Part shown: in pieces, positions 1 to 64,000 of the stretch
Position numbering within the stretch: the first letter of the stretch is position 1
How the letters are laid out: each line of letters opens with the position of its first letter
From: Diphasiastrum complanatum
Taxonomy: Eukaryota; Streptophyta; Lycopodiopsida; Lycopodiales; Lycopodiaceae
Length of the DNA stretch: 64,000 nt
Assembly: GCA_029204225.1 (NCBI GenBank)
Contig: CM055102.1
Location: 48,962,289 to 49,026,288 of the forward strand
Reading direction: 5' to 3'
Notes under the pieces: generated by a model
Told to the model about the DNA's origin: nothing
What the model saw: only the letters and a program-made list of their open reading frames with translations
Database searches by the model: none
Made by a program: the position numbers and the translations under genes

Positions 1-220
1 AATCTGTCAGATCTCAATTGATGCACTGCCTCTCATCTCAACCGATGCCCCTCAGTGAGATCTCAACTGACACACGCTGTCAAATCTCAACCAACAGACA
101 ATATTAGATCTCAACCGATGTACTTTGTTGCCTCTCAACCGGAGCATAACGTTCACATCTCAATGGGAGACACTGTATCACATCTCAACCCACGAGATTC
201 TATCCATTCTGGACAAACGG
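1..220. repeat. Degenerate ~25-bp minisatellite, block 1
   Basis: Units begin with ATCTCAACCGA or close variants and recur every 24-26 bases, about eight times. The same unit returns at 725-1170. Units are diverged from one another, indicating an old array. Open frames across it are repeat artefacts. Confidence 0.8.
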
Positions 221-724
221 AGTTCCTCACCATCGCAACTGACCACACCCCATTGCACCATTCGCAACCATCGCACTCCATCAAAGGCCCAACCCTTCAT
301 CTGCATTGCCCCGCAACCATCGCCTTCAGTCGCAAACATCCGCACACAACCCACCGTCTACCTACATCCGCCTCATGCAGCAACAGACGCACTTGCACAG
401 CCTTCAACTACTCTCAGACTGCAACCCATCACAACTGCACCGCAACACATGCACCGCATTCCACCGCCATTTGCCCTGGAACGAACATCGCATTCCACCG
501 CAATTCGCCCTGGAATGATCACCTTGCCTTCCACCACATACCATCGACATTAAATCACCTCCCATATTCCATCGTCAAAACCGCAATCCACCGCAACTCA
601 CAGCTTAACCATATCCCACCGCATTCAATTGTAAACAGCTGCATCCCAACCAACCGTAACCTGTAATCCCGTTTTCCTCTCTAACAGACCTTCATGCTCC
701 TTATGTCCCCTCTGCTCAGATATC
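221..724. repeat. CGCAA-rich low-complexity stretch
   Basis: Short runs such as CCGCAATC, CGCAACC and CATCGCA recur with irregular spacing. Composition matches 1440-2245 and 8568-8850, so it looks like diverged internal repeat of the same element. The open frames here (for instance 55-666) are proline/histidine-rich translations of the repeat and I do not call a gene. Confidence 0.6.
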
Positions 725-1170
725 GACCGACGGGTTCTCTACAACTCAACCGACGGAGATCTGTAGTATCTCGACTTCCGGTGATCTGTTAAATCTCAAC
801 CAACGGTCACTGTCAAATATCAACCGACGGACACTCTCAATCTCAATCGACGGTCATTGTCAAATCTCAACCGACGGACAGTATCAGATCTCAACCGATG
901 GTCACTGTCGAATCTCAACTGACGGACAGTATCAAATCTCAATCGACGGCCCTGTTTGAAATCTCGACCGATGATGCTCTGAAATCTCAACCGACGGCCA
1001 TTCTGTCAGATCTCGATAGACGACCCTCAGTTGGATTTCAACCGACAAACTCAATAAAATCTCAATCGACAACCATTCAATCAGATCTCAACCGACAACC
1101 TCAGTGAAATCTCAACCGATGGCCTTGTCTCAGACCTCAACCGATGGCCAGCTTCAAATCTCAACCGGCC
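725..1170. repeat. Degenerate ~25-bp minisatellite, block 2
   Basis: About eighteen units of the form ATCTCAACCGACGG plus 10-12 variable bases, period 24-26. Same family as block 1. Confidence 0.85.
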
Positions 1171-2245
1171 CAGATCCACACTAAACCACAGAACTTTCCA
1201 ACGATGATCAGAACTGACGAGCACAACCTACCTCAAATCCACAGCTTGCATCGACAATCTATCTGACGATCTATCTCTCTATTTGCAACGTTGTAACAAG
1301 AGCAACTACAGGAGTCTGCATCTGCATTGAACCATAACAACGACATTAAGTTGTAGCAAATGCTTTCAATTGTAGCCATCGCCAACAAACAGCACCGCAG
1401 CTTCATATTCACCGCAATCACACCACCTCCACCCTTGAACCGTGGAGAACGCATTCATAGATAGCCCACCTCCATTAACCCTTAAATCGCACTACACCGC
1501 AATCCATCGTCAACCCATCGCACACAACTCACCTAACTACCTCCGCATAGAACCACACCAATAGACCATGTCCATCCGTCATAACCCGCATTCACCCATC
1601 TTCCTCACCTCTGCAACTAACCGCATATCATCGCATTAAACACACCTTCCACTTCCATCGCAATAGTCGCAAACAACTTTCCACCTCCGTCACCCAGTGG
1701 ACCATAGCGCCTGCATTCAACCACACTCATCCACACTGAACTTTACTTAGCTCGCATCTACACCGCATCCACTATTGCACCGTCACAGTCCACACTTGCC
1801 CCATTATGATTACACTCCCACCAAATCCGTCTTTGAGCCGCATACCACAGCAAATTCACCGCAAACAGACACGTTACAACCACATTCATCCACAGTCACA
1901 ACAAAATGCAATCACACAGTCCTACAACTACCCTTAGACTACGTCCATCCGTCATAAACTGCATTCACCCGTCTGCACCATAATCACCGCACCAAATCGC
2001 AACAGATCGCAACGGACCGCAGATCACAACTGACTGCAACAGACCGCATATCACCATTGACCGCAATCACCCAGACCACCTTATAATCCAATTCATCTGC
2101 ACTACAACAAATTGCCTGTCAACTGCCAACACACAACCCTCAGACTAACTCCACCATTGTCCGTAGACAATGCACACAACCGCAAACCTTATCTCAATTT
2201 ACACTTGCATTGCATTACATCGCATTCTTCTGTTCTCCACCGCAA
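1171..2245. repeat. LARD interior, CGCAA-rich, no gene
   Basis: Positions 1290-1560 match the reverse complement of 33250-33544, including a block around ACGCATTC at 1449-1456. The rest has internal near-duplicates: 1561-1600, 1940-2080 and 8680-8830 share 'GTCCATCCGTCATAA' and 'CCAAATCGCAACAGA' type segments. No coding signal was found. Confidence 0.6.
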
Positions 2246-2250
2246 GCTAC

Positions 2251-3112
2251 TGATAAATTTTACAGTTTTTAGGACAATAATGATTGTACTTTACAATCAT
2301 AGAGAGTTATTGGTTGCTTAATCAATGAATCTATCAAGTTCTACACATTAGATCTTGATCTAGATTCACTACACTTGGATTTAAGCAAGAGCAATGGATC
2401 AACACATCATTTTTTAGTGAGAGCGGCTTCACACGTGTGGAGTACTGTCCACTGTACGGCCTGCACCTGAAACAACAAGTACAATGATACTAGATAGCAA
2501 TCATGCATAAAAATCACAAGACAAATGACTAGAAATCTCACAAAAGTGTAGAGTGCAAAAGTCTCATCAATTTTCTTAGCAAAATGATGATCCTTTTATG
2601 GATCAAGTACATCCATGAGTCTGGTACAGTCCAGCAGGCCTTCACACGTGTGAAGAGTGCCACATCACTCATATCTATCCATTTGATCCATCCTTGATCC
2701 TTATCCAATAGTTGACCTTCTAGAATATGACTAAAATCCAAAAAGCTAGTCTCCTAGAATATAGGAATATTCCCTACAAAATAGGATCTAAGGAAAATGG
2801 TCAACTCTTATCTTCTAGTACTCTATACACACATGTGAACATCCACTTGCCATGTGGGAGCATTTACTCATGCACATGCAAGGAAAAGCTAATTTGTAGG
2901 TGACTAGTCAACTTGACTAAAAACTAGTCATTTCATGTTCACACTAACTAGAATGATACAAAATCAATTTGGATATATACAAACATGAAAAGTACATCCT
3001 TTCACACATGGGAACATGCTCCACACGTGTGAAATCATATCATCAACATATTCTAATGTTTGATCAATATTTACATGAACCAATGTCAAGTGAGAAGTGA
3101 CAATTTTCAACA
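2251..3112 (-). repeat. copia-1 3' LTR (862 bp)
   Basis: On the minus strand it starts TGTTGAAAATTG and ends AAATTTATCA, the usual TG...CA. It equals 7701-8562 shifted by 5450. It carries several CACACGTGTG or related palindromes (2430, 2641, 2830, 3001, 3022). The 67-residue frame inside (2538-2741) is repeated in the other LTR and is not a gene. Confidence 0.97.
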
Positions 3113-3125
3113 CTCCTCCTCACTT
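3113..3125 (-). other. copia-1 polypurine tract
   Basis: On the minus strand GAGGAGGAG immediately precedes the LTR start TGTTGAAA. The same GAGGAGGAG-TGT junction occurs in copia-2 and copia-3, linking the three to one lineage. Confidence 0.85.
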
Positions 3126-5693
3126 CTAACTTGGCAAATCTAGTGTACATCTATCTACAATTCCAAGAGCATATCTTAACTTAAAAAATGGATCTTTGGA
3201 CAATGGTTTGGTTAAGATATCAGCTATGCATTCGGATGATGGTACATGATGTAGTTGCACTTCCTTGGATTGTACCTTCTCCCTCACAAAGTGGTGAGCT
3301 ATCTCAATATGCTTTGTTCTAGCATGGAAGATAGGATTTGAAGCAATTTGTTGAGAAGCTTGATTGTCACAAAATATGTAAGGGATCTCCTCGGCCTCTA
3401 GCACATGTAGTTCCATCAAGAGTCTTCTTAGCCATAAGAGCTCTTTGGTTGTTGAAGTCAATGCCTTGTACTCGGCTTCACAAGAAGATAGTGAGATTGT
3501 ATCTTGCTTTTTGGAAAGCCAAGATATCACTCCTCCACAAAGAAATGTTGCAAATGCACTAATGGACTTCCTATCCATCTTGTCACCTGCAAAATCTGAA
3601 TCCGAGTAGGCTCTCAAGTGCAAGTTAGATCCTTCATAAAGTATACCAAAAAATCTAGTACTAGAAACATATCTAAGTACTCTCTTGGCACTTTTCCAAT
3701 GATGAATTAAAGGAGCTTGCATACTTTGACTCAACTTGCTTACACAAAAACTTAAGTCAGGTCTAGTGATGGTTAAATAGATTAGAGAGCCTATAAGCTT
3801 CCTAAAGAGAGTGATGTCCTCAAAGGATGCTTCATCACCTTCATTAGTTGCTTTCACAACATGCTCCATAGGGGTGTCAATCCCCTTACAATCTTTCATA
3901 CCAAATCTTTCAAGAATGGAAGTAGCATACTTAGATTGACTTATGAAAGTACAATTGCTACTTCTAGACACTTCTATCCCAAGTATAAACTTTAGGAAGC
4001 CTAGATCTACCATCTTGAACTCACTAGATAAGTCAACTTTTACTTTGCCTATGCCATCATCATCATTTCCTGTCATAATGATGTCATCAACATAAAGAAC
4101 CAAAATGATGATCTTTCCTTCATTACATTTGAAATATAAAGAAGGTTCATAAGCACTTAGTACAAAGCCAAGGGAATAGAGAAAATCATGCAACCTAGAG
4201 TACCAAGCTCTAGGTGCTTGCTTCAAGCCATATAGGCTCTTCCTTAAGTAGCACACCTTTTGCTCATCACCAATCTTGATGAAGCCCTCGGGTTGCATCA
4301 TGTAGATTTCCTCTTCTAAGAAGCCATTCAAGAAGGCATTTGTCACATCCATTTGGTAGAGATCCCATTTGAACAAAGTAGCAATGCAAATGATTAATCT
4401 AATAGTTACAAGCTTAGCTACAGGTGCAAATGTTTCTTCATAATCCAATCCTTTTATTTGAAGAAATCCCTTAGCAACAAGCCTAGCTTTGTATTTACTA
4501 ATAGATCCATCTTGATTGTACTTAATTCTATAAATCCACTTACATGCAAGTGGTTTCTTTCCTCTTGGAAGATTTACAAGATTCCAAGTATGATTTTCTT
4601 CTAATGCATCATACTCTACTTGCATTGCATCTCTCCAAACTTTAGATTTACATGCTTCTTCAAAAGATGATGGTTCTTCAATCAATGTAGCTAAAAAAGA
4701 GTAAGAGGTAGAAGATGTAGAGCCTTCCTTTTGCTTTCCCTTGTCCACATAGGTAAGCCTTGAGGGCTCGGCCTTGCTCCTTGATGATCTTCTTGGCCCC
4801 TTTTGACTTGGATCCAAATCTCCATCCTCGGGTTTGTCATGATCCTCCTCGGGTTTGTCAAGATCCTCCTCGGATTTGTCAAGATCTTCAATGCACAATG
4901 GGTTAGATCCATTTGACAAGCTCTTAGCAAATTGTGACTCATCAAAAAGTACATCCTTGCTTACCTTTACTTTCTTGGATGTAGGATCATATATCCTATA
5001 TCCCTTGCTATTTTCTCCATAGCCAACAAGGATTCCTTTGAAGGAGGTAGCATCTTCTTTCCTTCTAGTCTCCAAAGGAATGTGTACATAACAAGTACAT
5101 CCAAAGATCTTAAAATATTTTACATTGGGTTTCTTATCAAACAAGGCTTGATAAGGTGAGATCCCATCTATAGCACTACTAGGAAGTCTATTACACAAAT
5201 AATTAGCACATGTTATGGCTTCTCCCCAAAATGAGATGGGAAGTGATGCATCAAGCCTCAAGGACTTTGCACACTCACATAGACTCCTATTTTTCCTCTC
5301 GGCCACCCCATTTTGTTGAGGGGTGTAGGAACAAGTGTATTGTAACTTAATACCATTGATCTCACAAAAGTCTTTCATTTTATTGGAGGTGTACTCTCCT
5401 CCATTATCACATCTTAGTGCTTTGATAGAAGTACTAAGTTGTTTCTCTACTAGAGACTTGAACTTAATGAAAGCTTCATAAACAAGATTTTTCTTTGATA
5501 GTAACTCAATCCATGTGAATCTAGTACAATCATCTATAAAAGTTACATACATCAAGGCACCTCCATTACTTGCATGTGAAAAACTATGTACATCAGAATG
5601 TATGAGATCCAAGGGAGAGAGATCTTGATGAAGATTTCTTGTAAGAAGATTTGTGTGACTTTGCAAGGCCACATGCCTCACACATTTTTCCAC
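3126..5693 (-). CDS. copia-1 integrase (catalytic part)-reverse transcriptase-RNase H
   Basis: This 855-residue frame carries the downstream half of a copia polyprotein. Integrase catalytic residues are visible as Asp34 (HSDV), Asp96 (CDNGGEY) and Glu132 (GVAERKN), giving the expected D-D35-E spacing. The integrase-RT linker holds an acidic repeat (about 270-292) and the RRSSR/EPSRLTY motif (about 301-316). The RT has QMDVTNAFLNG (447-457), YGLKQAPRAWY (488-498) and the YVDD box at 534-537. RNase H follows with YSDSDFAGD (696-704), SCEAEY (737-742) and CDNQAS (775-780). The natural protein would continue from the upstream frame, so the Met at 5693 is only the first in this frame. Length and motif order are normal for the family. 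Confidence 0.95.
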   Translation of the reverse strand: MEKCVRHVALQSHTNLLTRNLHQDLSPLDLIHSDVHSFSHASNGGALMYVTFIDDCTRFTWIELLSKKNLVYEAFIKFKSLVEKQLSTSIKALRCDNGGEYTSNKMKDFCEINGIKLQYTCSYTPQQNGVAERKNRSLCECAKSLRLDASLPISFWGEAITCANYLCNRLPSSAIDGISPYQALFDKKPNVKYFKIFGCTCYVHIPLETRRKEDATSFKGILVGYGENSKGYRIYDPTSKKVKVSKDVLFDESQFAKSLSNGSNPLCIEDLDKSEEDLDKPEEDHDKPEDGDLDPSQKGPRRSSRSKAEPSRLTYVDKGKQKEGSTSSTSYSFLATLIEEPSSFEEACKSKVWRDAMQVEYDALEENHTWNLVNLPRGKKPLACKWIYRIKYNQDGSISKYKARLVAKGFLQIKGLDYEETFAPVAKLVTIRLIICIATLFKWDLYQMDVTNAFLNGFLEEEIYMMQPEGFIKIGDEQKVCYLRKSLYGLKQAPRAWYSRLHDFLYSLGFVLSAYEPSLYFKCNEGKIIILVLYVDDIIMTGNDDDGIGKVKVDLSSEFKMVDLGFLKFILGIEVSRSSNCTFISQSKYATSILERFGMKDCKGIDTPMEHVVKATNEGDEASFEDITLFRKLIGSLIYLTITRPDLSFCVSKLSQSMQAPLIHHWKSAKRVLRYVSSTRFFGILYEGSNLHLRAYSDSDFAGDKMDRKSISAFATFLCGGVISWLSKKQDTISLSSCEAEYKALTSTTKELLWLRRLLMELHVLEAEEIPYIFCDNQASQQIASNPIFHARTKHIEIAHHFVREKVQSKEVQLHHVPSSECIADILTKPLSKDPFFKLRYALGIVDRCTLDLPS

Positions 5694-7134
5694 ACTTCTT
5701 GAAAGCTCTTGGTAGGCCGAGAGCTAGTTCCTTGCTTGCCATTGACTCCATAGATTGAAGATTAGGATGGCCTAATCTCTTATGCCAAAGCTCCACTTGA
5801 GTTAGCTCCTCCCTAGCCAAGTTCACACTTTCACTTGCAACATTAGCATCCAACTTGAAAAGTCTACCTTGCTTAATGCCACTAGCTATGCACTTATCAT
5901 TTTTCAAGATGGAACAAACTCCATTCTTGAAATGTACATCTAGTCCATTGTCCATTAATTGTCCTACACTAAGCAAGTTTCTTGAAATGGTAGGAACATA
6001 CAAAACATTATCTAGATCTATCCTTTTAGATGTGCCTAAACAAAGAGGTATAGATCCTATGCCATCTATCTTGCATGCTTGATCACTAGCAGTGTATATT
6101 GACTTCTTAGAGTCATTACAAGATAGAAGAGTAGAAAAATAATGCTTGTTAAAGGACATGTGGGAACTAGCCCCACTATCTATCCACCATGTGTCTTGAC
6201 TTGAAGTTGGTGTAGATGCAACCATTAAGGATGTGTTGAATCCATCCTCATATTCTTCCTCTTGAGCAATGTTCCCTTGATCTCCTTTGGCTTGTTGATT
6301 CTTCTTCAAGTAGCATTCTGAGGCAAAGTGTCCTTTCTTTCCACAAAAGAAACACTTTAGTTTTGCCTTGTTCTTCACTTTGCCTTTGGAGGTAGATCCT
6401 CCATTCTTCATCTCGGCCTCCTTGCCTTGATTTTTCTTGAATGGATTTTGCTTTTTCTTGCCTTTAGATGTAAAGTTAGCTTTCTCCTCTCCTCCATTAA
6501 GTGACATGCTATCCATTCTTGTCTTGAGGTGTAGAAGCCTACTCTCCTCGGCCACAAGAACATTGTGCAACTTTTCAATGGATGGAAGAGAGTCTTGAAT
6601 GGCAAATGATTGGACTAAGTTGGTAAACTCATCACTTAGACCATTCAAAATGATTTGTACTAGTTCTTGATCTTGGATCTTCTCTCCTATTGCACTTAAC
6701 TCCTTGTTAAGAGATTTGATCCTAAGAACATACTCTTGTCCACTCTCTCCACTTCCTTTCATGCTTTGGAAAACTTGATTTCTTAGCATGAGGATTCTTG
6801 AAGTATTGTTGGATTCATAAATGCTCTTTAATGAATCCCAAGCCTCTTTGGATGAGGTACAAGAAGACACCTCTTTCAAGAGGTCATTGCATACATTTAA
6901 CTTTATGCAATGTAGAGCTAATCTTGCTCTCTTCTTGTATTTGGCTTGTTCTTGGGGAGTTTGAGGCTCTTCCTCTACTCCTTGAACTATGTCATATAGA
7001 TCATGGATCACTAGGAGTGATTCCATTCTCACTTTCCAAATGGAATAATTTGTGGAAGTGAGTCTCTCACTTGGTTCCATCAAATATCCACCCATGGATG
7101 ACATTTTAGAATGAATGCTCTTTTTAAAAATCAC
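5593..7134 (-). CDS. copia-1 gag-protease-integrase (N-terminal part)
   Basis: This 513-residue frame starts at 7134; a second Met at 7104 is a better match to copia gag starts. Gag occupies about residues 10-255 and ends in one CCHC zinc knuckle, CFFCGKKGHFASEC (261-274). The aspartic protease motif WWIDSGASSH is at 316-325. The integrase zinc module is WHKRLGHPN (450-458) plus Cys481, Cys485 and Cys488. The frame then runs into a stop at 5593 because it is out of phase with the catalytic integrase. The phase change maps to a GA dinucleotide run at 5613-5623, and a difference of one GA unit would explain it. Plant copia elements normally have one continuous frame, so I read this as a mutation, not programmed shifting. 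Confidence 0.94.
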   Translation of the reverse strand: MIFKKSIHSKMSSMGGYLMEPSERLTSTNYSIWKVRMESLLVIHDLYDIVQGVEEEPQTPQEQAKYKKRARLALHCIKLNVCNDLLKEVSSCTSSKEAWDSLKSIYESNNTSRILMLRNQVFQSMKGSGESGQEYVLRIKSLNKELSAIGEKIQDQELVQIILNGLSDEFTNLVQSFAIQDSLPSIEKLHNVLVAEESRLLHLKTRMDSMSLNGGEEKANFTSKGKKKQNPFKKNQGKEAEMKNGGSTSKGKVKNKAKLKCFFCGKKGHFASECYLKKNQQAKGDQGNIAQEEEYEDGFNTSLMVASTPTSSQDTWWIDSGASSHMSFNKHYFSTLLSCNDSKKSIYTASDQACKIDGIGSIPLCLGTSKRIDLDNVLYVPTISRNLLSVGQLMDNGLDVHFKNGVCSILKNDKCIASGIKQGRLFKLDANVASESVNLAREELTQVELWHKRLGHPNLQSMESMASKELALGLPRAFKKCGKMCEACGLAKSHKSSYKKSSSRSLSLGSHTF

Positions 7135-7688
7135 AAAGATTTTTGAATTTTAAAAGATCTATGAAGTGGCCTAAAGCTTACTAGAATGCCTATAGGCTTG
7201 TCTCTATCAAACTAACACACAAGCTTGAATGATACTCAAAGATCTTACCAAAAATTTCTAGCTTTCACTCTCACAAAAAAAATTGCTTTACACTTTTCTT
7301 AGAGATTTCACTTCAACTAAGGATCTGAACAAATCAGCCTCTTAGATCTGATCTTAGACTCTAAAAAGAAATGCTTCAATGATCCAAAACACTATTTGGT
7401 CATAGGCATTAGTTAGAATGAATCTAGATCAATACTATGCTTCAAAAAGCACCAAAAATGAACTAGTATTGTGATTTTGGGACCAAAAAACACAAAGTAA
7501 CTTGAATTGAAAGTTGCTGTACGGTTTCACACGTGTGAAAAGTACATACACAGCCTCCAAGTCGTTTTGATCCAAATGATTACAAGCTATCACTCTAGAA
7601 GAACTCGCCCTCACTAGTATTGGCCAAAAAACAAATTTTGCCAATGATCTTTACAAGATTTATGATTCAATGATCACTCTCTTACTTA
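7135..7688 (-). other. copia-1 5' leader
   Basis: Untranslated leader between primer site and gag. It contains the perfect 16-bp palindrome TTTCACACGTGTGAAA at 7525-7540. No open frame of note. Confidence 0.8.
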
Positions 7689-7700
7689 GCTCTGATACCA
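7689..7700 (-). other. copia-1 primer-binding site (tRNA-iMet)
   Basis: On the minus strand TGGTATCAGAGC directly follows the LTR end ATCA. It is complementary to the 3' end of plant initiator tRNA-Met, the standard copia primer. Confidence 0.95.
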
Positions 7701-8562
7701 TGATAAATTTTACAGTTTTTAGGACAATAATGATTGTACTTTACAATCATAGAGAGTTATTGGTTGCTTAATCAATGAATCTATCAAGTTCTACACATTA
7801 GATCTTGATCTAGATTCACTACACTTGGATTTAAGCAAGAGCAATGGATCAACACATCATTTTTTAGTGAGAGCGGCTTCACACGTGTGGAGTACTGTCC
7901 ACTGTACGGCCTGCACCTGAAACAACAAGTACAATGATACTAGATAGCAATCATGCATAAAAATCACAAGACAAATGACTAGAAATCTCACAAAAGTGTA
8001 GAGTGCAAAAGTCTCATCAATTTTCTTAGCAAAATGATGATCCTTTTATGGATCAAGTACATCCATGAGTCTGGTACAGTCCAGCAGGCCTTCACACGTG
8101 TGAAGAGTGCCACATCACTCATATCTATCCATTTGATCCATCCTTGATCCTTATCCAATAGTTGACCTTCTAGAATATGACTAAAATCCAAAAAGCTAGT
8201 CTCCTAGAATATAGGAATATTCCCTACAAAATAGGATCTAAGGAAAATGGTCAACTCTTATCTTCTAGTACTCTATACACACATGTGAACATCCACTTGC
8301 CATGTGGGAGCATTTACTCATGCACATGCAAGGAAAAGCTAATTTGTAGGTGACTAGTCAACTTGACTAAAAACTAGTCATTTCATGTTCACACTAACTA
8401 GAATGATACAAAATCAATTTGGATATATACAAACATGAAAAGTACATCCTTTCACACATGGGAACATGCTCCACACGTGTGAAATCATATCATCAACATA
8501 TTCTAATGTTTGATCAATATTTACATGAACCAATGTCAAGTGAGAAGTGACAATTTTCAACA
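7701..8562 (-). repeat. copia-1 5' LTR (862 bp)
   Basis: Same sequence as 2251-3112. As the 5' LTR it should carry the promoter, but I did not fix a transcription start. Confidence 0.97.
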
Positions 8563-8567
8563 GCTAC

Positions 8568-9379
8568 CACTTGCAATCTCCATTGAAAGGTTACCTCGTC
8601 GTCCCCCGCAAATGACCACCATCGCCCCACATTACGACAACACTTTCCCAACATCAACCCAAAACCAGACAGTCACCAATAGACCACGTCCATCCGTCAT
8701 AACCCGCATTCACCCGTCTCCACTACAATCCCCGCACCAAATCGCAACAGACCGCAATGGATCGCAGATCGCAACTGACCACAACACACCGCATATCACC
8801 ACTGACCGCAATCACCCGCAAATAACCGCAACCTACCGTAATTGTAAACCGCCTCTCGGTTCTGAATCTCTTGTTCACAGAGGTCCTTAGGACATAGTAC
8901 CTCAACCATACATGCATCTCACGCTATATCTTACAACATCTGCTATCAATGATGGTAGATTTTAGTGTCACCAACCTTGTCTTGTTTTGACAAGGGCGTT
9001 TAGAGTAAATCACAGTACTCTACAACACGGGAATACTGCAACTGTCAAGGTACATTCTTAATATTGATGAATGCAAGTTTTGTTCACTCTCTATACCATT
9101 TGATTATTTCCTTGTTTCTCTTCACCTATTTTGTGTGATTTATTTTTGCATGAGAAATAGCTAAAACACAAGAGTCCTCTGTAGAGCATCTCAAGAACAC
9201 ATTTTTATTCATCTATCCATCTTCAGATTACCTTGTACAGCAGTTTAGAATTTTTGAGTAATATGAGAAGAACATCTCACGTTCGAGTTCATTCCTGAAT
9301 CTCATTGTCGTATTCATTTTTGAGTCAACCACAGCAAGATTGAAACAGATTTAGTTAAAATTTGTTCAATCTTTAATTC
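8568..9379. repeat. LARD interior continued; no gene
   Basis: 8568-8850 continues the CGCAA repeat interrupted by copia-1. From about 8880 the composition changes to ordinary AT-rich DNA. No coding frame of substance. The region has no close match in LARD copy 2 until about 9240. Confidence 0.5.
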
Positions 9380-10470
9380 AGTCGCATGTTCAATGTGTTT
9401 CAACTACGTGTTCCACATGCCGATCCAATCCTGAACATGAACAGTTACCAACAACAACACCCCCACCAACAGCTTTTTTTTTTGGGGGGGGGAGTGGATC
9501 TGCTTAGATCCACTGGAGCAGTTACGCTACCAGCAACAACATCAACAAGATTGACAGCCAAGGTCACAAGTCAAATATGATAAAGACAAGGCTAAGAAGA
9601 TAGATGGGTAATCCAAAGAGGCTCAATCAGAAGAAGTGCCCCAGTCATGACGAAGATCCTTCAGAAAGGGAAACACAAACATTGGAAAATTAGTCTCTTT
9701 CTTCAACATGCCTCTTGCCAAACTTCTGCGCCATTCTCATGCCTATCGTCCACACCATCTACCAATGTCGCCACCTCCGCCCTGCCTTCCATCTATTTGT
9801 TTATCATCATTTCACTGTTCTTTTGAGAAATCCCCAGTTTTTTGATAGTCTTACCGAAGCAGCTGATAGATCATTGCAAGTGTCTTGCGGAGACCAACTA
9901 CCACCTACAATGGTTGATCAGCCAAAGAAGATCTAAGAAGCAGGCGAAGCAACTAGAAGACATAAGAAGTCAAGCAAAGAAACTGAGGAGGAAAGGACAA
10001 AACTCAAGCAACAGATGAGTCAGATCGATCTTTATCAAAAGAAACTCTCTGGAGCAATGATAGTTGAATCCCCTCGTATGAAGCCCAAAGAGATCCAAAG
10101 TAATGGATCGAAAGAAAGAGCTGCAGAAAAAGAAAGATGAAGACAACGTGAACCTGCAAATAAAGTGAGCTCCTCACCTAGCAAGTGGTGGTTAAAGCTC
10201 AACATTGCAAGGGTCCAAGGCTACAACTATAGAAGCCTTCATCATGTTTCCTTACCATACCAAACCGTCCACCCAAATTTGTTCCTACCACCAATTTTTG
10301 ATGAGTCCAGTCCCTTGAGACTGATAATCAAAGTTTGTGTAACCTGCAGATCAAAGTTTTTCCTTGAGACTGGAACTTCAACTAAGAGAAGAACAATGGA
10401 ACACCCAGAAGCAAATGGAGAATACATACCTCCCAGAAGTTGGAATCTGCCAAGAATTCCAAGATGAAAC
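9380..10470 (+). pseudogene. Degenerate gag-like reading frames of LARD copy 1
   Basis: Short open pieces in changing frames match inverted pieces of copy 2. 9386-9580 encodes a peptide beginning MFNVFQLRVPHADPILN, against MFNEFQLRVPHADPILS in 32635-32850. Around 9950-10140 the translation is rich in Lys/Glu/Gln (for example EEERTKLKQQ), suggesting a lost coiled-coil or gag-like protein. Stops and frameshifts occur in both copies. A poly-G/poly-T tract at 9474-9492 differs in length between copies and breaks the frame. I do not recognise a catalytic domain. Shared peptides between the two copies argue that the ancestor was coding, but both are dead now. Confidence 0.45.
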
Positions 10471-10759
10471 CGTCAATGGCAGATACAAGTGATAAAAAGA
10501 GACATGTGGTAAGCACTCAAGCATACAAGTTGTGAAGCTGCTGGGAGCTCTCCAATTTTGAGAATGTCAACCACCTATAGCAATAAGACATTCTGATTAA
10601 ATTGTGACAAGCAATTTTTTGATAAAGACTGGCAACAATAAACACTTGGTTTTATGCAAGCGAATGAGGATCTATGCTTTTCCAAGTGACGATCGAAGAT
10701 GCCAATGCGAAAGCAGAACGACATCGTCCAATATGAATTGCAGTGGGTCCTGCAACACA

Positions 10760-10774
10760 TTAGGGGTTGGATGA
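10760..10774 (+). other. LARD copy 1 polypurine-like tract
   Basis: TTAGGGGTTGGATGA immediately precedes the LTR start TGTTGGCTGATTC. Copy 2 has the equivalent, more purine-rich tract on the minus strand at 31421-31438. Confidence 0.6.
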
Positions 10775-11823
10775 TGTTGGCTGATTCTGACGAATCCCCA
10801 AGATACTCGGACAGTTGAGAGCCGAGAAATGCTAGTTAAGAATGACAAGCAAGAACCGTGTAAGCCTCATGGTGAATCCCGAAAGATGGAATGACCATGT
10901 AGGAACTAGTATTTCTAGGCAAATGTAATAACTGCAAGTAGACCCCTCTTAAAAAAAGTAGAGTGAGCCACCTTTTGATGGTGACCTCTAGTGGAGAGCA
11001 TTATTCCACTTGTAATTTGTGAAATGTGGAAATTCCACTAGGATGCAAACTAAGGAGCTCTCTTGCTTATTTAAGAGACTCCCTCTTTGTGAAGAGGAGC
11101 TTTTTGAAAATTGTATCAACTCCATGCTGAAATGAGAAGAGCCTCCACGAGTTAGATACATCCATTGAGCTCCTTGATCATGATTGTTTTATTGAGTGAT
11201 CATCCCTATGATCATGCCCTTCCATTCATTGTGTGTGGTTGTGGATTGTAGAGTGGATTAGATTTGCTGTTTTCTTAGAGTGGATTAGTTTCTTTTCTTG
11301 TTGTGGATTAATGTAGGAACCAGCATTCAGGTAAACTAAACAGGCTGGATCTGTGGTGTAGTTCTTGCATATCTCTTTATAGTCTAGTTCTTGATGTTCT
11401 TGGGATGTCCAAGAATCAAAAGACTGGTTGGTTTCTTGATTCTTGGACTTCTAACATGTTGTAGATTAGTTTGTTTCTTGTTTTTCCAATTTATGCAAGT
11501 GTAACTCAGTTCAATGAAGTGTAGGATGTGATTCAGTTCATTTTAAGAGTAGGTAGCTGTAGAATCTACTGAATGTTCATGGCTTTCATCTATGTATGAA
11601 TGTAAGTGCGTTCAAGAGAGAACGACCCTGAGTAGTCCTCTGATAGGCAAGACAAAAATATACTACAACGACAATTTGTTCCCCTCTGTTTGGATTGGCA
11701 TTGTTAAATCAAGAATACATCTAACGAATGCCATGAAGCCTGGTAACAGGTAGAATACCAAGCCGTTAAAGTTGTAAGCAAGAAGTAAAGAATGAATGGT
11801 AACCAACAGATCCTCTGGAGCAG
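10775..11823 (+). repeat. LARD copy 1 3' LTR
   Basis: It begins TGTTGGCTGATTC and is homologous over its length to 30251-31420 on the other strand. CTTGCTTATTTAAGAG near 11063-11078 is a TATA-type promoter core, shared with the related LTR at 39754. The last aligned segment is CAACAGATCCTCTGGAGCAG at 11804-11823. Copy 2 continues about 14 bases further to CTGTAAACA, so the end here is truncated or diverged. I first placed the LTR end at 11667 (TACTACA) and moved it because homology between copies continues past that point. Confidence 0.7.
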
Positions 11824-12701
11824 AATGCATATTCCCAAACGTGAACACATTGGAATATAGATGCATAGCCAACGCTGGATCAATCTGCTCATATCCCACT
11901 TCGTCATTTGGTAAACCATGCTATAATGGCTTGGCTTAAACAATTTTTGAATGCTTTTTTGGCAAGTAACATACTTATGCAAAATTTGATTCTTAAGAAA
12001 AAAGATTAGACGTTATGTGAGAAAGACTCTATGTACGGTTGTGTTCTAAAGAAAACAAACTACTCGTGGGAATAGCATGGCATCTTCTCAAGAAAACATG
12101 TCTACAATCATCCATGTATGACTTCTCTTAATGAATTCCAAGCTATATATAAACCAAATACATCATGGACAAGGTTCTATTACAAGTTCTAAATAACAGA
12201 TACTCAGAAAATGGTTCTTCCACATTGCTTACGTATCTAACTTTCATCGTAGATTTTTGCTTCATATGTAACAACATTTAAGTTTAAACCTAAATACTAT
12301 TACAGACCGGTTTAACAATTCTTTCTCATTGTTCTTAAGTAGTCCATACCTATATCCAAAATTCGGGTTTTCAATATAGCATTCTTAGACAGCATGGATA
12401 TGCACAAGATACAAACTTTATACACAAGGATTAGAATGGCATGGATCTGCCCTAATACCTGGTAAAAATCTTGGAAGTCCCTTATAAGCAATAGACCAAA
12501 CCTATCCATAATGAAGTCCTATATGCCATGGGTTGAATCTAAAGTTTTAAATAGCATGGATTTTCTCAGAACCAAATATAGCGATACAAAACCAGTTTTG
12601 CCATATGAAGAACAAGTATAAGGATTAGTATGGCACGAACGTGCCCTAATACCTATGTATATGCACCATTCAACCATTCACATTAGGCTTCTGGTGAGAT
12701 A
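11824..12701. other. Backbone DNA without genes; two copies of a dyad motif
   Basis: AT-rich, no convincing coding frame. It contains ATGGCA-N7-GCCCTAATACC-type motifs at 12436-12459 and 12630-12653, about 194 bp apart, in a diverged tandem context. The same motif recurs elsewhere in the backbone. The last five bases, AGATA (12697-12701), are the left target-site duplication of copia-2. Confidence 0.5.
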
Positions 12702-13533
12702 TGTGAAAAATGCAAAAATAAGCTTGGTAGAGGCCAAAAATCTTGTATATAGATAAACACACATGTGTGGAGCCTGTTCCCACGTGTGAAAATAGTGTAC
12801 TTGTCATGTACCATAATCATATAGGCTGTACATATGATTTAATTCAAGTTCTAGTGGCTAAAAAGGCCAAAAACTAGTTTTCTAGACATATGACACATGG
12901 CATCAGTCTATTGCTTGCATGAGCCACATCCTTTGGTTAGGTGTCACATCCCATGTGTAGAGGACAGCTCACATGTGTGGAATAAGCTGAAGTAGATGAA
13001 TTTTTACTTCTAAAAGATTTTCAAGTAGATCTCCATATAGAAGGAAAATGGACCAAAAGTGCTCAAAATAGAAGGTTTTGTCCAAGTGTCAGTTTTGCAT
13101 GATGAATCATCATATGACAAAGCACCTTCACACATGTGGGATCAAAGGAATGATCAGTACCACGAGATCCCACTTATTGTATATATAGAGCCACATTTGG
13201 CCATAATCAGCGTGAGACACCAATCTTGGTTTTGGAAGCAATTTTGAGTGATTCTCTCCATTTGTCTACATTTGTTTTGATTGTTTTGAGGTTCTATCAA
13301 TGTGTACTTGATTTTCAGGTTGGAGTCCGTACTCAGACAGTGTTTCACACGTGTGAAACCATAAAGTACACTTACCTTCAATTAATGATTGTTCTTGTTA
13401 GGATTTTGTGTCTAGAATTGATCTAGATTGATCTTAATCTGAAGTAGATTGATAGATCAAGTAATCTGACAACCAACTCCTCTTGAGGATCAGATTAGGA
13501 TCCACTCCTGGTCCTTTTTGTACTTTTTCCACA
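12702..13533 (+). repeat. copia-2 5' LTR (832 bp)
   Basis: Begins TGTGAAAAATGC and ends TTTTTCCACA. GTATATATAG near 13177-13187 is a good TATA box. Palindromic CACATGTGTG or CACACGTGTG motifs occur at 12758, 12970, 13130 and 13342. Confidence 0.93.
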
Positions 13534-13546
13534 TGGTATCAGAGCC
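13534..13546 (+). other. copia-2 primer-binding site
   Basis: TGGTATCAGAGCC directly after the LTR end, matching initiator tRNA-Met. Confidence 0.93.
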
Positions 13547-15225
13547 AAGTACAAGAGTTTTTGTTGACATTGATAGGGTTAATCCAAATCAAAGCCAAAA
13601 TTAGCAGTTTTTGGGAAACTAGTCAAATTTTTTGTAGCAAGTTGGATTTTATAGCTATCCTCAAATTTTTTGATCCAGACCTTGTTGTGGGCTTTAGGAA
13701 CCCTTTTCACACGTGTGAGGCCGTACAGCTCCGGTTTTGACAGAGAAATTTCAAAAATTTGTAGAATTTGACTCACATACTCAATTTGAGTGATTTTTGG
13801 TGCAAAATTAAGCATTTTTTTTATAAAAAATCTAATCCCTTGATTAGTTCTTGGATTAGATCAGCCAATAAATTAAATTTGAAGCTTGAATTAGGTGCAT
13901 TAATTGATTATCTCTGATTTTTTGAGTGCATGTTGAAGTTGAGAGAGATTTTGCTAAAAATCATAGATTAAGGAGTGATATGCAAGGTGAGAGGTTGAAA
14001 TCCATTGTACCATCACTCTAGATTTGTTCAAGAGTGATAGGGTCAAGTTTATAAGCATGAATTTGCTAGAAAACATCTTTGGATCTATCCTCCACGTGAA
14101 ACCTTTGAGAGTTTCTAGTGCATATAGAGCATCTATGCAAATTTTTTGTAGAATTTGACATAGATTGGCTTAAATTGAGAGTTCTAGAAAAGAGATTGAG
14201 ATCCAAGTCACATTGTTCAACCCTACTCAATTTGTTTGAGTGATTGTATGGTTTGAAAAGAGTCATTAAGGTGTCTATGGCAAATGTGTAGAGAGAGATC
14301 CAATTTTCTAAGAGTTCCTTCCTTTGTAGAGGGCAAGATCTAGAAGCTCATTTTGTGTTGTCATTGGTGAAGAGTTTGTCTTCTCCTAAGTGATCAAATA
14401 TTTCTAAGTGGCATTAGCTCTTTGAAGCACAATATCTTAGTGAGAAAAATCACAACTTTTGATTTTGAAATTCGTTCCAAGTCTTAAAAGGTAGAGTATT
14501 TGGTGGAATCCAATAGCAGTGATTGAATTCAATTTGTTGAGCAAAAATTGACATAGAATGTATGAAACTCAAATTAGTTCTATTCAACTTTCTTTGTGAG
14601 AGTGTGAGGGTCAATTTGTGATCCCATTGGATGTCTAGAATGAGGAGTCCATATTTGAGTATTCATGCATGGTTGAGATCTTTGTGAATCTCTAGTTGTC
14701 TAAATTTTTTAAGCTTTGTGAAAAATTGATGGTATAGTTTCTTGTCAGATCAAATCAAATTCATTCTAAATCTCAAGAGTGAGATTATTTGGGTCAAGAG
14801 TGAGTCCAAAAGAAGTGATTAAGTTTGATTTTCATGTGTTTGAAATAAAATCCATCTTTAGTTCAAGAATCTCAAGTGTTGAGAAAACTAGTCAAGTGAA
14901 AAGAAAAATCTAGGTGTCAAATCTTTTCATATCCATTTCAAAATAAAGAGTCATTGGTATTTGATGAGTCCAATAGGAGATTGTATCTGATTTCTTTTGT
15001 GATTTGATTCAAAGATTGTGTGCTTTTGTCTTAGTGATCAAAGCAAAGTTTCCAAGTGACTAGCCATTAGATTGAAGATTGATTCTTAGGTTTGTGAGCT
15101 AGATCTTTTGTAGATCATTCTAGATTATTGAAGATGTTCAAATCTAGTCTCTTAAAAGTCACAAATTAATTTGTAGAATCATATCACAGGTTTTTATTCA
15201 CATGGCATGAATAGGTGGAATCCTA
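13547..15225 (+). other. copia-2 long non-coding leader
   Basis: About 1.7 kb without a substantial open frame where gag should be. It carries TTTTCACACGTGTGAGG (about 13704-13720). The N-terminal gag domain is missing or unrecognisable, typical of non-autonomous derivatives. Confidence 0.6.
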
Positions 15226-15555
15226 GTGAAGGAAAGAAAGGATCCTAAGTGCAACCTTTGTGGCAAGGGAGGATATATTTTCTCAAGATGCTACAAAAAG
15301 AAGACCAATCCATCCAAGGAGAACCAAAGCAAGGGGGCCGAGGTGAAGGATGGAGCTTCAAGTTCAAAATGCAAATACAAGAAGGAAAATTCCAAGGAAA
15401 GGTGTTTCCTTTGTGGAAAGGTGAATGAGGCTTGGAGTCTCACAAGGACTTGCAAAATTTGTCTTCAAGAGTCCATCACAACACATGTTGAATCTTTTGA
15501 AATTTTTCATTTGGAAGTACATTGTTTGGTTCAAGATGCAAAGATGCAAAGATAG
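15226..15555 (+). pseudogene. copia-2 gag remnant with zinc knuckle
   Basis: This 109-residue frame begins near a CCHC knuckle, CNLCGKGGYIFSRC, followed by a Lys/Ser-rich stretch and a second, incomplete knuckle start (RCFLCGK). The layout resembles the C-terminal end of gag in copia-1. The rest of gag is absent upstream and no protease motif follows, so it cannot make a normal capsid protein. It overlaps the next frame by about 30 bases. Confidence 0.7.
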
Positions 15556-16499
15556 GTTCAAGTACTTGGATTTATTTTATGTCCTTGGAAAGTATTTTGC
15601 TTGTAACTTTGGACAAGTTCAAACTTATTGTTATTATCCAAGAGAAATCAATCAAGAATAAGGAGCAATCACAAAATGAAAATAGTTTCATTTATGCTCT
15701 CATGTCAACTTATGAAGAACCATTTTGCTTTGAAGAGATTTTTGTATCTCAAAGGTGGACTAAGGCAATACTAGTTGAGTGTGATGCCTTAGAAGATAGC
15801 AAAATATGTTTTCCTTGTAAGCTTACATTAGTTATGAAGTCAAGGAAATGGAAATATCTTCATAATGTAGGATCTTTTGGTTTCAATAAGATCATGAATG
15901 ATGTGTTCATTCATAAAGATGAAAATTGTAAGTTTTCAATCTTAAAGGCATATTGTAAACTTCTTATGAGAATAAGTGAAGCATCCAAAGTGGACACTTA
16001 TATCCATAAGCAAGTAGTTAGCCTTATTGAGATGGAAATGCCTTTTGATTTCAATATTGGAAAAATCATGCCAAGTTGTGGTGATTTTTGGACTTATGTT
16101 TCTAGCATAAGTAATCTTGATAATCATAGGAAGTGCATACTAAATGGTCATACTTGTTGTGATCATTATGAGACATGGAGGTCTCGGTTTTCCATCAAGA
16201 AGGAGTATCATGAAGAGGATCTTAAGGAGTCATCTCAAGGTTCAAGTGTGCCAAGGATTGAGGAGGAGAGACCTTCTCAAGTTGTGATTCCAAAAAGAAA
16301 CTCAAGAAACATGGTTGAACCCATGTGGCTCACATTTCAAGGGAAAGAGAACAATATCTCATGTGAAGGAGCAAGCCTCAAGGTCAAGCATCTACATGAA
16401 AATTGGAAGGAATCAATTTTGGAGGTGCAAGGATGGTGCAAAGCTCTCAAGTTCATCAAAGATGTCAACATCAAAGAAGCACTATCATGGATATGGTGA
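15522..16499 (+). CDS. copia-2 325-residue frame: copia linker plus unknown domain X
   Basis: An open frame of 325 residues where pol should be. Early on it has EEPFCFEEIFVSQRW, matching the copia integrase-RT linker (EEPSSFEEACKSKVW in copia-1). A later segment has PRIEEERPSQ. Between and after these lies sequence I do not recognise, including CKLLMRISE, DTYIHKQV and a C-terminus EALSWIW. The same peptides occur in order in copia-3 (24380-25058). Many base differences between the two are at third codon positions, suggesting past selection on protein. There is no RT, integrase or RNase H motif. It may be a decayed pol or a real accessory protein; I favour an ancestral protein-coding domain now drifting. 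Confidence 0.55.
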   Translation: MFGSRCKDAKIGSSTWIYFMSLESILLVTLDKFKLIVIIQEKSIKNKEQSQNENSFIYALMSTYEEPFCFEEIFVSQRWTKAILVECDALEDSKICFPCKLTLVMKSRKWKYLHNVGSFGFNKIMNDVFIHKDENCKFSILKAYCKLLMRISEASKVDTYIHKQVVSLIEMEMPFDFNIGKIMPSCGDFWTYVSSISNLDNHRKCILNGHTCCDHYETWRSRFSIKKEYHEEDLKESSQGSSVPRIEEERPSQVVIPKRNSRNMVEPMWLTFQGKENNISCEGASLKVKHLHENWKESILEVQGWCKALKFIKDVNIKEALSWIW

Positions 16500-16638
16500 T
16501 TTCAGATCAACATCAAGCTCATTGGCTGATCTTAACACCTTTTGAACCAGCAAAGACCAATTCAGCCCATGGAGTCAAGTTCAAGATCATCATGTTTTCC
16601 ATCAAGCTAGATTTACCAAGCTAGATTTTGAGGAGGAG

Positions 16639-17471
16639 TGTGAAAAATGCAAAAATAAGCTTGGTAGAGGCCAAAAATCATGTATATAGGATGATTGCAC
16701 ATGTGTGGAGCCTGTTACCACATGTGAAAATAGTGTACTTGTAATGTACCATAATCATATAGGCTGTACATATGATTTAATTCAAGTTCTAGTGGCTAAA
16801 AAGGCCAAAAACTAGTTTTCTAGACATATGACACATGGCATCAATCTATTGATTGCATGAGCCACATCCTTTGGTTAGGTGTCATATCCCATGTTTAGAG
16901 GACAGCTCACATGTGTGGAATAAGCTGAAGTAGGCGAATTTTGACTTCTAGAAGATTTCCAAGTAGATCTCCATATAAAAGGAAAATGGACCAAAAGTGC
17001 TCAAAATAGAAGGTTTTGTCCAAGTATCAGTTTTGCATGATGAATCATCATATGACAAAGCACCTTCACACATGTGGGATCAAAGGGATGATCAGTACCA
17101 CGAGCTCCCACTTATTGTATATATAGAGCCACATTTGACCATAATCAGCGTGAGACACCAATCTTGGTTTTGGAAGCAATTTTGAGTGATTCTCTCCATT
17201 TGTCTACATTTGTTTTGATTGTTTTGAGGTTCTATCAATGTGTACTTGATTTTCAGGTTGGAGTCCGTACTCAGACAGTGTTTCACACGTGTGAAACCAT
17301 AAAGTACACTTACCTTCAATTAATGATTTTTCTTGTTAGGATTTTGTGTCTAGAATTGATCTAGATTGATCTTAATCTGAAGTAGATTGATAGATCAAGT
17401 AATCTGACAACCAACTCCTCTTGAGGATCAGATTAGGATCCACTCCTGGTCCTTTTTGTACTTTTTCCACA
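16639..17471 (+). repeat. copia-2 3' LTR (833 bp)
   Basis: Preceded by GAGGAGGAG (16630-16638). It matches 12702-13533 with scattered substitutions, including loss of CpG in the second palindrome (CCACGTGTG to CCACATGTG). Confidence 0.93.
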
Positions 17472-17476
17472 AGATA

Positions 17477-19590
<2,114 letters not shown>

Positions 19591-20204
19591 TTATGCTATC
19601 ACTGTTATGGCATAAAATAGACTCGAAATTGCTTGCACTCTTCGAAGGAAACATCTTTTGTAATCAAACATGACTTTCTCATAGGATTTGTTTGCGACAA
19701 TTATTCAGGTTAGTATTGCAGTACTTCACTTTATGCAATGAATCACAATGTGGTAATAGTGTTCACACCATAAAAAATCTACATATACAAATGGTAGTTA
19801 TTAAAGTAGTAGGAAATGGTGCTAGCTTTTGTTATACCTATAAGCAGGATAAAGCAAGCTACGACATTGTATTTCTTTCATTTTGCATTAAAAACATAAA
19901 TAGTTAACTTTGGCTACACATATGATAACTCGGCTATTTTCTTTTCCCATTAAGAAAGGCTATGAATAATAACACAAGCACTGATAACCTAAGCGCTCTT
20001 CATGTACATGGAATTGTACAAGGGATCGCTACACAAGTAGGGATTGGTATGACATGGATTTGTCCTAATCCTATTGCGAGTGTTAGGGTAAAATACTTGG
20101 CTAAAAACAACCACTTACACGTATTGTAGTATTGTTTCTTAAGACATGATTATTATTAATAAGTAACGAAATAGGGCGATAGGTGACATGCTCTTGGAAA
20201 GCAT
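19591..20204. other. Backbone DNA without genes
   Basis: AT-rich. Contains a copy of the ATGACATGGATTTG-TCCTAATCC dyad motif at 20049-20070 and the left TSD AGCAT of copia-3 (20200-20204). Nothing coding is evident. Confidence 0.5.
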
Positions 20205-20873
20205 TGTGAAAAATAGCTTATTTTGGCAAATCTAACCATGTAGAACTTTGTAAATATTGTGTATAATTGGGTTCCACACATGGAAGGCCAAGATGCCACG
20301 TGGCAACCCACTTCTAATGTAGGTAAGTTCAAGTCAAAAGAGCTGGTCATGTCTATTTGGTGGTCATCCTTATTTTATAGGACCTACACCTAAGTTTAAG
20401 GTGAAAATTTGACCAACTAGCTACCTACCAAGCATAACTCTAGGATCTAGGCTAGGGTTTCATTTCAGGGCAAGAAGAGTGAGTTAACTTCCTTATTACA
20501 TGCTGGAAATCCACCTAACTTCAAGAAGGAAGTCGAATTTGCTATGTATTCCAAGCTCTCATAGTGAGAAGATAAAATTTTTTTGGAGCTCATTGGCAAT
20601 CTCAAGCTAGTTCAGTGATCCAAATGAAACCAAATCAATTTCATTTGTTTCTTAGACTGAAGGCCGTGCTACAGCCTGTATTACACACATGTGGGATCGG
20701 ATTTCAATGTTGATCAATGCTTTTGATTGTTAATGCTTGTTGTTTGTCAAATTGCCAATCTAGATCAACTTTTTGATGACTAGCTTTTTTGATAGATTGT
20801 TATGCAAGAATCCAATCACTCTTGTGGATCTTTTGTAGATCCATTTATGGTCCTAAAGTATAGTACTTTCACA
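20205..20873 (+). repeat. copia-3 5' LTR (669 bp)
   Basis: Starts TGTGAAAAATAGC and ends TACTTTCACA, followed by the primer site. Contains CACACATGTGGG near 20684. Confidence 0.92.
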
Positions 20874-20886
20874 TGGTATCAGATCC
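20874..20886 (+). other. copia-3 primer-binding site
   Basis: TGGTATCAGATCC, one base off the initiator tRNA-Met consensus (T for G at position 11). Confidence 0.85.
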
Positions 20887-21329
20887 AAGTACAATAGCAT
20901 AATCCATTGATCAAAAGCAAATTCACTTTTAGCAAGTTTTGGTGCTAAAAACTAGTATTGAGAGGGCAAGCTAGAATCTTGATTTTGGTGAGGAGATTTG
21001 ATCCCAAACTTGGTAGGGGTCCGAATCCATACTGTCCACATGTGTGGGCACCTCTGAACCTGCATTTAATGCATGGTATTCATTTGATCCAAAGATATTC
21101 AATTTGTGCTTTTGATGTAATTTTTGGTGGAAATCTTAGGATAAGCTACCAAGATTGAGTGCCATTGATTGAATTTGACTTAGGGTCATGAGATTTAATT
21201 AATGTATACTGAAATCAGGTCCTCTAAACTTGTTTTACAGGTCTTGAAAGTACATCAAAAAGTGTGAGGGAGATTTAGTCATGTTATTGTCCAAAAATAG
21301 CCAAAATTGGCGATATACCTGAAGACGAC

Positions 21330-21995
21330 GACTCAAAGTGGAAATCAAAGGACGATAAAGCTTTCGCGCTTATTATCCTCAATATATCAGATACACAGAT
21401 TGGACACATAGCTGAAGCTAAAACGTCAAGAGATGTTTGAGACATTTTGAACTCACTATATGACGTGAGGGACGTAACTACTAAGTTACATCTACGAAGA
21501 AAATTCTTCACATTCAAAATGTCTACTGGTGATTCTCTTCAGAGGCACATTAACCAGTTTAAGAATCTTTTGCAACAGATGGCCGCTGTCGGATAAGTCA
21601 TAGATGATCAAGACACAATTACGACATTGCTTTCAAGCTTGCCCTCTACATATGAGAATTGGGTGATGATCATATCGAGACACTCAGATTTAACTCTTAC
21701 TAGAGTTATCACTGTGTTATTGCAAGAAGACAATAGAAGAAGTCAAGACACTTTGTCTACTTCCTCCTCTCAGGCTCTATTTGTCAACAAAGGCTCAAAG
21801 CGACAAGCAGAAAAGCTCCAAGAAGGCTGCAATGAATCAGAATTAGACTCAAGGTCAAGAACAATCATCGAATCCACAGTCGAAAAAGAAGATATTTTGT
21901 AGATATTGCAAGTGCAATAACCATGAGATCAAGGATTGCCGAATTCTCCAAGCGAAGAACGCAGCCAAGCAACCTAATCAACAAGCAAACACAGT
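21330..21995 (+). pseudogene. copia-3 gag remnant
   Basis: The translation reads as a UBN2-type gag with interruptions: TTKLHLRRKFFTFKM, then LSSLPSTYENWVMIISR (from 21627) and TRVITVLLQEDNRR, ending in a knuckle-like YCKCNNHEIKDC near 21906. Stops and shifts occur before the first Met and at about 21900. The peptide order matches a normal copia gag, but of a different subgroup from copia-1. It cannot be translated intact. Confidence 0.8.
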
Positions 21996-22017
21996 CTCAT
22001 CATCTCCCCAGATCGAA

Positions 22018-23204
22018 GTGGACGAAGGCACATTCATGGTCAAAGATCAAAGCACATTTTTGGATGATTCATCGTTTCTGGATTCTGGAACAACTCAACA
22101 TATGGCCAATCAACGTGAGATCTTCAACTCCTACACTCCTTACAACAACATGAAGAAATTCGTTCATCATGGTGACAATAGTACTCACACTATTAAAGGT
22201 GAAGGTACCGTAAGATTGCGATTCCAACATGATCACCAAATTACTATCAAAGGTTTTATATGTTCCTAAACTCTCTACAAATCTGTTATTAGTGAGTAGA
22301 ATTACAGATTTAGGTCATAAGGTAGAATTCAAACCTAATAAATGCAGAATTATTGATAGGAGTGATAAGATCCTTGCACTCGGCAAGAGGCAGAGTTACT
22401 TATATAGATTGGCACACTCTTATTTTGAGTCTAGTCAAGCCTTGGAAACCTCTGTTCTAGTCAATAAAGTATTACTATGGCATCATCGCTTAGGACACGT
22501 GAATCATGCATCTATTTTGAGCATGACCAAACAATCCATGGTCCTTGATCTCGACTATCCTTCTGGTAAGGTCGATCTCCTTGTCTATCATATCTGTATT
22601 TTTGGAACGCATGCTAGGTTTCCTTTTAGATCAAACCATATGCATGCAGCAAAAGATCTGTTAGATGTTGTTCATACAAATATATGTGGACCTATGTAAA
22701 CTCCTTCATTGCTAGATGCAAAGTACTTCATTACCTTTATTGACGAATTCTCTAGAAGAACAGTTGTTTATTTCATTTAAACAAAAATCAGAGGCTTTCA
22801 TCAAATTCAGACAATTCAAAGAGCATGCTGAGAATCAAATTGGCAAATGAATCAAAGCATTGAGGTCAGATAATTGGGGAGAATACATCTCCAACGAATT
22901 CAAGGACTACTGCCTTAACAACGGCATTGAGCTACAATACATCACTTCCTATTTGCCTCAGCCAAATGGTCTTGCTAAGAGAAAGAACAGAACCTTAGTT
23001 GAATCGGCAAAGTGCATGTTATCAGATGCAATACTTTTGAAGTCCTTCTGGGCTGAAGTTGTTTCAACATCAACCTATATTCAAAATAGATGTTCTATTA
23101 AAGGCCTCTCAGACAAAACACCATTCGAAGTTTGGACAGGTACCAAACTTTCTTTATCAAACTTACAAATTTTTGGATGTACTGCTTTTGTGCAGATACC
23201 TTAA
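22018..23204 (+). pseudogene. copia-3 protease and integrase remnant
   Basis: The protease motif appears as FLDSGTTQHMANQ (about 22074). The integrase zinc module is WHHRLGHVNHAS with later Cys positions lost (YHICIFG). Catalytic residues appear as a VVHTN variant where HSD is expected, RSDNWGEY for the second Asp, and GLAKRKNRT where GVAERKN is expected, so the catalytic Glu is Lys. At least two shifts or stops fall at 22697 and 22790-22860. The protein is dead on both frame and active-site grounds. Confidence 0.85.
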
Positions 23205-23800
23205 AGAAGCTCGACTTTCAGAGTATCAAGTGTATTTTAATCGGCTACACTACTTCAGATCAAGCCTACAAGTCAGCTTTGAACTTTCCAGTTCCACAGG
23301 TGTCTATTCCCATTGAAGGTCCAAGATCTTCTACTTCCGACCAACAACGAATGAACGATGGATCAAAAGATGATGATGTTGCAGTCCAACAACTACAGTA
23401 TGATAGAAACAATCTACTTCATGTATTACCTAGAAGATCTTCAAGGACTAGCAGACCACCTAACCAGTATATTGACGAGTCTGCAGCATATCTTGTTCAA
23501 GAACCAACATCTGTCCAAGAGGCACTCAGTTAGTCTGACTTAGATCTCTAGAAAGAAGTTATGGATAAAGAGTATTCATCTCTTATCAAGAACAGGCGTG
23601 GACAATTGTCGAATTACCTGCTAGCAGAAACATAGTTGATTGCAAATGGATTTTCAAAGTAAAGTAGAACGCAGATGGAAGCATCAACAGCAGAAAGGCA
23701 CGACTAGTAGCCAGAGGTTTTTCTCAGTTATACAACGTCAATTACACTAAGACCTTCAGTCCAGTAGTCAAGCATTCTTCTATTCAACTTTTGCTAGCAT
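23205..23800 (+). pseudogene. copia-3 linker and start of RT, truncated
   Basis: LPRRSSRTSRPPNQYID and VQEPTSVQEALS mark the integrase-RT linker. The RT start follows with many stops (a KWIF-like segment and KARLVARGFSQ near 23690-23720) and breaks off near 23800. No YVDD box is present downstream. Confidence 0.75.
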
Positions 23801-24194
23801 AGAGTACATGGCTTCAATCCGCAACTTCTTGTGCTCATTTACTTTTGTTTCTTTTTTAATCAATACTATTCTTTATTGCGTTCAGTTTCATCTCATAATG
23901 TATACGTTTCTGTATTTCTTCGCGACTAATTATTTGTCTGATAATTTTCGATGCTTAATTGTTTGGCTACATAATCACTATAGTACTGACGATTTTAAAG
24001 TTAGTTACTATAAGTTCAAACGTGATTTCTATCACTATTGTCTTGTTTGAAATTGATAGGCATAGTCATGCATTGGAAAGATGAAGATAGTTTATTCTGC
24101 CATGCACGAAACGTTTTCTTTTTAGACACACGAATTATTTTCATTCATTTTTTTTTGAGCTAGACCTATCCTCTGCATACCACTTTCCGACACA
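23801..24194. other. AT-rich joint inside copia-3, no gene
   Basis: Sequence between the truncated RT and the second coding part. I find no match to other parts of the window. It may mark the recombination or insertion joint that made the hybrid interior. Confidence 0.4.
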
Positions 24195-25058
24195 ATGATC
24201 TTGCAAGGATTGAGGAGGAGAAACAAAGTGATGGAGATCTTGAGGATCCACCTCAAAGATCAAGTGCTCCAAGAAGATCCACAAAGGCAAGGGACGAGCC
24301 TTCAAGGCTCACTTATCTTGGCAAAGGTAATCAAGGGGAATATTCTCAACCACACACTTTCAACACTTTTCTTACTTCAATGCTTGATAAACCATTTTGC
24401 TATGAGATGTACATGAGGCAAACCGAGGTATGCTATGAGAACTACGTGAGGCAACTTGAGGGCTTCATTAAGAAGGAAGTTGAAGATAAGATGTGTAATG
24501 ACTCATTTGAGAACCACTTCCTATGTCTTAGTGATCTAAAAATTGTTATGAACCAATTAAGAGTAAATTGGTTGTTTGATCAAATGAGTGCTCTTGGATT
24601 TTGGAAGAGCAAGAATGAGTTAATCACTCATTGTTTTGAAAAATGTGTTTTTTCTTTTGGAGAGGCAAATTGTAAGCTTCTTATGAGAATAAGTGAAACA
24701 TCCCTGAAGGACACTTATATCCATAAGCAAGTATGTAAGATCACTTGTAATTACAAGATTAGAAAAATCATGTTTACTTTTGATGGTTTGTGGACTAGTC
24801 ATTTTAGCATGATAAATCTTGGTAATAGTAGCAAGTACATGTTTTGTGATCTTGATCAATGTGATTTTTACAAGACATGGAGACATTAGATTTCCTTTTA
24901 AAGAGAAGCATCAAGATCAAGGAGGAGCAAGTTTCAAGTTCATGCATCTTCACTCAACATGGAAGAAATCAAGTGCAAAGGTGCAAGGAATAATCAAGAC
25001 TCTTCAATTCATCTTGGAGGAGATCAAGATTAAAGAAGCTCTATCTTGGATATGGTGA
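24195..25058 (+). pseudogene. copia-3 linker plus unknown domain X
   Basis: A copia-1-like linker is readable (RRSTKARDEPSRLTY near 24270-24315). It is followed by a 169-residue frame at 24380-24889 and a further frame to 25058. Shared with copia-2 are CKLLMRISE, DTYIHKQV, KTWRH/ETWRS and the final IKEALSWIW. A stop after KTWRH separates the last exon-like piece. No RT, integrase or RNase H signature is visible. The function is unknown; shared order and third-position changes argue that this was once a translated domain of this lineage. Confidence 0.55.
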
Positions 25059-25182
25059 TAGATCATGTCATCATCTTTAGGGGCTCATTAGTCATCTTAT
25101 AAACCTGGATATGATTCATTTCTGATGGTAATATCAAGTCTTAGAATTGTATATAGATACATTACTGTTTCCAAGGCTAGAT

Positions 25183-25193
25183 TTGAGGAGGAG
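25183..25193 (+). other. copia-3 polypurine tract
   Basis: TTGAGGAGGAG directly before the right LTR start TGTAAAAAAATAG. Confidence 0.85.
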
Positions 25194-25870
25194 TGTAAAA
25201 AAATAGCCTATTTTGGCAAATCTAACCATGTAGAACTTTGTAAATATTGTGTATAATTGGGTTCCACACATGGAAGGCCAAGATGTCACGTGGAAACCCA
25301 CTCCTAATGTAGGTTAGGTCAAGTCAAGAGAGTTGGTCATGTCTATTTGGTGGTCATCCCTACTTTATAGGACCTACACCTAAGTTTAAGGTGAAAATTT
25401 GACCAACTAGCTACCTACCAAGCATAACTCTAGGGTTTCATTTTAGGGCAAGAAGAGTGAGCTAACTTCCTTATTACATGCTGGAAATCCACCTAACTTC
25501 AAGAAGGAAGTCGAATTGGCTAGGTATTCCAAGCTCTCATAGTGAGAAGATAAATAATTTTTGGAGCTCATTGGCAATCTCAAGCTAGTTCAGTATGTAC
25601 ATTGAGTTTTTGTGATCCAAATGAAACCAAATCAATTTCTACTTGTTTCTTAGGTTGAAGGCCATACTACAGCTTGTAGTACACACGTGTGGGCTCAGAT
25701 TTCAATGTTGATCAATGCTTTTGATTGTTAATGCTTGTTGTTTGTCAAATTGCCATTCTAGATCAACTTTTTTGATGACTAGCTTTTTGATAGATTGTTA
25801 AGCAAGCATCCAATAACTCTTGTGGATATTTTGTGATCCATTTATGGTCCTAAAGTACACTACTTTCACA
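25194..25870 (+). repeat. copia-3 3' LTR (677 bp)
   Basis: Matches 20205-20873 with substitutions and indels, and ends ACTTTCACA before AGCAT. The palindrome is CACACGTGTGGG here, versus CACACATGTGGG in the 5' LTR. Confidence 0.92.
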
Positions 25871-26499
25871 AGCATGGATCTGATCAAAAGTTTTGAAAAT
25901 GGTACTATACCCATTATGGGTTCAGGTATTGGTATGGCATGCATTTGCTCCATATCTGAGTACCGTTCCATGCTATCTCTCGTTTGCAAATTGCAACCTA
26001 TATAACGCATTTTTTTTTCAAATGCATATGCTTTAAATTTATAAACAGATATGGACCAATACCATAAAATTGATCAGAATGGCGGAATGCCCTGATACGG
26101 TAATAATATGGGAAAGCCTATCGCAAGTAATCATGTTTTACATAAGGAAGATTGGACTGCACTTTTTCATCATTTATTCTAAGTTGTTAAGCTACTAAAC
26201 TTATTTTGGACATGGATAACAACTGACATTCAGCGTTGACACCTGTCTTCCTCACTGTGCTAACTTGTGCAGTTTTGGTGTTGGGATGGTGGCAGGTACC
26301 AGCTGGATATGGTGTTTTTCTTTGAAGTATTGTATGCTTTCAACTCTGTTTTACCTTGTTGGGTTATGAATAAAGGTTTCAAAAGGTTTGGTTTTGCTTT
26401 GGCAAGAGGAGCTATGTGTCGTTAATCTCTCTCTATGCATCCTTGTGGTGTAAATCTGACTATCCTTTGGTCGGGATAGTATCAAACCTTTACCTTATG

Positions 26500-27990
26500 T
26501 GGATTCATAGGCTAACAAAGGCTTTTTTTCATGGTTTAGTCCTCAGGTTGGTTTCAGGATGCTTTTGATCTTGGTTATGGGGAGCCCCTTCCTCCCCTTA
26601 ATCGTTTTATTCAAACTTTGATCTACAGCATGAAAAGAGCTGTGATGTTGCATGGTTTTATTATTGAAACTGATCATGCTACCTGTAATGCCGCTGGGCC
26701 AGAGGATAAAGTGCTCTGCATTATTGATCTCTTAGATACCTTACATTGGGTTAAAATTTATATGGATTATGGTAAAAACCGTATTAACCCTTTGGGAATT
26801 GTGGTATAATTTTGTTGTTGATTTAGCTGGTCTTGCTGATAAATATGAGGAAGAAGAGAGATTCTTTAACAAAAGATTAAAAAAGTCTTTGCCTGCCATG
26901 AAAAGAAAATGACTCTCTGTCTGCCGAGCCTACTCCTATCATTCCTGATACACCCCTCTCTCCGCACCCTCTTGTCTTCTGAGATGAGTTGGATGAAGAT
27001 AGTGCTTCACAACTTGAAATCTTTTTGCAAGATATCTGTGACATCAGAGACCAATCCACCTTTGAGTTCTGCCAAGGTAAAAATTGCCAAATTCCCATGG
27101 TCCCTAGCCAAACTATTGAGTTCAAATTTGCTCGCACTGCTTTTAAACTTTGGAGTTTACCCACTGTGAGCTTTCTTGCTCTCATGATACCTATTGAACT
27201 CTAGATTTTACTTGCACACCTGACTGAAAAAGAAGTACAAACTTGCAAACTTGCTGCTCTGAACAGAAACACTTCACTTGAGACACCCATTGCCTTTGAC
27301 AATATTATACGCATAAACTTGTTTGAACCTTCTTGTTGGCCTTCTGAGCAAGCCTGGGCTCGAGTTTGTGGACACTTTTATACCAGTTTTAGTTGAATGA
27401 ATATGTACCAAGCTAGAATCTGGAACTGGAAGAGACCCTTTTTCAAATGTAGATGTGGTGACAAGTGCAAGAACAACTCTTCTATTGTTTGATTCAATCA
27501 TGGTGTTTGGTTCATGTTGAACGATCTTAGTAAATTCTTCCCTGGTGCATCCTTTCAAAATCAGATGAATCATTTGAATACAAAATTCAAATGTGACTTG
27601 ACAACATCTCTAGTGGCCTTTTTTCTGTGGCTACACAAGCCCGCCAGAGATGTTGTCAAGTCACACCTCACTTTTATTTTCTTATGCCAGCACATGATTG
27701 ATGCATCTATAGAGCTTGCTACAAACCCTTCTGCTAAACTCCTTGCCAACTTAGGAGATGCTAAAAACATCAGAGAGATTGAACACCTCCTCAAAAGACC
27801 AAGTTTTTTCACTCTCCAAAATAAATTCTTCCAAAGCTCAAATAGAAGGCCTAGCTCTTTCAACCTAAACAACCCTAGCTCGATGGTTTTCGGACAGAAT
27901 ATGGGAAAAAGAAAGAAGTTTATAGGATATAAAGGAAAGGAAGGACAAGGTAGTGTGCAAAAGAAGACTTACTGGTTAAAAGACTGAACT
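26500..27990 (+). pseudogene. N-terminal part of the RT element protein, function unknown
   Basis: Open pieces in shifting frames: 26618-26809, 26989-27204 and 27514-27987. Between them readable peptides such as WNWKRPFFKCRC and CGDKCKN suggest a small Cys cluster near 27430-27470. The last piece (157 residues) is rich in Asn/Ser/Lys. Several stops interrupt the region. A pair of inverted repeats at 27571-27664 lies inside the last frame and may be an insertion. I recognise no domain; the position upstream of the RT suggests the N-terminal part of the same protein. Confidence 0.45.
27571..27664. repeat. Two adjacent hairpins inside the RT element
   Basis: CATTTGAAT (27571-27579) pairs with ATTCAAATG (27585-27593). 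GTGACTTGACAACATCTCT (27593-27611) pairs perfectly with 27646-27664 across a 34-nt loop. Confidence 0.9.
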
Positions 27991-28019
27991 TTTATAGGGA
28001 TTGACTTGCTCGTAGGGTG

Positions 28020-29933
28020 GATAAAAGAACTCTTACCAAGAATTCGGTGGAGCTCAACACGCACAAGGACAAGCCAAAGATCTTTTCACATTTACGCTAC
28101 TGTAATAGGATGTTTGAGACCATTCATGTTAGACACTTTTACACTCGCATTTTACTATAGAACGAGTTCTTTCATGATATTGTGTTTGCTTGGTCATATA
28201 TGCCTAACATCAAAAGTGAATGGTACTTTTGGTTTGATGTTTTCTGTGATTTTGAAATTGAAAAGCTACCTTTATGTTCTTGCTCTTCTCTGAAACGTTT
28301 CAAGAATTTTATATCGAAAAAATTTGATCATGTGCTTACAACTGACTACAATATTATTAGAAGTAAGTACCTCAAAAAATCAATAGAAAAAAGCCTTAGC
28401 CATATTGTTTTAAGACATACATGCATATACAATGTTGCTAATGAACTTTATGATGGTTGGATTAAACTTATGAGGCTTTTACCTGTTTATGCAATGATGG
28501 ATGAAGATACTATCTTAAAGCACGCTGATATTTGGAGACTTGCCACTATCGAGTTCTTAAAAGAAAGAAAGTGGATTCAAGATAATACTATAACTTTGCA
28601 AAAGAAGATTGATGCCAATAATGAATGAAAATGGCTTATCAAACATCTTTACGTCAATGGGGTTGATAAAGCGCAACAAAATCCATGTTTCGTTTGTATT
28701 CATCTTGTCAGGACGCTTGCGATTGAAAGACTTGGCAATAAAGACTTTGAACCTTTTTTAAGCAATTCAAAAAATTATGTTCAAGATTCTATTGAACATC
28801 CAAAGGAAACTTTGGGAAGTATATTGTCCGATAACTTCATTTATTCTTACAAACTTCCCTATCTTTTATGCATTTTTAAAGCTCATAAAAATTCCTTTAG
28901 ATGGACCACAAATGTCCGTGAATGTTACTTTTCTGGACTCGCTAAATTCCTGACAGGGGTTCTTAGTATGCTGCATTCTTTCACCATGGAAGGAGCAGGC
29001 CTTAAGGCAAAAACATACAAGAATTACGTAAATGGGGATGCAGCTCTACTTTGGCAATGTGACTCCTCTGTCGACTTCTATCTCAATATACCTAAGCACA
29101 TTTATTGCATAAAAGCTACGAACATTTCCAAATGCTATGAAAAAATATCCTTGGATGGGCCGGATGGTCTTAAGACAGTTATGACAAAACTAATAATGTT
29201 TGCATATAAGTTTACAAAAGGAAAATCTCTTCACTACAAATGGTTATCAAAAGTCAAGGATTTTCAATGGGCCTGGAACAGGTTAGATTCAGAAGAATGG
29301 AATGATATTGACATGGATACTATATGTGCTTGGAATTCAATGTTGATAGATAACTGCATTGTCAGACTTGGTAATCACACCTGGAGACACATAAGGGGTA
29401 TTCCCATGGGTTTCTCATGTTCACCATTATGGTGTAACTGGTATCTCTCATATTTTGAAAATGCAGTTTATTAAAAGGTTAGCAAAATTTATGAATGATT
29501 TCAAATTTTCAATCCGGTATATTGATGACATCTGCTTCATCAACAACCGCCTTTTGGGAAATTCCTCGACAAAACACAACCTAGAACACCGGATAACCCT
29601 TTCTGGATTTATCCATTTGAATATCTGGATAACGATGAGAGCGACACAGCCAACAACACAGTAAACTTTTTGAATATTACCATCTCCTTTGATCCAATAA
29701 ATGGTGCGGTACTTCTTTCTAAATACGACAAAAGGAGAGAGTTAGCTTTCCGTTATTTACAATACATACACCTGGCCTTCAATAGGCCGATCTATAATTC
29801 CTACAAGATAATTGTTTCTCAGGTTATTGTAGCTATGTATTGCTGTAATAAACAGCAGACGGTTCTGAAAGAAGTTAAGATTTTGGTTGATGGGTTTCAC
29901 AAGAATGTCTTTATGAATGACAAAATCTTTTGA
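28020..29933 (+). pseudogene. Reverse transcriptase domain (Penelope-like type), broken
   Basis: Pieces at 28182-28628, 28812-29474, 29455-29664 and 29670-29933 make one protein in order. The first has CSC followed by DHVLTTDYNIIRSKYL, a conserved block preceding the RT in this protein type. The RT core has SKCYEKISLDGPDGL (motif A area), RGIPMGFSCSPLWCN (motif B) and RYIDDICFIN (motif C), then LYDKR-like YDKRRE. Where a catalytic Asp is expected before SKCYE the sequence reads ATNIS, so the metal-binding Asp seems to be Asn. Frames change between 28628 and 28812 and again at about 29470. The gene is dead, but its family is readable. Confidence 0.75.
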
Positions 29934-30037
29934 TTTGTCTATAAACATTTATACTTCTTTGGTGGGCAGTTAGCTTTCCCTTAGGGGAGAGCTAGCTGCC
30001 CCCTAAGAGATTCACTGATTGTGGGTCTAGTTGGTGG

Positions 30038-30211
<174 letters not shown>

Positions 30212-30250
30212 GATACTCAACGGTATTTAATCTTGCCTCACCAAAATATT

Positions 30251-31420
30251 TGTTTACAGATTCCCTACTCCAGAGGATCTGTTGGTTTTTCTTAAGGCGT
30301 TTCTTTACTTACTCAGAACCGTTTCTGCCTGTTACTAGGCTTCATGGCATATGTTATATGTGTCCTTGATATTACAATGTCAAACCAGGTAGAAGGGAAC
30401 AGATTCTCATTGTAGTATATTTTTGTCCTGCCTGTCAGATGACTACTCAGGGTCGTCTCTCTTGAACGCACTTACATTCATACATAGATGCAAGCCAAAA
30501 ACGTTCATTCACAGATCAGCATACAGCCCAAATGAACATTCTGTAGATTCTATAGTTACCTACTCTTAAAACGAACTAAATCAAAGTCTACCATATACTA
30601 ACATTGAGCTACACTTGCATAAATCCACAGAACAAAAAACAAGAAACTAATCTATAGCATTTTAGAAGTCCAAGAATCAAGAAACCAACCAGCCTTTTGA
30701 TTCTTGGACACCCCAAGAACATCAAGAACTAGAATGTCAGAGAATATGCAAGGTCTACACCACAAATCTAGCCTATTTAGTTTACTTGAATGCTAGTTCC
30801 TATGTTAATCCGCAAACAAGAAAAGGAAGCTAATCCACTCTAGGAAAGCAGCAAATCTAATCCACTCTACAGTCCACAACCACACACAATGAATGGAAGG
30901 GCATGATCATAGGGGCATCACTCAAGAAAACCATCATGATCAAGGAGCTCAATGGATGCATCTAACTCGTGGAGGCTCTTCTTATTTCAGCATGGAGTTG
31001 ATACAATTCACAAAAAGCTCTTCTTCACAAAGAGGGAGTCTCTCAAATAAGCAAGAGAGCTCCTTAGGTGGCATCCTAGTGAAATTTCCACATTTCACAA
31101 ATTACAAGTGGAATAATGCTCTCCACTAGAGGTCACCATCAAAAGGTGGCTCACTCTACTTTCTTTAAGAGGGGTCTACTTGCATTTATTACATTTCCTG
31201 AGAAATACTAGTTCCTACATGGTCATTCCATCTTCCAGGGTTCACCACGAGGCTTACACAGTTCTTACTTGTCATTACTAACTAGTATTCCTCAGCTCTC
31301 ATACTCGGATCTCAGTCTTCATTAGTCTCGTCTTCTCAGAGACCTCCTCGGTCTAAGGTGAGAAGTGCTCTTGAGTTGCTCTGTCCGAGTATCTTGGGGA
31401 TTCGTCAGAATCAGCCAACA
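30251..31420 (-). repeat. LARD copy 2 3' LTR (1170 bp)
   Basis: On the minus strand it starts TGTTGGCTGATTC and ends GAATCTGTAAACA. It is about 120 bases longer than the copy 1 LTR, mainly through an extra stretch near 31265-31380. It is preceded on its own strand by a purine-rich tract at 31421-31438. Confidence 0.8.
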
Positions 31421-33543
31421 TCATCTCACCCCACCCCTAATGTGTTGCAAGACCCACTGCAACTCATATTGGACAATGTCACTCCGCTTTGCATTGGCAT
31501 TTTTGATTGTCACTTAGAAAAGCGTAGATCCTCGTTCGCTTACATAAAACCAAGTGCTTATTGTCGCCAGTCTTTATCACAAAAACTATTTTTTTTTCAC
31601 AAATTGTCGCAGTTTAACCAGAATGTCTTATTGCTGCAATTGGTTGACATTCTCAAAATTGGAGAGCTCTCAGCAGCTTCACAACTTGCATGCTTGAGTG
31701 CTTTCCATGTGTCTCTTTATTTTGTCACTTGTATCTGCCATTGACGGTTTCATCTTTGGTTTCTTGGCAGATTCTATCTTCTGGGAGGTCTGTATCCTCC
31801 ATTTGCCTCTGGGTGTTTCCGTGGTTATTCTCTCAATTGAAGTTCCAGTCTCAAGGAAAAGCTTTGATCTGCAGGTTGCACAAACTTTGATTATCAGTCT
31901 CAAGGAGATGGATTCATAAAAAATTGGTGGTAGGAACAATTTTGGATGGACGGTTTGGTAATGGTAAGGAAACATGATGAAGGCTTGGTGGTAGGGTGAA
32001 GGAACTGATAGTTTTACAGTTGCAGCCTTGGACCCTTGCAATGTCGAGCTTTGACCACCACTTGTTGGGTGAGGATTTCGCTTTATTTTGCAGGTTCACG
32101 GTTGTCTTCATCTTTCTTTTCTACAGCTCTTCTATTTGATCCATTACTTTTGGATCTCTTTGGGCTTCATAAGAGGGGATTCAACTATCATTGCTCCAGA
32201 GAGTTTCTTTCAATAAAGGTTGATCTGACTCATCTGTTGCTTAAGTTTTGTCCTTTCCTCCTCAGCTTCCTGGATCTTTCGCTTTATTTCTTCTAGCTGC
32301 TTTGCCTGCTTTTGTAGATCTTTTTTGACTGAACATCCAATATAGGTGGTAGTTGGTCTCCGCAAGACACTTGCAATGATCTATCAGCTGCTTCGGTAAG
32401 ACTATCAAAAACTGGAAATTTTTCAGAAGAACAGTAAACTGATGATAAAAAAATAGGTGGAAGGAAGGATGGTGGTGACAACGGTAGATGGTGTGGGCGC
32501 AAAAGTATGGCAAGAGGTTGGTTGAAGAAGGAGACTGATTTTCCAATGCTTGTGTTTCTCTTTTCAGAAGGATCTTTGTCATGACTGGAATACTTCTTTT
32601 GATTGAGTCTCTTCGGATTACCCATCTATCTTTTTCAGCCTTGTCTTTTCATATTTGACTTGTGACCTTGGCTGTTGATCTTGCTGATGTTGTTGTTGGT
32701 AGCATAACTACTCCAGTGGATCCAAGCAGATCCATGCTCTCTCTCTCCCCCCAAAAAAAAAAACTTTTGGTGGGAATGTTGTTGCTGGTAACTGCTCATG
32801 CTCAGGATTGGATCAGCGTGTGGAACACGTAGTTGAAACTCGTTGAACATTCAATTGGACTAAAGATTGAACAAATTTTAACTAAATTTGTTTCGATCTT
32901 GTTGTAGTTGACTCAAAAAATAATATGGCAATGAGATGCAGGAATAAACTCTAATTTGACATGTACTTCTCATATTTGCAGTATGCTCAAAGATTGGAAA
33001 CTCTGTGCAAGGTGAGCTGAAATCGTATCAACATATGGAAAGACAAAATAGATTTGAGGTTGTAGAAGGGGAGAAAAACTGTCAATTCCCTGTGGAGGTT
33101 GCTCTTGGTTGGACATTGTAGCAGATGACGGAATATCGGTTTCACTTTCTTTTGACAAGGACTCATTTCATATTGATTTTTTTCATTATGGAACTGGTGT
33201 ATTGTGCGATATTGTAGAAGTTTGCTAGAAACTTCTTAAGTGAGCAGCAGGCTGATGAGGAAGGTGGGTGAATGATGAAGGAAGATGTTCTATGCGGAGG
33301 TAGTTAGGTGTGTTGTGTGCTGTGGTTGATGATGGATTGCGGTGTAGTCCGATTCAAGTGTGAATGGAGGTGAACTGTCTATGAATGCGTTCTCCACGGA
33401 TCTAGGGTGGAGGTTGTGTGATGGCGATGAATACGATAGCTACAGTGCTAGTTTTTGGCGATGGTGATGGCTCAAGGTGGTTGCTCCAGGTGAATGTGGT
33501 TGTTATTACCCAATGCAGATGCAGGCTCGTGTAGTTGGCCTCG
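31421..33543 (-). pseudogene. LARD copy 2 interior with degenerate gag-like frames
   Basis: Minus-strand pieces 31679-32041, 32262-32625 and 32635-32850 match plus-strand pieces of copy 1. Shared peptides include FQLRVPHADPIL and SLTEAADRSLQVSCGDQLP. Frames shift several times and a poly-A run at 32752-32763 alters phase. No catalytic domain is recognised. From 32860 to 33543 there is no frame; 33250-33544 matches 1290-1560. Confidence 0.5.
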
Positions 33544-33571
33544 TTACAGATTCCCTGCTCCAGAGGATCTG

Positions 33572-34529
33572 TTGGTGCTTTGATAGGTGTTTTTGTAAGT
33601 GATCTTAAGCCATATGATTTGGACGCCCAAAAATAAAATTGGCTGGGTTCAAAATTCAAAAACACATTAATGGACCTCTCCATCCATTTTCATTCTGTCA
33701 AAGGGTTATAAGAATGGAGACACCCCTACCAATACCTTTACAAAGATTCTTCCTTATCCTCCTCCTCTTCTTCATGATTACCTTTGAAAGGTAGCGCCCA
33801 GCTACGATCGGTCCTACAGAACCATCACACGGAATGGTAAGCTTCCTTACCCTTTGCATTCCATAAATGTTACTATTCTGACTTTATGTGGGAGGAATGC
33901 ATGTGTAATATGATGGTTATTCATAAACTATGAGGTATGATGGGCGATGGATCGCGATCCACCACTTTTGTGGTTCATTATCATATGTTGGTTATTTTCT
34001 ACTCCTCTCATAAGGATGAGTAGGCTGTAAATCGCGATTTGCTACTCTCATAACAATGTTTAAGCAAATGTATGCATATATGCACAATAGGTTGCATTGA
34101 TGAAAAGAGGTATGAGCATACTGGTCCAGCACTGGCTACGCATTTCTACTCTGCTTTCATAAACGGAAACATAATATAGCTATATACTATAGCTATATTA
34201 TTGCATCGACTACACCAGTGGTAGAATACTCGTGGGATTGAATGCATGTAGCAACAATAAGATTGCACCTCCATTGTTGAAAGAACAACGATGGTATCAC
34301 TTTTGATAGCATAAGAATCTATCTCTTCAACGTGACTGTTGGTCCATCGCTGGTAGACAACGACCTACTGTGTACTGAGTGTTGTTTCAACCAGTATTTG
34401 ACGTGTCGTTATGATAAGTACATGTTGTTGACATACAAAGCCATATGTTTCTTGCTTCACAGTGACCTACAAATTGCAACATCATACAATCGATCCCACT
34501 GACGGATCTGGAGAACGCCTTCATGTAGA
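33572..34529 (+). repeat. Backbone element, tail region, second copy
   Basis: Continues the RT element tail interrupted by LARD copy 2 and matches 18264-19480. It keeps GGATCGCGATCC (33949-33960) and AAATCGCGATTT (34029-34040), which are decayed in the first copy. Homology stops near 34529. Confidence 0.7.
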
Positions 34530-34885
34530 TTTCACATGTGTGGATTGTCCACAACATGTACTTGTGATCTCCTAAGGTGTGTAGATGCACCAAGATCAAG
34601 ACTAGATTGAGATTCAAGATCTATCTTTGATTCTATGGCAAAAACACACTACTACATGCATTCAATCACTTCCAACTCACACTCACACGTGTGGGAAGTA
34701 TTCAAAAATTATTTTAAGTAAAAACAAGCTGCTCTCCTCAGTTAGAGAGAGAAAATCATCATGAGCTCTCGGGTAGAGAGAGAAAGCTAGAAATCCAATA
34801 ACACTCAAAATCCACACAATCACCAAATCAATCAGATCCAAAATGAGGAGTACAATGATACTAGTAGATCCACGAGATACCACTA
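34530..34885. repeat. LTR-like fragment with CACACGTGTG palindromes
   Basis: TTCACATGTGTGG at 34531-34543 and CTCACACGTGTGGG at 34682-34695 sit in sequence resembling the LTRs of the local copia lineage. No ends, primer site or TSD could be fixed. Confidence 0.4.
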
Positions 34886-34889
34886 TGCT

Positions 34890-35045
34890 TAACTATGATT
34901 GGACCACACTTTGTCACCTCTTAATCCTATTGGACCATTGATCCATGCACCTCTTAACTCTATTGGACTATATTCAAGCAAACCTCAAATTCCTATTGGA
35001 CCTCACATGGTTCCACCTCTAAATCCTATTGGACCTCTTAGAATT
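34890..35045 (+). repeat. 33-bp minisatellite, five units
   Basis: ATTGGAC starts at 34898, 34929, 34962, 34995 and 35028, so spacing is 31, 33, 33 and 33. The repeat is in frame in an open reading frame (34899-35105) and encodes an 11-residue PLNPIGP-type motif. It could be a scrap of a proline-rich coding exon or plain minisatellite; no flanking gene structure supports the first. Confidence 0.7.
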
Positions 35046-35109
35046 CATCATATAATCACTATTTCTCTAGCTTTGCTCTTTAGTGCTAGCCATCATCATG
35101 ATTAAGTCA

Positions 35110-36155
35110 ACTCATCACTCCAGAGAAGTGATAGAAACTCGGTACGTTGGTTGTTATACAAATGTATGAAAGTTATTGTGGAAATCAGTTTGTGCATGTG
35201 ACTTGCACCTACTCGAGAACGCTAATGATGTGGTGGCATTTGGTCCATGCTATGCAGAATGAAATCGATGGTCAAAGACTTTGTGGTTGGACTTTGGTTG
35301 TGAGGAATTGGGGCCCTCACCCATAGGCCTGCCATATAAGTAAGCTTACATTGGTGATTGTAGCTACATGTTGCTGGAGTGACATCTCTCTCCTATTAGG
35401 CATTGGTGGGGGACTAGTTCTGTTTTGATCTAAATTGGTTGCGTAGGTTTGAGCCGTCATTCGTTCCCATTGTTTCTCTAGGTTCTGACATCTTAATTAA
35501 TGGTCAGGGGCCTAAAACTCAAGATGGTGGATTGTAATGTTTGCTCGGATTGCGGTTTGAACCGTCGTTCTAGTCTGAACTGTTGTCTGTTAAAAAAACT
35601 ATTGTATTCACAATCGGGACCTGAGGATCTCTAAAACATGTTTTTGGAGAGGAGGGAGAAGAGGAGAGGGAGTGAGAAATACTCTAAGGTACATAGGACT
35701 AAGAAAAGGTACATGTTGTGCACATATAGGAGCTTAAAAGCTCAACTAGCTAAAAAAAAACAATAGCTGCAATCTCAAAGACTATATATAATGAGATGGC
35801 TGGCACAATCTAAGCTCATATGCCTAATATAATTAAGTGTCCATCAACCTAGAAAAAATGGTGTATAGTATGATGTGAAACTATAGCTAAATGTGTTGCG
35901 GACCTCTATCTCCGAGTGGACTGTCCTTGTCGTCTCAGTTGCTATGGAGTTGTGGACTGTGGTCTATGAATTGGTTGTCTTTATGGTCATTGACACTATC
36001 TCTGTCATCTATGTCTGGAAGCATCTAGAACCTCACCCTCTCCATCAGAGTTACTACTCAAGTCTACATCCAGTCTCTGTCTTCGGCGGGATAGGCACTC
36101 CCACTCCCTGATGCTCAACTATATCAGGGGGGTACCGTCATGTCCAGTCTCGTCA
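35110..36155. other. No gene seen
   Basis: Mixed composition, some TG/CT-rich stretches, and a phrase near 35480-35520 (TTAATTAATGGTC, GGCCTAAAAC) that resembles the gypsy LTR at 57970-57995. The short frame 35893-36111 has no supporting features. Possibly an old LTR remnant. Confidence 0.35.
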
Positions 36156-36159
36156 TCCG

Positions 36160-36530
36160 CTAGTCTAACATCTCCCGAATCATCAATGCAACACATCTAG
36201 GGTCCTCATATGATATCAGGGTAGAAAGTGTGACTGGATGCTCTCTGAACAAGCAATAATATCTCCCTTGTATCTCATAATAAGCTGGGCATCTGAAGAA
36301 AAAATGTGACTCATCGTCTACCTCATGTGTGTCACACATACTATAGAACCAGGCCTCCTGCGGGGTTCCACTATATATGTCGGTCACAATGGCTAGCTGA
36401 TGTGATGAAACCTGAAACTGACCCATCACTATCCGCAGTCTATATGAGATACTCTTCAACATGTATCCAAGTACTATAGGACATTCAACTGGATCTAGAG
36501 ATAGAAGATGTGGGCGATGGAACTCACTCT
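36160..36530 (-). pseudogene. LINE ORF2 C-terminal remnant (zf-RVT type)
   Basis: The minus frame 36160-36462 encodes the C-terminal zinc-binding region of plant LINE proteins: a Cys followed by DDESHFFFRCPAYYEIQGR, then LFRE. HFFFRCP is the key motif. RT, RNase H and most of the endonuclease are missing. On the same strand, the start of a LINE ORF2 lies upstream at 36720-37210, so the two pieces appear joined by a large internal deletion. Confidence 0.7.
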
Positions 36531-36719
36531 TGGTCCCTAGTGGACCCTGCCAAGTGCTCTAGAGATATGCTCTATAAAGGTGCCCTCGGATATATTGATG
36601 AGTACTAGTAGGTAGGTTGGTAATCTAAATATCCAACAAAAACTCTCTATAACTGGTAGTCCTCTCTAAGAACTCTCATGTGTCTCTGTGAGCAGTAAGA
36701 TATCGCCTCTAGCACAAAA

Positions 36720-37210
36720 ATCTCTACCTCTACAGCTGAAGAGTGAAGGCCATTGCAATTCCATAAGCTCAATCGCAATGCTTTAGAAAGGGCCCCCGGA
36801 CCACTCCTAAGTCCAGGGGACCCGAATCCCTATTTCTTAGATCTCAGAAGATCAATGTACCGAGCTTTATCATCTCGATATGTCACTCTCTTTCCCAAAG
36901 CTTTTGCCTCACTAAATGCTTTCTTCCGATTCGCAACCTACATGGGGGTGAGATCATCATCCATGAATATAAGTGTATCTCTAAGCTTGACCCATAGTTT
37001 GAGGGTTGCCCGTCGTCCTTCCAAATTTGTGAAGCAAATTATGAGTGTAGAAGGTTCTCTCTTGGTTCTCCAAGCTCTTTCCAATCCCTCAGAGTGGTGG
37101 GAAAGCATACTCGAAAGAAAATTGGTTGCTTCGGTCATTGGATCATCGGTGATTCTAATTTTCATGAAGGTAGTCAGAGGAGAGGGGGATTTTTGCCATT
37201 TGGTTTAGAT
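36720..37210 (-). pseudogene. LINE remnant: end of N-terminal region and start of endonuclease
   Basis: Minus-strand translation gives RDTLIFMDDDLTPM, then SLWNCNGLHSS after one or more breaks. DDDLTP and WNCNGL are typical of the joint between the N-terminal region and the apurinic endonuclease of plant LINEs. Stops interrupt it. The long plus-strand frame at 36753-37208 is a shadow of this region. Confidence 0.6.
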
Positions 37211-37612
37211 TTTGCCATTTAGAGTTGAAACTCAAGAGGATCATTGATAAAATGATCAACCATCATTGGAATACAGAGGTTGAGAGATCTCCACGCACAA
37301 CCGGTTCAATAGACAACATTGCACACAATGTGCACCTGTGGGCTAAGCATGGGATCCCATCCCCACCTCCTGCCACCCGCCCTTCCCTCTGATCCCAAAA
37401 TGTCTGGTATCAGGGGATAAGGGAATGCTTTTTACTATGAGCTTATATGGAGGTGATTCTCCGGGCCCCAATTGCTTATGGGACAATGCACTCTTTTGGT
37501 GCCTTCACATATAAAGTTGCATTATGTGGCATGGCTTGAATCCTTCAACATCTCCATTCGAGTGAGCACAAGGCATAGGACCCCCACTTGCTCGTATAGG
37601 ACTCCAACTTGG
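37211..37612. other. Retroelement leader-like sequence, no gene
   Basis: Contains GGGATCCCATCCCCACC and ends in CTCCAACTTGGCTTTGATACCA. It reads as the leader of a minus-strand element next to its primer site. Confidence 0.35.
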
Positions 37613-37624
37613 CTTTGATACCAT
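37613..37624 (-). other. Primer-binding-site-like motif of an unresolved minus-strand LTR element
   Basis: On the minus strand TGGTATCAAAGC, one mismatch from the tRNA-iMet site. A TG (37625) follows immediately on the plus strand, as for an LTR boundary. I could not find the other LTR end. Confidence 0.5.
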
Positions 37625-39753
37625 GTTTGTCAAGATCTTTGAAGTTCGAAGTCCAAATTCACGAAGGTTAATGAAAAAGTGGCATATCTTTTACAAAGAA
37701 GATGGACCACAATATATCTTTTATGAAAAAGAAGAATCATTGAAGAATTGGCAAATATACTTAAAAGAATCGTCAAAGTTTGTGAAAAAGCTTTTTTAAA
37801 GGAATATGATGGTTTTTTGGTGGTGGATTTGGACATTTGAACTCTAAAAGCTAGGTGGAGCAGAAGTTTGACCTAGTCAAACTTCATCAAGGGTCAAGTT
37901 ATCTTTGAAGGATACGCACGGTCAAAGGTCAAGGATACACACGGTTAGATTATCTACGAAGGATACATCAAATTTAAGGACAATAACAAGTGTAAGGCTT
38001 GTGGAGGACAAAATTGTTGATAAGGTACCAAAGAGCTAATTCAAGGCACTTGATTGTTATTGCAATAACACAACCCTAATAGGGTTTTTTCAACATGTTG
38101 TTAGGCCATAGAGAGACGTACAAGTTAGGACACCAGTATGGAGTAGTGAAAATATTTTTGGTCAAAGAATTTACCCTAAAAGTTAGGGTTGAGCAAGGTC
38201 AAAGATTAGGGTATGCAAATCGAGTTAATTTTTCATCAAAGGTATGAAGACAAACCAAAATGTCAACTAAACCTAGTTGGGTTTGCATGTAGATGTGCAT
38301 GTTGTTGATCGAGGCTATTGATGGATATTCCACCTAGTTAGGATTGCATGTAGGAACGTATGTTATTGGCTGCGGTCGATTGGAGATTTCTATGAGAAAT
38401 CTAGAGCATAGTCAATTGAATGGTACAAATAGTGTTGACCATATCAAGCTACTTTAAAAGGTAAAAACTTACAAAACTTTCAAGCGGGTGTTAGTTCATT
38501 GTTATAGGTGGCAACTGGTAGAAGCTTTGTGGAAATTTAGTTCAGAAAGCAAGTTCAACTTCAAGAGGGAGTTTGGTTTATTGACATGGGGACACAACAA
38601 ATTGGTTATCATTTTACTTTATATTAGTTTGAGAAAACAAAGCTACCAAGGAGCAAAGATGTAGGTGTTTTGTTGTTTTTTTAGATTGTTTGGTTTCTAT
38701 CCAAGTCATGGTAACCAGTTCATGTGGTATAAACTTTCTTATCTATTTGAACTAATATCACTTTGATTAATCATATTTAAACTATATGATTAATCAAAGT
38801 AATTTTTTGTTGTGGTTGTCAAGTAATTTCCTAGATACCAAGAAAATATCAGTTCTACTAGGAAGGTCTAGTTTGCGTTGAGAAAAAGTTCTATGTTTTT
38901 TTCAAGTTCTTGAATCTATCCAAGTTCATGGTTTGTCATGTGGTAGATTATGTTCTTTCCAATAAGATTTGGAAGCTAAAAAGTCAATTGGACATGTTGT
39001 TTAGCCTCATAAAAACGACGAGAGTCATTTGTTGAATCAACAGGTTATGGATTAGCCTCAGAAATCAACACAAGTCTTCTTAAGTGAGTGAATTAACATT
39101 CCTTCAAGGTGGGGAGGTACCATGAATCTTTGATCTCTACTTTTGTTTATCATCATGGATGATTTTGGTGTAGAGAGGATTTGGAAAAAGATTAAGGATA
39201 ATTGGTTTATGATAGAGATGTTTGAATTTCTTAATCAGCAGGAAGATGGAGACACATTAGTTGGGAAGTTTGCATATGTATTTGACATATTGTCAGGACA
39301 CATTCTAGATGAAGTTTTAATAAGCAATAATAAAATTGATATCATGTTGAGGGTGCTTTCTAAGTTGGAAAGTTGTATTGAGGCAAGTGACTCTGTGTGT
39401 GAGATAGAGGTAGGAGATTCCATGGAAAAGATAATATTAAGTACTTTGTGTGAGAAGGTATTTGAGAAGGAAGTAGCCGATTCTTTGTGTGAGGAAGTAT
39501 TGCATTATATGATTGTTATGATGGTGCTATGGTAATCAAAGAGGACTACATTTTATTTTTGGGTGTTGGTGAGATTCGTACATATTTGTGGTAGCTTGGA
39601 AGATGTTCAAAGAGACCACGAGAATCAATCGTCAAGCAAAGTTCTCAAAGTTATGGCAAATGTTATCATGTCTACATTTAGTTGATTCCTATATTATTTG
39701 ATGAAGGGTAGTCAACTTGCTTGATCCAAAGGAAGTCAAGGAATTGGGTGATA
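37625..39753. other. Unresolved LTR-element sequence with hairpin; one small unknown frame
   Basis: Probably LTR plus interior of the element whose right LTR-like part begins at 39754. The frame 39143-39535 (130 residues, plus) is acidic with repeated SLCEEV/TLCEKVFEKEV segments. I do not recognise it and would not call it a gene with confidence. Confidence 0.3.
38760..38800. repeat. Perfect 17-bp inverted repeat, 7-nt spacer
   Basis: ACTTTGATTAATCATAT (38760-38776) and its exact reverse complement (38784-38800), spacer 38777-38783. Confidence 0.97.
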
Positions 39754-40600
39754 TGTTGCACTATTAGCAGATTCCAGAGAATCCCTAGATGTTGAGCCAA
39801 GCTGAAACACAGAGCATCTCTCTCCCAAGACCGAGGAGGTCTCAGAAGGAGAAGAGCAGGTTGAAACTAAGAGCAGAGTATGAGAGCCGAGGATTACTAG
39901 CTAGGATTACATATAGTTTCCATGTGAGCCTACATGGTGAATCCCAGAGAAGGAATGACCATGTAGGAGCTAGTAACATTCCTAGGCAATGTAAATAGAT
40001 GTAGACCCCTCTTAGATAAAGTAGAGTGAGCCACCTTTTGATGGTGACCTCTAGTGGAAGAGCTATTTCCACTTGTAATTTTTGAACTAGTGGAATTGCC
40101 ACTTAGGCTCCACATGGGCAGCCCTCTTGCTTATTTAAGGGCCCCCCTCTCTTGTGAGGGAGCTTTTATTGTATTGTCATTCTCTTGTATGAATGAAGAA
40201 GATCCTCCACGAGTTATTGGCAATTGAGAAGCTCCTTGTTCATGGCTATTGTCTTGAGTGAAATTCCTATGTACATGCTTTGATTTCCTTGTTGTGGTTG
40301 TGGATTAATTAGATTTCCTGCTTTCTTTATTACAATGTGGAATGTAGATGTGGATTAGCTTTCTTGTTTCTTGATTTTGTAATTTTCAGCATCAAGGTAA
40401 ACTAAATAGGCTGAGATTGTGGATCAGATCTTGCATATTCACTAACAATCTTGTCCTTGATTGTTCTTGGGCATTCCAGGCATCAAGAGAGGTGTATTTC
40501 TTGATTCTTGTGATGCTAGAATGTTGTTAGGTAGTTAGCTTTCTTGATTCTTGTTTTTGTTGTTTTTATTTCCTATTTTTTGGTAGGGAATCACTACTTT
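39754..40600 (+). repeat. Third, diverged LARD-like LTR
   Basis: Begins TGTTGCACTATTAGCAGATT after a purine-rich stretch. It shares with 10775-11823 blocks such as TAGAGTGAGCCACC, TTTTGATGGTGACCTC and the TATA core CTTGCTTATTTAAG. GGTAGGGAATCAC near 40590 corresponds to the LTR end of copy 2. The right limit is approximate. Confidence 0.6.
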
Positions 40601-42340
40601 TTGGCTACTATCGGTCCTGTTGTGTTACCATCTTCAAATAGGCCACTTCTTAGATTCTTTTTGTACCCCTATTAGATCTTTGGAATGGATCTTAGCTTCG
40701 ACTAAGGTGTTATCAAATTCTTCGTGACCTAAAACACCTTATGGTTACACACACAAAGATGTGTTTCAAGGAGATTGCCTATGAGACATATGTTGAGAAC
40801 ATATGTGTCTCACAGGCAGTCTCATTGGCATATTATATTCTTTCAATAGAGTTTGCTTATAGTAGTAGAAAACATTTCGCTACAAGTTATAGTTCATTCA
40901 TGCTTATGTATGAATTTCAACCTAGATCTCCGGTTAATGTGGAGACTAAATTGGTTAAGATTAGAAAGTTGCAGACTTCTTGATAGGTTTTGAGAGAAAT
41001 TCTAGATCAAATGGATATGTTGCTGCACTATGTAAAAATTCAAGCAATTCGACATAGAGGCCCATATGTATTTATGAATGGAGTTTTTTAATGAGGTTTC
41101 AAATTATCATCACGATTGAAATTTTGATTTAAACAACCCACCTACGAACCAATTTATGCTATTTATCCTCATTGCCATGCCTATCTTTTAATACAAATTT
41201 GAAACCATATTTGTATTTATATGCAAGCTTGAATATGGTGGAAATATGGCTTTTAGGCAAACTTCCAAATATTTGTTCACGTGTGTTCCTAGGAATCTTT
41301 GGGTTCCCTTGATTGTCATCTCCATGCATGACCACATTTAAATTTGCTATTTTGGAATTGTATTGCGGATTAGGTGCAAAAACTGGGGACGTAAAAGCCA
41401 TATGCAGGTCATGGTGCACTTAGGTGGCATGCACTATGTATAGACTCTTTGAGTACAAGCACAATAATTAGACCACAAGCATCCAATATGGCTTTATGTG
41501 GGGACTTTTTTTATTTTTTGAATTGTAAAGATGGATGTTTTTTACCAAAAAGAGCAACATCTTTGCTAATTTTGTGTAATTTTCTTTGGAGACTCTCATT
41601 TTGAAATGATTTTTCAACTCTTGTACATGGCAACACATAATGATTTATTTAATCTCTTCTCTCTTTTTTTATAGTATGATCAACTAAATGATTATATAAT
41701 ATAATATGTACAACACCTAGAGCACAAAACTAGAGACACTATAAAAGAAATTTGATGTTAGTCACTGAAAGGTGGCATCCAGGTAATGTTATGAAGATTG
41801 TATTGAAACAAACTAAAAGTTGGCCAAGAAGTGCTTTTGACGAGACAGCCATGGTAGGTTATTGGTGTTTCAATCTTTTTAAAGACATACATGAATACCA
41901 ACAAAGATTTGAGTTCTACCAAACGACAAACAAGAAAATTAACAAATAGAAGCATTTGAAATCAATGTCAATAGACTATCTTGGATCAATGCAACCAATA
42001 GGTTCTATTTCCATTGCTCCCCTCCCTTGAGAAGATAAGCCTCAAAATTGTAGAGCTCAAGGAGCCTAAATAGCTCAAGAAATCCAAGATCCAAGAAGAG
42101 GATCTACATAAACCAAAACCCAAAAAGAGAAAAGAAAAGGAAGATGTTTCACCCCCACATCTAAGCCATTTTACCTTTAGATCCTACACCAAGATTAACA
42201 CCCTTGGTAGGCTTAGATTCCATCTAGATTTGTAGTTTAACCCCCTCTCCATTGGATCGAATCCTATTACTACACTGATACTCACCTGATTGGACATCCA
42301 AATCCCAACTTTGCCCTCTTGATTGTGACGATTAGGGAGG
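40601..42340. other. No recognisable gene; contains a strong imperfect hairpin
   Basis: AT-rich. At 40775-40819 TTGCCTATGAGACATATGTT is followed after 3 bases by its near-complement (one mismatch, one extra base). Short frames (40741-40983, 41159-41419, 41752-41949) lack motifs or support. The right part may be the LTR of the gypsy element whose leader follows at 42345. Confidence 0.4.
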
Positions 42341-42344
42341 CACG

Positions 42345-42420
42345 GAAAGGGTCCAACATTTTTTGGGCACCGTTGTTGGGGAGACGGTGCCAAACTACTG
42401 CCTGGATGGGTTTTTGTTGT
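42345..42420 (+). other. Gypsy leader segment, left part of an interrupted element
   Basis: TTTTTTGGGCACCGTTGTTG followed by GGGGAGACGGTGCC is the GC-rich block that follows the 5' LTR of Athila/Tat-type plant gypsy elements. Its gag-pol resumes at 52158 on the same strand, so 42420-51880 is best seen as an insertion. Confidence 0.5.
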
Positions 42421-42469
42421 ATTTTTGTCAGGTTTATGACTTGCCTATAGGCTTTTTTCCACTTTTTCT

Positions 42470-42600
42470 TCACCTTCCTGACTCGCCACTTTTCCAATGA
42501 GTTAAGCAAATATCAGACTCTGTTCTGAGAGTTCGACGAGTCAAAATCTTTGACTTGCACCTGATTAGCCTACAAAGGCCTGACTCGCCTATTTGATTTT
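42470..42600 (+). repeat. Left subterminal repeat cluster
   Basis: GACTCGCC at about 42480 and 42582, CGACGAGTCA near 42534, GACTTGC near 42551 and 42430. These are short, diverged copies of one octamer in both orientations. Confidence 0.6.
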
Positions 42601-43143
42601 TTCATTTTTTCTTGTCCATTTGATTTGCGATCTGCACAGAGTGATCAATAGCCTCAGAGCCATCATCATTAGAGAAACTTAGAGCCTGACAAGGGCCTTT
42701 GAAAAAGATGCTTTTTATTTTTTTTCTTATTTTCGTTGCCATGTGGACCAATTGAAACCTTAGCTTTGGGATTCTACGTAACATAGAATTTTTCAAATAT
42801 AAATAAAATAAAAACTTGTTAAATATATTGCTGTTTCGTTGGGCAGTATGTGGAAATGCTATTGGTTGATGAGGCTTGCCCTTCCAACTCATCACTGCCC
42901 GAAGAGACCCAAAAATATTGAAAATTAATATGACAGATGGTTGAGAAGAGAAAATCGATGTACTATTAATGTATATGCATTGTCAAACCATGGTTAACAA
43001 GGATAACCAGAGTTAATTTATGGCGCCAAATAGATCAGTGTTTCAAATTTTTGCCAACACTTTTTCTCAGATTCATGGCTTTTTGTCTACGCAAATTTTC
43101 AGATTCATAGTTCATTGTTTCAGATTTTTGCATGCAAATTACG

Positions 43144-44512
43144 AATGGCGCCATCAAGGAAGTCGTGCTCCTCAATTGACTCTATGCTTCTATTCAACGA
43201 GACAGATGATAATGAATTATGGGTGCCAAGAAAATATTCAAAAAACTCTTGGGTTTTGATGCATCCATCACCAAGAGGAGCATTTCGAAAAAGGAAAAGG
43301 TCAAAACTATCATTTCGATCTTATTGGAAGGCCAAAATTTTGGATTTCAGAACATCATCATGAGAAAAATCTATTTCTGAAATATAGTCCAACATGTATA
43401 TATGCATTCAGAGATAAATGTGCAAGGATTCCACCGTCAAGATCACAAAAAAAGCAACTGTGAGTATTGATATTTTTGATACTTTGATTTTTGTCATTCA
43501 TAAATATCTAATAATAAACTTGCCAATCTGATTATTTTTCTCTTGCAGATTTATATCCATCCAACATAAATGAATGAGAGCCGAGTGGATCTTTAGCAGT
43601 TGTGTTAGATGTTATTCACACTGATATTGGACAGCTGCAATATCGAGGTAGAACTGCAAAAGATCTAGCTGATAGTGGAATCTTTTTTTATGAATCAATG
43701 TACATTCTTGATACAAATTTTTTTTTTGGACAAATAGTACCAATTCTATTACCTAGTTTTGAAAGTGATGAATGGATTGCACCAGCTGCTACAATTTCAG
43801 AATCATTTTGTTGCAAGATATATAATGATGTAAAAAATTCATTAAAAATGAGCACGAGATAAAAAACAGTCAGATTGAGTTGGTTTATTTTCTTGAATAT
43901 ATTTGTGGATTTCTTTTCAAGTGTCAATGTTCACAAAACCCCAACGATGTTTGTATGCAAAAATTTATCAGATAGTTTATTATTTGAACTTATGGATGAA
44001 GGCTGGGACAAAAGATCAGATGGAGAAATAGAATGCAGAATTAAAATGTCTTCCATGTGCTTCTGTTATCAAATTGAAAAACAAATGTTAAGCTTATGCT
44101 TCCATTATCAAAGATGAAAAAAAAAAACAAAGGTAAATGAGTGCCACTCGATCAAGACTTGGAAGCCAATGGACATTCAAAATGAAAAAAATATTAAAAT
44201 TATATACAATGATGTCATTTTGACATGTGTTGAGGTGGAAGAAGATTGGAGTCTAAACTACATCCGGTGGAAACTATTGCTCCTACAAGATGATGTACTT
44301 TCAGACTTCAGATTCATTTTCAATGGTAAACTCGTAAGTAACTGTAAACACTCGATCTTTTATGAATAGTTTCAATCAAAACTTTCTAATACAATTTTTG
44401 AACTAATTCTAACTAACTTTGTATTAGTTTTATGCAGGTATGTAAAAGACATGAGCTCGAGATCAAATGCAGAGATATTGGCGAAACAATCCAACTTATA
44501 GAAGAACATTGA
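43144..44512 (+). CDS. Gene A: unknown protein, several exons
   Basis: Not recognised. A first exon from ATG 43144 encodes MAPSRKSCSSIDSML and a basic RKRKRSK stretch that could be a nuclear signal. A second open stretch at 43560-43862 contains YRGRTAKDLADSG and is preceded by a pyrimidine tract and CAG at about 43548. The last two exons are the best supported: 44130-44333 (ending FIFNGKL) and 44438-44512, with GTAAGT and TTTTATGCAG splice signals that keep the frame, then TGA. A polyadenylation signal follows at 44628. The penultimate exon (IKIIYNDVILTCVEVEEDW then LSDFRFIFNG) vaguely recalls a ubiquitin-like fold, but this is a guess. Stops near 43375 and 43585 mean the 5' model is incomplete or damaged. 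Confidence 0.4.
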
Positions 44513-44627
44513 GATTCACTATCAACAAATACATGCCAATCATCATGTCTTTTTATCATTATAGAAAAATTGCATTCCATTATTAGACTATGGACACAAG
44601 CTGATTGTAAGAATCTATTGTGATATC

Positions 44628-44633
44628 AATAAA
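44628..44633 (+). terminator. Polyadenylation signal of gene A
   Basis: AATAAA 116 bases after the stop codon, in AT-rich sequence with following T-rich stretches. Gene B ends on the opposite strand at 44710, so the two genes converge. Confidence 0.55.
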
Positions 44634-44709
44634 AAAAACCCGTAAACAGATTGTTTTTAAGTAAAATGATTGTACTTTTTTTTATGTCTCTCTGTTTATA
44701 AATAGATCT

Positions 44710-46732
44710 CTATTTAATCAATTTTTCTATATTTTCTATATCAGTATTAGGAATTGATAAAGCAACATCTCCTTCTATAATCTCCCCCTCCTCTGTTTCG
44801 GAAAGGGCCTCAATGCCTTTTATGTCAAGAGGAATATCTACTACAAAATTGTCTTCCTCTGTATTAGGAAGGACTTTTATTCGTTTTTGATCATATAAAA
44901 TAAGATCTACATCCTGAACAACCTGAAAGGTTGTTAAGACAGGAGCAAATTCCTTTTGAGGGCCCTCGATTGCAGGTGCAATGCTTACACCATACTGGGC
45001 AAAGGTTCTGATCAACTCTTGCCGAAGTCTATATACATCATCAGGAGTATACGGCTCAAGAGTGAACTGTCCTCACAAAATACGAGAATCAGCAAATTAC
45101 AAACAATGATAGTAATAAAATATGAATCAGAATGAAATGAACTACAAATGAATAGAATATTACCTTTTCAATATCTACATCTGTTTGTAAATTATACCAT
45201 TCAAAAAATAACTTCGTATTGTACAGGATGAAGCATGCACAAGTAAAAGCGTCATTCTGATGTACACACTGCATATAGAGAACCAAAATTAGTAATATTA
45301 TGATAGAAATTTTATTTATACTATGACGATACATTTGATTTAAAAAAACGAATACATGCACATCAGAGATAAATCAATATACCTTCAGAGATTTGATGGT
45401 TATATCTCCAATTGAAGTTGCCGTTGTCGGTATTTTTCGAACGACATCATGAAGTAGAGAATCAAATTCTCTATGTGTATTTGCAACTGAGTTTAATTTT
45501 ACACATAGAAAATTTAATTATGAAAAAATTCTGTTCTTATTAATGCAATGAGGCATGCAACAATCCAAAATAAAGCAACAAAAACAAAAGAGCAATCCTT
45601 ACTTATTTTCATATGGAATCAAATAGAATTTCGCCATAGGACTGCACTCGATAAAATAGACAGTCTTCTCAAAATTGGCTTCTTTCGCCTTTACGGCTCC
45701 CATGAAAAATGGACTAACTACAAAAACTGTACCATGGGAATCAAAACTAATACTATTCTGCAAAAATGAAACACCGGCCTCTACTATTGCATCTGAAGTT
45801 TCTGAGGTCTTATCTTTAAGCTCGGCACAAAATTTAGGACCTAATCTAAAGCTTCTACGTGTATCTGGAAGAAAAAAAATCAAAAAAGTTGCCGAGAAGA
45901 TCAATTTTGTTAGCTAGGTAGGCCTCTATTGATTATAATGGTCAGAATAAAAAAAACCTGGGATGGATCGTATGGAATTCTCACAAAAAGATCATGTACA
46001 GGAGGGGCAGAAAGAGAAGTGGAAACAATATTTACAGATTTCTCTGTTATTTTGTCTAGCTCCTCTTGGGTAATTAACAGTTTTGGTGATGAAACCTGCT
46101 GAGCAGCTGGACGAATAGTAGGAGGAGGACTGGGTGAAGATTCTTGATCTAAGTCAGATTCTCCAGCATCTGACTTAGAGTTCAGAATGACATGGGCTCT
46201 TTTGGCCGGGATACGTCTAGGAGGAAGGGAAGCAGCTGGCCTTTGAGATCCAGCCTTCTTGGGGACAGCCCGTTTTCTCTTCCTCCTAGAGGAAGTAGGC
46301 ATGTCGGTTCTATCCATAGGCAGGTCTCTGGAGGTGTTGGCATTATCTACATACAGACCAGAATATCTATCCCGAAGCCTTTTGAGAATGACGAAATCCT
46401 TTGGCATGATGGTGACACGCTTATCATGCACTGCCAAAAGACAAGTATCCTCAAAAAATTGGGACAAAAAATCTTCTGCAGCACCTTGCAAGGCCTGCAT
46501 GGCTGTCACGGCAAAACGAACATCAATCCCAAGTGACAAAATTTTATTTCGGACAGATCGGCCAAAAGGAGCTCTAGGGATCAACAATTCAGTTGATCTT
46601 TGGAGTTTTTTTTATCTCCGTAAGCCAGACCTACTTCTTGCCACACCTACGACCAGTACCAGGGGGAACACGAGAATGGGATGGCTGTACAATGGTGATG
46701 GCACGGGCAGCGGATTTAGTCCTGGCCATCAT
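44710..46732 (-). CDS. Gene B: histone H3-like protein with long C-terminal extension and further exons
   Basis: The N-terminal end reads MARTKSAARA, with the ARTK of histone H3 but without the ARKS at K9. After a stop codon and a one-base shift in an A8 run, the frame resumes with STELLIPRAPFGR and an H3 fold: FAVTAMQALQGAAEDF (helix 2) and FEDTCLLAVHDKRVTIMPKD (loop 2). Loop 1 has canonical length, unlike centromeric H3. A ~130-residue extension follows, with RRKRKR and a Ser/Pro/acidic stretch, where normal H3 ends. Likely splice signals then join exons at about 45904-45603, 45470-45383, 45268-45164 and 45066-44710 (stop). The last three are in phase; the first junction is not. No known H3 has this extension. 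Broken tail frame may be mutation or assembly error. Confidence 0.6.
45383..45904 (-). other. Gene B middle exons, weakly like a C48/Ulp1 cysteine protease
   Basis: DSHGTVFVVSPFFMG, KTVYFIECSPMAKFYLIPY and, in the next exon at 45268-45164, CVHQNDAFTCACFILYN follow the order of the Ulp1 core (beta strands, then Q-x(5-6)-C). The presumed nucleophile Cys is present in FTCACF, but the catalytic HW pair is not seen, so activity is doubtful. This is a fold guess from short motifs. Confidence 0.3.
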
Positions 46733-46994
46733 TCTCAGAAGAAGAAAATTAACAAAAAGAAGTTTGAAATAAACAAAAGTGGATCAAAACAAAAAAAAAT
46801 TGTGATGAAAGGGTGCTTGAGATTGATACCAGCACTGAATATCGGTTTCGAACGCAAGATCTACAGTGATTATATGCAAAAAAGAGATGTGGGCTTGAAA
46901 GCGATATTGCACATAGACGGTATCGGACTCAAACGCCATCTGATGATTAGTCCACGTTGAATGTCCGTACTATATCCCTTTTCTTTCCTGCTCG
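46733..46994. promoter_or_regulatory. Putative bidirectional promoter between genes B and C
   Basis: About 260 bases separate the H3-like start (46732, minus) from the gene C frame (46995, plus). I saw no clear TATA box in either direction. The assignment rests on the divergent arrangement only. Confidence 0.35.
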
Positions 46995-48635
46995 TTGTTC
47001 TTGCCCCTCGGATCCGATACTCCAGCTTCCAATATCTCTTTCGAGCGCACGTTGCCTGGACTTGCTTGTCTGACCTGGTGTTTGCACTTAAGAGCAATAT
47101 TTGGAACTTCAGTTTTATTATTTTTGTTTAAAATATCTAATTTTGAATCCAAGTTGGTTTCTTTTTTTAATGAATTTGGTATTACTGATAGGTTGGACTA
47201 TTTCAAATCTCTTTTTTCTCCTTTTCTTTTTATTCTACCTTCTATAACTGAGGGCCCTCGTGTGGAGGCATTTTTTGAGATATATCTCAGATTTAAGTCC
47301 CTGCGTAGTACTCCGTTATTCAGGTCTCAGAATAAAGACATGATTCATTATCAGGACTTGGTGGCACTCGACAAGCATATCTATAAAGCTAAGCTTGATA
47401 GAATGTTTACCAAGTTACATAATGATTTCAAGTCTGTAGAGGAGTGCCCAATTCATAATAAAAAATGTAGATTTGTTGATTTTCAGTCTGTTTTTGTTTT
47501 TTTCCTTTTGTTAAATATTTTTGACGATTCGGACTCTGTGCTCTCCACTTCTGAAGCAGCTTCTTCTAGTGGTACAAAGTTTGAAAAGTCAAAGATTGTA
47601 GATATAGAAATCTTTTTTATTGATACAAGTGCTAATTTAGATGATTGTTCTGATTTTGTTCCTGCTCAAAATAGGTCTACCTTTATAGGCCATAGAACAC
47701 CCACCACCCTATCTCCTTCTGATAAATGTTTGATCACTTTGCCTACTTATAATATAGATAATAATTCTTTTTTGACAATATCGAATATATCGGATCTTTT
47801 TGACTTCACTGAAGTTGAGACTCTTTGCATTTTGAGCAAAGAGCTTGATGAATTTTTGGATATTATTGATTTTGATGCTGATGATCTTCTCCCTGGTGTT
47901 GACGATGTACATAATGATAAATTTTATTCAGGGAAAGATTGCTTGAAAATGGCTGTGGAGGAAATGCGCAACAAAGAAGATGATCTGCCTTCTGAGGATG
48001 AGTTTCTTAGAATCCAAAGTCAACTTGGATTTCCACAACCAACTGTCTATTCACCAACAATATTGACATCAAAAGGTGGACATAATATTGATGGTGAGAC
48101 AATAATCAGAGAAGACAAAGCCGAATGCGTAAGTTTTTGTCTCTTATCAAATACTAGTAGATTTTTTATGTCAGATTATATACTGGAGCTTATTTTGTTT
48201 TTTATCATTTCAGGAAACAATTTTCCTTGATGATTTCGCAATTCGTCGAGGAGGGCAAAGATCTTCTACGGGAGAATTTTCAAGAGATCATGCACTCGGG
48301 CACTATCTAAAGTCCTTCAAGAATAATGAGATAAGTGTTGCCCATTCAAAGTTTCATCAACATGGGCAATCAAGGCATTGCCTCATTTTCTTGGAGGACA
48401 TAATTTTAATAAGGTGCATAAAATAATTTTTGTAAAGAAAACTATTGCGGTTAAGATTTTAGGATATGGACCAGTGAATTCCATGTTCAGATCATCTCAT
48501 TTTGCAATGTATGCTGCTTACGTTTATCTTAGTAAGCATGTAAACTATGAGCTATTGGATCCATACAAAAGAAGAAAATTGTTGCATGATTCTACATTGC
48601 AACTTTCATTGGAAAAAATATCGGAAGCAGATTAG
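46995..48635 (+). CDS. Gene C: unknown acidic protein
   Basis: A 411-residue open frame begins at 46995 with a TTG codon in frame, so the true start is probably a later ATG or an upstream exon. It has ECPIHNKKC, a Ser-rich acidic stretch, and an Asp/Glu-rich segment (DIIDFDADDLLPGVDD). A convincing intron, GTAAGT at 48129 to CAG ending 48213, joins GAC-like phase 0 and continues ETIFLDDFAIRRGG. A one-base shift near 48350 is needed to reach the last block, LPHFLGGHNFNK to EKISEAD and stop at 48635. I recognise no domain. Compact intron and position opposite gene B suggest a partner protein of the same mobile unit. Confidence 0.45.
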
Positions 48636-48689
48636 ATACTGCTGAATTGTACTTTGTAAATATTTTTATTTAATATACAATTTTATTGT

Positions 48690-51145
48690 GTGTCTATAGC
48701 CTATTGGCTTGTATAAATTTGCATGCTTTTTGAAATTTTTTATAATCCGTCGATTTTGCATTATGACGAATTTGGATTCTTCTGTAAAACCATTGGAAAA
48801 GTTGTAGTATATAGCTGTTCTTTGTGCTAGTCCCGCCATGTTGTGTACTTTTATGAAATGTCGCTCTTGCTTGCCAATGAGATTCTTCCATTCCTTGCGA
48901 TGACCATATGCTAAGACTTCCAGTATTTCTTGCAAAGAATGTCGAATGATGTCGTAATATGTGCTGCATGTCATAAAAACACAATCTAAATTAGTACCAA
49001 AAGTATCTAATTTAATTGCACATATTTGTCTATGGTAGTGTAAAATCAAAATCTTACCACTGTAATGTGTTATATGATCAACACCCATTTTCTGTATCAT
49101 TTGAACATCAGTATTTGAAAATTTATCTTTTCTCAAGTATTTCACCATGTTGTCTGACTTTTTCCAAACTTCTACTTTGTGTATACGAGTAGAACCTTCT
49201 TCTTCAAAATCTTGAGTTGCTGCAATAATTTCTTTCCAAACCGTGTATTGAACCTTAGATTGTTTGCCAGAATAATTTGATAAAAATCTGCGAGCTTTAG
49301 ATCCTCCAATGCTTGGCTTGCATGGAATATTTCCTGTTTTACCTGATGTCTTTTGTTGTTTTCATGCAGTACAAACAAGGGTGTTTAGAGTTGGCGCCAT
49401 GAGATACATTGAACATACATTTTAATGTCTTCAGATCTCTTGCTAAATGCCATTCAATGTTGAAAAGCCAATTCCAAGAATATTGAGTGGAACTCCCTCC
49501 ATGTGATTTTTTATGGTGGTAGGATATGATGTTCTATCAAATATCCATGAGAGAATGTTATGGTCTTCTTTCAACATCTATAAGAGAATACAAAAACGTG
49601 ATTAGCCTCATAATATTAACACAGAGAGGATTTTAGATATGAAATCCATATTCAAATGATTATCCCTATTTATTATGCGAAGGAACTGCTATACCTGAAA
49701 TGCTGCCAACCACCAGATATCATTTTCTGATTGAACACTGAAATTGAGGCCTTCTGAGTCCTCTGAATTTGAAAGTGCTCCATTTATAATTGTGAGACTG
49801 ACTCTTTCCATTTTTTGTTCTTTTATAATTTCAGACTCATCTAACTTGAGAACAACTATCAACTTATTATTAACATTCTCATTTGTAATACCGTAAAAAA
49901 TTATGATGAATGTTAATAACTGATTAATGTCAATAAATAAATTGTTGAAATTGTTATATGCTAGACTTTCTCCTTTCGAACAATACACTCCATTGATATG
50001 AGATAAATTACAAACTATTGTCTGCATACCATGGTTTAACATGTCCCTTTTTTTTAAAGATGAAATGGTCGTGGGATTGGAAACTTTTTAATATTTACCT
50101 GTGCAAATGCCTCATTTATCATCTTAAACATTGTTGCATATGCTTCCCTACTGATGCTAGAAAAGTCACATGCCCCCTGAAGCAATGTAGTGTCTAATAT
50201 TTTTCCAACTTCATCCATAATGCTATTAGTAACTGAAGCCTTAATCTTTTTCATTTTGTTATTATTTAACATTGATTTCATAGATTTAGAAGTCAAGATA
50301 GAGCCTAGTGAGTTTCCAATTGAAATCTCATCGGCCAAAGGGTCTTCAACAACCAATGCTGATCTGCATTGCAAACATAATGTTCATGAAAATGTCAGTA
50401 GAAATTAGGACACTCATAGTATTCACAACAGTATATAATAAGCAAATCAACAGAAAGTTGAAATGAATAAATAACAAAATTAGTGATTATGAATAAATCA
50501 AAAAGTTCAAGCAATTTTCAGTACCAAATAAGCTATAACCTACTTCAATGCACGGATTCATCTTTTTCTATGACCTCCTCTGGATGATAGATCACATATA
50601 TCCTTGTTTACCAGTCTTTTCCTCTTGTTGCTTCGGACCTTTCTGTTGAGCACATTGATATCTTTAACAAGCGACAAATATGAGATACGCATGGATTGAA
50701 ATGCAATTTTCATCTCATGATTACTAGTTGTATAATGATGCAAAGAAGATTTCAACCTTTGGATCTCCTCTTTAAACATCTCATTTTCATCCAAACAAGT
50801 TTTTATCTTTGTAGATTTTTCTTCGCACTCCTTCGATATTTTCCTTGATTCCTCTTCCAAATAATGTATTCTTTGCATTGAATGTGCATTCCCATAGAGC
50901 ATCAAATTTTCACAATGACACATATAGATTATTAACTGACTCACCGAATGAAAATCTGGATGTTGCAATGAACATGGATCAATAGGATACAATGTTCCTG
51001 ATGACCATAAATCTACATGTTTTAGCTTTTCCTCCCCGTATCGGACCATATCAGAAGTTGACAATTTGGGTTGCTTTGAATTTCTTGTCCTAAGCGGAGC
51101 ATATTCTAGTGACAGATCCACATGAAGATGATAAAGCTTTGTCAT
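48690..51145 (-). CDS. Gene D: putative transposase-like protein, multi-exon
   Basis: Reading leftward: exon 51145-50558 encodes a Leu/Lys/Glu-rich coiled coil ending SNKRKR and SSRGGHRKR. Then come exons at about 50374-50099, 50042-49695, 49577-49060 and 48963-48694. Splice-like signals flank several of them (GTAAAT at 50098, GTATAG at 49694, TATAG before 49577, TGCAG before 48963). Diagnostic blocks are EWHLARDLKTLKCMF followed by HPCLYC (CxxC), and a late SSQGMEESHWQARATFHKS with TQHGG. Similar W-DLK, PCxxC and QGxE blocks occur in uncharacterised eukaryotic transposases, where Asp and Glu may be DDE residues. Frame breaks near 49430 and at the last junction leave the model provisional. 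Confidence 0.45.
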
Positions 51146-51525
51146 CAGTACAGTAGTATAGTAACAAACAACACAATGACAATAACAAAGCTAGAGATGG
51201 CGCTAACGACTCTGCCGGAGATAGAGATGGCGTAGGCTTTCTTCAGAAATCTCACTCCTAATTCAAATTTTTGAGTGTTCCAAATTATTGGGAGGAAATA
51301 TTTCAGCATTTTGAAAAATTATATTTTAACTATAGTTAAACACCAGTGAAGTTTGATGTGACTAAACTAAGGTGCATTCATTTACATGGAAAGTAGTGCA
51401 GGCAGATGCGTAAAGAACTTAGAAAATGATATTATAATTACTTTATAGTTATTTTTCTCTCTCCTACATGGCATTTTTTATAGGGCTCTCTTTGGGCCCA
51501 TATTTTCTCTAATGTCTGGAAGTCG
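51146..51525. other. 5' flank of gene D, no gene
   Basis: AT-rich upstream region of gene D. Contains two GAGATGGCG segments (51194 and 51224) about 30 bases apart. No promoter element could be fixed. Confidence 0.4.
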
Positions 51526-51862
51526 GCGAGTCAAACTGTCTAGTTTGTCCCTGACTCGCGATTTCAAATTTTTAGCCCATTTTCAGTTTCCCGTTTTTTT
51601 CTCTAGCTCGTCTGTCTGACTCTCCAATAGAGATATTTCTCTAATCTTTCAATATTTTTAGTATAGTAGGTAGTACAGTACCTGATCTATCATGTATGAG
51701 ATCGGCGAATAAAAAATTGTCTGACTTGTGCTTGTCTGAGTCGTCCATCTGCTAACTCGCCACCTGTTCCATCTGACTCGTCGCTCTTTTAGATAGTTCT
51801 AATCATCATGTGTAGTAAGTTGGTAGCTCGGTGAGTCAAAAAGTTCTGACTCGTCAACTGTG
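51526..51862 (-). repeat. Right subterminal repeat cluster
   Basis: At least six GACTCG/CGAGTC-type octamers between 51526 and 51862 (for example GGCGAGTCAA at 51527, CTGACTCGCG near 51552, AACTCGCCACC near 51755, CTGACTCGTC near 51773 and 51847). Orientation is mostly inverted relative to the left cluster. Confidence 0.6.
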
Positions 51863-52157
51863 AAAAATCCAAATTTTCCTGAACATTCGACTATTAGTGC
51901 CCATCTGTATTTTTCTATTGTTTTTATCTTTCTCGATTGCCTTTTGGATTCACGTTTACACCATCGTCCATCCATCTAGCTTTTATTTTGGTTCCCAATC
52001 TTATCTTGATTTGAGATTCATTATCGCATCAGTTTGATCATCAATCAGATCCAACAGATATTTGATCACCCATACGTAGAAAAGATCTACAAAAGTTATT
52101 TGAGAAAAAAGAATACGAAAAAGATAAAAAATAACTGAAAAGCAAAAATACCAAAAA

Positions 52158-53460
52158 TTGTCCTATTTACCATTCTATTGTATGCATATGAGATATGGTA
52201 GGAGGTTATTCACCCTAGATGAGTTTATCACACGATTTACCACCCACCTCCTTTTCGATCCATTCCTACAACTTGGACGAATCCGTATGGATAAGAAAAA
52301 TGAGTCCCTACGCAATTATATTGAACGGATCAAGAGATTGCACGGTGGATGCGACCCTGATAGCATCCCAGATCATAGTGTCCCTACATGGTTCATGGCA
52401 AGATTACCCAAGGGAATCAGGCAGCAAATGAAGAGACAAATATGTGTCTTTTCAAGCAGCCTGCGCAAATGCCATTAAGAGAGTCAACGATAGTGAGAGC
52501 ACTAGTTCAGACTTTGATAACTCTGACCAAGAACGAAGATGCAGAAAAGAACAAAGAGCCAAACATGAGGACAAGCTACACGATGATGCTTTCACCTCTA
52601 CATCCAATAGCGCTGATATTACCATCATATCTGCCTTAGAAAGGTTGCACACGTAGAGCAACGAGCAAATTAGAAAGCTCGCTACCGATTTTACCACGGT
52701 TGTTGAGCAGAAGCTGAAAGGCATGCAACCAGGACCTACCCATGCCTATCCAAGGAGAGAATCCACCTGGTGTTCTACACACTGCTCTAACAACCATACA
52801 CAAAATGAATGCCCGTAGTTGAGACATAGGTTAGAGTAACCTGCCCAATATTGCCATATTTGCAATATGAGCAATCACGATACCAACGAATGTCGATATA
52901 ACTTCAGGAACCAAGCAACCTGACCAGCACCGAATCCTACTCCATTGGCACAATGACAAGGTGCCTTACTCCAACCACTGCCTAGATTGGCATTACCTCC
53001 CATTCCCCCCTGGAACCCAAGGTTTAGTAGTACAAAATCCACAACCAGTTGTTCCAGCAGTTGAATATAGTCAAAATGACCGAAGAACCCTACTACTCTG
53101 GAGACGAAGCACAAGACTCTATTCCGGTGCATTTCGTAGATGGAGAGAATGGTGACTAAGTGCCAATCTATGCCAATCAGCTTAGAGGTACTGGATTTAG
53201 AGATTCCATCAAGTGTTACGGATGCGGATAGAACCATAGAATCGTCAAGTGCCCTAACAAGCCACAAGGCAACTTTGTACCACTATGCCGAGATTGTGGG
53301 TATGAACACCCATATCTCACGTGTCCAATGAGAAAGGAAAAACAAGGAGAGGTCTCTGCCCCTTTACATTTGATGAATATCCGAACCCCACCGTTGAGCA
53401 AGATAACTTTAGACAAATGAAGGAGTGGGTGAAAGAAGCCCAAGCCCTAGATTAGGCTAG
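52158..53460 (+). pseudogene. Gypsy gag remnant with three zinc knuckles
   Basis: The frame 52158-52478 has a retrotransposon gag domain (FITRFTTHLLFDPF, NYIERIKRLHGGCD, WFMARLPKGIRQQM). A shift leads into 52444-52656. Three CCHC-type knuckles follow: CHICNMSNHDTNEC near 52855, CYGCG-stop-NHRIVKC near 53212, and CRDCGYEHPYLTC near 53285. One knuckle contains a stop codon. A triple knuckle is unusual for gypsy gag, which normally has one or two. The gene is not translatable as it stands. It continues the element whose leader lies at 42345. Confidence 0.75.
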
Positions 53461-53880
53461 AGAGGCAGCTCGAGGGCAAGACCGACATCAGCCCGAAGGC
53501 GAGAACGATCAACAACCTATCGTTTCCCCTCGCTCCCTAGTAAGTCCTAGGTTACTATAATTCATCCGTGAAACCGGACAAAATGCGAACGAGCATTTTA
53601 GTTTTGAAGTTAGCAAAGAAGAGGAGAAAGACCACACCACTGTCCTAGTCGATCTATTGAGAAGTGACGTCAGAATGCCCCTAGGCACCTTACTCAAAAC
53701 ACATCCGACCCTTTGAGAAGGATTGAAGACTTATATAGACGGACTAGGCAGTGAGAAACCTCAGAGGCACCCTACCAATTTGGTGCCAGATGAAGAAGTA
53801 GAGATATTGCAACTAGTCTACCAAGTAGGGATAGGATGGGAGAAAGATGCCAAACATGTGACCATTCTGATCATGCATTG
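53461..53880 (+). other. Gypsy gag-protease spacer, no intact frame
   Basis: Decayed coding sequence between gag and protease; no motif recognised. Confidence 0.4.
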
Positions 53881-54443
53881 AGGGTTTTCAAAAGAATCGG
53901 CCATAGTCGACGAAGGATCCGAAGTGAATATCATTTTCTCCAAACTTTATCACGAATGCTTACTCGCATGGTAAGTGCTCCTTTTACCATCCTACTAGCT
54001 GCTGATCATCTAGCGTGAAACCATTAGGCATAGACAATGAAGTGCATACCAAAGTAGCAAGAATCTGGTTCGTGCTAGATTTTGTAGTCTTGGACTTGTC
54101 TGATTCTTTCCAATCTTACAACGTCCTACAAGGTAGAGCTTGGCTCAGAACGTCCCAAGCTCTTCATGACTGGGGTCAGAATCATATTGTGCTGCAAAAT
54201 CAGGATTTTAGAGTCAAGATCGATCCTGATACCTGGACCATGAATCCAACAGACCAAAGAGCCATGGTTTCCAGCTCTGCCACTACCATCTATTGTGATG
54301 AGGAGTCAGATGACGAACGTCGTTGGAGGAGAATTGTCATACGTGATGATTCACAAACCGATGTGGTAAACTGGACCAAAACCTTAGTTATGGTGGACTG
54401 TCTTCAGTTCGATGTTTCATTGGTTGAGCAATCTCCAAAGTGA
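53881..54443 (+). pseudogene. Gypsy protease remnant
   Basis: SAIVDEGSEVNIIF at about 53898-53940 corresponds to the retropepsin active site (usually D-S/G-G-A/S). Here Glu replaces the residue after Asp. The 142-residue frame 54015-54443 follows with SYNVLQGRAWLRTSQA, the typical C-terminal flap region. A shift separates the two. Context between gag and RT supports the call. Confidence 0.65.
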
Positions 54444-55400
54444 AGGTTGCCTGTAGACCCATTTTCCGATGAAGACGATATTCCAATCAAGAGATTAGCA
54501 CAACCAGCGAAAAAATCTAGCGAGGGCCATCAAGACTTTGTTTTACTTTTTATGATGAGCCTAGAGGCTATACCCCAGGGACCACTACAAGGAGTCTGCA
54601 GTGAGAGAGATAGAATTTCTTCAGGTGTTCACCCTAGAAGAAGGTCTAGAGTACGAGGATGAGGATTTCCTTCAATATCTAGATATTGACTGTTTCAAGC
54701 CCGCACCAAAATCTTGAAATACTAGATCTATGATCTCATCGAAACATTAGAGCCCCACAACTCAATGCTATAGTAGGCCAAATGGATATGGTAACCGACG
54801 GATCCATGACTAGCGCAAGGGAAAAGAGCCGATTACTTCGGATCTCCCATCAGGAGGCTCTCCGAAAGAAAAAACTCCCATCACCTTCATCGATCTAGGT
54901 ATGAAGCCATCCAAGAGCGACAGAAAACTTGACCAAGCTTTGAAATGAATGGGAATCGACAATCATCCAACCAGTAGCCCACTCCAAGAACAAAACCGTG
55001 AATAAGGCAAAAAATCGCTGAGTGGAAAGCCAAGAATGATAAACGAGAGATCAAATCTGAGTTGATGACTGACCAGGAACTACAAGATAAAATTCGCTAG
55101 GATGCCATAGAAGAACCCAAGCCTGTGCATGATGTACGACAATACTTCAAGGATTATGAGATGGATGAAGTAGTAGTGGTTATGCCCAGAGCAAAGAGAG
55201 AACCCATAGAAGAAGCCTTCCAAGAAGCCAATGTTTATGAAGGTCCTGTCTATACAAAAGAGATAGATTTGGCTGAGAAGGGAGAGGAAAGTCATATGGT
55301 ATCAGTAGGAGGAAAGGAGAGGAACTCGAGGACCTCAAGGCACTTCTTTGCAAATACCACAATTGTCTTGCTTGGAATTATGTTGAGCTAAAGGGCATAT
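54444..55400 (+). other. Gypsy protease-RT linker, degenerate
   Basis: Broken frames only. 55125-55391 is open (88 residues) and acidic but has no motif. Confidence 0.4.
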
Positions 55401-56113
55401 CGCCAGATGTTGTTGTTCACACCATTCCACTAGTTGATGGTGCAAAACCCATAGTTAGTAGGCCCTATAGGTCTATCTGCACTACGCCCAGCTAATCCAA
55501 GAAGAATTGAAGAAGCTTCTAGATGTAGGGTTCATCTATGAGATGGAACACACTGATTGGGTATTGCCTATCGTGGTAGTACTTAAGAAAAATGGAAAAC
55601 TTAGAATTTGTGTGGACTACAAGAAGCTGAATGTTGTAACCAACAAGGACCATTTTCCTTTACCATTCACGGAAAATGTGTTAGAGAGAATAGCCGGAGC
55701 AGAAGCCTATAGTTTTCTAGATGTGTTTAGTGGCTTTTAACCAAGTGCAGATAGCTCCAGAAGATCAGCACAAAATTGCATTCTCCATTGAGTGTATGCC
55801 TACAAAGTGATGATTGTGCAATGCTCCCAGCACTTTCCAACGAGTGATGAGTTATGCTTTCAAAGATTTTCTTCGAAAGTTTCTTGAAATTTTTATGGAC
55901 GACTTGTGTGTCCACTCCTTTAGAGCCCAACATCTACCTTTCTTAGATAAAGTGTTCATCCAATGTCGCATCCAGTGTCAATTATTTTGCATATCCCTAA
56001 ACCCGGCCAAATGCCAATTTTTGGTCACGCATGGCATAGTGCTAGGCCATGTAGTTTCAAGGCATGGCATTGCCACAAAGTACATAGACACAGTGATTCT
56101 ACTTTTATTCTAA
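55400..56113 (+). pseudogene. Gypsy reverse transcriptase remnant, truncated
   Basis: Frames 55507-55740 and 55814-56113 carry consecutive RT blocks: FIYEMEHTDWVLPIVVV, LRICVDYKKLN, SFLDVFSGF, then after a break CNAPSTFQRVM, FMDDLCVHS (catalytic box, usual YxDD or FMDD) and LNPAKCQFLV with LGHVVSRHGI. The order is normal for plant gypsy. The element ends at about 56113, abutting copia sequence on the other strand. RNase H, integrase and the 3' LTR are missing. Confidence 0.85.
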
Positions 56114-56700
56114 CTCTCTCCCTAAAAACTAGACTTACTTTTCAATCACATTCATAGATAACATCAAAGTTAACAAAATTTAAGTACAAAAAGCTTTGAT
56201 CTAAACTTATCAAACTTTTCTCTAATGAGTGGTTTAGTGAAAATGTCAACTAGTTGCTCATCTATGCTACAATGAATAGCATTTATTTCCCTACTCAACA
56301 GGATTTCATGTATGAAGTAATAGTGAATCTCAATGTGTTTGCTTCTTATGTGGAACACTAGATTCTTTTCCAGATGAATGCCATTCTAACTGTTGCGATA
56401 TATAATCATGGGATTTTTTTTGCTTCACATCAATCTCATCCAAGATTTGCCTCAACCATATAACTTCATGTTCTACACTACACATTGCCCTGTACTCGGC
56501 TTCTATTATGGATAGAACAATCATTCTTTGCTTTTTACAAGACCAAAAAAAGTAACTACCACAAAACTGTAATACATACTCTATAATTGACCCGTGATTA
56601 TCACAGTCACCTCCCCACTCCACATTCACAAAACCACGAATCTCAGGTAAACCCTCCTGCTTCTTGTACACTAATCCATTTTGATGTCAAACCTTCACCA
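56114..56700 (-). pseudogene. Copia RNase H fragment
   Basis: Minus-strand pieces 56330-56671 and 56170-56358 read: GFVNVEWGGDCDN, SIIEAEYRAM, WLRQILDEI, then RSKHIEIHYYFIHE and LVDIFTKPL. These are the RNase H and C-terminal tail of a copia polyprotein. A purine-rich GGGAGAGAGTT (minus, near 56112-56122) looks like the polypurine tract, but the LTR that should follow is absent. RT and upstream parts are missing. Confidence 0.8.
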
Positions 56701-57698
56701 TTTCTCTTCTTTTCTCCTACTGCATCAAAAATCCTATGATTTCATCAAAGCTTGGCAACATTGTCAGATTTTGGTGGAAATGCGGTGAGCAGCGGAGGTG
56801 GTGAGCAGATGGTCATAAATCGGTAGTGCGGCAGTTACTAGCAAGATAGTTCAAGATGAATTTGATATTACCATGTGCAATGGAACAAAATATTAGAATG
56901 ATGCACTCTGATTAGATTACAGAAAAACTGAGTACAATACTTGAAGTTGGGCGCAAAACAATAGGCGTTCAAAAACTACTTCAGCTGAATTCGTTGATGA
57001 TAAAAAACTAGAATAGTAGCTAACTGATTCAAACCTATCTTAACCACTGATCAGTGCTGCAGAGAATAATGTCTGTACATTGTTACAAATATGCTTGTCA
57101 GGGCGTTGACTCCATCATTGATGATTGGATGTCAGTTGATCAGTGCATTGGCAGCCTAAGTAGATTTCCTTATAGTCCCACAGAAAGTAGCCATTATTTT
57201 AACTATATGTGAGTTGGATTTCAATTTACAAAGGGTCAAATTTATACATTGGGTTGGATTTATACAAAGGTCAGAAAGTATACAAAGGGTCGGAAAATAT
57301 ACAAAGGGTCGAAATTATACACGAGGTCGGATTTTTCCAGGTTCGGAAAAATTAGACCCAATCCAATCCGATCCGATCCAAGGTTGAAGGTGCTTGAAAA
57401 AATTAGACCCGATCCGATATGATCCAGGTCAAAGACGTCCAGATTTATCAAACCCGCGATCCAATCCAATCCAAGGTTGAAAACATTAGAACCGATCCGA
57501 TTCGATCCGACCCAGGGTCAAAAAATCTCTCTTTGACAAGAATGACATTGGGTCGAAAAATAGGCTTGGGTCGGAGAAATTCGATCCTTTGCTGAAAAAT
57601 TTGATCCTTCATATTTTTTGTGGTTTTTCAAGAATAAGTATAAACAAATTTTAGGATGCTCATTACCTAATGGAATTGGGCTTGAGCATGAATTCTAG
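56701..57698 (-). repeat. Probable copia 3' LTR with GATCC-rich repeats; left end unknown
   Basis: On the minus strand the LTR-like start TGCTAGAATTCATG (57698 leftward) directly follows AAGGGGGAG, a polypurine tract. No second LTR was found, so the left end is not fixed. Within it 57240-57340 holds a ~20-bp repeat of the type TATACAAAGGGTCGG, and 57350-57600 holds many GATCC-type words. Confidence 0.45.
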
Positions 57699-57866
57699 CA
57701 CTCCCCCTTAAAGTGGATCCTGAAAAATTTTGATTTTCAGATTTAACATATTATTAAATCTGAGATGATGCTCCTTTGATAGAGCTTTGGTGAAGTAATC
57801 TGCTGCTTGTAGTTCTGTCCTGTAGTAAACCAGAGAAATTTTCTTGCTTTGCACTATCATGCCCAT
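57699..57866 (-). pseudogene. Copia C-terminal fragment
   Basis: Minus-strand translation reads KKISLVYYRTELQAADYFTK, then ALSKEHHLRF, matching the RNase H tail (usually ADxLTKPL). It ends in a stop followed by GGGGGAG. Cut off at 57866 by the gypsy LTR copy. Confidence 0.6.
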
Positions 57867-57868
57867 GA

Positions 57869-58347
57869 CTGGTCTCGGGTAGCGTGCCTACGCTAGGGAT
57901 CAATAGACCAACAACCCGTAAGTTAATTGTGATTATAAGGGAATTGAGACCCTTATGAGTACATGGTCATAATTAATGGTTGTAGGCCTAAACACATGGT
58001 GGTGGAGTTGGTATGGGTCTATTAATGAGTCATTGGAGAACTGGATGACGTGGCCCAGATAGGCTGCAGAGGTGTCCAGTGAGGTGTCACAGTGCACTAC
58101 TAGTGGTGCGTGGGCCTTGGAGGGTATAAGTATACCTATTGGGCTCTCACTAGTGTATGCTTGATTGCATGACTGGTAGTCGTATGCTGTTGGTGTGATG
58201 CCTCATTCCTCTTTGTGATTGATCCATAGCTTGGGGGCTAGATCCGTTCGATCTAGGTTTGGTTGGGTTGGTTTGTCCACCATCCGTTTCCCTTGTGTTG
58301 CTTGTGATTGGCATGCTTAGAATAGGATCCTTGATGTAGGACTTTAT
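57869..58347 (+). repeat. Gypsy LTR, copy 1 (479 bp)
   Basis: Closely similar to 58416-58930. Lacks the first two bases (TG) seen in copy 2, so truncated at its left edge. Confidence 0.85.
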
Positions 58348-58415
58348 CGAAAGCATAAGGAGGAACTTTCCCAGTTTTAAGTTCTGAGGACAGAACTTGA
58401 ATAAGGGGGGAAGAA
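58348..58415 (+). other. Gypsy 3' interior remnant with polypurine tract
   Basis: About 68 bases between the two LTR copies: AGTTCTGAGGACAGAACTT followed by GAATAAGGGGGGAAGAA directly before the LTR start TGTCATGCCC. This is the 3' end of a gypsy interior. Confidence 0.75.
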
Positions 58416-58930
58416 TGTCATGCCCATGACTGGTCTCGGGTAGCATGCCTACGCTAGGGATTAGTAGACCAACAACTCGTAAGTTAATTGTGACTATAAG
58501 GGAATTGGGGCCCTTATGAGTACATGGTCATAATTAATGGTTGTAGGCCTAAACACATGGTGGAGTTGGTATGGGTCTATCAGTGAGTCATTGGAGAATT
58601 GAATGATGTGGCCCAGATAGGCTGTAGAGGTGTCCAGTGAGGTGTCACAGTGCACTACTAGTGGTGCATGGGCCTTGGAGGGTATAGGTATACCTATTGG
58701 GCTCTCATTAGTGTATGCTTGATTGCATGACTGGTAGTCGTATGCTGCTGGTGTGATGCCTCATTCCTCTTTGTGATTGATCCATAGCTTGGGGGCTAGA
58801 TCTGTTCGATCTAGGTTTGGTTGGGTTGGTTTGTCCACCATCTGTTTCCCTTGTGTTGCTTGTGATTGGCATGCTTTGTGTTGCTTGTGATTGGCATGCT
58901 TAGAATAGGATCCTTGATGTAGGACTTTAT
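58416..58930 (+). repeat. Gypsy LTR, copy 2, followed by primer site
   Basis: Starts TGTCATGCCCATGACTGG and ends near GGACTTTAT. It contains an exact 25-bp tandem duplication (58851-58875 and 58876-58900) absent from copy 1. Confidence 0.85.
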
Positions 58931-59411
58931 ATTGGTATCAGAGCCAATTCTAAGCGCGTTTTGCCATCAAAAGTGCTTGTGAAGGAATCTTGACATTTTT
59001 TGAGAAATCGATGGAGTATGCAACGGAGTGGTGAAAGTTCGGATTGTTCTTCCCGTTAATTTTCTTTTTTTGAAGTGTAATCGGTTGTGTGGTAAGTGCT
59101 TTACCATGTATGCGTGGGGGGGATGTGCGTGGGTTTGTAGGTAGACTTAAGTTAAACTTAGTGTTTGCATGGTTAGTAGCAAGGATGGGGAGGTGCAGGG
59201 TCGGCAAGTTTTCTACTATGGGTTTTTTTCGTTGCCATGTTTCTTTTTCCATGTGCATTTTAGTCATTTTTGGACTACATAAATGAAAATGCAGTTACTC
59301 TTTGAATGGAACGTAATGGCTTATATAATGATGTTAAATAGATTTTAGACGCATTAACAAGTTTTTTTTCGAACTTTTATTGCTTAAGATCCATTTTGCA
59401 ATGCTCATTGG
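58931..59411 (+). other. Gypsy primer site and leader, interrupted by copia-6
   Basis: TTGGTATCAGAGCC at 58932-58945 is a tRNA-iMet-type primer site. The leader has no frame on the plus strand. Its last five bases ATTGG (59407-59411) are the left TSD of copia-6, so the leader resumes at 63371. Confidence 0.7.
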
Positions 59412-60201
59412 TGAAGTGAACTGATCGTTTTTGCCTCAACTGCAGCTAGCAATTTTTAGGATGCGGAAGCATGCATTGTTTTGTAATTGTCGCATTTTTT
59501 CGGAAAAGCAAAAAATGCGCAAAATGCGAAGTATGTGAAACTTAGCGTATTTTACGCATCTAAGCACATTTCTTCAAATGTCGCATTTTTTGGGAAAGCG
59601 AAAAATGCGAAATACATGAAGCTACGTGCAGTTTTGTGCACTTAGGCACGTTTTAACTGTATTGGAAAACATGCGAAACTGCCGAAGAGAGAGAATGTGA
59701 AAATCCCGAAAAATGCAAAAAACCCGACAAAACTTTATGCACTAAGTTTTTGCACATCATGAATCTACAGCTAAGTTTTGATTGCTAAGTCAATATGATC
59801 CATTCATCAGAACAACAGTATACACATAAACAATATTATCATTCATGCATACACAACACAAAAACTGATAGAAAGATCTATTGCTTTATAAATCTCTTTT
59901 TGATAAGAGTTTACAGTCTGTCGCTTATCAGTGTGCTAGTTTCTGTTTTCTATTCTATAGCTCACTCTCTCCTTCTCTCTCTAATTCTTTGCGCTACGTT
60001 TGCACAAACTTATATTCTAACTTTACATCTTCTTTTAAGCTTTTCTTGTAAAACTAGTAGCTGCCTTTTAGCACTTGACTAATTACGGTTATCTAATTCT
60101 ATTGTACTTGTAGATTGCACTTGCGGCCGCCTTTGCGAGATCTGATTCGTCCCACATGGAGGTATCCAGGGATGAAGGAAAGTGAAGTTCATTTTTCAAC
60201 A
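59412..60201 (-). repeat. copia-6 3' LTR (790 bp)
   Basis: On the minus strand begins TGTTGAAAAATGAAC and ends near TTCACTTCA. It contains hairpins of CGCATTTTTT with AAAAAATGCG (59491-59500/59510-59519) and a similar pair at 59582/59601. TTATAAA near 59884-59890 and a CT-rich stretch near 59960 are also present. Confidence 0.9.
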
Positions 60202-60216
60202 CTCCCTCTTAAACTG
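60202..60216 (-). other. copia-6 polypurine tract
   Basis: On the minus strand TTTAAGAGGGAG precedes the LTR start TGTTGAAAAATG. Confidence 0.8.
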
Positions 60217-60416
60217 AAGATTCCTTTAGCCGACTCCCATTTTTGTCCTGTGTTTTTCAAACAGTTGTTGTGCAAGGGGCTTGGTCAGAACATCTGCTGT
60301 CATTTCTGTGGTCTTCACATACTCAATCTAAATTTCCTATTTCTGCACAAGATCTCTAATATGATGGTATTTGAGTGGAATGTGCTTTGTCCTGGAATGG
60401 AAGACAGGGTCTTGAG

Positions 60417-60989
60417 TCATGGAGATTGCGCTGGTATTATCCATATACATAACAGTAGGTTCTGCTTTTGCTCTCCTAGATCATTCAATAGTTGTCTCAG
60501 CCACACGATCTCGTTTGCATTCTTTGAAAAAACTACATATTCTGCTTTGCATGAGGATTGTGCGATGAGAGTCTGTTTTTTGCAAACCCAGCTTACTGGT
60601 CCTCCACATATCATGAAACATCCGCCAGTGACAGATTTGTTGTCGTCCTTCGAGCTTGCCCAAGTGGTGTCGCTATATGCCTTCAGAGTGGATTCATCTG
60701 GCTTGGAATAGACAATGCCAAAATGCATGGTCTGCTTGAGATATCGTAAGATTCTCTTAGTTAGCTCCCATTGGTACTTTTCTGGATTGTTAGAAAATTG
60801 TGCTAAAGCATAAACAGGAAAGGCCAAATCTGGTTGAGTGCATACAATCATATACATTAGAGCTCCGATCAGATTTCGAAAAGGTATATTACTCATTTTG
60901 AATTCTTCTTGCTCAGTCCTTGGACAGTCTTCTCTAGAAAGTTTTACTCCAAGTGCCATAGGAGTTTCCTTTCCTTTGCATTCTAACAT
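60417..60989 (-). CDS. copia-6 RT end and RNase H
   Basis: A 190-residue frame: MLECKGKETPMALGV, RNLIGALMYM, TQPDLAFPVYALAQF, KRILRYLKQT, then RNase H YSDTTWASSKDDNKS and SSCKAEYVVFSKNANEIVWL. In RNase H the usual SDSDWAGD reads SDTTWASS and CEAEY reads CKAEY, so two catalytic acids are altered. Sequence after 60417 downstream is short of the normal C-terminus by about 70 residues. It lies in phase-separated continuity with the RT frame at 61044, with a stop between. Confidence 0.88.
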   Translation of the reverse strand: MLECKGKETPMALGVKLSREDCPRTEQEEFKMSNIPFRNLIGALMYMIVCTQPDLAFPVYALAQFSNNPEKYQWELTKRILRYLKQTMHFGIVYSKPDESTLKAYSDTTWASSKDDNKSVTGGCFMICGGPVSWVCKKQTLIAQSSCKAEYVVFSKNANEIVWLRQLLNDLGEQKQNLLLCIWIIPAQSP

Positions 60990-61043
60990 TGCGTAGTCTG
61001 CTAGAATTTTATAGGCATAACTATCGTGAGAAAGTTTTATAGT

Positions 61044-61646
61044 TCATGTGGTGTTATTATTAGCGATTTCTATTCCTAGGAATTTCTTAGCCTCACCAAG
61101 GTTTGTTATTTCGAACTCTCGTCCTATAAGATCCTTGGTTTCTTTTATCATCTCTAAGTCATTACCGAACATTAGAGTGTCGTCAACAAATACAGCTAAG
61201 ATTAAGGAACTATCACCTTCAGTCTTAATAAAGATATCATTGTCTGAAACTAATCTTCTAAAACCAATAGAGATTAAAAATTCAAACATTCTCTTATGCC
61301 AAGCTCTTGCGGCTTGCTTTAACCCATAAATGCACTTCTTCAGTTTACAACACAGATCAATAAATTCTTGGTTGTGAAAGCCTTTTGGATGTCTCATGTA
61401 GATTTCTTCATCGAGAAATCCATGAAGGAATGCAGTCTTGATATCAATATGATGGACAAATAAGGAATGTGAAACAGCTAAAGCAAATAGGAGGCGAATG
61501 GTAGACTGTTTTACCATAGAGGAGAATGTCTCTTGGTAGTCTATTTCATATTTCTGAGAATACCCCTTGGCTACCAATCTGGCCTTGTATCGCTCAGCAC
61601 TTCCATCCGGTTTCAACTTTAGTTTGTAGACCCAATTGCAGTCCAC
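61044..61646 (-). CDS. copia-6 reverse transcriptase
   Basis: A 200-residue open frame containing CNWVYKLKLKPDGS, RYKARLVAKGYSQ, IDIKTAFLHGFLDEEIYM, CIYGLKQAARAWH and the catalytic box FVDDTLMFG (copia: YVDD). LGEAKKFLGIEI follows. A stop at 61044 separates it from the RNase H frame. The upstream linker is present but broken (WRKTMQEKIDSM, W T L E). Integrase should precede it but is deleted. Confidence 0.92.
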   Translation of the reverse strand: MDCNWVYKLKLKPDGSAERYKARLVAKGYSQKYEIDYQETFSSMVKQSTIRLLFALAVSHSLFVHHIDIKTAFLHGFLDEEIYMRHPKGFHNQEFIDLCCKLKKCIYGLKQAARAWHKRMFEFLISIGFRRLVSDNDIFIKTEGDSSLILAVFVDDTLMFGNDLEMIKETKDLIGREFEITNLGEAKKFLGIEIANNNTT

Positions 61647-61649
61647 AAT

Positions 61650-61943
61650 TTTTCTTCCTTATGGTGGTTGCTCCAATGTCCACACTTCATTTTTATGCAT
61701 TGAGTCGATTTTCTCCTGCATTGTCTTCCTCCATTCTTTTGATTCATGACTTGTAATTGTTTCTAAGTAAGTTTTGGGTTCTGTTGTTATCAGACATCAG
61801 TTCTCATCGCAGTTGTTTGTTGCAACTTTCTCAATAGTCTTCTGTCAGATTCTGATAGAGCATCTTGGCTCAACTAGATTCTTCGGTTGTTCAGATTGTA
61901 CTGGTTGTTGTGGGGACTGTGGCTTCTGTCACTCAATCGCTTT
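61650..61943 (-). pseudogene. copia-6 integrase-RT linker and deletion joint
   Basis: Minus-strand reading gives QSPQQPVQSEQPKNLVEP, then ESKEWRKTMQEKIDSM, interrupted by stops. It joins the end of gag directly to the linker, so the knuckle, protease and integrase lie in the deletion. Confidence 0.6.
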
Positions 61944-62543
61944 CTACACTCTTCCTTTCTGTTTTCTTCTGAAAATGGATGCTTGGTCATCGCTGTCTTG
62001 AGAGTCAATATGATCTCTCATGATGACTTCACCCTTCACAGCTTTAATAGCATCGCTGAATGTCATGTTAGGCATCCTCATGAGTATTGACCTCAGGCTG
62101 TAGTAGGGAGATGGTAGAGTTCTTATAAAGTGTAAGAACTGCTGCTCCGGTGGGATCACATGAGTCTGATTCGCATCAAAAATGGCTTTCATCTTCCCAG
62201 CATGCTTGTCTAGATCACTGCCGTCCCACTTCATATTCAGAAGCTGATTGTTGAGATGCAAGATCTCTGCATTGGTCATCTGCTCATGTTTGGCCTGTAG
62301 CCTTTTCCACATTTTGTGGCTAGTCTCACAGTCCACGGTGGTCATCACGATGTCTTCTGCAAGTGACAGAGTGATGAGCGCCATTGCTCTATCATTCTAC
62401 TTTCTCCATTCAGCCGGATTTTGTTGTGGTCTGACTTCTATTCCATCCACTACGCTCCATAGGCCTTCTCCTCTGAGTTTCCAGACAACGTAGTTGCTGC
62501 CATCGAATACTCTCACAACTTTTTGTTGTAGGTTTGTTGCCAT
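61944..62543 (-). pseudogene. copia-6 gag, one stop codon
   Basis: The ATG at 62543-62541 lies about 15 bases beyond the primer site and starts MATNLQQKVVRVFDGSNY, a normal copia gag start. One TAG near 62392 interrupts it before the 146-residue frame 61944-62384, which has LAEDIVMTTVDCETSHKMW, LHLNNQLLNMKWDG and FIRTLPSPYYSLRSILM. Apart from the stop the gag domain reads through. The zinc knuckle that should follow is missing. Confidence 0.88.
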
Positions 62544-62558
62544 TTGATAGTCTATAGT

Positions 62559-62570
62559 GCTCAGATACCA
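62559..62570 (-). other. copia-6 primer-binding site
   Basis: On the minus strand TGGTATCTGAGC, one base from the LTR end. It differs by one base from the tRNA-iMet site. Confidence 0.85.
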
Positions 62571-62571
62571 C

Positions 62572-63365
62572 TGAAGAGAACTGATCGTTTCTGCCTCAAC
62601 TGTAACTAGTAATTTTTAGGATGCGGAAGCATGCATTGTTTTGTAATTTTTGCATTTTTCTGGAAAAGCAAAAAATGCGAAGTATGCGAAACTTAGTGTA
62701 TTTTACGCATCTAAGCACATTTTGTCGCATTTTTTGAGAAAGCAAAAAATGCAAAATACACGAAGCCACATGCAGTTTTGTGCACTTAGGCACGTTTTAA
62801 CTGTACTAGAAAAAATGCGAAAATGCTGAAGAGAGAGAATGCAAAAATTCCGAAAAATGCGAAAAACCCGACAAAACTTTATGCGCTAAGTTTTTGCACA
62901 TCATGAATCTACAACTAACTTTTGATTGCTAAGTCAATATGATCCATTCATCAGAACAACAATATACACATAAACAATACTATCATTCATGCATACACAA
63001 CACAAAAACTGATAGAAAGATCTATTGCTTTATAAATCTCTTTTGGATAAGAGTTTACAATCTGCCGCTTATCAGTGTGCTAGTTTATGTTTTCTATTCT
63101 ATAGTTGTATCATCTTCTCTTCTATCTCACTCTCTCCTTCTCTCTGTGATTCTTTGCGCTACGTTGCACAAACTTATATTCTATCTTTACATCTTCTTCT
63201 AAGCTTTTTTTGTAAAACTAATAGCCGCGTTTTAGCACCTGAATAGTTACGGTTATCTGATTCTATTGTACTTGCGGATTGCACTTGCGGCCGCCTTTGC
63301 GAGATCTGATTCGTCCCACGTGGAGGTATCCACGGATGAAGGAAAGTGAAGTTCATTTTTCAATA
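62572..63365 (-). repeat. copia-6 5' LTR (794 bp)
   Basis: Matches 59412-60201 with scattered substitutions and small indels, including a GTATCATCTTCTC insertion near 63107-63120. Confidence 0.9.
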
Positions 63366-63370
63366 ATTGG

Positions 63371-64000
63371 TATAAATTCTATAAGCACATTATGGACCGT
63401 AAAAAACTACGTTTTTTTTTCGGCATTGCTCTATTAGAAAATTTATACCCACAATGAGTTCAACCGAACATAAAAGTTTTCAATTTTTTGGTTTTTATAT
63501 GAAAATGGATGGAATGACATTCTAGTTAGGGGGGGCAAATGAAAATTCGCCCGACATCACTCGACTGTGATGACCCCTTGAAATGTTAAACACATGGTTG
63601 CAAAACTTGGACCACGGTGTGTTGGAATTTCATCTAGGCAATAAACTGAAAAACCAAATGCAAAATCTATTCAAACGATAAATAGCCATTAAGGTATACA
63701 GTTTGGGCTAATAACCAAATTTTTTTTTTCGGCGATTAAAAGTTTCGAAGTTGTCAAAGACTGGATAATCCTTAGTCGAGCTAATTTAGCTTGCACAACG
63801 TCCCCAAAATTGAAAGGCAAATTTCGTCGATCTTTGTTGTTGCTTTGGGTAAGGCCTCCTCGTGGTGGAGGATGCAACCCATAAAACTATGACTGGGCTG
63901 AATTCCTGGAGGAATTCCGTATTCACAATTGACGAAATGTAGATTTGCTTTATTAACTGCAATGGGCAACCGATTATTGGACATCTATGTCCAGAAATTC
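63371..64000 (+). other. Continuation of the gypsy leader or unknown DNA, no gene
   Basis: AT-rich, with poly-T runs at 63411-63420 and 63720-63729. Short minus frames (63689-63877, 63781-63984) have no motifs. Nothing else recognised up to the window end. Confidence 0.4.

Follow-up and report, generated by a model that had tools for sequence, protein, structure and literature searches.

The window analysed here is a 64,000-nt stretch of the Diphasiastrum complanatum genome, and the searches covered the whole 1.74-Gb assembly (5,176 contigs). In the window a retroelement is split by a block with four intron-bearing gene models on alternating strands (+, -, +, -), as the first-pass annotation had described, the introns being inferred by inspection. 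Alignment with further genomic copies shows homology beginning at 42667 and ceasing at 51514, which gives an inserted copy of 8,848 bp; the ends proposed earlier, 42420 and 51880, were placed about 250 and 370 bp too far out. The features are as follows (in brackets, the basis of each).

42420..42666, + strand: left flank, outside the transposon; GACTCG-bearing host retroelement (empty-site alignment)
42667..51514, no strand: whole transposon copy, degenerate (ends common to other copies; empty relatives contiguous across it)
42667..42697, + strand: left terminal inverted repeat with the CATTAGAGAAA tip (copy alignment; exact family left-end pattern)
43145..44512, + strand: gene A, orphan of several exons, approximate model, broken in the window copy (ORFs in other copies)
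44723..46729, - strand: gene B, histone H3, linker and putative Ulp1/Peptidase_C48 domain, with a stop and a frameshift in H3 here (Pfam and PDB matches)
46936..46973, no strand: site between the divergent genes B and C at which fuller copies have about 0.8-1.1 kb that is absent here (alignment break in L011, L015, L019, L023)
47133..48635, + strand: gene C, orphan, two exons by inspection, 47133-48128 and 48214-48635 (reading frames in copies)
48694..51145, - strand: gene D, candidate DDE transposase, its N-terminal part coiled-coil-like; five exons as judged by inspection, 51145-50544, 50363-50099, 50021-49695, 49577-49058 and 48963-48694 (copies, motif positions)
51484..51514, - strand: right terminal inverted repeat (copy alignment; exact family right-end pattern)
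51515..51880, + strand: right flank, the same retroelement resumes, with GACTCG motifs, outside the transposon (empty-site alignment)

That a single retroelement supplies both flanks, one half each, follows from two relatives, L075 and L076, in which the halves are contiguous and the sequence continues through the insertion point. The view that a single element had been split was thereby borne out, together with the empty sites it predicted, while the gypsy label attached to that element was left unconfirmed: none of the five flanking ORFs tested matched a Pfam family at E ≤ 0.01. The GACTCG clusters had been read as subterminal inverted repeats of the insert. This was wrong, since the motifs stand on both sides of the site in the empty retroelement (L076 alignment) and are not parts of the transposon. 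The description of the insert as "giant" was also too strong, as the nine two-ended copies span about 6.5-10.7 kb, nested insertions possibly included, and the element as such is put at roughly 9-10 kb.

The tips of the element are inverted repeats, CATTAGAGAAA on the left and TTTCTCTAATG on the right, and the termini CATTAG..CTAATG, read at left and right ends, are of the 5'-CA..TG-3' type. Over 31 bp the repeats are identical at 22 of 31 positions in the window copy and at 23 of 31 in L019; at least 22 matches were reached by 2 of 431,649 sampled internal 31-mer pairs. The window copy has a perfect 11-bp tip, placed exactly at both borders. Among about 3.96 million internal pairs, 7 equal it, and taken alone this tip is weaker evidence than the 31-bp repeat. 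Most right ends printed also carry, shortly before CTAATG, a hairpin of the GGGCCC-N5-GGGCCC type (read from sequence), one arm of which is altered in the window copy. Twenty-five of the 30 right-end loci L029-L058 were read, and all 25 finish in ...TCTAATG, after which the sequence diverges; the five others (L031, L033, L040, L041, L047) went unread through a strand test in the script or a variant end. The exception to the diverging flanks is a set of pairs or triplets with identical flanks, apparently assembly duplicates.

Genome-wide, the exact left-end pattern was found at 248 places and the exact right-end pattern at 655, and the reversed-pattern control gave 0 in both searches. Other copies thus exist, as had been anticipated, and several two-ended copies have both ends in common with the window copy in the alignment. 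The left end of the window copy is two bases off the pattern and is therefore outside the 248, and the 1,557-2,138 matches of a first look are raw candidates rather than verified copy counts. With exact ends, a terminal inverted repeat and hundreds of copies, the transposon is a discrete mobile unit. Before counting, we omitted L002-L007, L033 and L046 (at the places of fetched copies) and L001 and L029 (the window itself); the near-duplicates L043, L044, L032, L058, L052 and L011 were also left out of the identity and codon-position tests, in which L021 and L008 (99.96% identical) were both kept. Mean identity among copies is 95.2% (265 compared pairs). Many copies are truncated or nested, and all four genes are open in no copy examined, most copies having been fetched only in part. 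Overlapping 240-nt windows showed no codon-position bias among copies at p<0.01, the power being low in much of genes B and C, where the depth is 2-7. Selection therefore gives no proof of coding function; the variation within the family looks like neutral decay.

Near-identical copies or identical right flanks occur on different contigs or at different places (L038/L043/L044, L021/L008, L036/L058, L045/L052 and L032/L039). These groups are probably duplicated or haplotype stretches of the assembly, and such duplicates among the copies mean that the end counts are somewhat inflated. L011 and L019 (C3:10.32 and 10.60 Mb) are 99.35% identical in opposite orientation and have about 83 bp of left flank in common; on this evidence the pair is a segmental duplication and not two insertions. 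Over 1.7 Mb at C1:48.58-50.24 Mb, 15 exact left ends are interleaved with 22 CACTA Tnp2 matches, with no exact right end, among the matches listed; the stretch is perhaps an amplified array with a left fragment of the transposon family.

Aligned ends had been expected to yield an inverted repeat and a target duplication, and the inverted repeat was found. None of the nine copies that could be read at both ends had a duplication of 2-12 bp, where the cross-pair control at k=2 matches by chance in 7 of 72; a one-base flank match occurs in 2 of 9 copies vs 15 of 72 cross-pairs. The empty relative L076 runs ...GCCATCAT|TCTAGAAG... straight through the window insertion site. Both Ts that make up the apparent one-base match are present in it, and insertion therefore neither duplicated nor removed a base; L075 aligns over the same junction without a break. 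When the flanks of the C8 insertion are joined, several relatives match them over exactly the length of the query (e.g., 117 nt for 1-117), as judged from match places and lengths. For the C1:33.1-Mb and C2:45.4-Mb copies, joining the flanks restores unbroken copia-like reading frames of hosts that we take to be copia. These data indicate a 0-bp join without target loss at the sites with a readable empty relative or an in-frame host gene. Across 24 distinct right flanks and 13 left ones the target preference is A/T richness only, with no fixed A|T or T|T and no AAATTT motif.

The "histone-like protein" noticed in the first pass is a histone H3. The composite read of gene B from several copies matches PF00125 (Pfam) at E=7.6e-24 and the window's own ORF does so at E=2.2e-18, and the protein starts with MARTK-x-TAR, the start of the H3 N-terminal tail. 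A PDB search with this H3 matched 179 sequences, the best 60 of which are all H3-type. H3.1 (81.3 bits) and CENP-A (79.3 bits) score nearly equally, so no H3 subtype was given to gene B. CENP-A has a loop 1 insertion, and the H3.1 alignment, in which the gene B fold is gapless across loop 1, argues against an insertion of that type. Weak matches beside the H3 match (C2c1_helical, Spore_GerAC, CbiC, BLYB and CENP-T_C) were set aside as chance-level, and a plasmid search with the H3 region gave no match. All five copies covering the region (L019, L023, L015, L009 and the window) have a stop in H3, L011 being outside this set as a near-duplicate of L019; the stops occupy four positions, L015 having one in common with L019, and the window copy is also frameshifted. 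Because H3 was lost at different places, its reading frame was probably intact in the source copy. The H3 gene is typical of the family.

The exons 3' of H3, again in composite, match PF02902 (Ulp1) at E=0.0039 and 17.5 bits, below the 20.7 cut-off. Read by eye, the strings HW and QQNDAFSC stand at the expected catalytic positions (His, Asp and Cys in C48 domains) of the putative C48 domain, which had no PDB match at E ≤ 10. The exon order suggests that H3 is probably joined to a SUMO-protease-like domain in one gene. The search reads of genes B and D are chimeras of several copies.

Gene D is damaged in the window copy by a frameshift and by deletions at about 49344 and 49087, with a loss of about 265 bp and about 38 bp. 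Its exon 1 is fully open in three of the 11 copies with the right half printed (L050, L049 and L041, the last with an unread gap) and broken at various places in the other eight; fuller copies supply the remainder of the gene. The spliced composite contains, in order, LKLDES, GDLK, CLYC, HILRH and QGMEKS, that is, the motif order D, D, C(2)C, H(3)H, E, with the catalytic residues assigned by eye on the composite read and a second H(4)H-like string downstream of the assigned E. Searches with gene D against Pfam (E ≤ 10), PDB, NCBIfam and PHROGs gave nothing credible. The gene does not match PF02992 (Tnp2) at E ≤ 10, and hhalign with one CACTA Tnp2 of the same genome gave nothing, in a low-power comparison of single sequences. 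A search of viral contigs for distant homologues confirmed none and returned two pattern matches; a mitochondrial mS27 match in PDB (E=0.42) was set aside as chance-level. The earlier remark that none of the genes is a nameable transposase stands at the family level; at the level of motifs gene D, with its CMCT-type order, is a candidate transposase. Gene A, tested in three pieces, has no Pfam family below E=0.19, and gene C has no Pfam family at E ≤ 10 and no NCBIfam family at E ≤ 1, its best PHROGs match being at E=0.3. With the stop and frameshift in H3, the losses in gene D and about 1 kb gone between genes B and C, the window copy cannot act alone and, judged from its sequence, is dead.

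As excerpted, PMC12730594 defines CMCT (CACTA-Mirage-Chapaev-Transib) by C(2)C and H(3-4)H between the second D and E, with mostly CA..TG termini, and gives these elements target duplications of 2-5 bp. With this clade (EnSpm/CACTA, Mirage, Chapaev, Transib, Plavaka, ESTA, Lanisha) the transposon has in common the CA..TG tips and, in the candidate transposase gene D, the order D, D, C(2)C, H(3-4)H, E. It differs in joining at 0 bp where the clade makes 2-5 bp duplications (0 of 9 copies), in matching neither PF02992 nor the one CACTA Tnp2 of this genome that was compared, and in encoding histone H3; since PF02992 does not match gene D, the transposon was not classed as CACTA. Among plant elements, Ulp1 genes are carried by Kaonashi-type MULEs and some CACTAs. 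They likewise place a C48-like protease domain within a DNA transposon, whereas here that domain follows a histone H3 and the ends and target-site behaviour are others. Spy (PHIS superfamily) is likewise a TIR element without target-site duplication; the AAATTT preference given for it in the excerpt of PMC4482050 is absent here, and gene D has no match to a Pfam transposase model. Chromatin- or epigenome-acting accessory genes are also found in fungal transposons with TET/JBP and oomycete ones with SET (PMC12730594, in excerpt), and in the present element the accessory is a core histone. Full-text searches of open-licence papers gave, among the matches listed, no report of a transposon-encoded H3.

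Could the block be a chance mosaic of unrelated repeats and no mobile unit at all? Truncated or nested copies are common enough to raise the question, but several copies have identical exact ends and the precise empty sites refute it, leaving it a negligible probability. A Helitron-like rolling-circle element would account for the lack of both target duplication and target loss and for the hairpin ahead of CTAATG. Helitrons encode a Rep/helicase, begin with 5'-TC, end with CTRR-3' in an A|T target and have no TIR; they make no target duplication and carry a hairpin near the 3' end. The inverted repeats at both ends, the flanks without a fixed A|T or T|T target and the absence of a Rep/helicase domain from the proteins scanned make this origin very improbable. 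An endogenous or transposon-like DNA virus with a captured host histone agrees with the H3 gene, the genes on both strands and the TIRs, and viruses with histones are known (PMC9145170, as excerpted). We regard it as hardly credible, for the proteins scanned include no viral hallmark gene, the gene models have introns, and the copies are dispersed in their hundreds with clean ends.

A non-autonomous gene-carrying transposon deserves longer consideration. Genes A-D would then be captured or orphan, and a transposase encoded elsewhere, for example by a CACTA element, would act in trans. Pfam, PHROGs and NCBIfam do not recognise gene D, PF02992 domains are abundant in the genome (180 matches from 150 scored of 5,473 candidates), and the copies examined, most of them in part, include none with four open genes. 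CACTA elements make target duplications of 2-4 bp. Against a CACTA acting in trans, PF02992 does not match gene D, and nine copies give a 0-bp duplication vs the 2-5 bp of CMCT elements in the excerpt of PMC12730594. Gene D also has the motif order expected of a transposase, which counts against the non-autonomous explanation as a whole, and we judge that explanation unlikely.

The reading we prefer, with a probability of about 0.6, is a high-copy and now decayed lineage of autonomous-type TIR DNA transposons whose ends and motifs resemble those of CMCT, which joins at 0 bp and which carries H3-Ulp1 as an accessory protein. Gene D, as a CMCT-type DDE transposase, would excise the element at its CA..TG tips and attach the two ends to opposite strands of the target with no stagger. 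The gene B protein, with its H3 and Ulp1-like deSUMOylating domain, would act at the level of chromatin, by packaging the element or by lifting silencing linked to SUMO and heterochromatin, and genes A and C would supply accessory proteins. The combination of H3, a SUMO-protease-like domain and duplication-free insertion may represent a new DNA transposon lineage. Tentatively, and with rather more doubt than confidence, we propose an undescribed eukaryotic TIR superfamily, sister to or within CMCT, that joins without a stagger and packages or de-silences its DNA with its own H3-Ulp1 protein. A core histone would give a high-copy DNA transposon a direct means to alter silencing chromatin. Joining at 0 bp is rare among TIR transposons, Spy being the group found in print, and would widen the known range of DDE target cutting.

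Elsewhere in the window, unexplained direct repeats lie at 57857-58857 and 59412-63363, with spacings of about 560 bp and about 3.15 kb and identities of 90-96%.
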